A stretch of 64,000 bases of DNA from an uncultured Rhodopila sp. (GTDB lineage: Bacteria; Pseudomonadota; Alphaproteobacteria; Acetobacterales; Acetobacteraceae): assembly GCF_903915725.1 (NCBI RefSeq), contig NZ_CAIWTY010000008.1, forward strand, positions 1 to 64,000. Direction: 5' to 3'. The notes beneath the pieces were generated by a model. It had not been told where the DNA came from. It saw only the letters and a list, made by a program, of their open reading frames with translations, and ran no database searches. The position numbers and the translations under genes are program-made. Each line of letters starts with the position of its first letter. Position 1 is the stretch's first letter. This document shows positions 1 to 64,000 of the stretch, piece by piece.

Positions 1-53
1 CCGACGCAGGTCGGCATCCACGCCGTTGCCTAAACCCGCACCGCAAGGCGTGG

Positions 54-75
54 ATGGTGCGCCTCCGCGCACCAT
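54..75. repeat. Perfect inverted repeat, terminator-like, downstream of gcdH
   Basis: ATGGTGCGC and GCGCACCAT form a perfect 9-bp stem around a 4-nt loop. A second, wider stem (CATCCACGCC with GGCGTGGATG) overlaps it. It lies about 110 bp beyond the stop of the minus-strand helicase/gcdH pair, so it could end that transcript. No clear T-tract is seen, so a dispersed palindromic repeat is equally possible. Confidence 0.4.
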
Positions 76-182
76 GACGGGGGACAAACGCAGCTGCTGC
101 GGACTATTTTAACGCCTATGGGGCCTGCGCCCGCCATGACGATTGAGCCGATGTCCATCGGTTCATTCTCTACGGCGGTTGG

Positions 183-1388
183 CTACCCCCCGAACGCGGA
201 CAGCCCCGTCTGCGCGCGGCCGAGGATCAGGGCATGCACATCATGTGTGCCCTCATAGGTGTTCACCGTCTCCAGGTTCATCACATGCCGGATGACGTGG
301 TACTCATCGACGATCCCGTTGCCGCCGTGCATGTCCCGGGCGACCCGGGCGATATCCAGCGCCTTGCCGCAGTTGTTGCGCTTCAGCAGGCTGATCATCT
401 CGGGCGCCGCTTCATGCTCGTCCATCAGGCGCCCGAGCCGCAGCACCGCGTGCAGGCCCAGCGTGATCTCGGTCTGCATGTCCGCCAGCTTCTTCTGGAT
501 CAACTGCGTCGCCGCCAGCGGGCGGCCGAACATCATCCGTTGCAGCGTATAGTCCCGCGCCGCATGCCAGCAGAACTCCGCCGCGCCCAGCGCGCCCCAG
601 GCGATGCCGTAGCGCGCGTTGTTGAGGCAGGAGAACGGGCCGCGCAGCCCCTTCACCGCCGGTAACTGGTTCTCCGCCGGGACGAACACATCCTGCATCA
701 TGATCATGCCGGTGACCGACGCCCGGAGGGAGAATTTCCCTTCAATCTTCGGTTGCGTCAGCCCGGCCATGCCGCGTTCCAGGATGAAGCCGCGGATGTC
801 GCCGGCATCGTCCTTCGCCCACACCACCAACACGTCCGCTATCGGCGCATTGGTGATCCAGGTCTTCGAGCCGTTCAGCAGGAACCCGCCATCCACCGCC
901 TTCGCCCGGGTGCGCATCGACGCCGGATCCGACCCCGCATCCGGCTCGGTTAGCCCGAAGCAGCCAACCCACTCCCCGGCACGCAGCTTCGGCAGGTATT
1001 TCTGCCGCTGTTCCTCCGACCCGAACGCGTAGATCGGGTACATCACAAGCGAGGACTGCACGGAGAACGCCGATCGGTAGCCGGAGTCGACGCGTTCGAC
1101 CTCGCGCGAGATCAGGCCGTAGCTGACATAGTTCACCCCGGCGCAGCCGTAGCCTTCCAGGGTGGCGCCGAGGAAGCCCATCTCCCCGAACTCGTTCATG
1201 ATCTCGCGGTCGAATTTTTCCAGCCGGTTCGCCATCAGGATGCGCGGAAGCAGCTTCTCCTGGCAGAAATCATGCGCCGAGTCGCGGATCGCCCGTTCGT
1301 CTTCCGACAGCGCGCTGTCCAACCGCAGCGCATCGTCCCAAACGAACGGGGTGAACGGGCTGGCGGGGCGGACAGGCGAATCGTTCAT
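183..1388 (-). CDS. gcdH: Glutaryl-CoA dehydrogenase (acyl-CoA dehydrogenase family)
   Basis: 401 aa, the normal family length. The enzyme is a soluble FAD flavoprotein that oxidatively decarboxylates glutaryl-CoA to crotonyl-CoA in lysine, tryptophan and benzoate breakdown, passing electrons to ETF. Visible acyl-CoA dehydrogenase signatures are [14 protein letters not shown] (FAD/substrate site), KTWITNAP, and the C-terminal [16 protein letters not shown], in which E379 is the expected catalytic base; the YEGTHD context is typical of GcdH rather than fatty acyl-CoA dehydrogenases. The ATG overlaps the stop of the upstream helicase gene (ATGA), so translation is probably coupled. The pairing with an RNA helicase is functionally odd. 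The glutaryl-CoA specificity rests on overall similarity. Confidence 0.93.
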
Positions 1389-3232
1389 GCGTCGGTCTCT
1401 CTGTTCTCCGCGGCTACCGGCGGACGGGTGCGTAGGAACATGAAGGCTGGCACATCGTCGCCGAAGCCGACAACAGAGGGCCCCAGGTCGTCGTCCCGGC
1501 GATAACGGCGGGGTTCTTCCCGCCGGTATTCGCCGCGATACTCGCCCCGCGGCGCTTCTTCGCGGCGCGGTTCCCGCTCGCGACGCGGTTCGGCATAGGC
1601 TGCCGCGCGCTCGACCGCCACGGGCAATTCAACGCGCGGTTCCTTGACGGCGGCGGGCTTTTCGGCACGCGCCCGCTCGGGCCGCGCCCGGACGACCTTT
1701 TCCTTGGTTTCGCGCGGCTTGGCGGCAGCGGCTTTCTTCGGCTCCGCCGCGCCAGGCTTGCGTCCGCGCCGCCCGCGGCCGGACTTCTCGGCCCAGTCGA
1801 CCGGATCCAGCGCCTCGACAATCACCGGCGGAATAGCGTGGCCGATCAACTTCTCGATCTGCTCGACGGCGTAACGGTCCTCGGGGGAGGCGATGGTGAA
1901 CGCGCGACCCTCCAGCCCCGCCCGGCCGGTGCGGCCGATGCGGTGCACATAGTCTTCGGCATGGATCGGCACGTCAAAGTTGAACACATGCGACAGGCCG
2001 CCGATATCGAGGCCGCGCGCCGCCACGTCGCTGCAGACCAGCAGCCGCAGATCATTTGCCTTGAATTTCTCCAGGGTTGCAAAGCGCAGGGTCTGCGCCA
2101 TGTCGCCATGCAGCGCGCCGGCGTCGAAATGATGCTTCACCAGCGATTTATGCAGGATATCGACATCTTTTTTGCGGTTGCAGAAAATAAGGGCGTTCTG
2201 CACGTTTTGCGAGCGGATCAGCCGCCGCAGTGCCTCGCGCTTGTCGTGCTCGGCAACCAGCGCCAGGCCCTCGGTGATCGTCGTCGCCACCGAGGCGGCG
2301 CGGGACACGGCAATTTCCTTCGGATTCGTCAGGAACGCATCGACAAGGCGGCGAATCTCGGGACCCATCGTGGCGGAAAAGAACAGCGTCTGCCGCGTTT
2401 TCGGCAGGAATGACACAATCTTCTCGACGTCCGGGATGAACCCCATGTCGAGCATACGATCGGCTTCGTCGATCACCAGGATGCGGGTGTCCGACAGCAA
2501 AATCGAGCCGCGGTCGAACATGTCCAGCAGACGGCCCGGAGTGGCGATCAGGACATCGACACCCTTCATCAGGATGTCCTTCTGATCGTTCATGCTCTCG
2601 CCGCCGATAATCAGGGCGTGCGTAAGTTTCAGGTATTTTCCGTACTGGACAAAATTCTCCGCCACCTGCAAGGCAAGTTCGCGGGTCGGCTCCAGAATCA
2701 GGCTGCGCGGCATGCGGGCGCGGGCACGGGAGCCTGACAGGATGTCCAGCATGGGCAGGGTGAACCCCGCGGTCTTGCCGGTGCCGGTCTGCGCCGTGCC
2801 CATCACATCGCGGCCCATCAGCACGAACGGTATCGCCTGCTCCTGGATCGGGGTCGGGTGGCGATAACCCATCTCCGCGATGGCGCGCAAAACCTCCTCT
2901 GATAGATGGAGATCGGCGAAAACAGTGCGCGACGGCTCTGGCGGCGGGCCCTCGGCGATCGGAATTGACACTGGCGTTTCTTCGACCGGATCGGGCGCCT
3001 CGTGCTCTGCTGCAACGCCGGGTTCGGTAGCGGCTTCTTCCGCTGACGCCTCGACGGCTTCTTGCGGCGGTTCAGCGCCAACGTCCTCCGCCGCGGCCGA
3101 GGCCCGCGGAGCGGTATCGATCGTGGCTTCAGACGTCGTCGCGACGAACGCTTCCGCGTCGGCTGAATCGCGTGAGGCGGTGGTTGTGTCGGTCAAATCG
3201 GGTCCAGTCGATGGCATGGGTACTTTATTCAT
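1385..3232 (-). CDS. DEAD-box ATP-dependent RNA helicase, RhlE-like, with long N- and C-terminal extensions
   Basis: 615 aa from the ATG at 3232, chosen because the helicase fold needs nothing upstream; an open frame continues to 3337. It unwinds structured RNA in ribosome assembly or mRNA decay. Residues 1-100 are an acidic, Ala/Glu/Pro-rich low-complexity region. The Q motif precedes motif I (AQTGTGKT, about 147-154), followed by [13 protein letters not shown], motif II (DEAD, 255-258), SAT (286-288) and, in the second RecA lobe, [10 protein letters not shown]. The last 150 residues are basic and rich in RRE/RGEYRRE, a likely RNA-binding tail. Both extensions are longer than in a minimal RhlE. 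It is the first gene of a pair with gcdH (ATGA overlap). The upstream leader contains hairpins. Confidence 0.92.
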
Positions 3233-3268
3233 GGCGCGAAAGCCGCGCCCATTGGTCCAACGCAAAGC

Positions 3269-3428
3269 GCCCACACAAGGTGTGGGCATCCGCTCGCGCG
3301 ACCGGCGGGGTATCGGGACTGCGAAGCCAAAAGTCAAGGATGGAGCGCAAATGACCGCGATATTCCTTTGCGTTTATCGCCTCGCCGTGCAAGCGGCCGA
3401 TTCCGTCCGGCCGTGCCAAGCGGCACGG
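3269..3428 (-). promoter_or_regulatory. Two perfect hairpins in the region upstream of the helicase gene
   Basis: Two exact stems occur in the 380-bp gap between the helicase start and the divergent sensor gene: GCCCACAC/GTGTGGGC with a 3-nt loop (3269-3287) and CCGTGCC/GGCACGG with a 4-nt loop (3411-3428). They would fall in a long 5' leader if transcription starts near 3450 or beyond. DEAD-box helicase mRNAs often have structured, autoregulated leaders; that role is inferred here. No promoter was identified. Confidence 0.4.
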
Positions 3429-3612
3429 TGATCGCCGGCACGCCCGAAACCGCCCCGTTCCTGCCGCACAACGGTCGTTGAAGCGGCTCGGGAAAAACGT
3501 TAGGCTTACGTCTTCGGGATAATGCAGTCTGCCAAACATTGAGCGCTGTCTGCGATCCCGGCGGCCGGCGCACCCGAGTCGGGCGGTTTCAGCAAACGGA
3601 TTTAGCACACTC

Positions 3613-5208
3613 ATGAGCGCCAGTTCGAAACGCCGCAGCCGCCGCAGGTCAGGGTCCAGCTCGACACGTTTTACACCTTCCCTCGTGGTCCCAACCGAAA
3701 CCGTGCGTCCGGCGCCCATTGGTGCCGCCGGAGTCGCAGCCAGCGCTGCTGTCGGTATCGTCGTCCTCGCCTTTATAGCATTGATCTGGATCATTACCGG
3801 CCGGGCGGTACAGGATCAGGGCGCGGAAATCCGCGAGCGAGCGGAACAGGCTCTGGCCGGCCAGGCGGCCACGATTGCCGAGACCATTTCGAACGAGCTG
3901 AAGATGATCGATCAGAGCCTGATGATCATCCAGTCCGCCTGGAAGCAGGACAGCGATAGCGTCGATCTGAAGCGGTGGCCGCAGAAAATGCCTGCGCTGA
4001 CAGCAGTTTCCGACGACCTCTTCATTTCTGACGAAAACCATATCGTCCGCCAGGACATTCTGCCGCAGGCGGTCGGACAGCGTGTCGGCGCCGCCTATGT
4101 AACGTTCCCGCATGGCATTCTCGAATCCTTCGAAAGCGATGGCGCCAAGCTCAAGGACTCTTCGTTGATACAGGTCTCGGGCGGCTCGCCAATCGATGCG
4201 CGACAGTTCCTGATGTATATCGTCAGGCCGCTGGACCACCCGAGGGACTGGCAAGTGGGAGCATCTTATCGCTCGAGCGAGCTGACAAAGCTGTTCGCCG
4301 AGGCCGCGCTCGGTTTCAATCCGGTCGTTGCCCTCGTCGATACACTAAACGGCAACGTTCAGGCCCTTGTCGGCCCATCCGCACGCCGGCCGAAAACCGA
4401 TCTTTCCCAGACTCCCCTGTTCGTCACGATGCAGCGGCTGGGCTCGGGAATCTGGCTCGGTCCGAGCGGGATAGACGATGTCGAGAGGCTGCATGCGTTC
4501 GGACGCGTCGCTGATCGCGATCTGATGGTCGTCGTGGCGGCGAACTGGGCCGAAGTGATGACACCTGTGGCCAATCTCGCTGCTGGCACCCGCATCCTGG
4601 CTGGCGTCGCCTCCGCGCTTGTGCTGGCAATCGGCGGCCTGGTGCTGTGGGAACTGTATGCCCTTCGCAGCCGCCGGCGTCACCAGCGGATCTATGAGCG
4701 AACCAAGGGGGAAATCGAGCGGCTGCAGTCGGACGAGGCGGTCTATCTTATAAAGAACCGGGTGAGTGACAGCCGCCTGCAGACGATCGTGGCCAATGCT
4801 TCGGATGGAGTCGCTCTGTTCGATGCAGGCCAGCGGCTGCTGCAATGGAACCACAGCTTCGCCCGCGGCATCGGGGTTCAACTGCGTCAGGACATGCCGC
4901 TGGATACAGTTCTGCGCGAACACATGGATTGGGCCGCTCGGGGAAGTGGCACCGAGGATACCGAGGCGGAGATCGCCCGCCGAGCCATCATGCTGCTGAC
5001 CGGCGATGCCGCGGGGATACCGGTTCGTGGTCCGGACGCCGAGAGTCTCGTCTTGCGCGGCTTGCCGATAGAACCTGGCGGGCTGATCCTGCTGCTGAAC
5101 GGCTTCACGACATGGCAACAGGCGCCGGCACCGGGGCTGCGTTTGATTGATGACGAGCCTTCGCCGCCAACCCCGCCGCCGCCACTCCCTGCGCCGATCG
5201 AATGGTAA
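3613..5208 (+). CDS. Membrane sensor protein with periplasmic Cache-like domain and cytoplasmic PAS-like domain, no output domain
   Basis: 531 aa. A basic, Ser/Arg-rich N-terminus precedes TM1 (about residues 38-62). An extracytoplasmic region of roughly 260 residues with a dCache-like layout (TISNELKMIDQSLMIIQSAW helix, then sensing lobes) runs to TM2 (about 322-348). A coiled coil follows, then a PAS-like segment (LQTIVANASDGVALFDAGQR, WNHSFARGIG) of the type found in PAS-containing histidine kinases. The protein ends in a Pro-rich tail (SPPTPPPPLP) with no kinase, GGDEF or methyl-accepting domain. It may therefore signal through a partner or be a receptor that lost its output. No strong ribosome-binding site is seen before the ATG. 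It stands alone, convergent with lrgB. Confidence 0.7.
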   Translation: MSASSKRRSRRRSGSSSTRFTPSLVVPTETVRPAPIGAAGVAASAAVGIVVLAFIALIWIITGRAVQDQGAEIRERAEQALAGQAATIAETISNELKMIDQSLMIIQSAWKQDSDSVDLKRWPQKMPALTAVSDDLFISDENHIVRQDILPQAVGQRVGAAYVTFPHGILESFESDGAKLKDSSLIQVSGGSPIDARQFLMYIVRPLDHPRDWQVGASYRSSELTKLFAEAALGFNPVVALVDTLNGNVQALVGPSARRPKTDLSQTPLFVTMQRLGSGIWLGPSGIDDVERLHAFGRVADRDLMVVVAANWAEVMTPVANLAAGTRILAGVASALVLAIGGLVLWELYALRSRRRHQRIYERTKGEIERLQSDEAVYLIKNRVSDSRLQTIVANASDGVALFDAGQRLLQWNHSFARGIGVQLRQDMPLDTVLREHMDWAARGSGTEDTEAEIARRAIMLLTGDAAGIPVRGPDAESLVLRGLPIEPGGLILLLNGFTTWQQAPAPGLRLIDDEPSPPTPPPPLPAPIEW

Positions 5209-5228
5209 CCGCCCATCGGCTGGGGTTG

Positions 5229-5936
5229 CTACAGCAGAAGCGGAACGATAACCGCCGTTAGCAGGGCGTTAAGGCCCATCGCGATCCCGGCGAAGGTGCC
5301 GGAGAGCGGATCGACCTGAAATGCCCGCGCGGTGCCGATGCCGTGTGCGGCCAGCCCGGCGGCAAAGCCCCGCGCGCGCTTGTCGGTGATCCGCAGCCAG
5401 TCCAGCAACGGCGTGACGATGATGGCGCCGAGAATTCCTGTCAGGATCACCAGCACCGCGGTCAGCGCCGGGTCGCCTCCCAGGCGTCCGGATATGCCCA
5501 TCGCTACCGCGGCGGTCACCGACTTCGGCGCAATCGAGGTGACGACCGCGGCAGGTGCGCCCAGCAGCCGGGCGATCAGCACCGCCGATATCAGCGCGGT
5601 CACTGAGCCGGCGATCAGCGCACAGGCCATCGGCAGGATGGACCGCATCACCATGTGGCGGTGCTGATACAGCGGGATCGCCAGCGCCACCGTCGCCGGG
5701 CCGAGCAGGAAGTGGATGAACTGAGCGCCATCGAAGTAGGTCGCGTAGGGCGTGCCGGTGCCACGCACCAAAAGACCGACAAGGCACATCGTCATCAACA
5801 CCGGATTGGCCAGCGGCGCCCGGCGCAGCGCCGCAGCAATCCGGTCGCACAGGCAGTAGGCCAGGATCGTCACCGTCAGCCACAGCAGCGGCGACCGCGC
5901 CAGGTACACCCAGAGCGCGAAAACATCCTCATGCAT
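5229..5936 (-). CDS. lrgB: LrgB/CidB family membrane protein
   Basis: 235 aa, the family norm, with about seven hydrophobic segments. LrgB proteins pair with holin-like LrgA and are implicated in murein hydrolase control, export of pyruvate or related small molecules, and cell lysis. Family signatures include SIAPKSVTAAVAMGIS and the C-terminal HGIGTARAFQVDPLSGTFAGIAMGLN. Its start overlaps the end of lrgA by 8 nt, so the two are translated together. Direction and overlap place both downstream of the thiolase gene in a probable three-gene operon. Confidence 0.93.
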   Translation of the reverse strand: MHEDVFALWVYLARSPLLWLTVTILAYCLCDRIAAALRRAPLANPVLMTMCLVGLLVRGTGTPYATYFDGAQFIHFLLGPATVALAIPLYQHRHMVMRSILPMACALIAGSVTALISAVLIARLLGAPAAVVTSIAPKSVTAAVAMGISGRLGGDPALTAVLVILTGILGAIIVTPLLDWLRITDKRARGFAAGLAAHGIGTARAFQVDPLSGTFAGIAMGLNALLTAVIVPLLL

Positions 5937-6300
5937 GCAGGCGGCGCGCCACGAAGTGAAACACCCAGGCCGTCACGGCCAGGCCAAGGATGGTTGAAAC
6001 CAGCAGCGACACGGCGATGGCCAGCGCATTGCCGGCCAGCACGTCGAGCCGCTGCACCACCCCGACTCCGGCCGGGATGAACAGCAGCGACAGGTGCGAC
6101 AGGATGCCCCGGCCGGTATTTTCGAACGTCCCGTCGCGCAGCTCCGCCGGCATCCAGCGCAGTGCCTGGTCGCGCGCCAGCAGTAGTAAAAGGCATAAAA
6201 CCACGCCGATAACCGGGCCGGGCACCGGCACGTCCGTCGCGTGAGTGATCGCCTCGCCGACAAGCTGGCAGAGCAGGATCAGGCCGAGGCTGAGCAGCAT
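5929..6300 (-). CDS. lrgA: LrgA/CidA family holin-like protein
   Basis: 123 aa with four predicted membrane segments. LrgA/CidA proteins are small holin-like membrane proteins working with LrgB. Visible family features are the N-terminal QLVGEAI, VPVPGPVIGVVLC and the central LLFIPAGVGVVQ. Only 6 bp separate its ATG from the stop of the thiolase gene, and its 3' end overlaps lrgB by 8 nt. Regulation by pyruvate/acetate metabolism is known for some homologues; the thiolase neighbour is compatible with that, but the link here is inferred. Confidence 0.92.
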   Translation of the reverse strand: MLLSLGLILLCQLVGEAITHATDVPVPGPVIGVVLCLLLLLARDQALRWMPAELRDGTFENTGRGILSHLSLLFIPAGVGVVQRLDVLAGNALAIAVSLLVSTILGLAVTAWVFHFVARRLHA

Positions 6301-6306
6301 CCCGGT

Positions 6307-7509
<1,203 letters not shown>

Positions 7510-7798
7510 GGATGTTTCTCCCGTTTCTTGATCCGCGGATGGCGGGTGATGGTTACCCGTTTGCAGGCCCGGGCGCCAGACGCGGCCCGCACTCGCCGCG
7601 GCGAGGTGGCGCGCCGATTGGCGGAATGGCCGTACGTGTGGTCATTTATTGCGGAACAATACGATCAAAGTCATGTCCGTGAAATTCGGGCAGATTGCTG
7701 CGCTTTAGTGTTGACAACAGGCATCCTCCGCCGGTTAGGGTGCGTAGTGGCAACGTTCCGGAACAAGTAGAACTTGGCCGGACAACGAGGAGATGCGC

Positions 7799-8704
7799 AT
7801 GAGTATCAAGGGCCAGGTCAACCTGATCAACAATCCGCAGGTTTTTTTCGGCGAGCTGCTTCTCGGCAACGGCACGACGCCGACAGGCGGATTCGTTCCT
7901 TCCAAGAGCTCGGGCCTGGTCGCCGAACTTGTGGGACTTTTGCCGGGTCCGGCGCCGGTGGGCGCCCCGGCGCTTCCGCCAGTCCCGATCCCCGTCACTG
8001 CGAACGTGAGCGCGGCGGACGGAAGCTTCACGCTGCCGGACTTCCCGGCGGAATTCGCCAAGATCCAAACCGTGACCCTGCGCCTGCTGCTGAATGGCCG
8101 CCCGTTCTACCGGACGGGGTGGTTCCCGCGGGCGCACTTGAACAAGACCCTGGCGACCTTTGTCTATCAGCCGTCGTTGCCGAAAACTGACGGAATCAAG
8201 GCCGGCGATGTCAGCAAGGGTCTGGCGGGCGCGGGTCTTCCGGCGGACACCACCCTCGTGGCAGGGCCGTCGGGCCTGTTCGTCGGTGCGTCGCAATCGG
8301 GTGTGGATCTCGGTTTCGGCGTCGCGCTTATTCCCGATACATCGTCGGATCTCTCCTTATTCTTTGACCTCGCGTTGAACGGCTATAACATCCATGTCGG
8401 GATGCCGGCGGCCTGTGGCACCAATGCCGATGCCATCTTGGCCCAGATCAAGTCGGAGCTTCAGACGTCCGGCTCCAAGGTCAACGGAGTGGTGGCCGAC
8501 GCACTCAACAGAGCCTGCGAGTCGCCGCCCCTGAGCCTCAGCCCGGACGCCACCAAAAAACTGCTGGGTCTGGTTTCGATCCAGTTTGTCTCGGTGACCT
8601 ATCCCATCCCTGTCCCGGGGTATTTGTGGCCACTGTCGGCTCAGTCGGACCAGACTATTGTTGCGGCACCACAACTGACGCTCGGCTTTCCCCGCGTCTT
8701 CTGA
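7799..8704 (+). CDS. Hypothetical protein, Pro/Gly-rich, no recognised family
   Basis: 301 aa. I chose the ATG at 7799 because GAGGAG sits 6 nt upstream; the ATG at 7793 abuts that site. There is no evident signal peptide and no transmembrane helix. The first 130 residues are beta-rich with a proline cluster (LPGPAPVGAPALPPVPIPV). The middle has a hydrophobic stretch (DLSLFFDLALNGYNIHVGM), and two Cys (AACG, RACESPP) flank a helical region. The protein ends LTLGFPRVF. It is monocistronic, followed by a strong perfect palindrome. I do not recognise a function; a structural or secreted role is only a guess. Confidence 0.75.
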   Translation: MSIKGQVNLINNPQVFFGELLLGNGTTPTGGFVPSKSSGLVAELVGLLPGPAPVGAPALPPVPIPVTANVSAADGSFTLPDFPAEFAKIQTVTLRLLLNGRPFYRTGWFPRAHLNKTLATFVYQPSLPKTDGIKAGDVSKGLAGAGLPADTTLVAGPSGLFVGASQSGVDLGFGVALIPDTSSDLSLFFDLALNGYNIHVGMPAACGTNADAILAQIKSELQTSGSKVNGVVADALNRACESPPLSLSPDATKKLLGLVSIQFVSVTYPIPVPGYLWPLSAQSDQTIVAAPQLTLGFPRVF

Positions 8705-8710
8705 CGCTTC

Positions 8711-8744
8711 GCCATCGGCCCCGCCCGCGGGCGGGGCCGATGGC
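8711..8744 (+). terminator. 34-bp perfect palindrome after the hypothetical gene
   Basis: GCCATCGGCCCCGCCC pairs exactly with GGGCGGGGCCGATGGC across a 2-base centre, starting 7 bp after the stop codon at 8704. A very stable GC hairpin in this position is most simply a terminator, although no run of T follows (GGGTCTTGC). A protein-binding palindrome is the alternative. Confidence 0.7.
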
Positions 8745-8797
8745 GGGTCTTGCACTGATCCGGCGGGACGTTACCCTCCTTGAGAGGAGGGACGGCG

Positions 8798-9616
8798 ATG
8801 CTCAGCATGGCGGGAAAAGTCGCGATTGTGGCCGGGGCCGGGTCGGTTGGCCCGCTCGGCAGCGCGATATGGGGCAACGGCAAGGCGACGGCCATTCTGC
8901 TCGCGCGCCAGGGCGCCTCGGTCTTGCTGCTTGACATCAGCGCCGACGCGATGGCCGAAACCCGCGCTATCATCGAGGGTGAAGGGGGTGTCTGCGCGGC
9001 GCATCGTTGCGATATGACGATTGCGGCCGAAGTCGAGGAAATGGTGCAGTCATGTATCGACCGTTTCAGGCGAATCGACATTCTGGTCAACAATGTCGGC
9101 GGGTCCGCCCCCGGCGACCCCGTTGCTATGTCAGAAGAAACCTGGGATCGTCAAATCGACCTGAACTTAAAAACTGCCTATCTGGGCTGCAAGTTTGTGC
9201 TGCCCGTCATGGTGGGGCAGGGCAGCGGGGTGATCGTGAATATCGCTTCCGTCGCTGGATTGCGCAACGACTTCCTGAGCGGCAGATCGCATGTGGCGTA
9301 CAGCGCCGCCAAGGCGGGGGTAATACAGTTTTCCCGCTCCGTGGCCGGTACGTATGCGAAAAAGGGTATTCGGGTGAACACTGTTGTTCCGGGGCTGATG
9401 CACACGCCGCTGGTGGAGTATCGGCTGGCCCGCACCGTCGGGGGCAATGATACTCAGAAGCTGATCGATGCCCGTAACGCGGCGGTGCCGATGGGGCATA
9501 TGGGCGACGCCATGGACGTTGCGCACGCGGTGTTGTTTTTGGCGTCCGATGAAGCGCGGTTCATTACGGCGACCGAAATCATCGTCGATGGCGGCAGCAG
9601 CGCGGCAATGCCCTAA
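8798..9616 (+). CDS. Short-chain dehydrogenase/reductase (SDR), NAD(P)-dependent
   Basis: 272 aa. The ATG at 8798 is preceded by GGAGG at good spacing; a TTG 18 bp upstream is less likely. Classical SDR features are present: NNVGG, catalytic S151 (NIASVAG), Y168 and K172 (YSAAK), and the C-terminal FITATEIIVDGGSSAAMP. The cofactor loop is unusual: the normal TGxxxGxG reads AGAGSVGPLGSAIWGNGKA, with extra residues between the glycines, similar to SDRs annotated as 3-oxoacyl-ACP reductase-like or sugar/steroid dehydrogenases. Substrate unknown. Its stop codon overlaps that of the convergent carbonic anhydrase gene. Confidence 0.88.
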   Translation: MLSMAGKVAIVAGAGSVGPLGSAIWGNGKATAILLARQGASVLLLDISADAMAETRAIIEGEGGVCAAHRCDMTIAAEVEEMVQSCIDRFRRIDILVNNVGGSAPGDPVAMSEETWDRQIDLNLKTAYLGCKFVLPVMVGQGSGVIVNIASVAGLRNDFLSGRSHVAYSAAKAGVIQFSRSVAGTYAKKGIRVNTVVPGLMHTPLVEYRLARTVGGNDTQKLIDARNAAVPMGHMGDAMDVAHAVLFLASDEARFITATEIIVDGGSSAAMP

Positions 9617-10224
9617 CCGCTGTCCGATGAAGCGATCGACACGTTCAGGTCGGTGACCAGCCCGTTCTCCAGCGAGTACACCCAGCCATGCACGGTGATA
9701 TCCTGCCCGCGCGCCCAGGCCTCCTGCAGGAAAACGTCCGAGGCGACATTCTTCACCTGCCGCATGACGTTCAATTCGCACAGCCGGTTCAGCATCGCCG
9801 GCCGATCGGCGATGGCCTCCAGCGTTTCGCGGTTTTCGGCGTAGACTTCGCGGATCGGATGCAGCCAGTGATCAACCAGGCCGCGCCGCTGGCCGTCCAC
9901 CGCGGCGGCGACGCCCCCGCAGCCGTAATGACCGACGACCAGGATGTGCTTCACCTTCAGCACATCGACGGCGAATTGCAGCACGGACAGATAGTTGGCA
10001 TCCTGGGGCGGCGCCAGGTTGGCGACGTTGCGGTGAACGAACAGTTCTCCCGGGTCGAGATCGACGATCTCGTTCGCCGGCACCCGGCTGTCGGAACAGC
10101 CGATCCATAGGTATTCGGGGGTTTGCTGGGCGACAAGGCGCTTGAAGAAGTCGGGGTCAGCCGCGACTTTGCGGGTGGCCCAGGCCCGGTTGTTCGCCTT
10201 CAGGTTGTCCAGCATCTTTCCCAT
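9613..10224 (-). CDS. can: Beta-class carbonic anhydrase
   Basis: 203 aa, cytoplasmic zinc enzyme interconverting CO2 and bicarbonate, supplying bicarbonate for carboxylations. All zinc-site residues are present: C43 and D45 in WIGCSDSRVPA, then H99 and C102 in VVGHYGCGGV. The D45/R47 dyad is intact. The ATG lies directly behind the stop of the upstream MFS gene (TGAATG), so the two are cotranscribed. Together they resemble a transporter plus carbonic anhydrase pair for a carboxylate or bicarbonate-linked substrate, as in cyanate or dicarboxylate loci, though no cyanase is seen. Confidence 0.95.
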   Translation of the reverse strand: MGKMLDNLKANNRAWATRKVAADPDFFKRLVAQQTPEYLWIGCSDSRVPANEIVDLDPGELFVHRNVANLAPPQDANYLSVLQFAVDVLKVKHILVVGHYGCGGVAAAVDGQRRGLVDHWLHPIREVYAENRETLEAIADRPAMLNRLCELNVMRQVKNVASDVFLQEAWARGQDITVHGWVYSLENGLVTDLNVSIASSDSG

Positions 10225-11541
10225 TCATGTTCTCACGGCACGCGGGCCGGCGACGGCATCAAGCTCCGCATTTGTAATCGGTTCGGCGCGGATGACAACC
10301 AGATATGCGAGTGCCGATACAAGCCCGATAGCCGCGGCCGCCAGCAGGGCAGGGACGAAGCTGCCGGTGGCCTGAACGATGAAGCCGGTGATTGTCGGGG
10401 CCAGCGCGCCCCCGAGATAGCCGCCGAAATTCTGAATCGCGCCGAGCGAGGCCGTGCAATGCGCCGGGGCGGCAACGGACGACAGCGCCCAGGACATGCC
10501 GCTGGCCGAGGCGCCGAACATCAGCGCGCCGGAGATTGCCGCTACGGCGATGAAATCACTGGCTGATTCAGCCGCGACGACGGTAAAGCCGACCATGCCG
10601 AGCAGACCGATGATGACGGGGATCTTGCGGCTGTTGACGGGGGAAAAGCCGCGCCGCATCAGGAAGTCGGCGATCCAGCCGCCGCCGATACTGCCGGCGA
10701 CTCCGAACGCGAACGGAATGGCCGCGATGAGGCCGGTTTTCGGAATGGACATGTGTCGTTGCAACTCCAGATAGCCGGGCAGCCAGGCGAGATACAGCCA
10801 GTTGATGTAGACGACGCCGAAGAATCCCAATACCAGGCCCCAGGTGGTGCGGAAGCGGAACAGTCCGAGCCATTCCGACAGGCTTACCTGGCTGTAAGTG
10901 CGGGTTTCTTCGCCCTCGGTCAGGTAGTGGCGTTCCTCTTCGGTGAAATGCTCCTCGGCCGGATCGCGATACAGCAGCAACCAGACCGCGGCGACGGCCA
11001 GGCCGGCGATGCCCATGACCACGAACATCCAGCGCCAGCCGAAGCCGATCATCAGCGCGGTTAGTATCGGTGGCGCAATGGCCGGGCCGAGGGACGATGT
11101 GCAGTTCCAGGTTCCGGTGGGCAGGCCGCGGTCGCGGACGTTGTACCAGTCTCGCACGACGCGGACGGCGGAGGAGAACATCGGCGCCTCGCCCAGCCCG
11201 AGGAACACGCGGGCGATGGAGAATTGCCAGAACGAGGTGACGAAGCCGGCGGTCGCCTGTGCGATCGACCACAGTGCAAGGCCGGCACCGAGCAACCGGT
11301 GCGGGCCGATGCGATCCACCAGAGCGCCGCCGGGGAGTTGGGCGAAGGCGTAGGCCCAAAGAAAGGCCGACAGCAAAAGCCCCATGTCGGCGATGGACAA
11401 TCCGAGTTCCTGGCGGATCAGCGGATTGGCGATCGAAAGCGTGGAGCGGTCGAGGTAGTTCAAGGTTCCTGCAACGACCAGCATGATCAGCGCGGTGCGT
11501 TGTTTCCGCCGGATGTTGGCGGGCGCTATTGGTTTGGGCAT
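10225..11541 (-). CDS. MFS transporter, anion:cation symporter (ACS)-like
   Basis: 438 aa from the ATG at 11541, which has GGAGG 7 nt upstream; the open frame starts earlier at 11613. It has twelve hydrophobic segments. ACS-like features are the first-helix motif NYLDRSTLSIANP, the loop-2 motif GALVDRIGPHRLLGAG and RVFLGLGEAPMFSSAVRVVRDWY. Family members import sugar acids, phthalate-type aromatics and other organic anions. The stop codon is directly adjacent to the start of the carbonic anhydrase gene, which suggests the substrate's metabolism consumes or releases CO2/bicarbonate. The substrate cannot be named from sequence. Confidence 0.88.
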   Translation of the reverse strand: MPKPIAPANIRRKQRTALIMLVVAGTLNYLDRSTLSIANPLIRQELGLSIADMGLLLSAFLWAYAFAQLPGGALVDRIGPHRLLGAGLALWSIAQATAGFVTSFWQFSIARVFLGLGEAPMFSSAVRVVRDWYNVRDRGLPTGTWNCTSSLGPAIAPPILTALMIGFGWRWMFVVMGIAGLAVAAVWLLLYRDPAEEHFTEEERHYLTEGEETRTYSQVSLSEWLGLFRFRTTWGLVLGFFGVVYINWLYLAWLPGYLELQRHMSIPKTGLIAAIPFAFGVAGSIGGGWIADFLMRRGFSPVNSRKIPVIIGLLGMVGFTVVAAESASDFIAVAAISGALMFGASASGMSWALSSVAAPAHCTASLGAIQNFGGYLGGALAPTITGFIVQATGSFVPALLAAAAIGLVSALAYLVVIRAEPITNAELDAVAGPRAVRT

Positions 11542-11650
11542 GGAACGTCCTCCCGCGGACTTTGCTTCGGCGGCAGATGTTAGGGGCGAATGGGTTGTGC
11601 CGAAAGGCTTCACGGATCGTTGATATGACTGCGGCGAGGCGGCGCCCCCG

Positions 11651-11740
11651 TGTCATGGCCGGATTCATTTCGGCCATCTACGACTTGCGCTGGTTGTCGA
11701 CGCAACGTCGCGGATAGCCGGGCCAAGCCCGGCCATGACA
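11651..11740. repeat. Intergenic element bounded by 12-bp perfect inverted repeats
   Basis: TGTCATGGCCGG (11651-11662) and CCGGCCATGACA (11729-11740) are exact inverse complements about 66 bp apart, between divergent genes. A smaller match, TCGACGCAACGTCG, lies inside. GC-rich palindromes with a TCATGGCCGG core are common as dispersed repeats in related genomes; whether this one is repeated elsewhere was not tested. Confidence 0.5.
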
Positions 11741-11819
11741 CAAATGGACGGTCCCCGCCGGCTCGGTTAAGTTTCCGCCTATGCTGGTAAGCCGGGCCAC
11801 AACAAAGGGGGAAACGAGA

Positions 11820-12968
11820 ATGACGCCAACGCAGTTTACTCTCTCCGTTCCGGAACAGCATCTGGCGGATTTGCGGGCACGGCTGGCACTGACGCGCTTT
11901 CCCGACCAGGCGCCGGACGCGCGATGGGCCTATGGCACCGATCTGGATTACATGAAATCGCTTGTCTCCTACTGGCAAAACCGGTTCGACTGGCGGGCAC
12001 AGGAAGCCCGCCTGAACGCCTTCCCGCAGTTCAGAGTCTCGTTGCCGCACGTCGATCTGCACTACCTCCACGTGCCAGGGCAGGGGCCGTCGCCGATGCC
12101 GCTGCTGTTGATGCATGGCTGGCCGGGGTCGGTGTTCGAGTTCCTCGACATCATCCCGCGCCTGACCGATCCTGCCCGTTTCGGCGGCGATCCGGCCGAT
12201 GCGTTCACCGTGGTGGCGCCTTCGCTGCCCGGCTACGGCCTGTCCTTCAAGCCGGGGCAGAAACGGTTCAACATCGAGGAGATCGCCGAGCGCTTTTCCA
12301 CGCTGATGACGGATGTGCTCGGGTATCATCGCTACGGCGCGCAGGGCGGCGATTACGGCGCCTTCATCGCCTCTCGCCTCGGCCACGCCCGGGCCGAACA
12401 GGTCATCGGCATTCACATCAACCTGCTGACGGTCCGCCGCGACGGCTCGCCACCGGCCGAAGCGACCGAGGCGGAACAGCGCTATTTCGCTGACCTCGCC
12501 GAGTGGCTGAAAGAGGAAACCGGCTACCAGTGGATCCAGGGCACCAAGCCGCAAACCCTGGCCTATGGACTGACGGATTCGCCCGCGGGCCTCGCCGCCT
12601 GGATCGCGGAGAAGTTCCGGACCTGGACCGACTGCGGCGGCGACCCTGAAACCGCCGTCAGCCGAGACCGCCTGCTGGCGAACATTTCATTATACTGGTT
12701 CACCGGCGCCATCGGTTCGTCGTTCTGGCCTTACTATGCCCGGATGCACGGCGGATGGCCGATCCCGCGCGGCGCAACGGTAGATGTGCCGACGGGGTAT
12801 TGCGAATTTCCGAAAGAGATCATCCGTCCGCCCCGGTCCATTGCGGAACGGATGTATACCGATATCCGGCGGTGGACGGTCATGCAGCGCGGCGGTCATT
12901 TCGCCGCGATGGAACAGCCCGAGGCGCTGGCAGCGGAGGTGGCGGCGTTCTTCCGCACATTGCGATAG
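11820..12968 (+). CDS. Epoxide hydrolase, alpha/beta-hydrolase with EHN N-terminal domain
   Basis: 382 aa from the ATG at 11820 (GGGGGAAACGAG upstream). It opens epoxides to diols through a covalent aspartyl ester. The N-terminal EHN domain (FTLSVPEQHLADLRARLALTRFPD) is followed by the oxyanion motif HGWPGS (from H99), the nucleophile D178 in GAQGGDYGAF, and the catalytic H360 in RGGHFAAME; the acid is probably in the cap-distal region. The architecture matches the microsomal/juvenile-hormone-like epoxide hydrolases of bacteria. An MFS gene follows after 78 bp on the same strand, so a catabolic uptake/hydrolysis pair is plausible. Confidence 0.92.
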   Translation: MTPTQFTLSVPEQHLADLRARLALTRFPDQAPDARWAYGTDLDYMKSLVSYWQNRFDWRAQEARLNAFPQFRVSLPHVDLHYLHVPGQGPSPMPLLLMHGWPGSVFEFLDIIPRLTDPARFGGDPADAFTVVAPSLPGYGLSFKPGQKRFNIEEIAERFSTLMTDVLGYHRYGAQGGDYGAFIASRLGHARAEQVIGIHINLLTVRRDGSPPAEATEAEQRYFADLAEWLKEETGYQWIQGTKPQTLAYGLTDSPAGLAAWIAEKFRTWTDCGGDPETAVSRDRLLANISLYWFTGAIGSSFWPYYARMHGGWPIPRGATVDVPTGYCEFPKEIIRPPRSIAERMYTDIRRWTVMQRGGHFAAMEQPEALAAEVAAFFRTLR

Positions 12969-13046
12969 TCCTCCCGCTTGCCAGCGCAGGCCAGGGCGTG
13001 CAGGGTCGCACCAGGCCCGGCACAGGGCGCCGCTTGGGAGGACACC

Positions 13047-14357
13047 ATGTTGCAAACGAAAACGGCGCCCGCCGGCGGCGCGGTTATGGCGCCGGCCGGG
13101 CATTATCGCTGGACGATCATCGGCCTGCTGTTCGTCATTACGACGATCAACTACATGGATCGCAATCTGCTCGGGGTGCTGAAGCCGACGATCCAGGGCG
13201 ATCTGCATTTCAACGAAACCGAGTACGGGCAGATCGTGTTCGCCTTCAGCATGGCCTATGCCGCCGGGTACGCCAGCATGGGCGCGTTCACCGACAAGGT
13301 CGGCGTCCGGGTCGGCCTCGCTGTTGCGGCGATGATCTGGTGCGCGGCCTCGGCCGCTCACGGCCTGGTCACCGGGGTCACTGGATTCATCTTCGCGCGG
13401 ATCGCGCTGGGGCTGGGGGAGGGCGGAAATTTCCCGACCTGCATCAAATCCGTTGCCACATGGTTCCCGGTGCGGGACCGGGCCCTTGCCACGGGAATTT
13501 TCAACTCCGGCAGCAATGTCGGTGGTTTGATGGCGCCGCTGATCGCGGCGCTCGTTACTTCACTGTGGGGATGGCAGGCGGCATTCTACGTCACCGGCAT
13601 TGTCGGATTCATTTGGGTCGCGTTCTGGTGGACGATGTATCGCGCGCCGGAAGAACATCCTCGGGTTTCGGCGGGCGAACTGGCGTATATCCACAGCGAT
13701 CAGGACGTGCCGGCCAAGCCGATACCGTGGTCCCGGTTGCTGCGATACCCGGGGACCTGGACATATATCATCGGTGCCGTGCTGACCAATCCGGTTTGGT
13801 GGTTCTACAACAACTGGGTGCCGAGCTTCCTGTTCTCGAAATTCCACGTCAACCTGATGGCGCTGGGGCTGCCGCTGGTGGTCATCTACCTGATGACGGA
13901 TGTTGGCTCGATCTTCGGCGGCTGGGTGTCGGGGCGGTTGATCAAGTCCGGGGTAGGGGTTTTCACCTCCCGCAAGCTGGCGCTGCTGGGCTGTGCGTTA
14001 TGCACGGTGCCGGTATTCATGGCGCCGGACGCCGATTCCATCTGGGTTTCGGTCCTGCTCATCGGCTTGGCGATGGCGGCGCATCAGGGATTTTCGGCGA
14101 ACCTGTTTACGATGGTTTCGGACACGATGCCAAAAGCCGCGGTCGCCGGGGCGGTTGGCCTGGGCGGGTCGATCAGTTCGGTATTGAGCGGATTTTCGGC
14201 GATTTTCGTCGGGCGGCTGCTCGATGCGACGCATAACAATTACACGCTGCTGTTTTTTATCGGCGCTGCGGCCTATGTGGTCGCGACGCTGGCGATCCAT
14301 TTCCTGCTGCCCCGGCACCGGGCCGATCTGATCGGCGCGATGTCGGCGGCGGAGTAG
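13047..14357 (+). CDS. MFS transporter, ACS family (hexuronate/organic-anion type)
   Basis: 436 aa from the ATG at 13047, with GGGAGG 5 nt upstream. Twelve hydrophobic segments. The signature TTINYMDRNLLGVLKPTIQGDL in helix 1 and RIALGLGEGGNFPTCIKSVATWFP are close to the ExuT-like hexuronate/galactonate branch of the anion:cation symporters. Charged loop motifs (TDKVGVRVG) are in place. It sits 78 bp behind the epoxide hydrolase and is likely in the same transcript. Substrate is unproven; sugar acid or aromatic acid are the usual options. Confidence 0.88.
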   Translation: MLQTKTAPAGGAVMAPAGHYRWTIIGLLFVITTINYMDRNLLGVLKPTIQGDLHFNETEYGQIVFAFSMAYAAGYASMGAFTDKVGVRVGLAVAAMIWCAASAAHGLVTGVTGFIFARIALGLGEGGNFPTCIKSVATWFPVRDRALATGIFNSGSNVGGLMAPLIAALVTSLWGWQAAFYVTGIVGFIWVAFWWTMYRAPEEHPRVSAGELAYIHSDQDVPAKPIPWSRLLRYPGTWTYIIGAVLTNPVWWFYNNWVPSFLFSKFHVNLMALGLPLVVIYLMTDVGSIFGGWVSGRLIKSGVGVFTSRKLALLGCALCTVPVFMAPDADSIWVSVLLIGLAMAAHQGFSANLFTMVSDTMPKAAVAGAVGLGGSISSVLSGFSAIFVGRLLDATHNNYTLLFFIGAAAYVVATLAIHFLLPRHRADLIGAMSAAE

Positions 14358-14431
14358 GGCGGGGGGAGCAAATGCCGGCGCTTCCCGGGGAAAATACAGC
14401 CGCCGGTGTCGCGGCGGCAAAAAGAAGATGT

Positions 14432-14558
14432 AACACGGATTTCCACCGATTATGGGCACGGATTTCACCGAAATCTCGACAACAAGCCTGGGCAATCCCG
14501 CCCGGGGCATTCGACTGTTCGGTGTAATCGGTGCCCTTAATCGTTGAAAATCTGTGTT
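14432..14558. repeat. Long imperfect inverted repeat with ~40-bp arms
   Basis: The left arm (14432-14472) begins AACACGGATTTCCACCGATT and contains GGGCACGGATTTCACCGAA. The right arm (14518-14558) is its imperfect inverse complement, TTCGGTGTAATCGGTGCCC followed by TTAATCGTTGAAAATCTGTG. About 45 bp separate them. The 'ACACGGATT..CACCGATT' phrase resembles dispersed intergenic repeats of many proteobacteria. It could be a miniature mobile element or a large hairpin between the MFS gene and hpnK. Confidence 0.65.
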
Positions 14559-14657
14559 TCAAATTGTTTTTATTTCGGCCACCCGGCCGGTCGATTTCCA
14601 AAGGTGATGACTGGCAGGCGACTGGACGAACGCCGCCGCATCCGGCAGCAAGCCCGC

Positions 14658-15452
14658 ATGAAAACCGTCACCTTCTCCGCCGACGATTTCGGCCTTACCG
14701 AATCCGTCAACGAAGGCATCGAGCGTGCCCACCGCGACGGCTTCCTGCAGGCCACCAGCCTGATGGTCGCCGCCCCCGAGGCTGCCGACGCCGTCCGCCG
14801 CGCACGCGCTACCCCCTCGCTGCGTGTCGGCCTGCATTTGGTGGTCATCGAAGGGCCGGCCATCCTGGCGCCCGAGGCGATCCCCGGGCTGGTGGACGCA
14901 AGCGGCACGTTCCCGTCCGATCAACTCCGGCTCGGCATCGATTATTTCTTCCGCCCGGGCATCCGCCGCCAGCTGGAAGCCGAGATCCGCGCGCAGTTCG
15001 CGGCCTTCGCCGCCACCGGCCTGAGGCTCGACCATGCCAACGCCCACAAGCACATGCATCTCCACCCGACCGTGGGAGCCATGCTGCTGCGCATCGGCCG
15101 CGACTACGGGCTGGACCGCATCCGCATCCCCGCCGAACCGCCCGCCGTCCTCGCCCGCTGCGGGACAAGCGCCGGCATCGGCGATGCGGTGCTGTATCAT
15201 TGGACCAGAATCCTCCGCCGCCAGGCGCGCGCCGCCGGGGTCGCAACCAACGATCACTGCTTCGGCCTGGCCTGGAGCGGCCATATGACCACCGAACGAA
15301 TTCGCCGCCTGCTCGCCAACCTGCCAGATGGCGACAGCGAAATCTATTTCCACCCGGCGGCTGCGCGCGATGCGGTGCTGGAGCGGCTGATGCCGGGGTA
15401 CGAACATGAAGCCGAGCTCGCCGCCCTGCTGGAGGCCGGAACAATCGGCTGA
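14658..15452 (+). CDS. hpnK: HpnK, hopanoid biosynthesis-associated YdjC/ChbG-type deacetylase
   Basis: 264 aa from the ATG at 14658 (MKTVTFSADDFGLT); the frame is open further upstream but without family similarity. Members of the YdjC fold are metal-dependent carbohydrate deacetylases. The metal/catalytic Asp pair is in SADDFG, and further ligands are in GLHLVV and HANAHKHMHLHP. The sequence agrees with the HpnK subgroup (LMVAAPEAADAVRRA, LRLGIDYFFRP), which is known to deacetylate N-acetylglucosaminyl-bacteriohopanetetrol. HpnI and HpnJ are not in the window, so the gene is detached from the hopanoid cluster here. Confident for the family, moderately so for HpnK. Confidence 0.88.
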   Translation: MKTVTFSADDFGLTESVNEGIERAHRDGFLQATSLMVAAPEAADAVRRARATPSLRVGLHLVVIEGPAILAPEAIPGLVDASGTFPSDQLRLGIDYFFRPGIRRQLEAEIRAQFAAFAATGLRLDHANAHKHMHLHPTVGAMLLRIGRDYGLDRIRIPAEPPAVLARCGTSAGIGDAVLYHWTRILRRQARAAGVATNDHCFGLAWSGHMTTERIRRLLANLPDGDSEIYFHPAAARDAVLERLMPGYEHEAELAALLEAGTIG

Positions 15453-15524
15453 CACCCCCTCTTGCTGCCGCCGCAACAAACCCGCACATTGGGGCCGGAC
15501 TGGGACAAGCCGCAGGAGACCGGA

Positions 15525-16181
15525 TTGGCCAAGGCTGCCGCGAAGAAGCAGGGTGCGGCGCGGGATGTGCTCTGCCTGAAAATAACGTTGCGCCACATCA
15601 AGCCGCCGGTATGGCGCCGCGTCCTGATGCCCGGCCGCATGACCCTGTCCGACCTGCACCTGGCAATTCAGGCGGCGATGGGATGGCATGACAGCCACCT
15701 GCACGCCTTCGAAATCAACGGCGAGCAATACGGCGACCCGTCGATGATGGACGATGTCGCCAGCGAGCGCCGGTTGACGCTGAACACCCTGGTCAGGAAC
15801 GGGGTCACGCGATTCACCTACACATACGACTTCGGCGATGATTGGGAGCACGACATCCTGATCGAAAAGGCGCCCCCCGCCCATACAGCGAAAGCCTTTC
15901 CAGCCTGTATCGGCGGCAAGCGCAACTGTCCGCCGGAGGATTGCGGCGGCCCGTGGGGTTATGCGGAACTGCTGCCCATCCTGGCCGATACGGCGAATCC
16001 GCGCCACGAGGAGATGCAGGAGTGGCTCGGCGATGCGTTCGACCCCGAAGCGTTTTCGCTCGGGGATGCCGATGCCGGCCTGGCAGGGTTTTTCGACCGG
16101 AAGGAACCTGCGGCGGAAGCGGAACTGCAGCTTTCGGTCCCGAAACCCGTCCGAAAGCGCAAGGCTGTTCCACCGGCATAG
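15525..16181 (+). CDS. Plasmid pRiA4b ORF-3-like family protein
   Basis: About 218 aa from a TTG at 15525 preceded by AGGAG at 6 nt spacing; the frame is open from 15462, so the start is uncertain. The PRiA4 ORF-3 domain is clear: LKITLRHIKPPVWRRVLMPG, LHLAIQAAMGWHDSHLHAFEI, FTYTYDFGDDWEHDILIE and the Cys-rich ACIGGKRNCPPEDCGGPWGYAELL. Function is unknown, though members are often near mobile genes. It follows hpnK closely. The C-terminal 40 residues are a charged tail (KPVRKRKAVPPA). Confidence 0.85.
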   Translation: MAKAAAKKQGAARDVLCLKITLRHIKPPVWRRVLMPGRMTLSDLHLAIQAAMGWHDSHLHAFEINGEQYGDPSMMDDVASERRLTLNTLVRNGVTRFTYTYDFGDDWEHDILIEKAPPAHTAKAFPACIGGKRNCPPEDCGGPWGYAELLPILADTANPRHEEMQEWLGDAFDPEAFSLGDADAGLAGFFDRKEPAAEAELQLSVPKPVRKRKAVPPA

Positions 16182-16278
16182 TCAAAACGCGCCGGCCGAT
16201 TGCGACCGCCCCCGCGGCGGATTATGAACGCGGCTTCATCAGGCGCGCCGGAGCGCGTGCCAGGGGGGAGACGCCGCA

Positions 16279-17910
16279 ATGACCAGCCCGTACGACCAAC
16301 TGCCGAAGAACCAGGCGAACTATGCGCCTCTGACGCCGCTGACCTTCATCGAGCGGGCGGCGTATGTCTACCCTGATAAGCTGTCCATCATCCACGGCGA
16401 CGAGCGTTACACCTGGAAGCAGACCTACGCGCGCTGCCGCCGCCTGGCCTCGGCCTTGTCGCAACGCGGTATCGGCAAGAACGACACCGTTGCGGTGATG
16501 GCGCCGAATACCCCGCCGATGGTCGAAGCGGCGTTCGGCATCCCGATGTGCGGCGCGGTATTGAACACGCTCAACACCCGCCTCGACGCCCCGACCATCG
16601 CGTTCATGCTGAAGCACGGCGAGGCGAAGGCGCTGATAACCGACCGTGAGTTCTCCCCGGTTGTCGAGGAGGCGCTGGCGCTGCTGGAGACGAAGCCGCT
16701 GGTGATCGACATCGACGATCCCGCCTATGCCGGCGGCAAGCTGCTGGGCGAGACGACCTACGAAGCGTTCCTGGCGGGTGGCAATCCGGACTACCCCTGG
16801 CAGAATCCGGCGGACGAGTGGGACGCCATCGCGCTTAACTATACGTCCGGCACCACCGGCGACCCCAAGGGTGTGGTGTTCCACCATCGCGGCGCCTGCC
16901 TGAACGCGCTCAACAACATCCTGAACTGGGGGATGCAGCTCCACCCGGTGTATCTGTGGACGCTGCCGTTATTTCACTGCAACGGCTGGTGTTTCGCCTG
17001 GACCGTGGCGGAGCGGGCCGGGATCAATGTCTGCCTGCGGCGGATCGATGCGAAATCGGTGCTGGACGCCATCCGTGACCATGAAGTGACGCATATGTGC
17101 GGGGCGCCGATCATCTACGCCATGCTGATCAATGCGCCGAAGGAGCAACGCGAGGAGATCACCCACCGCATCGCCGGTCAGGTGGCCGGCGCGGCGCCCC
17201 CCGCGGCGATCATCGAAGGCGCCGATCAGATGGGGATTGAACTGACCCATGTGTACGGGTTGACCGAGGTGTACGGGCCGGCCAGCGTCTGCGCCAAGCA
17301 CGAATCCTGGGCCTTCATGCCGATTGATCGCCGCGCCGAACGCAACGGGCGGCAGGGCGTCCGCACGCCGTTGCAGGAGGCGATGGCGGTACTCGATCCG
17401 GACACCATGAAGTCCGTGCCGTGGGATGGCGAGACCATGGGCGAGATCATGTTCCGCGGCAACACCACCATGAAGGGCTACCTGAAGAACCCGTCCGCCA
17501 CTGACCAGGCGTTCGCGGGCGGTTGGTTCCACTCCGGCGACCTCGCGGTTATGCAGCCGGACGGGTATGCCAAGATCCGCGACCGGTCGAAGGACATCAT
17601 CATCTCCGGCGGTGAGAATATCTCGTCGATCGAGGTCGAGGACACGCTGTATCGCCATCCGGCGGTGCTGAGCGCGGCGGTGGTGGCTCAGCCCGACGAC
17701 AAATGGGGCGAGACCCCCTGCGCCTTCATCGAGCTGAAGGTCGGCGCGACCGCCACGGCGGATGAACTGCGCGACTTCTGCCGCGAGCACATGGCGCGGT
17801 TCAAGGTGCCGAAGACGTTCGTGTTCCGGGAGATTCCGAAGACATCCACGGGTAAGATTCAGAAGTTCGTGCTGCGGGAGTTGGCGAAGTCTTCCTCCGC
17901 GATTGAATAG
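16279..17910 (+). CDS. Acyl-CoA synthetase (AMP-forming ligase)
   Basis: 543 aa; ATG preceded by GGGGGAG. It activates a carboxylic acid to acyl-CoA through an acyl-AMP. The P-loop-like motif is YTSGTTGDPKGVVFHHRG (about residues 191-208). Next come VYGLTEVYGPA, YKIRDRSKDIIISGGEN-like A8 core (YAKIRDRSKDIIISGGENIS) and the catalytic lysine region PKTSTGKIQKFVLR. The overall sequence belongs with medium-chain/3-methylmercaptopropionate (DmdB/AlkK-like) ligases. Substrate chain length is not determined. Standing alone, it might serve fatty or branched acid breakdown. Confidence 0.9.
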   Translation: MTSPYDQLPKNQANYAPLTPLTFIERAAYVYPDKLSIIHGDERYTWKQTYARCRRLASALSQRGIGKNDTVAVMAPNTPPMVEAAFGIPMCGAVLNTLNTRLDAPTIAFMLKHGEAKALITDREFSPVVEEALALLETKPLVIDIDDPAYAGGKLLGETTYEAFLAGGNPDYPWQNPADEWDAIALNYTSGTTGDPKGVVFHHRGACLNALNNILNWGMQLHPVYLWTLPLFHCNGWCFAWTVAERAGINVCLRRIDAKSVLDAIRDHEVTHMCGAPIIYAMLINAPKEQREEITHRIAGQVAGAAPPAAIIEGADQMGIELTHVYGLTEVYGPASVCAKHESWAFMPIDRRAERNGRQGVRTPLQEAMAVLDPDTMKSVPWDGETMGEIMFRGNTTMKGYLKNPSATDQAFAGGWFHSGDLAVMQPDGYAKIRDRSKDIIISGGENISSIEVEDTLYRHPAVLSAAVVAQPDDKWGETPCAFIELKVGATATADELRDFCREHMARFKVPKTFVFREIPKTSTGKIQKFVLRELAKSSSAIE

Positions 17911-18007
17911 GGGCCGCCAGCCCATCGTCATGGCCCGCGGCCGATGAACCAGGAGTGTGATGCCAGGTAGGCTGTGGTATTAGGGTTCGCTGGCGCCGGG
18001 GTTGGAC

Positions 18008-18850
18008 TTACTTTTTTGCCGCGGCCCCCCACACCGTGGATCCGGGGATCCTGGCCGGGTCGCGCTTCGCCGCGGCCTTGACCCAGACCTCGTCGATCTG
18101 GGGCGCGGCCCGGACCAGGGCCGCCATTTTCGCATCCGCCGACATCGGCTTGTCCGATACCGGCTGGCCGAGCGACAGCCCGACCGTCTTTTCGGCCATC
18201 TCATCGATCGCCTTGACGGCCATCGCCGAGCCGCGCGTCATCTCCAGCGATATCGCCGTCGCCTCTTCAGCGAACTGGCGCAAGTCGCGGGATAGCGCCA
18301 CCGCCTCCTGGCTGGCGGCAAGGCCTCCTCCACCCAGGACGTCGCTGCGCTCAGCCAGTCCGGAGGCGACCGTCGAGAGTGCGTTGACCGACCGGACCGT
18401 CGCCGCGTTCGCCTTGAGGCGTTCGGGCAGCACGGCCAGGGTCTCGGACAGCGGCCGCAGACGGGCCCTGACCGCGGCGGCGTCGGGCAGGATATCGATG
18501 TCCTCAGCCAGTTCCGCGATATCCTGCGAATGGGCGGCGATGGCGTTGGCGACCTCCCTGCCGAGCAGCGCTTCGTCTCCGGCACGCTTTGCGGCATTGG
18601 CAACATCGGCCGCGAACGCCTTGATGTCACGGATCAGAGGCTCGCTTTGGCGGCGGAAGTGCTCGCCGGTCGCGTGACTGAGTTCCCATGACCGTTCGGC
18701 GATCGACTCCGCGCGAACGGCCAGCAGTGTGATCTTGACCGCTGCATCCTGCTGCGAACGCATCCGTTCGGACAGCGCGGCCAACGCACCTGAAAGGCCC
18801 ACCAGGATTTGCCGCTTGGCCGCCACATGCGGATCCGGGTGGGCATTCAT
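18008..18850 (-). CDS. Hypothetical cytoplasmic coiled-coil protein
   Basis: 280 aa, almost entirely helical, Ala/Glu/Arg rich, with repeated heptad patterns (ALAALSERMRSQQDAAVKITLLAVRAESIAERSW and later AEEATAISLEMTRGSAMAVKAIDEMAEKT). The composition resembles the signalling stalk of chemoreceptors, but it has no membrane segment, HAMP domain or conserved hairpin tip. A TTAA-N7-TTAA sequence 73-87 bp upstream of the ATG matches the CtrA consensus, so it may be a cell-cycle or motility-linked gene. It is not recognised as a named family. Start ATG at 18850. Confidence 0.75.
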   Translation of the reverse strand: MNAHPDPHVAAKRQILVGLSGALAALSERMRSQQDAAVKITLLAVRAESIAERSWELSHATGEHFRRQSEPLIRDIKAFAADVANAAKRAGDEALLGREVANAIAAHSQDIAELAEDIDILPDAAAVRARLRPLSETLAVLPERLKANAATVRSVNALSTVASGLAERSDVLGGGGLAASQEAVALSRDLRQFAEEATAISLEMTRGSAMAVKAIDEMAEKTVGLSLGQPVSDKPMSADAKMAALVRAAPQIDEVWVKAAAKRDPARIPGSTVWGAAAKK

Positions 18851-18922
18851 CGGCGGGGTGGCTCCGGTCTGACAGGCGGGTTCTGACGTGAACCCGCGGC
18901 CGGAGACTATGGACCACGGACT

Positions 18923-18937
18923 TTAACAACCGGTTAA
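18923..18937 (-). promoter_or_regulatory. Full CtrA-consensus site TTAA-N7-TTAA
   Basis: TTAACAACCGGTTAA matches the alphaproteobacterial CtrA-binding consensus exactly at both half-sites with the right 7-nt spacing. It lies 73 bp before the start of the coiled-coil gene, a normal activator or promoter-overlapping position. CtrA itself is not in the window, and chance occurrence is possible but low in GC-rich DNA. Confidence 0.5.
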
Positions 18938-18992
18938 TCGAGGCTGTTTTCCTCCGGATGCATCCGAGGGCAGGTTCCCGGCCGCGCTGCTC

Positions 18993-19550
18993 TCAGCTCC
19001 CCTGGTGGGCCTCCAGCAGATCCAGCATGTCGGTTGCGTGTTCTTCCTCGACCGACAGTATCCCCTGCAGCATCACCCGCGTCGCCGGGTCGTCATCACC
19101 GAAGTAGCGTATCAACTCACGATAATGGTCCACCGCGATGCGTTCGGCGATCAGGTTTTCCTTGATCATATCGACCAGGTTCTCACCCTCGGCGTATTGC
19201 GAGGCGGAGCGGGTCGCCAGGCCCTCCGGGTTGAAATTCGGTGTGCCGCCGAGCTGGTCGATGCGCTCGGCGACCGCCATCATATGCTCCTGTTCCTCCT
19301 TGGCATGCTCGGCGAATTCGGCCTTGATCGCCTCGCTGGAAATGCCCGTCGCCGTGATGGCATGCATGGTGTACCGCAGCACGCAGACGATTTCGGTGGC
19401 CAGCACTGATTGCAGGATTTCGATCGTCTTGTTGACGTCGCCGAGGTAGCTTTTTGTCACGACCCCTTCGGACAGATTTTGCCGCGCGCGGTCGCGCAAC
19501 GTCTGCACGTCGCTCAGGAATGGCTTGCTGCCTGTTTGCGTTGCACTCAC
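18993..19550 (-). CDS. Ferritin-like di-iron protein (bacterioferritin-like, Dps/Bfr branch)
   Basis: 185 aa from a GTG at 19550 with AAGGAG 6 nt upstream; an upstream ATG at 19631 gives an unlikely Cys-rich extension. Four-helix ferritin-like fold with ligand pairs: E in ATEIVCVLRY, E..H in AEHAKEEQEHMMAVAERI, E in LIAERIAVDHY, and E..H in SVEEEHATDMLDLL. Many proteobacterial homologues begin PFLSDVQTLRDRAR and are annotated as bacterioferritin or ferritin-like. The likely role is iron storage or oxidative stress protection; catalytic class is not settled. It is on the same strand as the outer-membrane protein gene upstream (102 bp gap). Confidence 0.85.
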   Translation of the reverse strand: MSATQTGSKPFLSDVQTLRDRARQNLSEGVVTKSYLGDVNKTIEILQSVLATEIVCVLRYTMHAITATGISSEAIKAEFAEHAKEEQEHMMAVAERIDQLGGTPNFNPEGLATRSASQYAEGENLVDMIKENLIAERIAVDHYRELIRYFGDDDPATRVMLQGILSVEEEHATDMLDLLEAHQGS

Positions 19551-19652
19551 CGCGATCTCCTTCCCGCCGTTGCGTTGAAGCCGACAGGTAGTGCGGTCGC
19601 AGGTGGATGCCAGACACGCATACCGCTGCACGCGCTGACGTGTTCGGCCGGG

Positions 19653-20540
19653 TCAGAACTGGAAGCCGAAATTGACGTGCCACACATCCAGCCCGCCGCC
19701 GAACACATAGCCGACGCCGATGCGCGGATTGGACCATCCCAGCAGTTCAAATGGCTTCGCCGAGCCGATGTTGAAGCCGATCTCGAACTGGTCGGAAACG
19801 TCCAGCGCCGGCTTGAGGAACCGCTGGAACTGCAACGGCGACGGATAGTAGTACTCCACGACGTAAAGCCCGATGTCCGGCGTGATGCGGCCGACGGCGA
19901 AGCCGAGCGGATGGCGAATTTCGCCACCGATTTGCAGCGAAACGTAATGTTCGTTGAAGCCGGGTCCGATCGTGTTGTCCCCGGCAAACACCACGGCGTT
20001 GCCGAGCGAGAAGGTGGTCTCGCCATCGTGCCATTGGGTCAGGGTGCGCACACCGGTCAGGTAGATCCAGGAATACGGATTGCCGATGCCCTGGCCGAAG
20101 CCTTGCGAGATGCCGAACTGGGCGAAGGGCTTGAGCACGGAGCGCGGGCCGAGGGGGATCTGAAGTTCGGCGCCCGGCACCAGTGACAGCGACTGCTGGG
20201 AGAGCGAGATGCGGCGGCCGTCCACATCGGTGGCGTTGAAGTTGTAGAAGCCGCCCTGAACCGGCAGCATCAGCCGCAGTTTCCAGGCATCAGCGAAAGT
20301 ATCAGGCAGCGTGTAGCCGAGCGGCAGGGTGTAAACGCTCGCCGTCAGCCCCGACAGCGAGTATCCGCCGAAGCCGAGATCAGCGGCATAAACATAGTTC
20401 AGGTTGACCGTCCGATACGGACTGGTGACGACAGGCCCCTGCGCCGGCTGCGCGAGGGCATGAAAAGCCGCCAGACAGATCGCAGCCGCAGCCAATGCTG
20501 CCGGTTTCACCTGGCGGTTCGTGGCCTTGATTGCAGACAT
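19653..20540 (-). CDS. Outer-membrane beta-barrel protein of unknown function
   Basis: 295 aa. A Sec signal peptide (AALAAAAICLAAFHALAQP, cleavage after ALA) is followed by alternating amphipathic strands rich in Gly, Tyr and aromatic belts, ending in a terminal Phe (HVNFGFQF), the BAM recognition signature. Strands such as TVNLNYVYAADLGFGGYSL, KLRLMLPVQGGFYNF and GGLDVWHVNF suggest about 12 strands. Similar barrels are annotated as DUF-type or MetA-pathway-like outer-membrane proteins. No ligand can be assigned. It is divergent from the GNAT gene and upstream of the ferritin-like gene. Confidence 0.8.
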   Translation of the reverse strand: MSAIKATNRQVKPAALAAAAICLAAFHALAQPAQGPVVTSPYRTVNLNYVYAADLGFGGYSLSGLTASVYTLPLGYTLPDTFADAWKLRLMLPVQGGFYNFNATDVDGRRISLSQQSLSLVPGAELQIPLGPRSVLKPFAQFGISQGFGQGIGNPYSWIYLTGVRTLTQWHDGETTFSLGNAVVFAGDNTIGPGFNEHYVSLQIGGEIRHPLGFAVGRITPDIGLYVVEYYYPSPLQFQRFLKPALDVSDQFEIGFNIGSAKPFELLGWSNPRIGVGYVFGGGLDVWHVNFGFQF

Positions 20541-20689
20541 TGCTTGTCCCTCGCAGCCGGACTAGCAACCGGAACGGGATTTGCCCAATAACAATCCCCG
20601 CGAGGACGGGACCGGGATACCCGCCCGGAGCCGGTTCTGATACCGTCTCCTTATCGCGCGGGCTGCCGGCGCGGTGCCAGGGGGACCGC

Positions 20690-21121
20690 ATGTCAGACCT
20701 GAAGATCGTCTTCGATCCGCTGCCAAGCGAGGAATTGGCCCGGCTGGTCAGGGAGAATGTGATCAGCTTCGGCGTTGCCCGCACCGGCGCCAGCGACTGG
20801 CATCCGGTCGGTTTCTTCCTGAAGAGCCCTCGCGGCGAATGGCTCGGCGGGTTGCTCGGCTATATCTGGGGCGGCTGGCTGCACATCAATTTTCTCTGGG
20901 TGAGCGAAACGGTGCGCGGCCGACGGCATGGCTCGCGGCTGATGGACGCGGCGGAGGCGCTGGCACTGGAGCGGGGCGCCAGTGCCGCCACGGTCGAAAC
21001 GTTCACCTATCAGGCGCCGGGGTTCTACGCGAAACGCGGCTATGCGATGTTCGGACGACTGGACGACTATCCGCCGGGGCACGCGAAGCTGTTCCTGCGC
21101 AAAGATCTGACGGGTATTTAG
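20690..21121 (+). CDS. GNAT family N-acetyltransferase
   Basis: 143 aa from the ATG at 20690 (GGGGG upstream). The acetyl-CoA-binding motif A is WVSETVRGRRHGSRLMDAAE, followed by the beta-5/alpha-4 region ERGASAATVETFTYQAPGFYAKRGYAMFGRL, a typical GNAT C-terminal half. Similar proteins act on small molecules or ribosomal and antibiotic amines; the substrate is unknown. Its stop overlaps the convergent PEP-CTERM gene's stop by 4 nt. Confidence 0.88.
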   Translation: MSDLKIVFDPLPSEELARLVRENVISFGVARTGASDWHPVGFFLKSPRGEWLGGLLGYIWGGWLHINFLWVSETVRGRRHGSRLMDAAEALALERGASAATVETFTYQAPGFYAKRGYAMFGRLDDYPPGHAKLFLRKDLTGI

Positions 21122-21954
21122 AGTCCGTTCGCGGCGACACGCCGGTTCGCAGCCACGCCGCGCCTGCCGAGTGTGCCCAGTCCTGCAAGCGCCACGGCGA
21201 ACAACGCGAGACCACCGGGTTCGGGCGCCTCGACGTTCGTAATATTCTCGCTGAATATCAGACTATAGTCCTGCGGATCCGGCACGCTGCCGGTCACGAT
21301 ACTGAAGACAGGATCGGCGAAGGCTGCCGCGACGCCCGCGGCGCCCGTGGTGCCGTCGGATATGGCGTAGGCGGTTGCGCCAACACTCGCGAGGTAGACG
21401 GTATTGGCGAGAACCTGGACGTTCACATTGTAGGCGACCGAAGAAGGACGCGCGTCGCAAGGTCCGTTCGCCGTGGCGCACACGCTGCCAAGTATCAACC
21501 CATCGTTAAAGAGCGAGGTAATCGCGGCTCCTATGCCATAGTTGCCGGTTGCGGACGCGGTATCAATGCCATTGACGTTAACAGTAACGACCGTGCCGGC
21601 CGGACCGAGGATCTCCCATTGATAAAGCACGTAGGCTTCGGATTGGGAGATAACCCCGTAGTTGAAGGATGCCTGACCGACACCGGCGGCAAAGACTGAT
21701 GCCGATGGGGTCGGGCTGGCCGTTGCCGAGGCTGCCGAGCCGCTGGCATTGGTGCAGGACCCTCCGCCCGGAGTCGAGCCGCTTACGGCATCGCCGGATT
21801 GCGGGGCAGTGAGCGAAGCGCCGCAGGAATAGGACCAATAAACGTCGGCCAGCGCACCAGGGATAGGACTTGGGCCGGCCATTGCCGAGGCGGAAGCAAG
21901 CATCGAAATAACGGCGATGATCGCTGCGGCAACCATCGTCTTCAGGGTCGTCAT
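21118..21954 (-). CDS. PEP-CTERM sorting-domain protein
   Basis: 278 aa. Sec signal peptide (AAAIIAVISMLASASAMA) and a Ser/Thr/Gly/Ala-rich secreted body. The C-terminal tail (APEPGGLALFAVALAGLG followed by RR) has the Pro-Glu-Pro box, a transmembrane stretch and the basic end of PEP-CTERM signals. Such proteins are processed by an exosortase (EpsH/XrtA) and are linked to exopolysaccharide production. No exosortase gene is found in this window, though an exopolysaccharide locus lies 10 kb away. Cys pairs in SYSCGAS and SVCATANGPCDARP may form disulfides. Confidence 0.85.
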   Translation of the reverse strand: MTTLKTMVAAAIIAVISMLASASAMAGPSPIPGALADVYWSYSCGASLTAPQSGDAVSGSTPGGGSCTNASGSAASATASPTPSASVFAAGVGQASFNYGVISQSEAYVLYQWEILGPAGTVVTVNVNGIDTASATGNYGIGAAITSLFNDGLILGSVCATANGPCDARPSSVAYNVNVQVLANTVYLASVGATAYAISDGTTGAAGVAAAFADPVFSIVTGSVPDPQDYSLIFSENITNVEAPEPGGLALFAVALAGLGTLGRRGVAANRRVAANGL

Positions 21955-22000
21955 GGCGTGGCGTCTCCACCCTTTATGCTTCGTACTGTAACGAGATCCT

Positions 22001-22020
22001 AAACCGATTGCAAACCGATT
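22001..22020. repeat. Direct repeat AAACCGATT x2, 11-bp period
   Basis: AAACCGATT occurs at 22001-22009 and 22012-22020, one helical turn apart, 47 bp before the start of the PEP-CTERM gene. The phase is that of an operator for a dimeric regulator. The flanking 22,021-22,262 is otherwise empty apart from a 27-residue hydrophobic frame on the minus strand that I do not call. Confidence 0.3.
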
Positions 22021-22262
22021 TTTACCTTAAAACAAAATTTCGGTTGCCAGGCGAGACATTAGCCAGAGTACGATGATCGCGCCTGCGGATGTCAGCACAG
22101 ACCCCGACATGGTCGCGCGCTTCCGATGGAGGTGTGCGCTGGTGGCCAGCCAGCAGCGGGCTGAAAGTGGCTCACCTGGCCGGTGCTGCGGCCCCGCCGG
22201 GGCCGCCTGGAAAAGCCTCTGCGCGAAGGTGCGTGCCTCGCAACGCTGTTGAAGGGGCCGCG

Positions 22263-22520
22263 TCAACCCCCGGCAAACGACCCGGCGGTCAGGTTGACAT
22301 TCTGTCCCATCAGCGCGGCAAGCACCGAGGGAGACAGCGCTCCGACCGTGCCCACTCCCGTGGCCGAGTCGGTGGCCGCACCCGGCGGTGATGCCGCCGC
22401 AGCCGCACATGGCGGCGATGTGGCCGCGGACGGGTCCGCCGGTGCTTGTCCGGAGGCATAAGTCCGGGTCTGCGCTGCATAGTTGGCCACGCTCAGCCCC
22501 GAAATGCCGTTGATCGACAT
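22263..22520 (-). CDS. Small hypothetical protein, Ala/Pro/Ser-rich
   Basis: 85 aa from the ATG at 22520, which has AGGGAG 6 nt upstream. The frame is open to 22772 but that extension overlaps the end of the GGDEF-EAL gene region and lacks a ribosome-binding site. The N-terminus MSINGISGLSVANYAAQ and the low-complexity middle (SPPCAAAAASPPGAATDS) end in ALMGQNVNLTAGSFAGG. It resembles short flagellar or structural hypothetical proteins, with no firm match. It lies downstream of the c-di-GMP enzyme on the same strand. Confidence 0.45.
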   Translation of the reverse strand: MSINGISGLSVANYAAQTRTYASGQAPADPSAATSPPCAAAAASPPGAATDSATGVGTVGALSPSVLAALMGQNVNLTAGSFAGG

Positions 22521-22675
22521 CTTCATCTCCCTGGTTGAGGGTCCATGCCACAGCAAAGCAACGCCGATGCCAAGCTCATATATTTGTTTTTCCACACAAT
22601 TCGCCACCGTCATCCCGGCAGATAATGCCGCCGGGGCAAAATCTGCCGGCTCATCCGTGCCGGATGGCGCTACGA

Positions 22676-24856
22676 CTATCGGGCCGCGATCGGCGACAGC
22701 GTTTCGATAAGCTCGTGAACCCCCGCGGCCGGTATAGGCTTGCTGAACAGGAACCCCTGAAGCTGATCGCACTCCTCCAGGGCCAATTGCACAGCCTGCT
22801 CGTCGGTTTCCACACCCTCGGCGGTGACGGACATCCCGAACGTCGTGCTCAGCCCGACAATGGCGCGCACGATGGCCATCGCGTTCCTGTCGTTCGGCAG
22901 ATCCTTGATGAAGCTGCGGTCGATCTTGACCTTGTCGAACGGGAAGCTGCGCAGGTAGCTCAACGACGAATACCCGGTCCCGAAGTCATCCATGGAGATA
23001 TGCACGCCCAGGGCTTTGATTTCGTGCAGAATCGCCAGGGTCACGTTGCTGTCCGTCAGCAGGACGGACTCCGTGATCTCCAGTTCCAGCCGCTGCGGCG
23101 CCAGTCCGCTGACGGCGAGCGCGGCGCGGACGTTGCGCACCAAATGCCGATCCTTGAATTGCGAGGGCGAGAGATTGACAGCGAGCTTGATATCGCCAGG
23201 CCAGGAAGCCGCATCCAGACATGACCGCCGCAGCACCCATTCGCCGATTGGCATGATAAGCCCTGTAGACTCGGCAATCGGAATGAACGCGTCGGGGGGA
23301 ATGACGCCTTTCTCGGGGTGGTGCCAGCGGATCAGCGCCTCGAAGCCGCATACATGGTGGGAACGGGCATCTACCAAAGGCTGATAGTTCATCTGGAACT
23401 CATCCTGTGCCAATGCCTGGCGCAGGCCGATCTCCAATTCGCGGCGGGATTGCAGCGCTGCGTTCATCGCGTCTTCATAGAAGCAGGCGGTACCGCGGCC
23501 GTTTGCCTTGGCGCCGTACAGCGCCGTATCGGCCTTCTTCAGCAGTTCATACGGGGCGGTGCCGTCGGCGGGAGACAGCGCCATGCCGATGCTGGTGCCG
23601 ATACTGATCTGGTGGCCTTCGACCTCGTAGCCGGTGCTCACCACCTCGATGATTCGGGTCGCCAGGGCATCGACGGCGGCCGGGTCGTCCAGGTTCAGCA
23701 GGATGACGGCGAATTCGTCACCGCCAAGGCGTGCGACCGAATCGCCTTCCCGCACGCAGGCTTGCAGGCGCTCGGCGACCTGCCGCAGCAGCACGTCACC
23801 GATGGGATGGCCGAGCGTGTCGTTCACCATCTTGAAGCGGTCGAGATCGAGGCATAGCACCGCAAACCCGTGGCCGCGGTCCACCCGCGCCAGGGCCTGC
23901 TGGATGCGGTCGTGGAACAGGATGCGGTTGGGCAGCCGGGTCAGCGGGTCGTGGTGTGCGAGGAAGGCGATCTGCGACACGTTGGCCTGAAACACCGCCA
24001 GCGATCGTACGATGGTGCCCAGTTCATCGCCGCGCGCCAGCGCCTCGATATCGACCTGCGCGCCGCCGCGGGCGACATTTTCGGTTGCCGCGGCGATCCG
24101 CCTGACCGAGCGGACGGTGGCGCGCGTCAGCAACGAGGCAACACCGAACAGCACAAGTATCGCGCCGGCGGATGCCGCCACCAGCGCGTGGCGGATGCGT
24201 TCGGCGATCAGGGCCGAAGTCCGGGCGCGGCTGTTGGCTTCGTGGATCGACCGATCGGTGATCGCGTTGATCAGGCCGAGAACCTCAGAGGCATTCCTGT
24301 CGAACGGCCGGAAGAACTCGACTGCGCTGTCGAAGTCGATTTCCAGCATGGAGCCGAACACATCGATGGCGTCGCGATACATACGCACCTTGGCAGCAAC
24401 ATCCAAAAGCTCCGCGCGATCGGCTCCAGCGGCAGCGGCGCCCCGCGTGCCCAGCGCTTCCGCCAGCGCCGCGGTGCGGGCGACGAGGCCATCGATGCCG
24501 TTCTTGACGTCCAGATTGGAGGAACGGCTGGCCTGCAAGGTGGTCAGCCGGTAGAGGCTGCTATTGATTTCCTGGAGTTCGGTGGCGCTGGCCGACAGCT
24601 CCATGGCGGTGGCAAGGTCGTCGCGGATCACCGTTCGGATCAGTGCTGCCTGGTCGTCCGCAGCCATGATTCCATGCAGCCCCATGCCGATCAGCGCGAC
24701 CGCGGCCAGCAACGGGCAGAACGCCATCTTGAGCGCGAACGGCCAGTTTGACAGTTTGACCACGCCGATCGGCCGGAGGAGGGCCACGCGCCATCGTTTG
24801 CGCCGGCTGCGCGCATCTCCCTTGCCGCGAACGGCAACGTTACTGTCCTGCGGCAT
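22676..24856 (-). CDS. Membrane-bound GGDEF-EAL cyclic-di-GMP enzyme
   Basis: 726 aa from the ATG at 24856 (AAGGAG 11 nt upstream; open to 24931). Layout: TM1 (about 43-62), a helical periplasmic sensor domain of about 160 residues, TM2 (about 226-245), HAMP-like linker (RSVRRIAAATENVARGGAQ), GGDEF domain with intact GGDEF (378-382) and an I-site R369-x-x-D372 exactly 5 residues upstream, then an EAL domain with intact E506-A-L, the TE residues in LEITES and MDDFGTGYSS. Both catalytic sets look complete, so it may make and break c-di-GMP or favour one under control. It is divergent from a YfiR-like gene, implying a joint signalling unit. Confidence 0.93.
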   Translation of the reverse strand: MPQDSNVAVRGKGDARSRRKRWRVALLRPIGVVKLSNWPFALKMAFCPLLAAVALIGMGLHGIMAADDQAALIRTVIRDDLATAMELSASATELQEINSSLYRLTTLQASRSSNLDVKNGIDGLVARTAALAEALGTRGAAAAGADRAELLDVAAKVRMYRDAIDVFGSMLEIDFDSAVEFFRPFDRNASEVLGLINAITDRSIHEANSRARTSALIAERIRHALVAASAGAILVLFGVASLLTRATVRSVRRIAAATENVARGGAQVDIEALARGDELGTIVRSLAVFQANVSQIAFLAHHDPLTRLPNRILFHDRIQQALARVDRGHGFAVLCLDLDRFKMVNDTLGHPIGDVLLRQVAERLQACVREGDSVARLGGDEFAVILLNLDDPAAVDALATRIIEVVSTGYEVEGHQISIGTSIGMALSPADGTAPYELLKKADTALYGAKANGRGTACFYEDAMNAALQSRRELEIGLRQALAQDEFQMNYQPLVDARSHHVCGFEALIRWHHPEKGVIPPDAFIPIAESTGLIMPIGEWVLRRSCLDAASWPGDIKLAVNLSPSQFKDRHLVRNVRAALAVSGLAPQRLELEITESVLLTDSNVTLAILHEIKALGVHISMDDFGTGYSSLSYLRSFPFDKVKIDRSFIKDLPNDRNAMAIVRAIVGLSTTFGMSVTAEGVETDEQAVQLALEECDQLQGFLFSKPIPAAGVHELIETLSPIAAR

Positions 24857-24991
24857 CGCTGCGCCGGCTCCTTGGCTTGACCGGGGCCAGTTATGCGGTG
24901 GCAAGGTTAATAAAGTGTTGACCGCGGGCACACCGCGGCGTCTTCGGACAAGAATATTGCGGATACTATTCGGGACGTTTTCTTCAGCGCG

Positions 24992-25006
24992 TTAACCTCT
25001 CGTTAG
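24992..25006. promoter_or_regulatory. Near-consensus CtrA site TTAA-N7-TTAG
   Basis: TTAACCTCTCGTTAG lies in the divergent promoter region between the GGDEF-EAL gene and the YfiR-like gene, 51 bp before the latter. It departs from TTAA-N7-TTAA by one base. As a shared site it could coordinate both directions with the cell cycle. Weak on its own. Confidence 0.3.
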
Positions 25007-25056
25007 GACTTTGCGGGCTACACGCAACGGCACGGTCAACCTTCTAAGGACAGCCC

Positions 25057-25689
25057 GTGCCCGGCTCCCGGCTAATCCGCGTCTCCCGGCGCGCCCGAAC
25101 TCGCACCACCACTCCGCCGGCCGGCCGCATGGTCGCGCACGGGTTCGGGCGACGGTTCTTGGCCTTCATGCTCGCCTCGGCGACCGCGGCGATCCTCGTT
25201 ATTCCGCCCCCCGGGGCGGTCGCGGCGGAGTTCAGCGCCAAGGACGGGCAAATCCTTGGCCGCACCCTGGGTTTTGTCGGTGATGGAATGAGCGGGCCGG
25301 CAATCGTGGGCGTGGTGTTCTCCCCCACCAATCCGGCCTCCCGCCGGGAAGCCGAACTGATCCAGGCGGTTATCGGCGATGACATGCCCACCGGCCGCGT
25401 CCGGCTCCGGTCGCGGCTTGTGCCGATCGGCCAGGTTGCCGAGGTGATTGGCATCCAGGCGCTGTATGTGACCGGTGGGCTGTCGGCGAATATCGATCTC
25501 GTTGCCGCCGCCGCGCAGCGCCTGCACGTGCCGACGATCTCCGCCGATATCAGCTGCGTCCAGGTCGGCGCCTGTGTGGTGGGTTTCTCCAGCGAGCCGA
25601 CGGTGCAGATCATCATCGACCGCGGCGCGGCCGAACGCAGCGGCGTTCGCTTCCTGCAAGCCTTCCGTATGCTGGTGAGGGAAAAGTAG
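25057..25689 (+). CDS. YfiR-like periplasmic regulator
   Basis: 210 aa. GTG at 25057 has AAGGA 6 nt upstream; an ATG at 25129 would also keep the signal sequence (FLAFMLASATAAILVIPPPGAVAAEF). The mature part has the YfiR (DUF4154) outline: an N-terminal alpha/beta half, then a conserved C-terminal pattern here seen as HVPTISADISCVQVGACVVGF and INRGAAE-like IDRGAAERSGVRFLQAFRMLV, equivalent to the 'AAxxAGLxISSxLL' end of the family. YfiR proteins inhibit a membrane diguanylate cyclase until released by redox or envelope stress. The neighbouring GGDEF-EAL enzyme and receptor fit this. Two Cys (SCVQVGAC) could form the redox disulfide. Confidence 0.7.
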   Translation: MPGSRLIRVSRRARTRTTTPPAGRMVAHGFGRRFLAFMLASATAAILVIPPPGAVAAEFSAKDGQILGRTLGFVGDGMSGPAIVGVVFSPTNPASRREAELIQAVIGDDMPTGRVRLRSRLVPIGQVAEVIGIQALYVTGGLSANIDLVAAAAQRLHVPTISADISCVQVGACVVGFSSEPTVQIIIDRGAAERSGVRFLQAFRMLVREK

Positions 25690-25690
25690 C

Positions 25691-27736
25691 ATGCGCAGGG
25701 TCATGCGCTGTTGTCTGCCACTGGCGGGCCTCGTCTGCCTGGCGCCCGGGGCGGGGCGTGCGCAATCCGTCGATTACAGCGGCTTCGAGCAATTGTTCGG
25801 GGAGCCGGTGACCACGTCGGCCACCGGCAAGCCGCAGCGCATGTCCGACGTGCCGGCGAACATGGAGATCATCACCGCCGACGACATCCGCCGGTCTGGT
25901 TCGGACAACATTCCGGATATCCTGCAGTTCGTCGCCGGCGTGGACGTGCGCCGCTACGGCTACGCCGCGGCCGATGTCGGCATCCGAGGCTACAACGAGA
26001 CCAGCAACCCGCGGCTGCTGGTGCTGCTGAACGGGCAGCAGGTGTATCTCGACGACCTCGGCCGCACGCAGTGGTACACGATCCCGGTCCAGCTCGACGA
26101 AATCCGCCAGATCGAGATCATCAAAGGTCCCAATACCGCGTTGTACGGCTTCAACGCCGTCTCGGGCGTGATCAACATCATCACCTACGATCCCTCGCGC
26201 GACAGCCTGAACACGGCCACCCTGCGCGGCGGCACGCAGCACTATATCTCGTTGTCGGCTGCGGCCACGGGGCAGATAGCCGATGTCGGCGGCATCCGCC
26301 TGGCCGCGGACGGTTTCCAGGCGCAGGAATTCAAGGGCGCCGGGGTGGCGCCGGACGACGTGCCCTACCGATCGGCGCCCGGCCGCGAGGCGATCAGTTT
26401 CGATGCCAGGGGCCAGGCATCATCCAATGTGCAGGTCTACGCCTTCGGCGCGGCGGTGGACACGCGCATCTGGGAGGCGACGTCTTCGCCCTATTACGGC
26501 ACCGATTACGAGCGCACCAACTGGGCGCGCGTGGGCGCCTCGGCCGACACCTCCATCGGCTTGCTCGGGCTGAGCGTCTACAGAAACGAACTGTTGTACG
26601 TCTACAACGGCGCCAGCGAGTGGGAGAATATCAACGACACCGTCTACGTCGTGCAGGCGAACGATCTGGTCAAGCTGAACGCCGCCAACACGGTTCGTTT
26701 CGGCCTGGACTACCGCAACAATGCCGCTTCCTCGGCCGCGGCGCTGGCCGGGAAGGTTGGCTATCAGGTGTCTTCCGCCAGCACGATGTGGGACTGGCAG
26801 ATCACCCCGTCGGTGTCGCTGACCAACGCCGTCCGGTTCGATCACTTCGCGCTCAACCAGACCGGCTACCTTGTTCCGGTCGTTGGCTATTCGTCCTCGG
26901 CCTATAACGACCGAACGATCAACCAGCCCAGTTTCAATACCGGACTGGTCTGGAAAGTGAGCGACCAGGACACGCTGCGTTTCCTGGCGGCGCGCGGCCT
27001 GCAGCTTCCCAGCATCTACGACCTGGGGTTGCAGGATCGGCAGCCTCCCGGGCCGGACGGCCAGGGCTACCTGTTCCTCGGCAATCCGGGCGTTAGCGCC
27101 GCGATCATCAATAACCTGGAGGTGGACTGGGACCGCTCCATCCCGGTGCTGCATTCGACCTTGCGCACCGCGGTCTGGGCGCAGCGGACGAACAACATCC
27201 TGATCAATCCCTACGAAACCACCGCCGTCGGCGATGGCGCCGTGCTGGACGGTGTCGAGGAGCAGCGCGCGGTCGCGCAGAACGCCGGGTACAGCTCCGC
27301 CATCGGGACCGAGATCGGCTTGCGCGGTCACAACGCGGCCGGTTGGCGATGGAATGCGAGCTACTCCTTCATCACGATCCGGGACCATCTCGCGATCAAT
27401 CAGACCGGCATCTACAGCCCGCAGAACTTCCATCAGGGCACGCCGACGCATGCGATCGTCATCGGCGGCGGCTATGCGGCCGGCAAGTGGGAGTTCGACC
27501 TGCAAAGCCGCTGGCAGTCATGGTTCATGGACTATCGCGCCAATCCGGACGACGTTACGTTGCAGCCCATTGTCGTCGGCAACTACCTGCTGGCCGACGC
27601 GCGTGCCGGCTACCGCCTGACGGATAACATCACCGTCGCGCTGTCGCTGCTGCAATTCAATACATCGCACATGCTGGTGTCGGCCGGTCCGCCGATAGAG
27701 CGGCGCGCCTTTCTGAGTATTACCATTCATCTTTAG
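25691..27736 (+). CDS. TonB-dependent outer-membrane receptor
   Basis: 681 aa. Signal peptide, then a plug domain (about residues 35-160: VPANMEIITADDIRRSGSDNIPDILQFVAGVDVRR, IEIIKGPNTALYGFNAVSGVINIIT) and a 22-strand barrel ending RRAFLSITIHL. The TonB box is probably within the first 25 mature residues. It starts 1 bp after the YfiR-like stop, so both are translated from one transcript. In related systems a receptor sits with YfiR and a diguanylate cyclase, suggesting ligand-gated c-di-GMP control. The ligand (siderophore, vitamin B12, or sugar) cannot be told. Confidence 0.93.
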   Translation: MRRVMRCCLPLAGLVCLAPGAGRAQSVDYSGFEQLFGEPVTTSATGKPQRMSDVPANMEIITADDIRRSGSDNIPDILQFVAGVDVRRYGYAAADVGIRGYNETSNPRLLVLLNGQQVYLDDLGRTQWYTIPVQLDEIRQIEIIKGPNTALYGFNAVSGVINIITYDPSRDSLNTATLRGGTQHYISLSAAATGQIADVGGIRLAADGFQAQEFKGAGVAPDDVPYRSAPGREAISFDARGQASSNVQVYAFGAAVDTRIWEATSSPYYGTDYERTNWARVGASADTSIGLLGLSVYRNELLYVYNGASEWENINDTVYVVQANDLVKLNAANTVRFGLDYRNNAASSAAALAGKVGYQVSSASTMWDWQITPSVSLTNAVRFDHFALNQTGYLVPVVGYSSSAYNDRTINQPSFNTGLVWKVSDQDTLRFLAARGLQLPSIYDLGLQDRQPPGPDGQGYLFLGNPGVSAAIINNLEVDWDRSIPVLHSTLRTAVWAQRTNNILINPYETTAVGDGAVLDGVEEQRAVAQNAGYSSAIGTEIGLRGHNAAGWRWNASYSFITIRDHLAINQTGIYSPQNFHQGTPTHAIVIGGGYAAGKWEFDLQSRWQSWFMDYRANPDDVTLQPIVVGNYLLADARAGYRLTDNITVALSLLQFNTSHMLVSAGPPIERRAFLSITIHL

Positions 27737-27827
27737 GCTAACGGCGCGTGATACCCGGGGTCCGTGATCATTTCAATTGCATGACGCTGAGGGGCGGACT
27801 GCCGGCCAGACGCGGCCGACGAATTTA

Positions 27828-28082
27828 TCAGGCCGGGGTCGGGTCCGGGGACGGGTAGTTCGGTGAGACGTCCGATTCGGGATTGGCAGCCGAGGCGGCA
27901 GGCGTTGCCGGAACGATCGCCCGCATGGCTCGCAATCCCGCTTCGCGCGCCAACCGATTAGGGCAGGATTCCCATTTTTCGTTCGAGCACTGCACGAATC
28001 CACAATCGAGGCAGGCCGAAAGCGCATCGGGCACGTCTGCAACGAAGTGCTTCGTGATGAAGTCATGGATCTTCCCGGTCAT
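27828..28082 (-). CDS. Small Cys-motif hypothetical protein
   Basis: 84 aa from the ATG at 28082 with GGAG 8 nt upstream; the frame is open to 28151. The central C-x2-C-x4-C-x7-C arrangement (CLDCGFVQC ... ESCPNR) is typical of a small zinc ribbon or knuckle. The rest is helical (MTGKIHDFITKHFVADVPDALSA) with a Pro/Ser-rich acidic tail. It is not a named family to me. It is the last intact gene before the integration scar. Confidence 0.65.
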   Translation of the reverse strand: MTGKIHDFITKHFVADVPDALSACLDCGFVQCSNEKWESCPNRLAREAGLRAMRAIVPATPAASAANPESDVSPNYPSPDPTPA

Positions 28083-28228
28083 AGCGGATGCTCCCTGGAC
28101 CGCGCTTTCCGCGTGCAGCCAGGCTGACGATATCATGTGCGAGGCTGGCATGATGCAAACATACCAGTGATGGTACGTCGTTGACGGGAATCAAGCGTTA
28201 CGGGCGGGGATGGTTGCGCATTCACGGC

Positions 28229-28267
28229 TGGTCGGTGCGGCGGGGTTCGAACCCACGACCCCCAGTC
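28229..28267 (-). tRNA. Isolated 3' end of a tRNA gene (partial, attachment-site-like)
   Basis: Reading the minus strand, the segment ends in CGCACCG-A-CCA (acceptor 3' strand 28233-28239, discriminator 28232, encoded CCA 28229-28231). It has a complete T-arm (stem 28240-28244 with 28252-28256, loop TTCGAAC) and a variable-region GGGGGTC. The CCGACCA end and GGGGTCGTGGGTTCGAA style fit tRNA-Pro. No D-arm, no anticodon arm and no acceptor 5' strand follow, so it is a fragment, as left by an integrase that uses a tRNA 3' end as attachment site. Confidence 0.75.
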
Positions 28268-28370
28268 CACCTGTCACGGGAGCGGCCATTCCGGGAGCGG
28301 ACACAAAACGAAATAGCGCGCGATTTCATGGGACTATCGTATCTCGTCGTTGCTCGACCGCAAGTGACGT

Positions 28371-28559
28371 GCCGGCAAAATCCTCGGACACCGGCGGGCA
28401 TCGACCACCGAGCGCTACGGCCATCCGGCGCCCAATCAAGCAAAATTTGTACCGGATCTCGCTGCGGAGCGGCCGTCGGAAATGCCCGGCGGCGGCCGTA
28501 CGATCTCTACGAACCTGCTCTCTGACTCCGCCGCGATACGAGGCGGGTCGGCGGGCTGA
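28371..28559 (+). pseudogene. C-terminal remnant of a tyrosine recombinase (integrase)
   Basis: Read from 28371, the frame gives GKILGHRRASTTERYGHP and runs to a TGA at 28557. LGHRRxSTTxRYxH is the last catalytic block of tyrosine recombinases: the histidine of LGH and the nucleophilic tyrosine of ERYGH. Upstream in the same frame a TGA (just before 28368) cuts it off and no start or Arg-box is seen, so only about 60 residues survive. It lies 100 bp from the tRNA fragment, the usual integrase-attachment geometry. Confidence 0.7.
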
Positions 28560-28567
28560 CGGGCTCG

Positions 28568-28756
28568 TCATGGGCCGGTAGGTTCGTGCTGAAGCTTCTC
28601 GCGATCCCCGGCCAGGACGGCTGTCAACCCTTGCTGAATGGTCTCGACCTTATGTTCCACCAGCCCGGCGGTCCGCGTGCCGGCGGAGCAGGCGGCAAAG
28701 CGCTCCGTCAGCCGAAGCGCCCGGTCGGTCTGGCCCGGCAGCCGCGTTCCGTTTAC
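28568..28756 (-). pseudogene. Decayed IS1380-type transposase fragment
   Basis: The minus-strand frame ends TDRALRLTERFAAC...LVEHKVETIQQ...LQHEPTGP. This fits the conserved N-terminal block of IS1380-family transposases (DRxLxLTxRLAACFxDxR...xEHxxEELxxQRxxGLALGYEDLNDHxxLRxDP), with the GYEDLND segment degraded. No inverted repeats or remaining catalytic residues are seen. I compared from memory only. Confidence 0.5.
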
Positions 28757-29166
28757 CGCCGACCAAGCAGCCGGTGATGTTTTGCAGCGAGATTGAGAGG
28801 GTTGTTTCGCTGCGCACACAGTTCGACGCATTGAGCGCCTTTGACGGCGGGTTCCGAGGATGCCGTTATTGCCGATATTGCCCGACGGGATAGCCGTACA
28901 GACGGGCAGGCTGCAGACCGGCGTGGTGTTCCATAGGCGCTTGAAACTCGCCGAATACGCTAGCATCGATACACCTTTTGCTACCGTCAGCCACAATAAG
29001 AAATAATCCGACATTATTTTTCTTGATCAGAATTCGCTTAAACGTTGATTATTACTGTCATGTGAGGCAGGTTCCTCCCGGCGACTGGTTAGCGAACAAT
29101 CCGCTCTCGGCGTGATCGCATCCTGACCCGTAATGGACTCGTATAGTTATCCTAGTGAGTAAGTAA
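28757..29166. other. Non-coding spacer before the beta-helix gene
   Basis: No convincing gene. The last 180 bp are AT-rich (e.g. 28990-29060) compared with the surrounding chromosome and probably carry the promoter for the beta-helix gene. No clear ribosome-binding site precedes the ATG at 29167 (TAGTGAGTAAGTAA). Confidence 0.5.
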
Positions 29167-31026
29167 ATGGCAACTAATTCTAATGGATATGTATCCATAA
29201 CATCGTATGGCGCGATCGGAGACGGCGTCACCAACAACACGACCGCGATTCAGAACGCCCTTAATTACGCCGCAGCCAATGGCCTGGCGGTCTATGTCCC
29301 GGCCGGTACTTTCGCTTACTCTGGGACGCTGACCGACAACGGTGTCGCCTTCTACGGTGCCGGAACGAGTTCGATCCTGAAGGCTCTCAACGGTGCGCAG
29401 GAGGCGCTCACGCTGACAGGCAACGACGCTTCCGTTTCCAACCTGCAGATCGACGGCACCGGCTCAACCCGCCTCAGCAACCCTCAATCATGCGCCGTCC
29501 TGGCCTATCAGGCCACAAATTACACCATCCAAAACGTTCTGATTAATGGCTCTTCAAGCGGCGGCATCATGTCGCAGGACAGCAGCTACGGCAGCGTGCT
29601 GAACAATACCGTCGAAAATACGCTGGCCGATTCGATAACGTCGATCGACGGCTCCAATAACATCACTATTACGGGCAACCGAATCCTGAATTCCGGGGAC
29701 GACGGAATTTCGATCGTCAGCTATGTCGGTTCCCCCATCGTCCACGACATCACCGAGGCAGGCAATACCGTCATCGGCAACAACTGGGGCCGCGGCATGT
29801 CCGTGGTGGGCGGCGACAACATCCAGATCAGCGGCAACAACATCCAGGGCGGCACATCCGGCGACGCGGGCATCTACATTGCCGCGGAAAGCGAGTGGAA
29901 TACCCAGGGCGTCGCCAACGTTACGGTCAACGCAAACACGCTGATCAACGCGGGCGGCGCGCCGAGCGGCACCGGGCAGGGGGCCGTGACCGTCTACAAC
30001 TCGCAAGGTTCAGCCTACGCGATCAGCGGCGTCACGATTAACGGCAACCAGATCGACAATCCGCTATCACAGGCCTTCCAGTTCGTCGGCAATGGAGTCG
30101 AAACGGTCCAGGTCACGAACAACACCGACTACACGTCGGGCTCGAGCCTCGTCTCCAACGGCAACCCCTCCGCCGGGATCACCTACTCCGGCAACACCAT
30201 GCTGCCCACATCGAGCTACACAACGCCTTTGGTCGCGAGTGGCGGCGGCGTTTCGAGCGTGCCAAGCACCACGGGCAGCAGCACGGGCAGCAGCACGGGC
30301 AGCACCACGGTCAGCAGCCCGACCGGTTCGCCTGACACAATCGTATTCAAAGTCTCCGGCGATGGCAGCCCGACATTCACCGCCTTCGTCGACGGCAAGC
30401 AGGTGGGCGGCCTGAACACGGTGACCGCTCCGCACAACACGGGTCAGACGCAGAGCGTTTCGCTCACCGGCAACTTCGGGCTCAACACAGCCGGGACGCA
30501 CACGGTCAGCCTGCAGTTTGACAATCCCGGCACCAACACGGCGCTCTACGTCGCGTCGGCCACCGCCGACGGCAATGTCATGGCGGGCACCACGGCTGTG
30601 AACACGGCCTCGGCAGGACACAGCGACCCGAACGACGCGCCCATGCTCAGCGCGGGCAGTCTCACATTTTCCGAGACCGTCGATGCGTTCACGATCAAGG
30701 CCGCGGCTGACGGAAACGCAACATTCAAGTTCATTTTGGACGGACGGCAGGTCGGGGGCGAACAAACAGTGACGGCTGCGCACAACCTTGGGCAGTGGGA
30801 AAACATCTCCATTGCTGGAGCATTCGGGCTGGGTAGTGCGGGGACGAATACACTCGCGATACAATTCGACGACCCCGGCGCGAATACGGCGCTCTATGTC
30901 GGATCGGTGACAGAAAACGGACACTTGATGGCCGGCATCAGTGGCGTCAACACCGCCTCCCTCGGCCACACCGACCCAAGCGACGCGCCGATGCTTGGCG
31001 CCGGGACGCTGACATTCAAGTTTTGA
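29167..31026 (+). CDS. Right-handed beta-helix protein (pectate-lyase superfamily) with tandem C-terminal carbohydrate-binding-like repeats
   Basis: 619 aa, no signal peptide. Residues about 10-360 form a parallel beta-helix starting with the pectate-lyase-3-like VSITSYGAIGDGVTNNTTAIQ and rich in Asn-ladder repeats (NNITITGNRI, DNIQISGNNI). A Ser/Thr/Gly linker (GSSTGSSTGSTT) follows, then two similar modules of about 115 residues that each contain F.VSGDG/AADGN...DG(K/R)QVGG...GQ...GNFGL/GAFGL..AGT and end NTAS.GH(S/T)DP.DAPML.AG.LTF. These resemble calcium-dependent CBM60/xylan-binding modules. It probably acts on, or binds, the polysaccharide made by the locus. Lack of a Sec signal suggests type I secretion; unproven. 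Confidence 0.8.
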   Translation: MATNSNGYVSITSYGAIGDGVTNNTTAIQNALNYAAANGLAVYVPAGTFAYSGTLTDNGVAFYGAGTSSILKALNGAQEALTLTGNDASVSNLQIDGTGSTRLSNPQSCAVLAYQATNYTIQNVLINGSSSGGIMSQDSSYGSVLNNTVENTLADSITSIDGSNNITITGNRILNSGDDGISIVSYVGSPIVHDITEAGNTVIGNNWGRGMSVVGGDNIQISGNNIQGGTSGDAGIYIAAESEWNTQGVANVTVNANTLINAGGAPSGTGQGAVTVYNSQGSAYAISGVTINGNQIDNPLSQAFQFVGNGVETVQVTNNTDYTSGSSLVSNGNPSAGITYSGNTMLPTSSYTTPLVASGGGVSSVPSTTGSSTGSSTGSTTVSSPTGSPDTIVFKVSGDGSPTFTAFVDGKQVGGLNTVTAPHNTGQTQSVSLTGNFGLNTAGTHTVSLQFDNPGTNTALYVASATADGNVMAGTTAVNTASAGHSDPNDAPMLSAGSLTFSETVDAFTIKAAADGNATFKFILDGRQVGGEQTVTAAHNLGQWENISIAGAFGLGSAGTNTLAIQFDDPGANTALYVGSVTENGHLMAGISGVNTASLGHTDPSDAPMLGAGTLTFKF

Positions 31027-31043
31027 GCGTAGCCCACCTCGAA

Positions 31044-31071
31044 GCCTCGGCACGAAACAGCGTGCCGAGGC
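31044..31071. terminator. Bidirectional hairpin terminator
   Basis: GCCTCGGCAC and GTGCCGAGGC form a perfect 10-bp stem with an 8-nt loop between the stop of the beta-helix gene (31026) and the stop of the convergent flippase gene (31082). The position suits a terminator for both strands. No long T-run. Confidence 0.7.
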
Positions 31072-31081
31072 TGCCCGCGCG

Positions 31082-32581
31082 TTATACGGGGGCATCGAAT
31101 TTCTTCCCCTGGAACACCATCATTCTGATCGCGATCAAATCCTCGCCCACCCGTCGCCGGTCAACGATCACCAGCATCACGCCTGCCACGGCCATCGAGA
31201 CCGTGATTGACGCCAGGACCCCCCAGATATCCGGATGTCCGGACGACAGCAGTGTCCTGCACAACAGGGCGGCTACGGTCGAACAGAGCAACGGCCCCGC
31301 CAGGTGGCGGACTACCGCCATCGGCCGCACCCCAATCAGCCGAGCGGGCAGAAAGACGCCAGCCACGCCCCAAATGACGTTAATCACACCAATACAGATC
31401 ACCGCCCCGGGCAACCCGAGCACAGGTGCCGCGGCGATAGCGAGCACACGGGCCACCGAAACGATGATGCTCATCCAAAAGCTGATGGCGCTGCGGCCAT
31501 AGGCATAGAGCAGCGCCATGCTCTGCGTTCCGATGACCGCCACCGCGTAGCTGGGCAGTAGAATCGAAACGGTTGGGGCGGCGGCGCTCCAGGCTGAACC
31601 GAGCATGATCGGAACAAGCCGGTCCGCCGAGACCGCGATCAACAGGGTGGTAGGGAACAGCAACAAAGCGAGCACCCGCGTCACGCGGTAATAGCTCTGC
31701 ACCGCCTCGTCACTGTCTTGCCGCAGGGCGATGATATACAAGCTCGTCCAGGCCGGATTGCTGACCGCCTCGCAAATGAAGCGGGCAATCTGATTGCCGA
31801 AGCTGTAGGCGCCGAGAAGCGGTGCGCCAAGGGTCCGGCTGATCAGCGCATTCTCCAACTGCCGCCCTCCGAAGTCGGCGAGCCGGATGCCCATCATGAC
31901 GCTTCCAATCCCAAGGTACGGGGCCACGGATTGAAGCCGGAAACGCAACCGCGGGCGGCGTGGCGAGGCGATATTCAGAACGAGCGCGCGGACGCCGTAG
32001 ACGCTCAGGTATTGCGCAACCAGGCTCCAGACCCCCGCCCCCCCGAACGCGAGGGCGAGTCCGACAGCGACACCCGTAACGTTGGAGATAAGGTCCGCGG
32101 CGGCAACGGCACCCAGGCGCGCTTCGCGCATAAGCCGGGCGTTCGGCAGAATAGCTGCGCCTATGAAGAAAAGACTGCCCGACAGGACAACCATGACCAT
32201 CGGCAACCGCGGCTCGTTCGACAATCCGGCCAGGACGAACGACCAGACCGAAACCAAAGCCGCCAATACGGTGCAGAGGCCGCACACGGCCCAAAAGGCT
32301 GTAGACCACACGTCTTCCGAGGAGTCGGCTTCGCGCGCCAGTGATACGGCCAAACCGCTGTCCGCCAGCATTTGGAGGAAGGCGATCGTCGGCAAGGCGA
32401 GGGCGTAAAGTCCGAACTCCTCCGGCCCGAGGAGGCGCGCCACCACCGGCAGGACTACAAGCTGAAGCGCTCCCTTGAGCAGGCCGGAAAACCCGACGGC
32501 AAGCGCGCCATAGGCGACGCGGCGCGTCGTGAACGTCGCTTGCGACTGCTCGCAAGTCGGAACAGAGGGGTCATTAGACAA
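31082..32581 (-). CDS. Polysaccharide flippase, Wzx-like (MOP superfamily)
   Basis: 499 aa with about 13-14 hydrophobic segments. N-terminal VAYGALAVGFSGLLKGALQLVVLPVVARLLGPEEFGLYALALP is the standard polysaccharide biosynthesis protein signature. It would flip lipid-linked repeat units across the inner membrane. The only in-frame upstream start is a TTG at 32581; no strong ribosome-binding site was found, so the start is uncertain by a few codons. It follows the GT2 gene on the same strand (41-bp gap), a probable two-gene transcript. Confidence 0.88.
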   Translation of the reverse strand: MSNDPSVPTCEQSQATFTTRRVAYGALAVGFSGLLKGALQLVVLPVVARLLGPEEFGLYALALPTIAFLQMLADSGLAVSLAREADSSEDVWSTAFWAVCGLCTVLAALVSVWSFVLAGLSNEPRLPMVMVVLSGSLFFIGAAILPNARLMREARLGAVAAADLISNVTGVAVGLALAFGGAGVWSLVAQYLSVYGVRALVLNIASPRRPRLRFRLQSVAPYLGIGSVMMGIRLADFGGRQLENALISRTLGAPLLGAYSFGNQIARFICEAVSNPAWTSLYIIALRQDSDEAVQSYYRVTRVLALLLFPTTLLIAVSADRLVPIMLGSAWSAAAPTVSILLPSYAVAVIGTQSMALLYAYGRSAISFWMSIIVSVARVLAIAAAPVLGLPGAVICIGVINVIWGVAGVFLPARLIGVRPMAVVRHLAGPLLCSTVAALLCRTLLSSGHPDIWGVLASITVSMAVAGVMLVIVDRRRVGEDLIAIRMMVFQGKKFDAPV

Positions 32582-32622
32582 CTGGACAGGTCCCGGGTTT
32601 GAAGGTACGCTCGTCCGAGTGG

Positions 32623-33510
32623 CTATCGGATCTCGGCCAGCAGCACGCGCTGCGGATCAATGTTGCCGGCGGCGATATCTTTGAGGCCCATCCAGTTTCC
32701 ACGCAGGCGGCCCCGGCGATCAATCCACGGTTCCGGAACAAAGGCGCGCAAATGATTTGCCAGAAGGTTGCCGATCATGATGCGGGCGGCGTGACCCGGT
32801 TGCATCGTTCCTTTGCGGACCAGGTAGACCGGATTGACGATCTGCGAGAAGCCAAGCCTCACCCCTGAACTGCGCGCTGCCGTGACGCCGCGATGCACGC
32901 CCGCCAGGGCGTTGGTCTTGACGATCCGACCTTTCGCCCGAAGACGGGCCGAGAAATCGACGTCCTCCTGCCAGCCATACAGTGGCAGATTCTCATCGAA
33001 CCTCGTGTCACCGATCGCGGCCGAACGGAAGGCCATTGTGCATCCATATGTAGTGCGCAGATCACTTTCGATGTTAAGTAGGAATGGCGTTCGCCTGTCG
33101 AAAGCGGTGACAATTTCCAAGGCGCGCTGATATCGCAGCCCGCCCGTCTGAACGCCATCCGCGAGAACGAGGCCGGTCGCACCCACGACATCACTGTAGT
33201 CTCGGAACAGACTGGCGGTGGCGCTTACAGCATGTACGGTGGGAATGTAGTCGTCATCGAAGAAGACGATGACGTCGCTTTGGTCGATGATGAGTTCAAG
33301 TCCGCGATTGCGTTGCATGGCAAGCCCTCTCGGGCCCATCACGACGCGTGTTCCGGCCGGCAGATTCGACGGCAGGTCTGCCTGGCTTTCCACGGACAGA
33401 ACGATGGCGGACGGCGGACGAGATTGCCGAACGAGGCAGTCCAGTAGATGCGAGCTCTCCTCAGGCCGACCGACCGTTGCAACGACGATGGCGACGCGCA
33501 TGTCTGGCAA
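32623..33510 (-). CDS. Family 2 glycosyltransferase
   Basis: 295 aa, GT-A fold. Nucleotide-sugar binding start (MRVAIVVATVGRPEESSHLLDCLVRQ), DDD motif in VFFDDDYIP (DXD metal site) and WQEDVDFSARLRAKG with the ED pair expected for the catalytic base. It has no transmembrane segment apart from possible amphipathic helices. It probably adds one sugar to the lipid-linked intermediate. It is first on the minus strand, upstream of the Wzx-like gene. Confidence 0.9.
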   Translation of the reverse strand: MPDMRVAIVVATVGRPEESSHLLDCLVRQSRPPSAIVLSVESQADLPSNLPAGTRVVMGPRGLAMQRNRGLELIIDQSDVIVFFDDDYIPTVHAVSATASLFRDYSDVVGATGLVLADGVQTGGLRYQRALEIVTAFDRRTPFLLNIESDLRTTYGCTMAFRSAAIGDTRFDENLPLYGWQEDVDFSARLRAKGRIVKTNALAGVHRGVTAARSSGVRLGFSQIVNPVYLVRKGTMQPGHAARIMIGNLLANHLRAFVPEPWIDRRGRLRGNWMGLKDIAAGNIDPQRVLLAEIR

Positions 33511-34843
33511 GCGATCATACTCCCTTTCAGGGCGGCGGCCTCATACAGCTGGCGGCCGCGTAATCGTGACGCCCCATGGACACGTCGGACAAAACAACAC
33601 CCCACCCAGCTATGCAAGTTAACGAAAGCCCGGCGACGAGGTGAGTTAGCCTGATTAGTATCGACTCTGCATCCGGAGTTGTAAGTTCCAACTAAAACGT
33701 GATGACAAAAGCCGCATCTGGTAGCTGTGGGCTGCTTTGATACAATCCAGCGTCGATGGCGAGATCGATCTATTGCGCTCCGGTTGTTTGCGTCGACGTG
33801 TGCAACCACGCGATATCCGGCGAGACGCCACGCCGCACTGGCTGCTTCCCGCCGAAAACGTGACCGCGGTGCACGCGACTTCTTGCATGGATACGGCGCT
33901 CTCCAGTCCGCCCGGTGCAACAAGCACCTGTAGCGTCATCTTACTCCCGGACCGACGTTTAGCCAACCGGTTCACGCCCCCGGTTCCAGCGGAGCGCCGG
34001 GCCAATCGACATAGAGCGTTGAGTCGCCACCCCTGCCATCAAGTTCATGCGACCTAATCACTTTCGGCTTCGGAACGCTTTCGGGCAGGCAGGCGCTGCA
34101 CGTAGGCGGCGGCTTTCTCCGGGCCGGTCCGGACCCGGGATCGGAACTGCGCGAGATTTCGCAAGCCGGCTGCATGTCACAGTTCGCCGATAACTGAAAG
34201 TTGTGATGGCAGATCAAGGCACTCAATCTACAAAGATGAGCCAACGGGGCAGATACGAGGGCTAGTTGGAATCATGCAACCATCGCTTGGGATTAGTACC
34301 GTCCCCAGTCGCTTAACCACCGGATTTGCAATGCGAATCGGCTGGATGCGGGAAAATGGTTTCCGAGTCCGCGGTTCCTTGAGAAGCGTGTTTTCATGAA
34401 CATAAAAGTTGAACGCCGGGCGCTTGGCGGCAACTTGAGGTCGCGGGCTACGTGCAGATATGGGGAAATGACCTGCCGTCGAATGCGACCGCAGCATTCG
34501 CGAATGAGCTCCGGTTCGAAGAGTAAGGCTGACTGGCTATGATCGCCGGAGTATACGCGTCCGGCGTAGGCCGGACCTGCCTCTTTTCGATGAGATGCCG
34601 GAGCATCGCCTCATCCTGTGCGTAGACATGACACTCGCAGAGCCGGAGCCGATCGTTGCGGAAGAACTGGAAAAAACCTGCACACTGCCGAGCTCGGCCC
34701 GCCCGCAGGTATCGTGGAATAAACTGCTAACGTTCTGATCGTCGAAATCGCCGTTGACAAAGGGTTTGTTGGTACTCTAACGGGATGATCAATTAAGTCG
34801 ATCGGGTTCAGTTTCGTTTCACTCGGTCAAATACAACCTCAAC
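33511..34843. other. 1.3-kb gap without a convincing gene
   Basis: Only short frames without ribosome-binding sites are open. On the minus strand near 34,600-34,690 a short translation (FFQFFRNDRLRLCECHVYAQ) recalls the end of SnoaL/NTF2-like proteins but shifts frame upstream, so at most it is a relic. AT content is somewhat higher than in the chromosome on the left. The segment before 34844 should hold the promoter of the FemAB-like gene. Confidence 0.5.
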
Positions 34844-35923
34844 ATGCCGCAATCTGATCGGAACGGATATGTCACTGTGAAGATGGCCGCGTCGCCGCAA
34901 CAACATCTTGCGAAATCCGGCGAGTTTCCGGATCCCTTCGCAATCGATGCCGTTTCGCATTCCACAGTCTCAGCGCCGCGGCAGCCGCGGAGTGCGGACC
35001 CTCTGGCCCCGGCCAGACGCTTGTTCCAGGAGCGATGGTGGCTCGATGCGGCGACAAACCATACGATTGAGTCGGTGGAACTGTCCTGGGACGGCTTGCC
35101 TGTAGGCTCACTTTCGTTTTATCGAAAGCGGCGTCACGGCATATGCCATCTCAACATGCCGCCGCTTACTCGCAGCCTGGGGCCGATCGTCACGCCGCCT
35201 GCGTCGAGTCCCGTCGTGCGGGCGCAGAATGTCAGGCGAATCGTGCGCGAGCTGATTGCCCTGTTACCGCCCCACGACCGGTTCCATCAGGTGCTGGATC
35301 CGACCGATGAATCGTTGATTGCGTTTTCTCTCGCCGGATGCCTTGTTTTTTCCGCCTTCACATTCCGCATTCCGCGGCCCGTTGACCCGCAAGTCGTGCT
35401 GCGCGGCGTAGAACCGCGGGTTCGCCGGCTTATCAAGTCGGGCAGTCAGGGAACCACGTTCGAGCAGCATCTGGATATAGAGCGGTTCATCCGACTCTCT
35501 CTGCTCGATCGGCCGGAGGGGCGGAATAAGCTCGACTTCTCCGCATTGCGGCGACTCTTTGCAGCCTGCGTCGAACGGCAACAGAGCGTGATTCTCACGG
35601 CGGTCGATCGCTCAGGCCAGGATATTGCTGCGGTTGTTCTGATTTGGGATGCCGAAACCCTCTATTACTGGGTGCCAGCGCGCAACAGAGAGCTTGCCGG
35701 CAGCGGCGCCGGACCGGCGATGATCTTGGAATCGATAAAGGTCGCGTCTTCCCTCAACCGTACTTTCGATTTCGACGGGTATCAGTCTGTTGAAACCGCG
35801 CGCCTCTTTTCAGGCTTTGGCATCGCGCCCATCCAGCGGCCAATGGTGATCCGCTTCAGTGCGCCCGGCCGCTTGCTGGAAGCGACCTGGCCGCGCATGC
35901 TGATCCCCCCCTACCTCCGGTAG
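34844..35923 (+). CDS. FemAB/BioF2-like GNAT acyltransferase of the exopolysaccharide locus
   Basis: 359 aa. The C-terminal half has the GNAT-like FemAB layout: LIKSGSQGTTFEQHLDIERFIRL, AAVVLIWDAETLYYWVPARNRELAGSGAGPAMILESIKVA and the final FDFDGYQSVETARLFSGFGI, equivalent to the peptidoglycan-bridge/'acetyltransferase' domains found next to exopolysaccharide genes. Aminoacyl or acyl transfer to a sugar amine is the usual role. The first 60 residues are Pro/Ser-rich and not conserved. A degenerate duplicate of its 3' end follows (36,103-36,310). Confidence 0.8.
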   Translation: MPQSDRNGYVTVKMAASPQQHLAKSGEFPDPFAIDAVSHSTVSAPRQPRSADPLAPARRLFQERWWLDAATNHTIESVELSWDGLPVGSLSFYRKRRHGICHLNMPPLTRSLGPIVTPPASSPVVRAQNVRRIVRELIALLPPHDRFHQVLDPTDESLIAFSLAGCLVFSAFTFRIPRPVDPQVVLRGVEPRVRRLIKSGSQGTTFEQHLDIERFIRLSLLDRPEGRNKLDFSALRRLFAACVERQQSVILTAVDRSGQDIAAVVLIWDAETLYYWVPARNRELAGSGAGPAMILESIKVASSLNRTFDFDGYQSVETARLFSGFGIAPIQRPMVIRFSAPGRLLEATWPRMLIPPYLR

Positions 35924-36102
35924 CCTTCCGAATGTCGCTGGCCACGAGCCGCGGAAACAAAGTCTGATTCCTGTGCCGCGCGAAAGTCACGGTGATCTGC
36001 CGTGACTTGAATATCTTCGGTATTTGCGCAAACAAACAGGTTGCGGCTTGATTAGCGTTTACACCGCTATCCAGCCCGCTAGAAGCGGATCCCCGACGGC
36101 CC

Positions 36103-36310
36103 GCAACGGTGGTGTGTCCAAACGGCTATCAGTCCGCTGAAAACGTGCGGCTCTACTCCGTTGTGGCAGCGGGGCCAGGCCGGTTGCTGGAAGCGAGGCG
36201 GCCATAAAGGCTGATCCCGTCGACCTGCGGTAGCCTCCCCAACGAGGCTGCCCGCAAGAGCCTCAGAAAGAATGCCAATCCCCTGACGTGCGACAATCAC
36301 GGTGAAATCT
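36103..36310 (+). repeat. Degenerate partial duplication of the 3' end of the FemAB-like gene
   Basis: GGCTATCAGTCCGCTGAAAA at 36124-36143 mirrors GGGTATCAGTCTGTTGAAAC in the gene (35777-35796). The next part (GCCAGGCCGGTTGCTGGAAGC, then GGCCATAAAGGCTGATCCC and CTGCGGTAGCCT) copies the last codons APGRLLEATWPRMLIPPYLR and the stop. The region after the stop is shared as well (AAAG...CACGGTGA). An internal block of about 30 bp is missing and a TAA interrupts. It is a decayed tandem copy, not a gene. Confidence 0.75.
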
Positions 36311-36347
36311 CTTCGTCCGGATTGTCGCGCTGTAGTTTTCTCGTTTT

Positions 36348-38504
36348 TCAGTAGGTATTTTCAGTCAGAAGACGGCGGCCCGCCTTAGGGCCATAGTAGA
36401 AGCCGCCACTTTCATACCTTCGATATTTGCGCCACTCAACCAGGGAGAGCACGGTCCCGACGGGAAGCGTGCCATAGGTCCGCAGGAGTTCAACTGCGTC
36501 ACGGACCGCACGTTGCGGCGTCTTTCCCCAACGGACGGCTATCAATGTTGATTCCGCTATCCTGCTGAGCAAAAGAGCATCCCAGACGGCAAGCAAGGGC
36601 GGCGTGTCTAACACGACAAGATCGTATTCCACCCGTGCATTTGCAAGCACGGTCTCCATCCACGGCGAACCCAGTATCTGTTGTGGCGAAGAGCCTACCT
36701 TGCCCGCAGGAAGGTAAAACAGGCCGGTAGCCTCTTCCTTTGCTGCCGCAGCCCGGGTGTCGGTCAGGTTCGCTTCAAACATTCCCGACAAGGACGCCTC
36801 TGCCTTGCCACTGAAGAGTTGAGACACGGCTGGCCGCCGAAAATCGCAGTCGATCAGCAATGTTCGCATCCCTCGAGCGGCAGCCGCTCGGGCCATTGAC
36901 GCCGCGATCAAGCTCTTGCCCTCGCCAGCCAGGGCTGATGTCACCACGATCACCTTGTGGGGGCTTTGATGGTCAACGCTTCGAAGGGCAAGCAAGACTT
37001 TGCTGATGGCCTCGGAGTAGGTTGACATGGGACGGTCGGTAAGCGCAGCCAGGGCCTGCCGCCCGCCGCCGACCCGGGGTATAACGCCCATGGTCGGAAC
37101 GCCGGTGATGCGCGCGGCGTCGCCGGGTGTGCGGATCGTCTCATCAAGCCTGTCAATGACAAGGGCCAGCCAGAGACCGAGACCGGCGGATGTAAAAAAT
37201 CCCAGGCCTGCAAGCAGCGTCTTGTTGGGAAACGACGGCTTGATCGGCACCTCGGCGGCCAGGAAGCGGGCGTCGGACTGCTGCGACTGCGCCTCCGATT
37301 CCACCTGCTGCGAACGCTGCAGTAATTTTTCGTACAGGTCGCGTTCAACCGACGCCTTGCGCTGCATCTCCCGCAACTGCACCCGTGCGATGTTCATGCC
37401 GTTCAGTTCACCCTGAAGGTCATGGACCTGATTCCGAATCGCCTGCTCGCGCAGCCGGGCAACATCGATTTCGAGCGCAGCGACCTGTGAGCCTTTGAGT
37501 CGTGCGAGGGTGACCTCCTTCTGAGCGCGATCGACGATCGCTGATGCAAGTTGCCCATTCAGGTCGGCCATGCGCTGCTCGGAGATACTGCTTCCAGTTA
37601 CGGTATCAAGATTATGTTGTCGCTCGAAATCGGCGACTTCACGTTCATCGGCGAAAACTTTTTTCCCCAGGATATCACTCTGCTCGTTCAGCCATTTCAG
37701 CGCTACGCGCGACTGATCCTGTTTAAATCGTAGCTGCTCTGTAACATAAGTCTGTGCGAGCGCATTGACGACCGTCGCAGCAAATGCCGGATCGGCCGAT
37801 TCGTATCGCAGCTTGATGACGTATGAGCGGTCGTCATTAAAGACACTCAGATGCTGGCTAAACGAAGCAATCGCGTCTTCCATAAGCTTTTGGCTACTAT
37901 CCGCCGATGCGGGTGCAGTGACGGCGGTGGAGAGTCCAAGCCATCGCCCGATTTTGGTGGCCACCCGATCGACCGTGGCCTCGACCGTCCCTTTCAGCCG
38001 GCTTTGCCAGGCGTCGTCATCGATTTGTGCGCGGAACGCCGGATTATCCAAGAGGCCAGATGTCTCAATAACCGCGCGGGCGTAGGCGGTCGAATTCAGA
38101 AGTGCGACCTCGCTGCGTACGACCGCCGGATCGCTCATTGAGCCACTGACCAGGTTGGATTGAGCGAGATTTTGCTGGATTTCGGGATGACGCGTGTCGA
38201 GGATAACGATTGACTCGGCCGTATAGCGTTTCTGCAAAAGCGACCCGCCTACCACCGACGCCAGCGTCAGAACAGCGACGCATGCGATGACAATCTTCTT
38301 ACGCCGACGCAAAGTTTCAAACACCGTGCGCAAGACGTTCCGGTCGTCGTCGAAGCGATAGTCCGAAATTCTATCGGAACGTTGCTGCTTCAAGGAAAGG
38401 GGCAGAGACGCGCCCGGGCGCGGCGAGGAATCAAAGTCTGGAGAAGTATGAGCCGAGCACATGATTCTTTGAAACGCCTTCCTGTTCGGAACGGAACCGT
38501 TCAC
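36348..38504 (-). CDS. Wzc-like polysaccharide co-polymerase with bacterial tyrosine-kinase domain
   Basis: 718 aa (a second ATG at 38462 is possible). TM1 (about 71-90) and TM2 (about 430-450) enclose a Wzz-type periplasmic region with a long coiled coil (330-410). The cytoplasmic BY-kinase has Walker A TSALAGEGKS (522-531), Walker A' LLIDCDFRRP (549-558) and Walker B VVLDTPP (630-636). The C-terminal tyrosine cluster holds Y694, Y697, Y703, Y704 and Y718. It controls chain length and export of the exopolysaccharide, with phosphorylation cycling. No OPX partner (Wza) is in the window. It is convergent with the FemAB-like gene. Confidence 0.93.
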   Translation of the reverse strand: MNGSVPNRKAFQRIMCSAHTSPDFDSSPRPGASLPLSLKQQRSDRISDYRFDDDRNVLRTVFETLRRRKKIVIACVAVLTLASVVGGSLLQKRYTAESIVILDTRHPEIQQNLAQSNLVSGSMSDPAVVRSEVALLNSTAYARAVIETSGLLDNPAFRAQIDDDAWQSRLKGTVEATVDRVATKIGRWLGLSTAVTAPASADSSQKLMEDAIASFSQHLSVFNDDRSYVIKLRYESADPAFAATVVNALAQTYVTEQLRFKQDQSRVALKWLNEQSDILGKKVFADEREVADFERQHNLDTVTGSSISEQRMADLNGQLASAIVDRAQKEVTLARLKGSQVAALEIDVARLREQAIRNQVHDLQGELNGMNIARVQLREMQRKASVERDLYEKLLQRSQQVESEAQSQQSDARFLAAEVPIKPSFPNKTLLAGLGFFTSAGLGLWLALVIDRLDETIRTPGDAARITGVPTMGVIPRVGGGRQALAALTDRPMSTYSEAISKVLLALRSVDHQSPHKVIVVTSALAGEGKSLIAASMARAAAARGMRTLLIDCDFRRPAVSQLFSGKAEASLSGMFEANLTDTRAAAAKEEATGLFYLPAGKVGSSPQQILGSPWMETVLANARVEYDLVVLDTPPLLAVWDALLLSRIAESTLIAVRWGKTPQRAVRDAVELLRTYGTLPVGTVLSLVEWRKYRRYESGGFYYGPKAGRRLLTENTY

Positions 38505-38823
38505 GGGTGGTGCAATTGTATGGGCAGCGGTGCATGCGCCATGACCGAAACTGAACTCAACCTAACTACGCCAAAGTCCATCGTGGTGCAGCATGACGTT
38601 CCCGTGAGTTGCGTAAGAGTGAGTGGTGTCTTCGCGCCAGGCTTCGGAACCCGGGAGTCGATACGCAATTCACCTCTAATTGATGTGAATGCGGCGGATA
38701 AGTATGAGATCAAAAGGCCCAGGCTTGCTTGCCATTAAGCTGACGCTAGCAAACCCTTCGGGACATAGGCGACGCGCGGGCGTTGTTGCGGCCAAACAGT
38801 CCAACAGGGGTTCAGGAGTAGCC

Positions 38824-39975
38824 ATGGGACAGTCGGTATTGGCTGCGGCCTTCTGTCTGGCAGTAATAAGCTGCGCCTATGGCAAAGCGTTCAGTTCTCC
38901 GGCGCCAGCACCGAGTTCGCTTTCCATTGCCGCCTACGGAGCAGTTCCCGACGGAATGACGGATTCGACCATCGCAATCAAAAGAGCAATCAGCGCAGCG
39001 CGAAACAGCGGACGGAGCGTGTTCGTGCCGGCGGGGACCTTTGTCCACACGAGCTTCAGCCTGGATGGGGTCGGCATGGTTGGGGCAGGGTCCGATTCGA
39101 CGTTGCTGTCGCCTCGTGCGGTTGACAGCAACATCTACCTGCGCGGTTCCGGTGCGTCCTTGCGGGACCTGACCGTCAAGGTGAAATCATCTCATCGGGA
39201 CGCCAGGAACTTCGCCGTCTTCGTGGATGGTGCGGACCACTTCCTGATTGACTCGGTTCGGATTATTGGCGGGAACGGGGGTGGAATTTTTGATTTCGGC
39301 GGCAGCGACGGAAAGATCGTCCATAACCGGATCGAGAACACCCTGGCGGATGCCATCCACAACACCCACGGCGCCCATGACGTGATCGTTGCTGAGAACA
39401 CCGTACGCCACGCCGGTGATGACATGATCGCCGTCGTCAGTTATTTGGGCCAACCGCTATCCCACGACATTCTAATTAAGGGCAACGATCTCGCCGATCA
39501 GGAATATGGCCGCGGTATTTCTGTCGTTGGGGGAATGAATATCACGATCCAGGACAATACAATTGTAAACACGGAATGTTGTGCCGGGATTTACATCGCA
39601 TCGGAAGCGAACTGGAAGACGGCAGGCGTGGACAACGTCGTGGTTCGCGGGAATACGTTGATAGACAACAGCGGCCCCACCGGTCACGGAGCCATCATGA
39701 TCTTCGCGGAGAAGAATGTCGTGCGCAACGTGAGCGTCGAAGAAAACATGGTGGTTCGCGCCAGACACAGTGCTGTCACCGTGGTCGGAAACGCGTCGGA
39801 AATATTAATTGTCGGCAACGCTTTCAGCCATCCAGCCGAAGCCGCCGTGTCAGGTGACAGCAGACGCATGGACTGCGCACGCAATCTGCTGGACGGCCAG
39901 CCGCTGGATACTGCTGTTTGCAGCGCCCAAGGCAGCTTTGCTGCGACGGGAGCCTCGGCGTCTCTTGGCAGGTAG
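38824..39975 (+). CDS. Secreted right-handed beta-helix protein, paralogue of the one at 29 kb
   Basis: 383 aa from the ATG at 38824 (GGAG 6 nt upstream); the frame is open to 38689. Signal peptide (MGQSVLAAAFCLAVISCAYGKAFS) and a pectate-lyase-superfamily helix (SIAAYGAVPDGMTDSTIAIKRAI). It shares whole blocks with the protein at 29,167: DDMIAVVSYLGQPLSHDI, YGRGISVVGGMNITIQ and GIYIASEANW match DDGISIVSYVGSPIVHDI, WGRGMSVVGGDNIQIS and GIYIAAESEW. It lacks the C-terminal binding repeats. It is likely a lyase, epimerase or binding protein for the same polymer. Confidence 0.85.
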   Translation: MGQSVLAAAFCLAVISCAYGKAFSSPAPAPSSLSIAAYGAVPDGMTDSTIAIKRAISAARNSGRSVFVPAGTFVHTSFSLDGVGMVGAGSDSTLLSPRAVDSNIYLRGSGASLRDLTVKVKSSHRDARNFAVFVDGADHFLIDSVRIIGGNGGGIFDFGGSDGKIVHNRIENTLADAIHNTHGAHDVIVAENTVRHAGDDMIAVVSYLGQPLSHDILIKGNDLADQEYGRGISVVGGMNITIQDNTIVNTECCAGIYIASEANWKTAGVDNVVVRGNTLIDNSGPTGHGAIMIFAEKNVVRNVSVEENMVVRARHSAVTVVGNASEILIVGNAFSHPAEAAVSGDSRRMDCARNLLDGQPLDTAVCSAQGSFAATGASASLGR

Positions 39976-39978
39976 GGT

Positions 39979-39994
39979 GCCGCGGTAACGCGGC
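39979..39994 (+). terminator. Short hairpin after the second beta-helix gene
   Basis: GCCGCG and CGCGGC form a 6-bp stem around GTAA immediately after the stop codon at 39975. It is GC-rich and well positioned as a weak terminator. No T-run. Confidence 0.4.
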
Positions 39995-40069
39995 GCTCCG
40001 CCTCACCGCGAAGCGCCGACCCGGCGGTTCGACTATTGCTTTTCCATTATTAGCTGAATAAGGATTCCG

Positions 40070-41182
40070 ATGTCGTTCGCTGAGTTGCAGCCTCTCTATC
40101 TGAACGGTCGCTTTCTTTCGCAGCAGCTCAGCGGGGTGCAGCGCTTCGCGACTGAGATTGCCGCGGAGTTGCGCCGGGTCAGGGGCGATGAGTTGACCGT
40201 GCTCGTGCCTCCCGAAACGCGTTCGAGCATGTTTCCCGTGAAGGCGGTAGGCCGCCATACCGGCCATTTGTGGGAACAACTCGATCTGCCACGCGGCACC
40301 CGGGACGGCTTGCTGCTCAACCTCGGAAACACCGCTCCGCTGTTGGGGCGCCGGCAAGTGGTCGTGATCCATGACGCCGGGGTTTACAGCACGCCGGAGG
40401 CGTACTCCCGACCACTTAGGATGTGGTACAAACAGCTGCAACGCCGGATTGTTCGCTCCAGCGTCACGGTCGTCACCGTGTCAGAATTCGCCCGTTCCGA
40501 AATCGTGCGCCACTTGCACGCGGATCCCGAAAGTACCGTCGTCGTGGGCGAGGGCAGCGACCACATGGAACGGATAGTCGCAGACCGTCGCGTGGTTGAG
40601 ACGGCGGGCTTGGTGCCAGGGCGGTTCGTGCTCGCGGTCGGCAACCTGGCGGCTCATAAGAATCTCATCGCCCTCCGTGACCTTGCAGTGGTTCTGGCCG
40701 GACGGGGGATGACGCTGGTCGTGGCGGGTGGCGTTCCGCCGCGAGTCTTTAACCAGAACGGCGACAGTTTGCTGCCGCAGCCGTGTCGCTACGTTGGACG
40801 TGTTACGGATGGGGAATTGAAGGGGCTTTTCGAGACCGCTGCTTGTTTTGTTTTTCCCAGCCGTTACGAAGGCTTTGGGCTGCCCGCGGTCGAGGCGATG
40901 GCTTGCGGGTGCCCGGTCGTCGCTGCGGATATTCCCGCGTTACGTGAAACCTGCGCCGATGCCGCGATATATTGCGATCCGGCATCTCCTTCCGACATTG
41001 CTCGCCAAGTGTGCCTGGTATTGGATGACCCCGGCCTGAACGCCAGACTACGGCAATCCGTGCGGGCGCGCGCGCGGGCATGGACATGGGAACGGGCAGC
41101 GCACAGGCTCAATTCCGTCCTGTCTTTGGCTTGCGACAATGGACGAGCGACGGCTAATCCTTCTTTGTCCACGGCGCACTGA
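40070..41182 (+). CDS. Family 4 (GT1-type) glycosyltransferase
   Basis: 370 aa, GT-B fold. N-terminal acceptor domain (LYLNGRFLSQQLSGVQRFATEIAAEL) and C-terminal nucleotide-sugar domain with FVLAVGNLAAHKNL and the EX7E motif in YEGFGLPAVEAMACGCPVV. The AAGGA at 9 nt upstream supports the ATG. Likely adds mannose-type or related sugars to the lipid-linked unit. No membrane segment. Confidence 0.9.
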   Translation: MSFAELQPLYLNGRFLSQQLSGVQRFATEIAAELRRVRGDELTVLVPPETRSSMFPVKAVGRHTGHLWEQLDLPRGTRDGLLLNLGNTAPLLGRRQVVVIHDAGVYSTPEAYSRPLRMWYKQLQRRIVRSSVTVVTVSEFARSEIVRHLHADPESTVVVGEGSDHMERIVADRRVVETAGLVPGRFVLAVGNLAAHKNLIALRDLAVVLAGRGMTLVVAGGVPPRVFNQNGDSLLPQPCRYVGRVTDGELKGLFETAACFVFPSRYEGFGLPAVEAMACGCPVVAADIPALRETCADAAIYCDPASPSDIARQVCLVLDDPGLNARLRQSVRARARAWTWERAAHRLNSVLSLACDNGRATANPSLSTAH

Positions 41183-41278
41183 CGCGCTTGCCGACAGGCT
41201 ATCCTCGGCGGCCAATGTGGCGGACCTCAATACACCTGGCAGAGATGCGAGCGGGTCGGGCTTCTGAGGTTGTCCGCG

Positions 41279-42538
41279 TCACTTCTTATATGCTGCCCGA
41301 GCGAAGGTGTTGGTCCGTGCTGATGTTCGGGCAAAGATATAGAGCGAGATCACGATAGCCAAAGACGCGGCCAGCGGCGGCAGGTAGCGCGATCCTCCCC
41401 AATAGAACACCCTGGGAACCTCCATGACGCCGATATACCAGGTTGGAAAGAGGATGATCCCGAGCGGGCGCCCGGCCATAAACAGAGAGTAAAGGCGCCC
41501 GGACGCAAAACCGAATGCCAGCCACACGAATTCTCCAAGTACGGGACCAAAATCGATGAATGGACAAAACATTCCCGATATGTTGTTGAATTCGACGTTC
41601 ACCGGGGCAAGCATGTCGTAATAGTCGTTTGTCGCACCCGTCAGGAAACGCAGATGTTCTGCGAGACCTGGAATTGGCAACTGCCAGAACCAGCCGATGG
41701 TGAAAATCGGAAAGAACACGGAATGTTCCTGCGAATAGATAACGGCGCCGTTGTTGAAGGCAGTTATATAATATCCAAACATTCTCGCGGCCGCGAAGCT
41801 CCAGATGCTGCTCTCGGTGGCGGCGTAATAGTTAACCCAGGAGCGCAAGTACTCCGTCGCGGCAAAGAATACGAGCAGCCCGGCGGTTCCGAAAACGGGA
41901 GCCCATACCCAAAAAGCCGATCTTGGGCGCTGTGCGCTGAGAAGGACGGCGAATGGGACGGCGAGCTCGATAACGGCGAGCCGCTCGCCGTGCACGATGG
42001 CCTTGAAGAGTGTAAGTGTGAAAATGAATGCCAATCCGATAGCTTCGCCTTTTGTGCGGGGCCGGTTGGTGAGCTGCGGCTTGACCATGATCAGAACGAT
42101 CACCAGCATGAAAAGATTTTCCTGCGATGTGATACCGATAATCTGATTGACCGCGCGGCGCGCGGTCTCCGACGCACCAGCCTGCGCCGAAAAAATCTCG
42201 AGGGCCAGTTTTGGATTGGTAACAAATGGCGCAAGGTAGATAGCCGTCGCCGCAGTCGCCATAGCGCCTAATGTGATGACCAGCGCTCGGTGCACCCGCT
42301 CGTCCATCAGCACCGGGATCCCTGGCGGACCGCCGGGCGGCACCATCTCGCCCACCCAGCTACCGAGGCTAAAGCACAGGATACCGAGCCAGACCATGAA
42401 AAACTGTGCATCAGTGATGGCGTTATAAGCACGAAACTGTTGGTAGAACGAGTCCGGGGCCAGGTAGGCGAACACACCCAGTGGCAGAGTAACGAAAAGC
42501 GCTATCCGGCTGGGTCGGAGCCACCAATATGACGTCAT
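41279..42538 (-). CDS. Polysaccharide polymerase, Wzy-like membrane protein
   Basis: 419 aa with about 10-11 hydrophobic segments, a large loop with Tyr/Trp/Arg residues (EYLRSWVNYYAATESSIWSFAAARMFGYYITAFNN) and other loops suited to polymer handling. Sequence conservation is low in this class, so the call rests on topology, location among glycosyltransferases and the absence of another candidate. It would join repeat units on the periplasmic face, together with the Wzx-like and Wzc-like proteins. Confidence 0.7.
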   Translation of the reverse strand: MTSYWWLRPSRIALFVTLPLGVFAYLAPDSFYQQFRAYNAITDAQFFMVWLGILCFSLGSWVGEMVPPGGPPGIPVLMDERVHRALVITLGAMATAATAIYLAPFVTNPKLALEIFSAQAGASETARRAVNQIIGITSQENLFMLVIVLIMVKPQLTNRPRTKGEAIGLAFIFTLTLFKAIVHGERLAVIELAVPFAVLLSAQRPRSAFWVWAPVFGTAGLLVFFAATEYLRSWVNYYAATESSIWSFAAARMFGYYITAFNNGAVIYSQEHSVFFPIFTIGWFWQLPIPGLAEHLRFLTGATNDYYDMLAPVNVEFNNISGMFCPFIDFGPVLGEFVWLAFGFASGRLYSLFMAGRPLGIILFPTWYIGVMEVPRVFYWGGSRYLPPLAASLAIVISLYIFARTSARTNTFARAAYKK

Positions 42539-42902
42539 TGCCTACGCTCCCATGACAAACTGACCGAAGGCACCGCCTGGCGTCGGATGCGAGGGCCAGC
42601 GTGTCGGCGATTCATAAGCGTCGTGAGCATGTGGCAGCGGGTTCACCTAGTCAACCGGAGTTGGCGTGCGATCGCACCTTTGCGCTTCTGAATCGGAGAG
42701 GACAAGTCAACCTCTCGTGCGGCAGCCTTTCGCGGCGGCTAAGTTGTCGCCGAGGTACCATGCTCATCGCCGGTTGTGCCGCATTGGGTTGTGATTGCCG
42801 TGTTAGGATGTGCTTTCGCATGATTGAGCATTCCTGACTGGATTATGGAAAAGTGATTTGGCCCGGACGTTGACCCCCGGCAGACTGACTTTCGGAGGAG
42901 CC
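42539..42902. other. Spacer, no gene seen
   Basis: There is no frame with ribosome-binding support. It lies between the starts of the minus-strand polymerase gene and the small candidate frame on the plus strand and should contain the polymerase promoter. Confidence 0.4.
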
Positions 42903-43031
42903 GTGACGTATGCCGATCCATCCAGACAGCTGGAGTTCGGCGGAGGTGGCGACGTTAGGGTGATTACGGAGGCGTTAATAATGCGATTTCCAGCTGTTCG
43001 GAACGAACTTAGCCAGAAACCCCGCGCGTGA
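42903..43031 (+). CDS. Candidate small protein
   Basis: A 42-residue frame starting GTG at 42903 with GGAGGAG 2-3 nt upstream, ending TGA at 43029. It reads MTYADPSRQLEFGGGGDVRV and continues to ELSQKPRA. The ribosome-binding site is the only support and its spacing is short. It could equally be a relic of an N-terminus related to the next gene. About 100 bp of spacer separate it from the GMC gene. Confidence 0.25.
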   Translation: MTYADPSRQLEFGGGGDVRVITEALIMRFPAVRNELSQKPRA

Positions 43032-43129
43032 TCTGATGCCTGGCGGTCAGCACGACTTCGCGCGCCCGTCGCTCGAACATGATGGCGTTTATCAAGGGCA
43101 CATGAACCCGGGCCAATGGGGGACGTTGA

Positions 43130-44911
43130 ATGCAGGTTGAGAACCTGGCCTTGTTCGGTGGCAATGCCGAATTCGACACCGATCTGCTGATTGTGGGTGG
43201 CGGTCCAGCCGGAATAACGATCGCACGGGAGTTCTTTAATACGTCGACCCGTATTCTGATTCTCGAGAGCGGATTGATTGAAGAAGATCCCCGCTTCGGC
43301 GCTCTGAATGCGGTCGAGAGTATCGGCGAACCGACGAGCCAGGCGCAGATACTCCGGCGGACTCAATTTCACGGTCGCAATGCACCGCTCTGGAGCAACG
43401 AGTCACAAGGGTTCGGCGTGCGCTGCCGGGTTCTCGGCGGTTCAACTTCTGCCTGGGTTGGCAAGTCGGCCGCGTTCGACGACATCGACTTCGCGGTGCG
43501 GCCCTGGGTGCCTCACTCCGGCTGGCCGTTCGATCTCGATGTTCTCGCCCCCTATTTGAACCGTGCCGCCGAGGCACTGAATCTCGGCCCCAACATCTAC
43601 GACGATCGGCTCTGGAAAATTCTGGGCACCCAGCCGCCGGAGCCGCGCCTTGATCCGGAGCTTCTCCAATCCTTCTTCTGGCAGTTCGCGCGGTCGCGTA
43701 TCGACAAGCTCGACATCATGCGCTTCGGGCGTGAGTTCCTGATGTGCGACGCACCCAACGTGCGCGTATTGACCAATGCAACCGTCACCCGGCTCAGGGT
43801 GAACCCTGAGGGATCGGCATTCGAGGGCGCCGAGGTTTCCACCATAGACGGACTGCGCTCGCAAGTTCGTGCAAAGGCCGCGGTCATCGCGGCGAGCGGC
43901 ATCGAAAATCCTCGTTTGCTTCTCGTGTCGAACGACGTTCAACGCAGCGGATTGGGTAATCAGCACGACGTGGTCGGCCGGTTCCTTATGGACCATCCAG
44001 GCGCCAGGCTCGGACGCTTCGACAGGAAGGACTCATCTTCGGTCACCCAGCGCTTTGGCTTTTATGGGGCTAAACTCGCCGGCCGCACGCACATGTATAT
44101 GCACGGGATGGCCCTCAGCAGGAAGATACAGGAGCGCGAGGGACTGCTTCACTGCGCTGCTTACATGATGGAGGAGCGAGCGCCCGATGATCCGTGGGAT
44201 GCCCTGAAGCGTCTGTTGCAAGGTCGAAGCGAAGGCCTGGTGTCCGACCTTGCCGCCGTGGTTTCCAGCCCGGCGCTGGTGGCCAAGGGCGTCAGCCGGC
44301 GGGTGATCGAAAGTGATCGCGTGCCGCAGGCCATCAGGCGCTTTGGAGTCGAAGCCATTGGCCGCCACTTTCCGAACTTTGCTGCACGGGAATTCCAAAC
44401 GCGTGGCCTGCCGCACAAAATAACGGGGCTTTCGATCGAGGCCATCAGTGAACAGCGTCCGGACCCGGATAGCCGGATCACCCTGTCCCACCGGTGCGAT
44501 CCGCTGGGAGTGCCGATAGCGCGGGTCGACTGGCGAGTCGGCAGTGACGTCGGGCGATCGTTGGCCCGGCTCGGGCAGGTCATCGCGTCCGAGCTCCCGC
44601 GTATCGGTTTGCCAACTCCGTTGCTGGAAGACTGGGTCCAGCAGAATGAGCCTCGGGCGCCCGCTCTTATCGATATGGGGCATATCATTGGGACAACGCG
44701 CATGTCGCCGGATCCCAAGCGTGGCGTTGTTGATCCGAATTGCCAGGTGCACGGCGTGGCCGGATTGTACGTGGCGGGATCATCCGTATTTCCGACCGCC
44801 GGACACGCCAATCCGACACTGATGATTCTTTCTCTGGCCATTCGTGTTGCCGACCGGATCAAGACCGACCTCCACGCTCGGCGAGCACGCGTTGCGGTGG
44901 GAGCCCTTTAG
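43130..44911 (+). CDS. GMC family oxidoreductase
   Basis: 593 aa. FAD dinucleotide fold at the N-terminus (DLLIVGGGPAGITIAREF, then LILESG). GMC flavin/substrate regions include RCRVLGGSTSAWVGK, a central ASGIENPRLLL and the C-terminal GHIIGTTRMS...NCQVHGVAGLYVAGSSVFPTAGHANPTLMI with the His/Asn catalytic pair in GHANP. Members oxidise sugar or alcohol groups. In this locus it may oxidise a carbohydrate or lipid-linked precursor. It is followed 3 bp later by the epimerase gene, so both probably act on one substrate. Confidence 0.9.
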   Translation: MQVENLALFGGNAEFDTDLLIVGGGPAGITIAREFFNTSTRILILESGLIEEDPRFGALNAVESIGEPTSQAQILRRTQFHGRNAPLWSNESQGFGVRCRVLGGSTSAWVGKSAAFDDIDFAVRPWVPHSGWPFDLDVLAPYLNRAAEALNLGPNIYDDRLWKILGTQPPEPRLDPELLQSFFWQFARSRIDKLDIMRFGREFLMCDAPNVRVLTNATVTRLRVNPEGSAFEGAEVSTIDGLRSQVRAKAAVIAASGIENPRLLLVSNDVQRSGLGNQHDVVGRFLMDHPGARLGRFDRKDSSSVTQRFGFYGAKLAGRTHMYMHGMALSRKIQEREGLLHCAAYMMEERAPDDPWDALKRLLQGRSEGLVSDLAAVVSSPALVAKGVSRRVIESDRVPQAIRRFGVEAIGRHFPNFAAREFQTRGLPHKITGLSIEAISEQRPDPDSRITLSHRCDPLGVPIARVDWRVGSDVGRSLARLGQVIASELPRIGLPTPLLEDWVQQNEPRAPALIDMGHIIGTTRMSPDPKRGVVDPNCQVHGVAGLYVAGSSVFPTAGHANPTLMILSLAIRVADRIKTDLHARRARVAVGAL

Positions 44912-44914
44912 ATA

Positions 44915-45883
44915 ATGCCCACCGTCCTGGTTACTGGCGCTACGGGCATGGCGGGACGGTATGTCGTCCCGGCGCTACTGGACCGCGGGTTCACCGTTCG
45001 CGGGCGTTTCTGCCGCCAGCCGGGATCTGCGAAAAACGTCGAATGGCGGCAAATGGATTTTCTCAAGAGCGTGGATTGCCGCCGGCTTGTGGAGGGGTGC
45101 GACGGGGTCGTGCACCTCGCAGCAGAGTTGCATGACATAAAAAGAATGCAACGAGTCAATGTCGACGCGACGCGTGCGCTCATGAATGCAGCACAATCCA
45201 TGGGCGTCCGGTATTTCGGATTTGCCAGTTCCATCGTCACCTATGGGTCGCCACGGCGGCGATGGGTTGACGAGGGGACACCGCTTCTTGATCCCAACGC
45301 ACCGATGGTTCGCCAATACCATGCTGAACCCTACATGCTTGAATATGCACGCACGAAGACTCTTGCCGAGTTAGCGCTTTTCGAAACCGACGCCAAGATG
45401 ACAATGCATATCTACCGTCCCGGCGTTGTGGCTGACCTTAACAGACTGCTTGAGGCCGCCTACTGGAGCGAGATTCGCAAAGTGATGACGAGTTACCGGC
45501 GGACTCAGTACATATTCGCACCGGACGCGGCCGCGGCGATCGGTCATCTCGTCGTTCGGGGCCTGGTATCCGGTCCGCCTGCGGCACAAGCTGAGGCGTT
45601 CAATGTTTGCGACCATGATTGCGGGGTCTTCGCGGATCTAATGGCCCGCGCTTACCGTGCGACCGGCAACCGCCGGTTCAGGGTTCGTGCCCATGTACCG
45701 ATCCTGCCGGATCTGGCAAAGGACCTGTTGAAGTATAGAGATACGGCAATTCGGTATCCTCTTGGCATGTTAACGTTCTCCAATGCGAAGCTGCTCGCTA
45801 CAGGCTTCGTCTTTCCCGTGGGCATGAAGGCAGCCTTGCAGCAGGCGCTGACCCAGCGCCCGATGCTCGGATCAGAAGCTTGA
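44915..45883 (+). CDS. NAD-dependent epimerase/dehydratase (extended SDR)
   Basis: 322 aa. Rossmann motif VLVTGATGMAGRYV at the start. The catalytic triad is S106 in FASSIVTYG, with Y144 and K148 in YARTK. The usual galE-type fold acts on nucleotide sugars (epimerisation, dehydration or reduction). The start lies 3 bp after the GMC stop, so the genes are translated from one message; an oxidation/reduction pair that makes a rare sugar is a fair guess. Confidence 0.88.
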   Translation: MPTVLVTGATGMAGRYVVPALLDRGFTVRGRFCRQPGSAKNVEWRQMDFLKSVDCRRLVEGCDGVVHLAAELHDIKRMQRVNVDATRALMNAAQSMGVRYFGFASSIVTYGSPRRRWVDEGTPLLDPNAPMVRQYHAEPYMLEYARTKTLAELALFETDAKMTMHIYRPGVVADLNRLLEAAYWSEIRKVMTSYRRTQYIFAPDAAAAIGHLVVRGLVSGPPAAQAEAFNVCDHDCGVFADLMARAYRATGNRRFRVRAHVPILPDLAKDLLKYRDTAIRYPLGMLTFSNAKLLATGFVFPVGMKAALQQALTQRPMLGSEA

Positions 45884-46248
45884 ACGCGGTTGGGTCGGCA
45901 GTGCGTTCGGTGGAATTTCTTTCGCTCGTGTCGCGTTGTGCTTGCGGTCCGGCTGTCGGGCTCGCGAAAAAGTCCGTCCATACCTGGACCGGTGAGAATT
46001 GGGCAATAAAATAATACTGTACTGATATCGACGACAATACGGCCCCGCGGGGACTCGGGGTAAAACAGCGTAACCATGCGAGGTTCACACCAACGTGTCG
46101 TACTCGTGTATAGATCTTGCATTGCCAAGCGTCGCCGCATCGCACAAAATCAGGTCGAACATTGCAGAGCGGTTGAGAAGATTAGACTTATGCGAGGGTC
46201 GATGAAGATCAACCAAGCTGCTGCAATGGGCACCGGTGTCATGCTCTT
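45884..46248. other. Spacer with promoter-like AT-rich stretch
   Basis: No supported gene. The stretch around 46000-46030 (GCAATAAAATAATACTGTA) is unusually AT-rich for this genome and lies about 250 bp before the sugar transferase, so it is a candidate promoter region. Not tested. Confidence 0.4.
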
Positions 46249-46974
46249 ATGTTACCACTCCGTTCACTACAAATTGGCAACGCAATGACAGATCATACAC
46301 TGCAGGAGGCTTTTGACGAAAGCGGACTGTCAACGTTCTCCGTGCGAATTCGAGATAAGTTTCGCCCCCAGGCGAAGCGGCTTTTTGATATCTGTGTCTC
46401 ACTGGCGTTAATTTTGCTGATATTTCCGGCAGCTTTCCTGATCTTCATCGCAATCATGGTTAGTGGCGAAATTCCATTTTATTCTCATGTCAGGGTCGGA
46501 CAGGGTGGACGAGAGTTTGGCTGTCTGAAATTCAGAAGCATGCGCCGCGATGCCGACGTCGTATTGTCGAAACTATTGCGCGATGACCCGGCCGCGAAAC
46601 TTGAGTGGGAAGCCACCCGCAAGCTGAGGAACGATCCACGCGTCACGCGTATGGGGTCTTTTCTTCGTGCTACGAGTTTAGACGAACTGCCGCAACTGCT
46701 CAACGTTGTCGCCGGACAAATGAGTTTGGTGGGACCTCGGCCGGTAACACGCGATGAGCTAACGGCGTTCTACGAACCGTGTCAGGCAGCCGCGTACTGC
46801 TCCGTTAAACCTGGCCTGACCGGCTTGTGGCAGATTAGTGGAAGAAGCGAGCTCGGCTATCACAAGCGCAGCGCCTTGGACACGCTTTATGTCGAGCGCA
46901 TGTCCCTGAGAGCAGACCTTGTCATCTTGTTCCGGACGATCGGCGTCGTTGTTCGTCGGCAAGGAGCATGGTGA
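46249..46974 (+). CDS. Priming sugar-phosphate transferase (undecaprenyl-phosphate hexose-1-P transferase, ExoY/WcaJ-like)
   Basis: 241 aa; the next ATG at 46285 (MTDHTLQEAFD) may be the true start, as neither has a good ribosome-binding site. One N-terminal transmembrane helix (KRLFDICVSLALILLIFPAAF). The bacterial sugar transferase core is present: FYSHVRVGQGGREFGCLKFRSMRRDADVVL, DPRVTRMGSFLRATSLDELPQLLNV, GQMSLVGPRPV and KPGLTGLWQISGRSE. It would start repeat-unit synthesis on the lipid carrier. It is short, like ExoY (no N-terminal four-helix region). Confidence 0.92.
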   Translation: MLPLRSLQIGNAMTDHTLQEAFDESGLSTFSVRIRDKFRPQAKRLFDICVSLALILLIFPAAFLIFIAIMVSGEIPFYSHVRVGQGGREFGCLKFRSMRRDADVVLSKLLRDDPAAKLEWEATRKLRNDPRVTRMGSFLRATSLDELPQLLNVVAGQMSLVGPRPVTRDELTAFYEPCQAAAYCSVKPGLTGLWQISGRSELGYHKRSALDTLYVERMSLRADLVILFRTIGVVVRRQGAW

Positions 46975-47053
46975 CTTCAGACAGCAAGTATGGAGAGCTT
47001 GCCAGCGGCCCGGCGCGGGGTCGCATTTTGCTTGAAGGAGCTGCGGGTTCTCC

Positions 47054-48277
47054 ATGAATTCTGATCGTCGTGTTGCTATGCCCAATGGCACGGTGCGCTC
47101 CAGCTCTCGCGGTCGAATCCTCGATTATCACGTGGGACGACTGCTTCTTTGGGTGCTTGGCTGCATCCGGCGACGAAAGGATAGGCCACCTGTAAAGGTG
47201 CAGACTATCGGAATATGCGTCTTTGGAGCGATCGGAGATGCGCTGCTGTCCAGCTCGATCATCGGTGATCTTAAGCGTCGCTATCCCGGTGCCCGCGTCA
47301 TCATGGTGGTTACCGAAAGCAACGGCGGAATCATTCCGTTGTTGCCGCTTTCCGACGGATCGTTGGTCTTACCGATCTACGCGCCGAGGCAAGCATTTGG
47401 TCTGATGCGCCGGCAGCAATTCGATTTACTCATTGACGCGAACCAGTGGCTTCGCATCAGCGCAGTCTATTGCGCGCTGGCCGGGGCAAAGTACACAGTC
47501 GGTTTCAGAACGGTTGGGCAATATCGCCACTATGCCTTCGACCTGACCGCTGAACACAGCGCGACCCACCATGAACTGGAAAACTATCGTCGATTGCTAA
47601 CAGCTATCGGTATTGCCGGGACTTCATCGGCTAGAATCGATCCTCCTCGCGCGGACGCAGTAGTGAGCCGCCTGACACGTTCGCCTTACATAGTGCTGCA
47701 CCCCTGGGCCGGCGGCGGACGCGCTGAATTGAAGGAGTGGCCGTCCGGATATTGGATCGAAATCGGCAAGGTTATGTCTGCTCGGGGCTTTGCTCTTGTC
47801 GTAACCGGCTCATCCGGTGATGTTTCCAAGGCCAGGGATCTGGTGGAGGCGGCAAACGAGTCAGGGGTGCCGATGATCCTGCTGGCCGGACGGCTGAACC
47901 TCGGGCAAACGGCAGCTCTCCTGCAGCACGCGTCGTTGGTCGTCTCGGTCAATACCGGCATCATGCATATGGCCGCTGCTCTGGACGTGTCGTTGGTGGT
48001 GTTGCACGGACCCACCAACCCCGACCGTTGGGGTCCGCTAAGCGACAAGGCGGTCAGCGTTGTCCCCGGGCCGGTGCCCGCCGGCGTCCCTGTCGGGTAT
48101 CTTAATCTCGGCTTTGAATTCCCGAAGGACGTGCCGGATTGCATGGGCTTCATTGCGGTTGAGCATGTGTTGGCCGCAATCGATACAGCTTTGGCGAAAA
48201 GGGGTGAATCGGTAGACCGTCCACGGCCAGGTGTATTATGGGACGGCCCACGCGCATTGTCCGGGAGTGTTGGATGA
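47054..48277 (+). CDS. Family 9 glycosyltransferase (heptosyltransferase-like)
   Basis: 407 aa. GT9/ADP-heptose type motifs: KVQTIGICVFGAIGDALLSSSIIGDLKRRYPGARV at the N-terminus, VLHPWAGGGRAELKEWPSGYW, ILLAGRLNLGQTAALLQHASLVVSVNTGIMHMAAALDVSLVVLHGPTNPDRWGP. It lacks the outer LPS context, so another sugar is possible. It follows the sugar transferase by 79 bp on the same strand, and the first 45 residues are basic and not conserved. Confidence 0.88.
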   Translation: MNSDRRVAMPNGTVRSSSRGRILDYHVGRLLLWVLGCIRRRKDRPPVKVQTIGICVFGAIGDALLSSSIIGDLKRRYPGARVIMVVTESNGGIIPLLPLSDGSLVLPIYAPRQAFGLMRRQQFDLLIDANQWLRISAVYCALAGAKYTVGFRTVGQYRHYAFDLTAEHSATHHELENYRRLLTAIGIAGTSSARIDPPRADAVVSRLTRSPYIVLHPWAGGGRAELKEWPSGYWIEIGKVMSARGFALVVTGSSGDVSKARDLVEAANESGVPMILLAGRLNLGQTAALLQHASLVVSVNTGIMHMAAALDVSLVVLHGPTNPDRWGPLSDKAVSVVPGPVPAGVPVGYLNLGFEFPKDVPDCMGFIAVEHVLAAIDTALAKRGESVDRPRPGVLWDGPRALSGSVG

Positions 48278-48685
48278 ATGTGTCGTCGTCTTGGGTTTGG
48301 CCGGGCCGAAATCGTTTCGATCTTTTCTGGCATCGCACACCGGTGAATGGTTCCGCTTGTTTGAATACGTGCCGCTGGTGGAAGCGCTACGTTTGATCGA
48401 AAGCGAGCCGCATTCCCGCCCTGTTGACCTGACCACAGGCATTACGGCAATCGGACGCCGATTGGCTGCAATTCCGTAAGACGCCGCATGCCGCGCAAAG
48501 CCGCCGCGATGGCCCTTCGCCCGGCTGAAGAAACCCCAGCGCCAAAGAACGTTCCCTATCGACTGCATTTCTGGGACGGATGCGCCCATCCCGCCGGCGC
48601 TTGGCGGGGGATGGCAGCACTGTATGTTTAAGCCGGCGGCAAACTCTCCGCATGCTTACGCAACGATGTGCAGACCGGCATCGAC
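48278..48685. other. Gap with two short uncertain frames
   Basis: 48231-48479 (+) can encode SFRSFLASHTGEWFRLFEYV plus flanks, and 48488-48634 (+) can encode 48 residues (MPRKAAAMALRPAEETPAPK...). Neither has a clear ribosome-binding site or family. They are listed for completeness; nothing else is seen. Confidence 0.3.
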
Positions 48686-49144
48686 CTAGATTGTGTCGCC
48701 CGTCATGATTGCCAGCCGCCGATCGGCTGTCATCGCGTCGAGGTTCAGCACCTGGAGCAGAACGCCGTCGGCACTTGCAGCCGAAACCGCACGCGCCCGG
48801 GGCACCACGTTCAACAAGCCCCAAAACGCCGCCTCGGTCGGGGTGATCGCAGCGCCGGTGCCGGGAGAGACGTCGGGCAGCTTTGCGGCCACCGCGACCG
48901 TCGCATACAGCGGGTCCACAACCGCAGCCGTCCTTGCCGCCGTGCGCGCGGTGAGTTCGGCGATCTGCCGATCGGCCGGAGCGACCGCGGCCTGCATGGC
49001 CTCGCGATAGGTCGCCACGCCGGTCAGCCCCATGACGGTCAGGAACACCAGCGCGAAGGCCGACAGGATCGTCACGGTCAGGCTGATCCGGAACCTGCGT
49101 CCGGCAGCGTCCGCCCGCTTCATGGTCTCAGCCAAGCCAGTCAT
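48686..49144 (-). pseudogene. N-terminal part of a membrane sensor (cyclase or kinase-type), probably truncated
   Basis: 152 aa from the ATG at 49144. A basic start, one transmembrane segment (RISLTVTILSAFALVFLTVMGLTG) and an extracytoplasmic helical region (VAPADRQIAELTARTAARTAAVVDPL) match the sensory front end of some adenylate/guanylate cyclases or similar receptors. The frame stops after RRLAIMTGDTI where a second sensor segment, membrane helix and output domain would follow. It sits at the right border of the accessory region, so rearrangement is a likely cause. Confidence 0.5.
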
Positions 49145-49419
49145 GGCGACAGATAGAGCGCACGGGCCTCGCGCGGCTCTAACCGATCCAGTGCGGCGGG
49201 ACTGTGCAGGTGTTCCGGCCATCGCCGTCGCGATGCGATTACGTAACGTCATGTCTTGGCGCAATCTATTGCGGACGTCAGCCGGCTGGCGATGACAATT
49301 CCGGGTCGCCGCGGATGACGATGCCATGAAGTTTGCCGCCGCGGATGCTATGTGTCTTTCGCCGGGCGGCCGGAACGTGGCATGCGGTTCCCGGCGGCAG
49401 GCGTTACGGAGGGCGATTC

Positions 49420-49965
49420 GTGGCTGACCCGAAGCATTACGCCGTTGAAGAAACCCTGAAAGACGGCACCATCGTCACCATCCGCGCGGCGCACCCGGGC
49501 GATGGAGACAAGATTCGGACGGCGTTCAAGAACCTGGAGGCCGAGACCGTCTATACGCGGTTCTTCGCCTACAAGAACGAGGTCACCGATGCCGAACTCG
49601 CCCGCATTACCGGCGTGGATTTCGAGCGGGACGTCGCACTTCTTGTGACAATCGGCTCCGGTGAAACGGAGGTCGTCATCGGCGGCGCCAGCTATTTCGC
49701 CACCGATGCCGCCGCACCGGATCGCAGCGCTGAAGTCGCCTTCACCGTTGAAGAGGATTATCAGGGTCTCGGCATCGCCAGCAGCCTGATGCGGCATCTC
49801 GTTCGTATCGCGCGGGAAAAGGGACTTTCCAGGTTGGAGGCCGATGTCCTGGCGCGCAACCTGCCGATGCTGGGCGTCTTCAGGCGAAGCGGGCTGCCGA
49901 TGACGCTGCGGCACGATGACGACGCGGTGCATGTAACAATGTCCTTGCAGCCGGTGGCGCAATAA
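49420..49965 (+). CDS. GNAT family N-acetyltransferase, Gcn5-like domain of the acetate-metabolism type
   Basis: 181 aa from the GTG at 49420 with GGAGG 7 nt upstream. The GNAT motif is VEEDYQGLGIASSLMRHLVRIAREKGLSRLEADVLARNLPMLGVFRRSGLP. The N-terminal RAAHPGDGDKIRTAFKNLEAETVYTRFF is like the C-terminal acetyltransferase domain of Pat-type protein acetyltransferases, here free-standing. It may acetylate proteins (e.g. acyl-CoA synthetase). It precedes the arginine decarboxylase gene on the same strand by 33 bp. Confidence 0.85.
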   Translation: MADPKHYAVEETLKDGTIVTIRAAHPGDGDKIRTAFKNLEAETVYTRFFAYKNEVTDAELARITGVDFERDVALLVTIGSGETEVVIGGASYFATDAAAPDRSAEVAFTVEEDYQGLGIASSLMRHLVRIAREKGLSRLEADVLARNLPMLGVFRRSGLPMTLRHDDDAVHVTMSLQPVAQ

Positions 49966-49998
49966 ATCCCCGGCGCAGCACGCTTAACGGAGACTGAA

Positions 49999-50550
49999 AT
50001 GTTCCCAAGTCCGACCCGCATGTTCCTGACGAAAGGCGTCGGCGTCCATCGCCACGCTCTCACGGCGTTCGAGTTCGCCTTGCGCGATGCGGATATCGAG
50101 CAGCAAAATCTTGTCTATGTCTCCTCCATCCTGCCGCCGCGCTGCGAGGTCATCACCCGCGAGGCCGGGGCGGAGGCGCTCAAGCCCGGCGACATCACGT
50201 TCTGCGTCATGGCGCGGGCGGAGACGAACGAGTTCGGGCGGCATATCTTTGCCAGCCTCGGGCTGGCCAAGCCGGCCGATCCGGAGATGTACGGGTATAT
50301 TTCGGAACAGCATGGATACGGCATGACTGCCGAAGCGGCCGGAGAACAGGCCGAAGACCTCGCCGCGACCATGCTCGCCTCCACCCTCGGGCTGGATTTC
50401 GATCCCGACGCCGCATGGAACGAGCGCAAGCAGATCTATGAGCACAGCCACCTGATCATCGACAGCACATCGATCACGGCAACGGCCGAATGCGGCCCGG
50501 ACGGTCACTGGACCTGCGTCGTCGCCGCCGCGGTGTTCCTGTTTTCCTGA
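49999..50550 (+). CDS. Pyruvoyl-dependent arginine decarboxylase
   Basis: 183 aa, the PvlArgDC family length. It converts arginine to agmatine using a pyruvoyl cofactor made by self-cleavage at a Ser-Ser bond, here S42-S43 in NLVYVSSILPP. Other family features are TKGVGVHRHALTAFEFALRDA, GDITFCVMARAETN and the C-terminal ECGPDGHWTCVVAAAVFLFS. The role is polyamine synthesis or acid tolerance. Neighbouring GNAT and phosphatase genes give no pathway context, and no agmatinase is nearby. Confidence 0.92.
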   Translation: MFPSPTRMFLTKGVGVHRHALTAFEFALRDADIEQQNLVYVSSILPPRCEVITREAGAEALKPGDITFCVMARAETNEFGRHIFASLGLAKPADPEMYGYISEQHGYGMTAEAAGEQAEDLAATMLASTLGLDFDPDAAWNERKQIYEHSHLIIDSTSITATAECGPDGHWTCVVAAAVFLFS

Positions 50551-50579
50551 CGGGTTTCCCTCCAGTCCCCGGTGCACCC

Positions 50580-51401
50580 ATGAAACTGCCATTTCGCTTT
50601 ACCGTCTGCGGGCTGGATGAGCTCGCCATCCACAGCAAAGCCCGGGTCAGCCACGTGCTGTCCATTCTTGACCCGGAATGGCCTGTCCCCGGGGTGTTCG
50701 GCCATTTCGGCGCGCACCGGAAACTGGAGCTTCGCTTTCACGATGTGATCGACGAAACCCCCGGATCGATTGCACCGCGTGCCGGCGACGTTCAGCAGGT
50801 GCTGGCCTTCGGTGCCGCGCTGAACCGCGATCCCGTTACTGACGCGCATCTTCTCGTTCATTGCCATGCCGGCATTTCCAGGTCATCCGCCTCGATGGCC
50901 CTGCTGATCGCACAGGCGATGCCGGACCGCTCCGGCGATGCGATCTTCGCCGATATTCTGCGCATCCGGCCGCAGATCTGGCCGAACCTGCGGATTGTCG
51001 AGATGGGCGATCACGCGCTCGGCCGAAACGGCGACCTGGTCGCCGCCGCCCACCGCATCTACAACCTTCAGATCGGCAAACGCCCTGACCTCGTCGGCGA
51101 GTTCAAGTCGGGTGGCCGCGGACGGGAAGTGGAGGCGGCGCTGGCGCTGCCAGACGCAGCCTGGGTCCTCGTAGCTGACGTTCCATGCGGCGTTTTCGGG
51201 AATTTTCTTCGCCCCTTGAAAACCCTAAAAGACCTGCCGCAGGATGACATACAGCGAGCCCGCTATGACCATCGCCGCCGGCAAGGTCATCACCCAGGCG
51301 AGCGCCATATTCTTGATCGTGCTCCATTGCAGGCCGGAACCGTTGGCCGCCATGGTCCCCGCAACGCCGCTCGAAAGCACGTGCGTGGTGGACACCGGTA
51401 G
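50580..51401 (+). CDS. Cysteine-based tyrosine protein phosphatase, with run-on C-terminus
   Basis: 273 aa from the ATG at 50580. The catalytic HCX5R signature is C95-R101 in LLVHCHAGISRSS; the general acid is probably in the ELRFHDVIDET loop. Homologues usually end soon after the HRIYNLQIGKRPDLVGEF region (about 180-200 aa). Here no stop is met and the frame continues about 60 basic residues (DHRRRQGHHPGERHILD...) into the 3' end of the convergent PiT gene, overlapping it by 177 bp. The tail is unlikely to be functional, although the reading frame is real. Confidence 0.75.
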   Translation: MKLPFRFTVCGLDELAIHSKARVSHVLSILDPEWPVPGVFGHFGAHRKLELRFHDVIDETPGSIAPRAGDVQQVLAFGAALNRDPVTDAHLLVHCHAGISRSSASMALLIAQAMPDRSGDAIFADILRIRPQIWPNLRIVEMGDHALGRNGDLVAAAHRIYNLQIGKRPDLVGEFKSGGRGREVEAALALPDAAWVLVADVPCGVFGNFLRPLKTLKDLPQDDIQRARYDHRRRQGHHPGERHILDRAPLQAGTVGRHGPRNAARKHVRGGHR

Positions 51402-52850
51402 CCCATAGGCATCCGCCAGACCGATCGTCGCCATCGCCACGATCTCGGCCGAGGCGCCCTGCGCATAGGTCAGGTGCGTCTTGCCGATCTTCTCACCCAC
51501 AGTGACAACGATGCGCTTCCAGCCCACCATCGTTCCAAGCCCCAAGGCCAGCGCGACGGACACCTTCACCCAGGTCGGGATGAACTTGGTGCCGCTGTCC
51601 AGCGACGATCGCAACGACTTCACCGCGGCGATATCGGAACTGTCGAAGCCGGGCGGACTGGCGCCCATCAGCCGCACCGCATCGGATGCCAGATACATGT
51701 CGTTGCGCACGTTCTGCGTGGCGGCGGCCGGCACCGCCTTGATCGCGCCATAGTCCTTGACCTGCCGTCCAATATCCGCCGTCAGCGTTGCAAGGGCGGC
51801 GTAGACTTCCGGCTGGTTGAGGTTGCGGGCCTGGAGCGCACCACCCACCGTTGCGCGGGCGGCCGCGGCGTCCTTCGGCGAAGCCGCAGCCCCGGCGTGG
51901 GCGTGAAAGACGTCCTCCGCGGACTGCACGGCGCGCAGAAACATCGGCGTCGTGTTTTCGGGAATGGCGCGGTTCAGCGCATAGGCCGTCGGCATCGCGC
52001 CGATCAGGATCAGCATGATCAGACCCATGCCCTTCTGCCCGTCGTTGCTGCCGTGGAAAAACGAGACGCCGGTGCAGGTCAGCACCAGAAGCGCCCGGAT
52101 CGGCGCCGGCGGCGGCTTCTTGCCCTCGGGCGCGGTATACAGCGACTTGCTGCGCACCACGAACTTCATTGCCAGAAGCAGCACCGCGGACAGCACGAAG
52201 CCGATAACCGGGCTGAACAGCAGCGCCTTGAACACATTGACGGCCTGCGCCCAGTCCACGCCGGACGTCGCCGAACCATTCGGTGAAATAAGCTGGTTGG
52301 CGATGCCGACACCCATGATGGAGCCGACCAGCGCGTGGGACGAACTGTTCGGCAGCCCCAAGGCCCAGGTTCCGAGATTCCAGATGATCGCCGCAATCAG
52401 CAGCGCGAAGATCATGGCGTAGCCGGCACCGCTGCCAACCTGAAGGATCAGTTCCACCGGCAGCAAGGTCACCACCGTGAAGGCGACCGCGCCGCTCGAC
52501 GTCAGCACACCGAGGAAGTTCCAGGTTCCGGACCAGATCACCGCCGCCAATGGCGGCAGACTGTGGGTATAGATAACCGTGGCAACCGCGTTGGCGGTGT
52601 CATGAAAGCCGTTGACGAACTCGAATCCCAGGGCGATCAGCAGGGCGATGCCAAGCAGCACAAAGGCGCCGATTGCCAGGTCGTCCTGACCTGTGGCGGC
52701 GACGTCTCTCCAGATACTGAACGCCGCATAGCCCAGGCCCGCCACGAGCACCAAAATAAATGCGATTGCACCGCGGACGTGCGGCTTTTCGTCAAGGTGC
52801 GGGAGTGGCGAGGCGCTCGTTGCGCTTTGGTTGATTGCAAGATCTGACAT
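51225..52850 (-). CDS. pit: PiT family inorganic phosphate transporter
   Basis: 541 aa with about 11-12 hydrophobic segments. The repeated PiT signatures are FVNGFHDTANAVATVIYTHSLPP, LGTWALGLPNSSSHALVGSIMGVG, FFHGSNDGQKGMGL and VGEKIGKTHLTYAQGASAEIVAMATIGLADAYGLPVSTTHVLSSGVAG. It carries metal-phosphate in symport with protons. A long cytoplasmic loop (about 250-370) is extra compared with short bacterial PiT. It lies opposite and near a DUF47 protein, the usual partner of PiT. Confidence 0.95.
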   Translation of the reverse strand: MSDLAINQSATSASPLPHLDEKPHVRGAIAFILVLVAGLGYAAFSIWRDVAATGQDDLAIGAFVLLGIALLIALGFEFVNGFHDTANAVATVIYTHSLPPLAAVIWSGTWNFLGVLTSSGAVAFTVVTLLPVELILQVGSGAGYAMIFALLIAAIIWNLGTWALGLPNSSSHALVGSIMGVGIANQLISPNGSATSGVDWAQAVNVFKALLFSPVIGFVLSAVLLLAMKFVVRSKSLYTAPEGKKPPPAPIRALLVLTCTGVSFFHGSNDGQKGMGLIMLILIGAMPTAYALNRAIPENTTPMFLRAVQSAEDVFHAHAGAAASPKDAAAARATVGGALQARNLNQPEVYAALATLTADIGRQVKDYGAIKAVPAAATQNVRNDMYLASDAVRLMGASPPGFDSSDIAAVKSLRSSLDSGTKFIPTWVKVSVALALGLGTMVGWKRIVVTVGEKIGKTHLTYAQGASAEIVAMATIGLADAYGLPVSTTHVLSSGVAGTMAANGSGLQWSTIKNMALAWVMTLPAAMVIAGSLYVILRQVF

Positions 52851-52962
52851 GCTTTTCCCCGGATCTCGCGTCCCGCTACCGCAGCACGGATCATTGCCGT
52901 GCGCGTTACCGGGAGCGTAATTAATCGTGTGAGGATTTCTGTAATGAGCAGGCTTCGGTGAA

Positions 52963-53199
52963 CTATCCCCTTGCGATTTGATTCACCCACTTGATCGGAA
53001 CGCCGAAAGCTTCGGCCTCCCGCTCGATCCATTGCCGGGCCTCATCCGGCGAAAAGCAACGTCGCATCGCCGGCGCCCGGCCGGGAAAATCCGGGATCGC
53101 TCCGGGTGCGGCGCCTTCACCTACAAAGGCACCGACAAACTCGCCGGTGCCATAACGTTCAATCCAAGCGAGGAGACTATCTCCGGGCGGCATGGACAA
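52963..53199 (-). CDS. Small hypothetical protein
   Basis: 78 aa from a TTG at 53199 with AGGAGG 5 nt upstream, or 76 aa from the ATG at 53193. It has a charged, Trp-containing sequence (AWIERYGTGEFVGAF, SPDEARQWIEREAEAFGVPIKWVNQIA) with no motif I know. The conserved look and strong ribosome-binding site support a real gene. Located 113 bp upstream of the PiT start on the same strand. Confidence 0.6.
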   Translation of the reverse strand: MSMPPGDSLLAWIERYGTGEFVGAFVGEGAAPGAIPDFPGRAPAMRRCFSPDEARQWIEREAEAFGVPIKWVNQIARG

Positions 53200-53510
53200 G
53201 GAAGCCTCCTGTGCACATCCTGGAGTACTACCGATATGTGACCACCTTGTCTAGCCAGCCTCGGACCGAATTATTTGATGGAACGTAAAATATTTAATCA
53301 ACCCGGAGTAGCATACTATCTATGGATGCCTATCCCCGGTGACTTACTTTATCTGCGCGTCACCGGAAAGCTGCGGATTGGCCCGAGGGATCTGTACGGC
53401 GCGTAGCATCTCGGCCAAATGCGCCGGCCGCGCGAGCTGTCACTTTTCAGTTGACTCAGTCATGCGCCAGGGGAGAACGCTTGCGACGTCGCAAAGACTT
53501 GCGTCAATCG

Positions 53511-53825
53511 ATGTCGAACAGATTTTCCCGCAGCGCGTCCTCGTATTCGGCCTTTGCAGCCGCCGCATTCGGGAAGTTCTTCGAAAGTTTTGTAGTCTTC
53601 ATGACCGGCGTTGCGCTGGCACGGATCGCTCGCGAATTCGAGATCGGTGCCGCTTAGGACGGTTTCGATAGCGCTGCCAGCTTGTTCGGCATTCTGGTCG
53701 GCGCTATCGGGCTGCGCGGCATCGATCGCTTCGGGCGCAAGCGGATGTTCATCACCGCGATGGTCATTTTCTGCGCCTTCCTGCTGCTGCTGATCATGAC
53801 CAGCGGTTTCATACGAGCAACATAG
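53511..53825 (+). pseudogene. Decayed MFS (sugar/aromatic-acid type) transporter remnant
   Basis: From ATG 53511 the frame reads FGKFFESFVVFMTGVALARIAREFEIGAA, an in-frame TAG at 53655, then DGFDSAASLFGILVGAIGLRGIDRFGRKRMFI and ends at a TAG at 53823. These are helices 1-3 and the RFGRKR loop of MFS proteins. The rest of the protein is absent. A nonsense mutation plus truncation make it a clear relic. Confidence 0.8.
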
Positions 53826-54230
53826 AAACGACGCTGCAACGGTCTTCCATCAAGTGCTCTCCGTATGGGTTGGCATTATGAAGTTTCAATGACCGTGAAA
53901 CCACCCCCACAGGCCACAAACGCCGATATTCGGCCGAAATCCGCTTCATGCCCTGACACGGGATCGGCCGAAACGGATCGACTAAGTAGTTTCCGTCCCT
54001 ATCGCTCTGAGGTCTCGGACTCTAGCTTGCATGCACAGAAGCCCAGCTTGACAACACATGGCTGAATTTGAGCTTGTACATTCGGTTGGGATTGGCCGCC
54101 ACCGCGAGTTGGAACGCCCTCTCGCCTCGAAACCAGCGGCTTGCCCACCGAAGGGGCCATTCAAGCTTTCTCCCGCCGCAGTCCCACTTCCAAGTCGGAT
54201 CGGCGCGGCAACCGACCACAAGGAGCGCAC
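53826..54230. other. Spacer, no gene seen
   Basis: There is no supported frame; short frames lack ribosome-binding sites. It carries the likely promoter for the DUF47 operon. The AAGGAG before the operon start is at its end. Confidence 0.4.
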
Positions 54231-56126
54231 ATGAAGTCGCAGATCCTCGCCGCGATCGGCGAGCATGGACTACAACCCGCGGCGGCCCTGAACGCCGCGC
54301 TGGCCGCCAATGATCGGGTCAAATACGCCTTTTCGCTGTTGCAGATGGCGATGTCTCATGCCGAGGACCCGGAACAGACCGCGCCAACGCTGAAGCAGGA
54401 GCGTGTCGGCTGCGGCATCGATGATCCGGACCTCGACACGGCCGTCGCCGCATCCCGCATGGAGGGCACATCCTGCCACATGCCCGGCGCCGCCCGGGTC
54501 TTCGCGCGGATCGAGGAAGACGTGCGACTGATGGCCGCGCCGGTGCTCGCCGAAACGCCGGACGGACTCCCTGCCCGGGCCGATGGGCTCTTGGCGGCGC
54601 TGCCGGCAAGCAAGGACGATCTGTTCGATCCCGCCGCCACGACAGCGATGATGCAGGCCGGGCACGGCCACATCGACAGCCTGCACCATCTGGTCATGGA
54701 CCTGCACAAGCGCCTGAACGCCATGCAGGCAGCGCTGGCCGAGGAAACGCTCGATGGCGCCGCGACATACAGCCTGACCGCCGCGGACCGCCCGATGGTC
54801 GCTGCCTTCATGGCCGGCGTCAATCGGACCGCGAAACTGAAATTTGCCCATCCCGGCCTGGCCACGACAGCCACCCGCGCTGGCGACCGTCTGGTCATTC
54901 AGAACGACATCGGCACGACGGATGCGCATGTCATTGTCATCCACGTGCAGGATCTCAGCGTCAGTGTAACGTATACCGACGTGCATCCCGAAAGGCTGGC
55001 CTTCTTCCAGGATATGCTGAAGCCGCGCGGCGTCGCGTGGGAGGCCCAACGCACCGCGCTGCTCGCCGCCGGCGCGCCGTTCTATCTCGCGACCGGCACG
55101 GTGAAGGCAACCGATGAGGCTGGCTGCCAGGCCTATCTCGACTTTCTCGGCTCGCGGCTGGTCTTCCTGATCGACTGGAACCGCGCCCGCAAACAACTGC
55201 GCCAGTTCCTGCGCGGTCCGGATCGTCTTGTCCTGTTAAGCTGGGCGGCGGAGGCCGGCATCGGACATCGGGGTTTTCTGGAACTTGGCGGCGCGCGGCT
55301 GGTCAACCAGGCGATCGAGATGACCGCCGGATCATCAATGCATTTCGGCGACCGGCTGTGCGACGTGCTCGGTGATGTGGAGACCCAGGCGTTCCTGCGT
55401 TTCGTGTTTCAGACAGCGACACAGGGTCTGTTGCAAGGCACGTCGCATACCCTGATCCATGATCGTATCCGTGTGACCTTGGCGACTCATTTCAGCAACG
55501 AGCAACGGCAACTTCTGCGGATGGCAGCCGATCATGCCGGATTGATTTTCGAGCTGGCGAACCTGGTGCGGGATGGCGTGCAGGCCGAAGCGGACGGCTC
55601 CGGCAAGCGGGCCAAACGCGCCCGCCGGTTCGAACATGACGCCGATCAGTTGGTTGTGGAGACGCGGGAAGCGGTGCGCCGCCGTCCCGACTTCGGGGTC
55701 TTCCTGAAACTGCTCGAGGCGGCGGACGATGCGGCGGACGAGCTGGAAGATGCCGTCTTTCTGCTCGATCTCGATACGCTCCAGGGCAAACCGCTGGAGG
55801 CTATGCAGACACTGGCTGACCTCCTGGCGGAAGCCTCGCAGGAATGGATCAAGGCATTGGGTCATGCCGCTCAGATCGGCCGAGCGGCCGGACGGGCGGA
55901 GACCGAGGACTTCCTGGAAGCGGTGGATCGCGTTTCGGCACTGGAACATCAGGCCGACGATGCGGAACGTGCGCTGGCAGCGTCCGCCATTCAGCACGCC
56001 AAGGATTTTCGTCAGTTGCATCTGTTCACCGCCATCGGCGGCAAGTTCGAGGCCGCCGCGGATGCGCTGAAGCATGTCAGTCTGCTGCTGCGCGATCACG
56101 TGCTGGAGGATGTCATTGATGGCTGA
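54231..56126 (+). CDS. Long DUF47/PhoU-like protein with a ~430-residue N-terminal module of unknown function
   Basis: 631 aa from the ATG at 54231 (AAGGAG 5 nt upstream). Residues about 440-631 are DUF47 (PhoU-like): RRFEHDADQLVVETREAVRRRPDFGVFLKLLEAADDAADELEDAVFLL...DAVDR-like VDRVSALEHQADDAERALA with the E/D-xxx-D metal motifs. The first 430 residues have no family I recognise: helical start (AAIGEHGLQPAAALNAALAANDRVKYAFSLLQMAM), a middle with a beta-rich part (DRLVIQNDIGTTDAHVIVIHVQDLSVSVTYTDVHPERL), and LLSWAAEAGIGHRGF. DUF47 proteins usually are about 210 aa and partner PiT. It overlaps the PPDK-like gene by 8 nt. Confidence 0.85.
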   Translation: MKSQILAAIGEHGLQPAAALNAALAANDRVKYAFSLLQMAMSHAEDPEQTAPTLKQERVGCGIDDPDLDTAVAASRMEGTSCHMPGAARVFARIEEDVRLMAAPVLAETPDGLPARADGLLAALPASKDDLFDPAATTAMMQAGHGHIDSLHHLVMDLHKRLNAMQAALAEETLDGAATYSLTAADRPMVAAFMAGVNRTAKLKFAHPGLATTATRAGDRLVIQNDIGTTDAHVIVIHVQDLSVSVTYTDVHPERLAFFQDMLKPRGVAWEAQRTALLAAGAPFYLATGTVKATDEAGCQAYLDFLGSRLVFLIDWNRARKQLRQFLRGPDRLVLLSWAAEAGIGHRGFLELGGARLVNQAIEMTAGSSMHFGDRLCDVLGDVETQAFLRFVFQTATQGLLQGTSHTLIHDRIRVTLATHFSNEQRQLLRMAADHAGLIFELANLVRDGVQAEADGSGKRAKRARRFEHDADQLVVETREAVRRRPDFGVFLKLLEAADDAADELEDAVFLLDLDTLQGKPLEAMQTLADLLAEASQEWIKALGHAAQIGRAAGRAETEDFLEAVDRVSALEHQADDAERALAASAIQHAKDFRQLHLFTAIGGKFEAAADALKHVSLLLRDHVLEDVIDG

Positions 56127-57732
56127 TCTCCATTTCATTCTGCCGGGAGTGACGCCCGCCACGGGCGGCGCGCAGGAGGTTGGCAACAAAGCCTGGAGCC
56201 TGATGCTGATGGCGCAGGCCGGGCTTCCGGTGCCGCCGGCTTTCGTGCTGCCCACGGCCTGGTGCGGGCGCAGCGAACCGGCGCTTGTGAGGCAAACCCT
56301 GGCCGAGGGAATCGGGCGTCTCGAAGCCGCGACAGGTTTGACATTTGGCGGGGCGCGGCGGCCGCTGCTGGTGTCCGTCCGTTCCGGAGGTGCCGTGTCG
56401 ATGCCGGGCATGATGGAAACCGTGCTCGATGTCGGCCTGAACACCGACACGGTCGAGGCGCTGGTTCGCCTGACCGGAAATCCGCGGCTCGCCTGGGACA
56501 GTTTTCGGCGTTTCGTGCAGGGTTATGCGGAAGTCGTTTCGAACTTGCCGACCGGACCGTTCGATGCGCTTGTTGCGGCGGCGCTGGTGCAGGGTGAAGC
56601 GGAGACCGAACGGGAACTGGATCATCGCGCGTTGCGGGCACTGACTTTGGCGATGCTGGATTGCTTCCGCACTCTCACCGGCGCCGCGTTTCCGGCCGAT
56701 CCTCAACAGCAACTTGCGATGGCCGCCGAGGCGGTCTTCCGATCCTGGGATGCGCCCAAGGCGGCAAGTTACCGGCGGATGAACGGCATCAGCGACAATG
56801 CCGGCACGGCGGTTACGGTCCAGACCATGGTCTTCGGCAATGCCGGCGGCGAATCGGGTGCGGGCGTCGGCTTTACCCGCGATCCTGCCACCGGCGCGCG
56901 AACGTTCTATTTCGATTTCCAGTTCAACGGCCAGGGCGAGGACGTCGTCGCCGGCCGCCACAAGCTGCGCGATAATGATCGCCTGCGCCTTGTACTGCCC
57001 GCCGTCTGGAAACGGCTGAACGACATCTGCCACACGCTGGAGGTACTGTTTGGCGATGCGCAGGACTTCGAGTTTACTGTGCAGTCATCCGAGTTGTTCA
57101 TGCTTCAGTCGCGGCGAGCCAAGCGCACGGACTGGGCGGCTTTGGCAATCGCCGTCGACATGGTTCAGGAGGGCGCATTGACCCCGGCCGAGGGGCTGGC
57201 GCGGCTGGATGGCATCGACCTGGACGCCGTGGTCAGGACCAGCTTCGTGCAGCCTGTCCCTGCGACCCTGGCGACGGCTCAGATTGCCAGCATGGGCGTT
57301 GCGTCCGGCGCCATCGCGTTGGATCCGGCAGCCGTGAAGCGGATGACGACAGAAGGGACGCCGGCGATCCTGGTGCGCCGGGATACGGTGACCTCGGATA
57401 TCGAGGGGATGGCTTTGGCCGCCGGGATTCTGACGGCCTCGGGCGGCCGGACATCGCATGCGGCGGTGGTGGCGCGCCAACTGGGGAAAGTGTGCCTCGT
57501 GGCTTGTCCGGGACTGGAGATCGATCTCGACAGGCGCCAGTGCGGTATCGGGGGGACGCGCCTGGACGAGGGCGATTTCCTGTCGCTGGACGGCAATTCC
57601 GGTGCGGTGCATGCGGGCCGTCTGGCGTTGTTGACCGAGAGACCGGAGCTGGCGCTGGCGGTTGTCGCGGGCTGGCACAAAGCGGACCATGGCAAGGCCA
57701 AGCGGAGACCCCGTGTGGCGCGGCCCGGGTAG
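56119..57732 (+). CDS. Pyruvate-phosphate-dikinase-like protein lacking the PEP-binding domain
   Basis: 537 aa (full PPDK is about 880). It has the ATP-grasp nucleotide domain typical of [71 protein letters not shown] and [20 protein letters not shown]. The swivelling phosphohistidine domain (about 395-510) carries H447 in [16 protein letters not shown]. It then stops; the C-terminal PEP/pyruvate TIM barrel is missing. It could autophosphorylate on His with ATP and Pi and pass the phosphate on. It overlaps the DUF47 gene by 8 nt, so the two are coupled. Confidence 0.9.
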
Positions 57733-57875
57733 TCTCCGAAGCTGCGGAAACGACTGTCAGCCGCTCAGGATCGGTTTTACCGGACGTTCGGTGGCACGCA
57801 CTGCTCGATAGGGCGCGGTGCTTCGAGAAACTGATCGCGCCTCGCCTGCGCGAGCGACATAGGGATCGGATTATC

Positions 57876-58706
57876 ATGGGCGAAACAATAGCCATCGGCG
57901 CACCGGGTGCCGTCGTATCACCGATGGGAACGCCTGAGGCGGGAATCCGCAACCCGCCGAAAATGGCGGTCCGGCATTTGGATTTCTATTACGGTGACAA
58001 TCATGTTTTGAAGGATGTTTCGCTGGACCTGCCGCCCCGGCAGGTTACCGGCCTGATCGGCCCATCCGGCTGCGGAAAATCGACGTTGTTGCGGGTACTC
58101 AACCGGATGTACGAGCTATATCCGGCGCAGCACCTGACTGGCGCGGTAACCCTCGACGGTCGCGACATCCTTGGCCCTGCAGTTGACCTCCGCCGGTTGC
58201 GCAGCCGCGTCGGCATGGTGGCGCAAGAGCAGACGACCTTCCCGATGTCGATCCACGACAACATCGCATTCGGCATCAAGCTGCACGAGCATCTTTCCCG
58301 TGCTGAACGAGATCACCGGGTGGAGGACGCGCTGACCGCCGCCGGCCTTTGGACCGAGGTGAAGGATCGGCTGCGGGAGCCGGCAAGCGCCCTGTCCGGC
58401 GGCCAGCAACAGCGCCTGTGCATAGCCCGCACCCTGGCGACCCGGCCGGAGGTCATCCTGCTGGACGAGCCAACGAGTGCGCTGGACCCGATCAGCATGG
58501 CGAAGATCGAGGATATGATCGATACCCTGAAGCAGACGATCACGATCGCTCTGGTGACCCATAACTTGCAACAGGCGGCGCGGTGCGCCGATCAGGTCGC
58601 GTTTTTCTATTTGGGGGAAGTGGTGGAGGTTGGTCCGTCGGCACAGATGTTCACAGCGCCCAAACAGACGCGGACACAGAATTACATAACCGGTAAGTTT
58701 GGCTGA
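57876..58706 (+). CDS. pstB: PstB-like phosphate ABC-transporter ATPase, orphan
   Basis: 276 aa from the ATG at 57876. ABC ATPase with Walker [11 protein letters not shown]-loop, ABC signature [15 protein letters not shown], Walker [13 protein letters not shown] and the switch His in [31 protein letters not shown] and NYITGKFG at the C-terminus are PstB hallmarks. No PstS, PstC or PstA gene is near. It lies 143 bp behind the PPDK-like gene, on the same strand. The N-terminal 30 residues ([21 protein letters not shown]) are extra. It may work with distant PstCA or in regulation. Confidence 0.92.
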
Positions 58707-58842
58707 AGGCTGCCGGTGCGATTGCCCTTTCGTCTTGCGCCCGCCGCTCCGCGGCAACGGCTGAAGGAAGCCCGAAGCGAAGCGTAACCTCCATGAATTT
58801 TTTCAGACAATCCTGGTCCAGGCATCGTCAGGGCCTGCCCTC

Positions 58843-59700
58843 GTGCTACTCCGCTCAAGAAATCATTTGCGCGGAAACATGCAGCCCGGGCACCTCCCGA
58901 CCATCGACTGGCGCTACTGGCTCGCCATCCTCATCGCCAGCGTGTGCGGCACGAATCTCGGTGACCTTGGCTCGCAAACCATGGGTCTCGGCTTCGTCAG
59001 CGCATTGCTGCCGTTCGCGGCGGCGTTCGCATTCCTGTTCCGAGTGCAGCGGCGAGCAGGCCGCGCTCGGGAACTCTGTTATTGGCTTATGATCATCGTC
59101 TGCCGCGCGGCCGCCACGAACATCGCAGACCTCGCCACGCACGAGCTTAAGGTGGCATACAGCCTAACCGCCTGCGCACTCGTGGTACTGCTGGTTACCA
59201 TCCTGGCAGTGGGCGCCGCACTCGGGCAAACCACTGTCCGCAGCACGCGTCTCGGCGACGGACCGTGGCAGAATGTGCCGGACGCAAATCCTACCTACTG
59301 GGCTGCGATATTGACGGCGAGCGTGTTCGGCACGGCAACGGGCGATTTCATCGCCGACGATTGCTGGCTTGGCGTCGGTCCGGCGGCCCTGGTCCTGACG
59401 GTCCTTACGGCGATGCTGGTTCTGGTCAGCCTGCGTGATGGACCCGAAATAAAGCCTTTGTACTGGCTGACGATCGTGGCGGTTCGGATCGCCGGCACCA
59501 ATATCGGCGATTTCCTCGCCGGTGAGGATGGGCTGAATGTCGGGATCCCGGCGGCCAGCGTCGCTAGCTGCGCAGTTCTGGCTTGCGTCGTATTCCTTCG
59601 AAAAGACGGCCGCCGCATGCCCGTGCTCCACGCCGCTCGTGGTCGTTCTCCGGCATCCGAACCTGCTCCGCAAGCTCGTCGCCTTTTCGGGCTGCTATGA
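58843..59700 (+). CDS. Four-fold-repeat multi-pass membrane protein (COG4705-like)
   Basis: 285 aa (start GTG at 58843, or ATG at 58879 giving 273 aa). It has about 8-9 transmembrane segments. A motif recurs four times: YWLAILIASVCGTNLGDL, YWLMIIVCRAAATNIADL, YWAAILTASVFGTATGDF, YWLTIVAVRIAGTNIGDF, i.e. YW...(G/A)T..(G/A)D, a repeat seen in 'uncharacterised membrane-anchored' COG4705 proteins. The Asp and Thr residues in the helices suggest ion or solute handling. It is last in the run of phosphate-linked genes on the plus strand. Confidence 0.8.
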   Translation: MLLRSRNHLRGNMQPGHLPTIDWRYWLAILIASVCGTNLGDLGSQTMGLGFVSALLPFAAAFAFLFRVQRRAGRARELCYWLMIIVCRAAATNIADLATHELKVAYSLTACALVVLLVTILAVGAALGQTTVRSTRLGDGPWQNVPDANPTYWAAILTASVFGTATGDFIADDCWLGVGPAALVLTVLTAMLVLVSLRDGPEIKPLYWLTIVAVRIAGTNIGDFLAGEDGLNVGIPAASVASCAVLACVVFLRKDGRRMPVLHAARGRSPASEPAPQARRLFGLL

Positions 59701-59782
59701 TCTAAAGCACAAGACACCGGACTTCGCCGGTTGCGGGACTCGTCTTGCTGTGATCTGAGCATGGCGTGGCCGCCCGGCTTTG

Positions 59783-62068
59783 TCACTGGCCGCCGGCACC
59801 GCCCAACTTCCGCTGAAGCCGCTCACGCAAGCGCCGGTTGGGGTCGGGGGAGCCCGAAAGGCGTTCGTCTGCCGCTGTCGTCGGGATGGACGCCGCACCG
59901 GCCAGCGCCTCGCGCATATCTTCCGTCAGACGGTGCATTTCGGTCTGGTCCCGGATGAGATGCGGAGTAATCAGCACCAACAACTCGGTGCGGGTATGCT
60001 CGTTACTTTGCGTCCCGGCCAAAGCGCCCAGGATCGGGATGTCCTTCAGCCAGGGGATGCCCTGGTTGCCGCGCGACATCGTGTCCTGGATCAATCCGGC
60101 CAGCCCGACAGTCTGTCCGTCCTGCACCACGACCCGGGTGGTGAGGTTGCGCTCGTCAAACGTCGGGCTGGCGATCCCGCTTGTGGAGGTTGTCGTGTTG
60201 ACGTCGCTGACTTCCTGCGACACGTCCAACGTGATCAACCCGCCCGCGTTGACCCTCGGCGTCACCGCCAGGATCACTCCCGTCGGCTGATAGGCAATCG
60301 AATTTATGACCGGCGCGTTCGACGTCAGCGTGCTTTGCGAACTCGCGGTCAGATACGGCACCAGAGAGCCAACCTGCAGCCGCGCCTGCTGGTTGTCGAC
60401 CACGGTGACCTGGGGCGACGACAGCACATTGACCGTGGTGACCGCCTGCAGCGCTGAGATTGCTATCGGCGCGCCGCCCAGGCCGCCGCCGCCCAGCAGG
60501 AACCCCGGGAACGAGGTTCCCAGCGCAATCGCCGCCGGTGAGGCGACGGCGGCATTGGCATTGTTCAGCACGCCGTTGATCCCGCCGGCCTTGAAGAAGA
60601 ACTGCGTGCCGTATTTGAGACTGTCGTTGAGCGTGACTTCGGCGATAGTGGCGTCGATGCGCACCTGCATCGGCAGGATGTCGATCTTCGCCAACATGCC
60701 TAGGACGGTGTCTTCCTCGTCCCGGGTGCCATAAATCAGCACCGCGCTGTTCTGCGCATTGGGCAGGATGCGCAGGGCGTCCGCGTTCTCCTCGCCACCG
60801 CCCTGGTCAACACCCCCAAGCAGCGGATTCGCCTGCGCCGGTGCAGCGGTGGCGGCCGGGGTGGTTCGCCCGATGGAACCTCCGGCGGACGAGTTTGATC
60901 CCGTCGACCCGATGCTTCCGCCGATACCGCCGCTCCCCATGCCAAATCCACCCGTGGCGCCGGCGCCCGCCCCGCCGGCCTGGGCTGAAATGCCCTGGCC
61001 AATGCCCGACCCGCCGATGGTTGGGGCGGCGGCGGATGGCTGGGTCTCCGGCTGAGCGGTGACGTTGTTCGGGGTGAACGCCATCTGCAATGTGTAGGCG
61101 ATGGTGTTGGCGTTGCTGGCCTGCAGGTAGAACACATGCCAGCTCCGGACCGTGTGCCGCCGCTGCCGCTCGATCAGCCCGTATACCCGGCGTGCCGCGT
61201 CGATGTAGCGCGCCTGCGGCGAGACGATCAGCACCGCATTGAACCGCACCAGCGGCACCACCTGCACCAGGCCGGTCAAAGCGCCGCCCGGCTGCGAGCC
61301 TCCCGCCAGACCGCGAAAGGACTCCCGCATGGCCTCGGCGAAATCGCGCGCGCTGCCGCTGGCGACCGGCAGGACGGCATAGGATTGATGCGTCAGTTCG
61401 TCGGCGTCGAATGTCCGGACCAGGTCGCGCACCGCCTGCACCTGGGCCGGATCGCCGCTGACCAGCAGGGCGTTGAGACCGGTCTCGGCCACGACCTTGG
61501 CGTTCGCGCCGGTCAGCGGCTGCAGCACCTTGGCCAGTTCATCGGCCGAGACAAATTGCAAAGGGATGATCACGCTGCCGGCCACGCCGGCCGTCGTCGC
61601 CGCGATGATCCGGAACATGTCCTGGTCCGGCACCAGCGCCGCACCGGCATTGGCCAGCAGCACCTGCAACGCCGGCAGCAATTGCCGCCCCGACAGCGGT
61701 TGCGCGGTATGCAGCGTCGCCGTGCCATGCACGGCCGGATCGATGGTGTAATTGACGTGCAGCAGGCCGCCGAGGATCTGCGCCGCCACCTCGCGGATAT
61801 CGGTGTCGGAGAAGTCCAGTGAAAAGGGACCCGCGGGCGGTTCGGGGCGATGCGCGATGTCCGTTGGCGAGCCACGCGTGCCGTACCCGATTTCGGCTGG
61901 CGGCAGTGCGGGCGCGCCCAACGCTCCATTGCTCCGGGGCGACGCGGCGAGTGCCGCCGCCGAGGTCGCCAAAGGCGGCAGGGCGGGCTTGTCCGGCTTC
62001 TGGCAGGCGAACAGCGAACCGAGGGCGGCCAGCGTCAGCAGCAAGCGGCGAAAGGCCGGGATGGTCAC
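59783..62068 (-). CDS. gspD: Type II secretion secretin GspD
   Basis: 761 aa from a GTG at 62068 that overlaps the upstream gene's stop (GTGA). Lipoprotein signal peptide (FRRLLLTLAALGSLFAC). N0/N1 secretin domains (DFSDTDIREVAAQILGGLLHVNYTID), repeated N-domains, a Gly/Ser-rich insert (residues about 335-420) and the C-terminal secretin channel (VNVLSSPQVTVVDNQQARLQVGSLVPYL, TTRVVVQDGQTVGLAGLIQDTMSRGNQGIPWLKDIPILGALAGT). It forms the outer-membrane pore of the T2SS. The terminal part is RERLQRKLGGAGGQ. Confidence 0.95.
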   Translation of the reverse strand: MTIPAFRRLLLTLAALGSLFACQKPDKPALPPLATSAAALAASPRSNGALGAPALPPAEIGYGTRGSPTDIAHRPEPPAGPFSLDFSDTDIREVAAQILGGLLHVNYTIDPAVHGTATLHTAQPLSGRQLLPALQVLLANAGAALVPDQDMFRIIAATTAGVAGSVIIPLQFVSADELAKVLQPLTGANAKVVAETGLNALLVSGDPAQVQAVRDLVRTFDADELTHQSYAVLPVASGSARDFAEAMRESFRGLAGGSQPGGALTGLVQVVPLVRFNAVLIVSPQARYIDAARRVYGLIERQRRHTVRSWHVFYLQASNANTIAYTLQMAFTPNNVTAQPETQPSAAAPTIGGSGIGQGISAQAGGAGAGATGGFGMGSGGIGGSIGSTGSNSSAGGSIGRTTPAATAAPAQANPLLGGVDQGGGEENADALRILPNAQNSAVLIYGTRDEEDTVLGMLAKIDILPMQVRIDATIAEVTLNDSLKYGTQFFFKAGGINGVLNNANAAVASPAAIALGTSFPGFLLGGGGLGGAPIAISALQAVTTVNVLSSPQVTVVDNQQARLQVGSLVPYLTASSQSTLTSNAPVINSIAYQPTGVILAVTPRVNAGGLITLDVSQEVSDVNTTTSTSGIASPTFDERNLTTRVVVQDGQTVGLAGLIQDTMSRGNQGIPWLKDIPILGALAGTQSNEHTRTELLVLITPHLIRDQTEMHRLTEDMREALAGAASIPTTAADERLSGSPDPNRRLRERLQRKLGGAGGQ

Positions 62069-62565
62069 TGTGCGCCGCCACGCTCTGGCTCGGGGGCCGT
62101 GGCGACGTCCGGCGCCCTGGCGTCGGCATAACTGGGGCGAAGCACGCGTTCTCCTTCGGATGAAGTCACCGTCACCTGTCCGGGAGCGATCCTGCGCACG
62201 GTGAAGCGGCCGATGCCGGCGCCTTCCGCGGCGACGTGCGGATGCCCGGCAGTGTCGGCAAAAATGGCGCTCCGCCGCGCCGGTCCGACGATCACGCCGG
62301 CCAGCCGCGGCAGCTCCGTTTCGGTGGCGTCCGGCGCGGGCACCGTCCGGGTGGCTGGCCGGCGGTCGGGACTGAACAGCGGGCGGCCCAGCAGCCGGGG
62401 CGCGAGGGCTGCCAACACCGCCTGGTCGGGCGCCCCGGCGGTGCCCGGCGGCGGCGCCGGCAGCGCTGCCGCGATATCCGGCGCCTCGTCCGGAGCACCG
62501 GACTCCAGCGCCAGCACCACAGCCAGACCGGCTGCCAGGCCGAACAGCAGGAGCCAGCGCATCAT
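62065..62565 (-). CDS. Type II secretion GspC/GspN-like inner-membrane protein
   Basis: 166 aa with one N-terminal membrane helix (WLLLFGLAAGLAVVLALE), a Pro/Ala-rich linker and a periplasmic homology region (RPLFSPDRRPATRT, ELPRLAGVIVGPARRSAIFADTAGHPHVAAEGAGIGRFTVRRI). This short layout is like GspC HR domains or the GspN-type proteins of alphaproteobacterial T2SS, linking secretin and inner-membrane platform. Overlaps gspM by 4 nt and gspD by 4 nt. Confidence 0.75.
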   Translation of the reverse strand: MMRWLLLFGLAAGLAVVLALESGAPDEAPDIAAALPAPPPGTAGAPDQAVLAALAPRLLGRPLFSPDRRPATRTVPAPDATETELPRLAGVIVGPARRSAIFADTAGHPHVAAEGAGIGRFTVRRIAPGQVTVTSSEGERVLRPSYADARAPDVATAPEPERGGAQ

Positions 62566-63155
62566 GGCTTGCCGCCGGCTTCCGGCATCGCGGCACGGTA
62601 GGCCGTCACGGTGAAGGTGGCCGTCACCGGCAACCCGGCATCACGGCCGTTGGCCGCCGGACCGCGCAACGCGATGTCGTCCGCGATCATCGGCATCTCC
62701 GCCCGCGCGAGTGCCAGCAACAGCGCGACCAGCGATGTGTAGGGCGCGGTCGCAGTCACCCGGACGGCAATGGCCCGGAACGCGCCCACCGCCCGTGTCG
62801 GCAGGATCTCCTGGCTGGCGATCCGCACGCCCGCGGCGGTGGCCTGTTCATCCAGCGCCTGTTGCAGCGCCGCGGCGGCCAGCGAGTCGCTGGCGCCCGG
62901 CAACACCGCACTGCTTGGCCGAACTGACGTGGCAACCCGGCCGGCCTGGTCACGCAACCCCGGCAGGGTCGCCACCCGGGCCTCCATCCTCCGGATCAGC
63001 GCCTCCTGACGTCGCAGCCGATCGGCCCGGTCCTGGAAATTGTCCAGCAGCGGCAAGCCGATGCCCGACCAGGCGGCGGCCGCGGCAAGCAGCAGCATGC
63101 CGAGCGCCAGGGCCTGGCCGCGCCGTCCGGAGGGCAGGGTTACGGCCGAGCTCAA
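62562..63155 (-). CDS. gspM: Type II secretion protein GspM (subtype b)
   Basis: 197 aa. One transmembrane helix (ALALGMLLLAAAAAWSGIGLPLL), a coiled coil (RADRLRRQEALIRRMEARVATL) and a ferredoxin-like periplasmic domain (TAPYTSLVALLLALARAEMPMIADDIALRG). Interacts with GspL in the inner-membrane platform. The gene overlaps both neighbours by 4 nt within the operon. Confidence 0.85.
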   Translation of the reverse strand: MSSAVTLPSGRRGQALALGMLLLAAAAAWSGIGLPLLDNFQDRADRLRRQEALIRRMEARVATLPGLRDQAGRVATSVRPSSAVLPGASDSLAAAALQQALDEQATAAGVRIASQEILPTRAVGAFRAIAVRVTATAPYTSLVALLLALARAEMPMIADDIALRGPAANGRDAGLPVTATFTVTAYRAAMPEAGGKP

Positions 63156-64000
63156 GGTCCCGCCTCGGCCTGGATGGTGAACACCTCGCCGCCGGTTTCG
63201 CCGCGCAGCACGGGCGCGGCAAACGACGGATTGTGCAGCAATGCCTCGTTGGCGAGGGCCGCAATCAGGCGGGTCGCGGCGGCCGAGTGGCCCTCCAGGA
63301 CCAGATGGCGCTCGTGCAGCGACAGACCACTCAGCCAGGTGTCGTCCGGAAGCGTGTCGGTCAGGGCGGCCAGGATCATGAGCGGTTCGGCGGCCTGCTG
63401 CCGGGCGGTGGCGATATGGCCGCTACCGGCCGAGCCGGCGGCGATGCGATGACGCAGCATTTCGGCCTGTTCGACCAGCGGACGCAACTCCGCCATCCGG
63501 TCTTCCGCCGCCGCCAGCGCCATCGATTGCCGTGCGAGCGGCAGCGCGACGGTGGCCGCCGCCATTGCGGCGCACCCGGCGACCGCGCACCGCCAGGCCA
63601 GACGCTCGCGCGCCAGGCGACGCCGATCGGCAGGGACCATCGGGATGCGGCAGGTCGTGCCGTCAGGCCCTGCCGCCTCTAACGCCGATGGCGTCACGCC
63701 CGCCAGCGACAGCGCATGCAGCAGTGATCGCACCGCGGCTTTCGGCACGACGATGAGTTCGCATTGCAGTAGTCCGCGTGCCCTGTCGCGGCCAACGATG
63801 CGGTGGGAGAAGAACACGTCCTCCGCCGCGAAGGGGGTCAGGCGATCCATCTCATAGCGCAGCACACGGTCCAGGCTGGCCTCGGCCGCCAGCGGGAGTT
63901 CCACGCCGCGGATCAGCGGCGGTGCCGGCAGCACCAGGATCGCCTGAGCGCGGCTGGTGGCGAACACCGCGCGCAGCCGTTCGGTGTCGCCGATAGGAAT
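63152..64000 (-). CDS. gspL: Type II secretion protein GspL, 5' part beyond the window
   Basis: At least 282 codons; the frame is open to the edge at 64000 (IPIGDTERLRAV precedes the GTG at 63967), so the start lies outside the window. Cytoplasmic actin-like domain end (ELPLAAEASLDRVLRYEMDRLTPFAAEDVFFSH), one transmembrane helix (WRCAVAGCAAMAAATVALPLA), then the periplasmic ferredoxin-like domain (WLSGLSLHERHLVLEGHSAAATRLIAAL). It anchors the assembly ATPase to the platform. Overlaps gspM by 4 nt. Confidence 0.85.
   Translation of the reverse strand: MPIGDTERLRAVFATSRAQAILVLPAPPLIRGVELPLAAEASLDRVLRYEMDRLTPFAAEDVFFSHRIVGRDRARGLLQCELIVVPKAAVRSLLHALSLAGVTPSALEAAGPDGTTCRIPMVPADRRRLARERLAWRCAVAGCAAMAAATVALPLARQSMALAAAEDRMAELRPLVEQAEMLRHRIAAGSAGSGHIATARQQAAEPLMILAALTDTLPDDTWLSGLSLHERHLVLEGHSAAATRLIAALANEALLHNPSFAAPVLRGETGGEVFTIQAEAGP

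Follow-up and report, generated by a model that had tools for sequence, protein, structure and literature searches.

A PhoU-like protein and a short pyruvate phosphate dikinase form a conserved gene pair, a candidate module of the phosphate response

Introduction

The sensing of cytoplasmic phosphate is unsettled; in the classical systems, the signal is flux through PstSCAB. A 64,000-nucleotide stretch of DNA from an uncultured Rhodopila sp. (the window) contains several phosphate-linked genes close to a short relative of pyruvate phosphate dikinase (PPDK), and an initial annotation read them together as a possible phosphate-sensing and phosphotransfer module. Which of these genes belong together, and does the unit that they form respond to phosphate?

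Results

Organization of the locus

All genes of the initial inventory (PiT, D, K, PstB and a repeat membrane protein) were located with Pfam and TIGR profiles (Table 1), and the reported 8-nt overlap of D and K is borne out by the coordinates (56119–56126). The PiT gene is divergent and lies 1.38 kb upstream of D, whereas K is followed by an orphan PstB gene and then by a DUF347 gene. A promoter scan returned 0 sites, and the count of terminator-like sites was not above that of shuffled sequences.

Table 1. Features of the D–K locus and its neighbours (window coordinates).
Feature	Position	Strand	Description
D, DUF47/PhoU-like protein, core part 1	54231..56126	+	631 aa
Predicted PhoU-fold domain of D, residues 426–616	55506..56078	+	four E/D-xxx-D motifs
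K, short PPDK, core part 2	56119..57732	+	537 aa; ATP-grasp and phosphohistidine domain
Orphan PstB ATPase	57876..58706	+	lineage-specific accessory; TIGR00972
DUF347 membrane protein, neighbour	58879..59700	+	PF03988, four repeats
PiT-type phosphate transporter, neighbour	51225..52850	-	PHO4, Pfam E 6.8e-85

Protein K

K consists of a PPDK_N domain (PF01326, 1.2e-35) and the mobile His domain of PEP-utilizers (PF00391, 1.4e-19; residues 415–495). Pfam finds no PEP/pyruvate barrel in K, confirming the initial description of a protein that keeps the ATP-grasp and phosphohistidine domains without the barrel. Since only ~40 residues remain after the His domain, the barrel does not lie intact elsewhere in the gene. 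A local truncation is ruled out by the 74 complete K frames among the named loci (the best 80 of 296 relatives), all of which are 459–564 residues long.

His447 of K aligns with the catalytic histidine of C. symbiosum PPDK, which we take to be number 455. Arg88, Arg131, Glu318, Gln330, Arg332 and His447 are identical in all 71 aligned K sequences and Lys24 in 70 of them, while position 316 is aspartate in 55 and glutamate in 16. The tail is conserved as well (Pro509 in 71/71, Trp519 in 69/71). This alignment comprises the window and 70 of the 74 complete K rows (L050, L055, L078 and L099 were omitted); the K frame of L055, the shortest, ends before its tblastn match does.

K shares with PPDK the first two domains and the catalytic residues, and differs from it in the missing barrel, in its constant partner D and in its score against the PPDK model TIGR01828 (483.3 bits), which falls below the NCBI equivalog cut-off of 843.45. 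The PEP synthase model gives 67.5 bits, compared to the 483.3 for PPDK. K also scores under the equivalog cut-off of the NCBI short PPDK model NF004531 (PRK05878; 407.8 versus 456 bits). The same genome encodes a separate full-length PPDK on contig C50, to which K is 42% identical. In a tree containing 24 of the 71 aligned K sequences and two further K, all K rows form one clade (support 100/100), apart from three short and two odd PPDKs (Rhodococcus, Streptomyces, Methylibium plasmids), although four of these are long-branched and VadK, an actinobacterial short PPDK, is not in the tree.

Protein D

The C-terminal region of D is predicted to adopt the PhoU fold (DUF47). Its match to PF01865 (29.9 bits, cut-off 24.4) is confined to the domain given in Table 1, where E/D-xxx-D motifs are found at residues 468–472, 499–503, 572–576 and 607–611, with motif residues identical in 69–77 of 77 aligned D sequences. 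Besides the D of the window, 76 of the 77 complete D rows were aligned, leaving out the near-identical L050; D is incomplete in L083, L091 and L108. D resembles the DUF47/PhoU_div proteins paired with PiT in its predicted fold and C-terminal motifs, but is approximately three times longer, has an unassigned N-terminus and is partnered by K instead of PiT. Likewise, D resembles the PhoU of the Pst/PhoR complex in predicted fold, in its phosphate neighbourhood and in having PstB nearby in some loci, but carries a large additional region and has a dikinase as its partner, and the PstB lacks an adjoining permease.

The N-terminal region of ~400 residues has no assigned family. Eleven of its residues (His152, His159, His207, Asn225, Asp226, His233, Asp250, His252, Asp315, Asn317 and Arg320) are identical in 77/77 sequences. 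The widest-matching Pfam family at E ≤ 1 (PilZ-like) was found in at most 6 of 77 members, and DUF1045 was matched in 2/77 (best E 3.6e-5). The best match among PDB sequences reached only E 0.28. A Foldseek search of the N-terminal model against the PDB gave nothing at E ≤ 0.001, and neither did a search of the whole D model against a viral library. Residues 181–313 are a candidate for a fold like that of the T4 MotA C-terminal domain, YbjN or secretion chaperones. Residues 12–45 were considered as a histidine-kinase dimerisation helix by eye and from weak CpxA and ChpT matches; Pfam did not support this assignment, which was set aside.

Conservation of the D–K pair

A gene-neighbourhood comparison, as proposed in the initial annotation, found K directly after D in 77 of 80 named loci, selected as the best 80 among 296 relatives; the other three are contig ends. 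These loci are distributed over several bacterial phyla and methanogens. The exact 8-nt overlap recurs in 28 of 77 loci from the same set, with starts picked by script. Alignment A2 omits L041 (a stop inside its coordinates) and L042 and L032 (contig ends).

The two genes also co-occur in genome samples. Among 200 genomes of the family, scored on the best 6 or 7 candidates per genome, K-type matches occur in 15, all of them among the 17 genomes with D; in the two D-only genomes, K is cut by a contig end in one and D is a 50-residue fragment in the other. Among 299 genomes of the phylum, scored on the best 4 candidates per genome, D was found in three, including the genome studied here, and a K-type short PPDK in the same three only. 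That D and K constitute a real, conserved two-gene unit is well supported.

Remnants of the pair were also observed: a K remnant on contig C43 and a D–K deletion remnant in another genome.

Neighbouring genes and the phosphate link

Most neighbours of D–K vary by genome; the exceptions are PstB, the cation ATPases and some other small groups. In the flanks examined of the 80 named loci (the best of 296 relatives), neither PiT nor DUF347 was found, and both were rejected as parts of the module, contrary to the initial proposal. The genome has a separate PiT gene adjoining a canonical DUF47 gene, on contig C43. The recurrent cation P-type ATPases could point to metal, not phosphate, homeostasis.

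Genes of the Pst and Pho systems, of polyphosphate metabolism or of the lipid response to phosphate starvation are present at 17 of the 80 D–K loci (the best 80 of 296), whereas none of the 40 control loci has any (Fisher p 0.0005, with query families picked after viewing the loci and related loci that are not independent). The controls are 40 hand-picked places of full-length PPDK, well inside contigs and all from Pseudomonadota. By the same test, 63 of the 80 loci have no phosphate gene. Some loci have Ugp-like ABC genes nearby, but these all fell under their cut-offs and were left uncounted. In methanogens, polyphosphate kinase 1 and a gene resembling exopolyphosphatase are found close to D–K. 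Of 76 loci, 7 have Pho-box-like repeats (at least 12 of 14 positions) upstream of D, a result matched by 1 of 400 permuted motifs; 6 of the 7 best sites are on the opposite strand from D, and a divergent neighbour may be what some of them serve. No Pho box was found upstream of D in the window, where the best site matches 9 of 14 positions (mean of shuffles 9.2).

The PstB of the window (355 bits against TIGR00972, cut-off 343.2) carries Walker A, signature and Walker B motifs. It is an orphan, as initially described: there is no permease gene beside it on contig C8, no PstA-like place on C8 is among the 15 listed matches, and contig C106 carries pstC and pstA together with the pstB that scores best. 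PstB accompanies D–K in some of the Alphaproteobacteria (10 of the 80 loci, the best of 296), and 10 of 13 D–K-associated rows (8 distinct sequences) fall into one clade of the PstB tree (98/92). We regard PstB as a lineage-specific accessory and not as a core part.

The phosphate link of D–K is well supported. The initial reading of the locus as a phosphate module stands for the D–K unit, its catalytic residues and the phosphate neighbours at other loci, but not for PiT and DUF347 as its parts.

Discussion

Proposed mechanism

The constant pairing, the catalytic residues, the predicted PhoU fold and the phosphate neighbourhoods in a fifth of the loci lead us to propose, tentatively and with nearly even confidence for and against, that D and K make up a phosphohistidine module of two proteins that serves the phosphate response. 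K would bind Mg-ATP through its ATP-grasp domain and phosphorylate its own His447, as in the first half-reaction of PPDK. The swivelling His domain would then dock on D, which would take the phosphoryl group or shift its state upon phosphorylation of K. The PhoU domain of D would in turn act on phosphate uptake or storage, via PstB where it is present. Because the pyruvate domain is absent, K could not make PEP. PPDK uses Pi, whereas PEP synthase uses water, and phosphorylation of K would depend on both ATP and Pi, because K is nearer to PPDK than to PEP synthase.

Autophosphorylation of K has a precedent in a short PPDK: VadK (Rv1127c) is described as phosphorylating its catalytic histidine with ATP and Mg (PMC13400623). 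The assay, as described there, lists ATP and Mg but not Pi, so Pi dependence is hypothetical for a short dikinase. We infer docking on D, phosphoryl transfer to D, Pi dependence and output.

Alternative explanations

A somewhat unlikely alternative is that D–K is a two-subunit metabolic dikinase. The acceptor or donor site that K lacks would then be in the N-terminus of D (serving, for example, pyrophosphate, polyphosphate or a phosphorylated metabolite), and K would shuttle phosphate between ATP and that site, as in rifampin phosphotransferase. This enzyme and similar dikinases, like K, combine an ATP-grasp with a swivelling His domain for a non-pyruvate task, and a rifampin-binding domain is described where the pyruvate domain would be; unlike in D–K, this third domain is in the same chain (PMC4844700). 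The many invariant polar residues in the N-terminus of D (77/77) are active-site-like, and the methanogen pair near polyphosphate kinase 1 and the exopolyphosphatase-like gene would suit such an enzyme. However, the Pst/Pho neighbourhoods fit regulation equally, and fold searches of D returned no clear match naming an enzyme site. To our knowledge, a PhoU domain is not usual in enzymes, which counts against a two-subunit dikinase, and we know of no PhoU part in dikinases like rifampin phosphotransferase.

It is improbable that K is a VadK-type regulatory kinase mainly for carbon metabolism (for example, the methylcitrate cycle), with incidental phosphate neighbours. VadK, like K, has the ATP-binding and His domains with a conserved catalytic histidine and is without the pyruvate domain, so that the two share their domain cut; it differs from K in its tie to the methylcitrate cycle, and the main text of its report mentions no DUF47 or PhoU partner (PMC13400623), whereas D is constant with K. 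A D–K pair on a Methylocella plasmid comes after fatty-acid oxidation genes, and the Rhodopila-type copies (L005, L049, L050 and L087) are close to genes resembling acetate kinase and phaC (by eye) and to one resembling phosphate acetyltransferase (BLAST cluster of L113_4). Nevertheless, phosphate neighbours are enriched near D–K, and K lies apart from the actinobacterial short and odd PPDKs in the tree, with the reservations on branch length and on the absence of VadK itself given above.

Still less probable is a role of D–K in divalent-cation (Mg/Ca) balance, with the PhoU domain of D as a metal sensor and phosphate as the counter-ion. Among the genes that follow K on the same strand, cation P-type ATPases are the most frequent (7 of 34 scanned), that of the Rhodopila-type copy is of the Mg type (TIGR01524, 861 bits, cut-off 610), and the PhoU-type E/D-xxx-D motifs of D are conserved. 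However, four of the seven cases belong to a single Rhodopila lineage, and of the 80 loci (the best of 296 relatives), 8 have cation P-type ATPases and 17 have phosphate genes. It is barely credible that K is a PPDK in decay and that the pair lacks a function of its own: copies do get lost, as the remnants attest, but open frames and catalytic residues are retained across phyla and archaea, and K is cut near a domain boundary and has a conserved tail.

Implications

Since the pairing is conserved and is quite often beside phosphate-uptake or polyphosphate genes, the two-protein D–K module has the look of a phosphate-response device not described before; the literature searched, which covers few subscription papers, yielded no account of the pair. 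A more specific proposal, possible but doubtful, is that D–K is a non-canonical, PPDK-derived phosphate sensor of bacteria and archaea, parallel to PhoR/PstSCAB, in which K would read cytoplasmic ATP and Pi via one histidine and the PhoU-fused D would set uptake, polyphosphate storage or the Pho regulon. With a Pi-handling dikinase that lacks the metabolic half and a fusion to PhoU, the pair offers a concrete, testable candidate for phosphate sensing, and the pairing places an unassigned region of 400 residues in a context. If the proposal is true, it would suggest that short PPDKs have been turned into signalling proteins more than once.

Gene organization and domain content

Coordinates of the genes at the locus and of two remnants of the pair
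Feature	Contig	Coordinates	Strand	Description
D	window	54231–56126	+	DUF47/PhoU_div protein
K	window	56119–57732	+	PPDK_N and phosphohistidine domains
PstB	window	57876–58706	+	
DUF347 protein	window	58879–59700	+	
PiT	window	51225–52850		divergent from D
Arginine decarboxylase	window	49999–50547		pyruvoyl-dependent, near PiT (Pfam 2.3e-55)
K remnant	C43 (L006)	9311–9531		broken frame, between Na/H antiporter and P-type ATPase genes
D–K fusion	L048	8877–9686	−	single open frame, approximately D residues 1–239 fused to the K tail by an internal deletion

The stop of D and the start of K overlap by 8 nt. The sole Pfam domain in D is DUF47/PhoU_div (residues 426–616, 29.9 bits). K contains only the PPDK_N and phosphohistidine domains of pyruvate phosphate dikinase (PPDK), which bears out the initial annotation of a short, PPDK-like protein without the PEP barrel. 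K falls under the cut-offs of both the NCBI PPDK model (483 bits, cut-off 843) and the NCBI short-PPDK model NF004531 (408 bits, cut-off 456), and scores 67.5 bits against the PEP synthase model. Pfam DUF1045 is matched by two of 77 D members, at best with E 3.6e-5, and may hint at the fold of the unassigned D N-terminus. Besides the decarboxylase near PiT, a PLP-type ornithine/arginine decarboxylase lies 3′ of D-K-PstB in locus L071.

Conservation and distribution of the D-K pair

A scan of named genomes yielded 296 D relatives, of which the best 80 were taken. By record titles, these represent Alpha-, Beta-, Gamma- and Deltaproteobacteria, Acidobacteriaceae-type bacteria, Planctomycetes and methanogenic archaea; most of them are from metagenome-assembled genomes, so individual taxon assignments may be wrong. 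K lies immediately 3′ of D in 77 of the 80 loci, the other three (L083, L103, L108) being at a contig end; the pair is conserved across genomes. In 28 of these 77, D and K overlap by precisely 8 nt, with starts picked by script. Pairwise distances of D and K are correlated over 70 loci (r 0.92), as would be expected for an operon inherited as a unit. A full-length PPDK on contig C50 of the window's genome shares 42% identity with K. Local truncation of K is ruled out by a second pair in the same genome (contig C22; D 93% and K 88% identical) and by the complete K frames of 74 relatives, which span 459–564 residues.

In a sample of 200 genomes of the family, including that of the window, D occurs in 17; the 15 genomes with a K-type match (E ≤ 1e-188) all belong to those 17, and the two genomes with D but without a K match are L042, where K is cut by the contig end, and one with a 50-residue D fragment. 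D was found in 3 of 299 genomes of the phylum, the window's genome among them. The K profile at 1e-140, a threshold blind to weaker-scoring short PPDKs of other type, matches 126 of the 299; short K occurs solely in the three with D, and the remaining matches are frames of at least 702 residues. The distribution is patchy, since D is absent from the three same-genus genomes listed in the family sample. Among 72,556 plasmid records, three carry D (two Methylocella tundrae, one Aquabacterium olei), annotated only as "DUF47 family protein" or "phosphate transport regulator", with K as "PEP/pyruvate-binding domain-containing protein"; in one Methylocella record the D region is annotated as hypothetical proteins. 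D of Acidobacteriaceae dw_441 (L056) and of a Granulicella MAG (L057) is 73–75% identical to the alphaproteobacterial D of the window, which suggests, provided the assemblies are clean, that the pair moved recently between phyla.

Copies also appear to decay. Relative L051 has an entire pair at the place corresponding to the C43 remnant. The L048 fusion is followed directly by PstB, and its genome carries an intact pair elsewhere as well; we read the fusion as a decayed operon reflecting an older D-K-PstB order, and both remnants as probable losses of pair copies.

Lineage and catalytic residues of K

In a tree of 60 rows, all 26 K sequences form a single group (support 100/100), separate from the 29 full-length PPDKs in the tree. 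Five short or odd PPDKs from plasmids of Rhodococcus, Streptomyces and Methylibium also lie outside this group, but four of the five have long branches that make their position less sure. Aligned with C. symbiosum PPDK, K keeps the positions of that enzyme's ATP site and phosphorylated His. R88, R131, E318, Q330, R332 and H447 are invariant (71/71), K24 is conserved in 70 of 71, and position 316 is always acidic (55 Asp, 16 Glu). Judged from its sequence, K looks catalytically active. A conserved C-terminal tail closes the protein (P509 in 71/71, W519 in 69/71), and may be the swivel linker that otherwise leads to the pyruvate domain.

Phosphate-related and other neighbours

PstB, counted at ≥ 200 bits within the examined flanks, is present in 10 of the 80 loci, those 10 alphaproteobacterial, and also adjoins both pairs of the window's genome, the one described here and its paralogue on C22; L101 is one further PstB locus, there inside a pst operon. 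Its placement relative to D-K varies (downstream, upstream or divergent). Permease genes accompanying the PstBs of other genomes were sought by single queries; L050 has a PstS 6.1 kb from D. A PstB tree of 25 rows included 13 associated with D-K. Ten of these, representing 8 distinct sequences, fall into one clade (98/92) that neighbours Acetobacteraceae PstBs and has Bosea and Rhodoblastus rows within it, whereas L071, L084 and L085 lie outside. It looks as if PstB travelled with the pair, and was perhaps recruited more than once.

Sulfuritalea L101 carries PlcP-like metallophosphoesterase and glycosyltransferase genes 5′ of D-K, and an OlsB-like gene, phoR, phoB, phoU, pstB and pstA 3′ of it. 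L105 has PlcP-like, glycosyltransferase, OlsB-like, phoR-like and phoB neighbours, and L094 the PlcP-like and glycosyltransferase genes. Model cut-offs are exceeded by PhoR, PhoB, PhoU, PstB and PstA in L101 and by PhoB in L105; OlsB is under its cut-off, and PlcP and the glycosyltransferase Agt were called from gene order and Pfam domains. These last two replace phospholipids when phosphate is limiting (PMC4796936; PMC9239053). In methanogens, polyphosphate kinase 1 (above cut-off in L128; the L126 copy is 85% identical), an exopolyphosphatase-like gene (under cut-off) and a PstS-family gene lie 0.9–9 kb 5′ of D. A Ppk-like gene is also near D-K in L114, and an exopolyphosphatase-family gene lies 163 nt 5′ of D in Thiobacillus L125. 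In L032, a 15.9 kb contig of the viral collection IMG/VR, pstS-pstC-pstA, all above cut-off, are divergent from D-K; the 8.3 kb examined resembles a bacterial chromosome, not phage.

Overall, phosphate-type genes occur in 17 of 80 D-K loci versus 0 of 40 full-length PPDK control loci, each query's own locus being excluded and the controls being longer on average; the p value of 0.0005 is only a guide because queries were chosen post hoc from D-K loci, some loci are close kin and every control is from Pseudomonadota. At a threshold of ≥ 12 of 14, repeats resembling a Pho box precede D at 7 of 76 loci. Markov sequences give 0.4 on average and the interior of D gives 1 of 76; among 400 permuted motifs, one reached 7. 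Six of the seven best sites are on the opposite strand, and the window has no such repeat 5′ of D at this threshold.

Cation P-type ATPases make up 7 of 34 scanned same-strand first genes after K, four of them from one Rhodopila lineage and of the Mg type; they occur in 8/80 D-K loci versus 0/40 controls (p 0.03). Other neighbours mostly vary from genome to genome. A small DUF498-like gene lies within 6 kb of D-K in L064, L090, L126 and L128, which by title span archaea, delta- and alphaproteobacteria, and is directly 5′ of D in the last two. A ribonucleotide-reductase-like gene, recognized by eye, is near D on the opposite strand in six betaproteobacterial-type loci (L096, L103, L104, L106, L107, L108).

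Proposed mechanism

VadK, a short PPDK histidine kinase of actinobacteria, has the same domain cut as K. Self-phosphorylation of its catalytic His in the presence of ATP and Mg has been demonstrated, and the authors of that work concluded that VadK is unable to act as a PPDK (PMC13400623). As VadK autophosphorylates and K shares its cut, K would be expected to form K~P. The phosphoryl group may then be transferred to D, and the pair may sense Pi. The principal alternative is a D-K enzyme in which D provides the substrate site, perhaps for pyrophosphate or polyphosphate. New relative to VadK are the constant pairing with a PhoU-fused protein and the phosphate setting.
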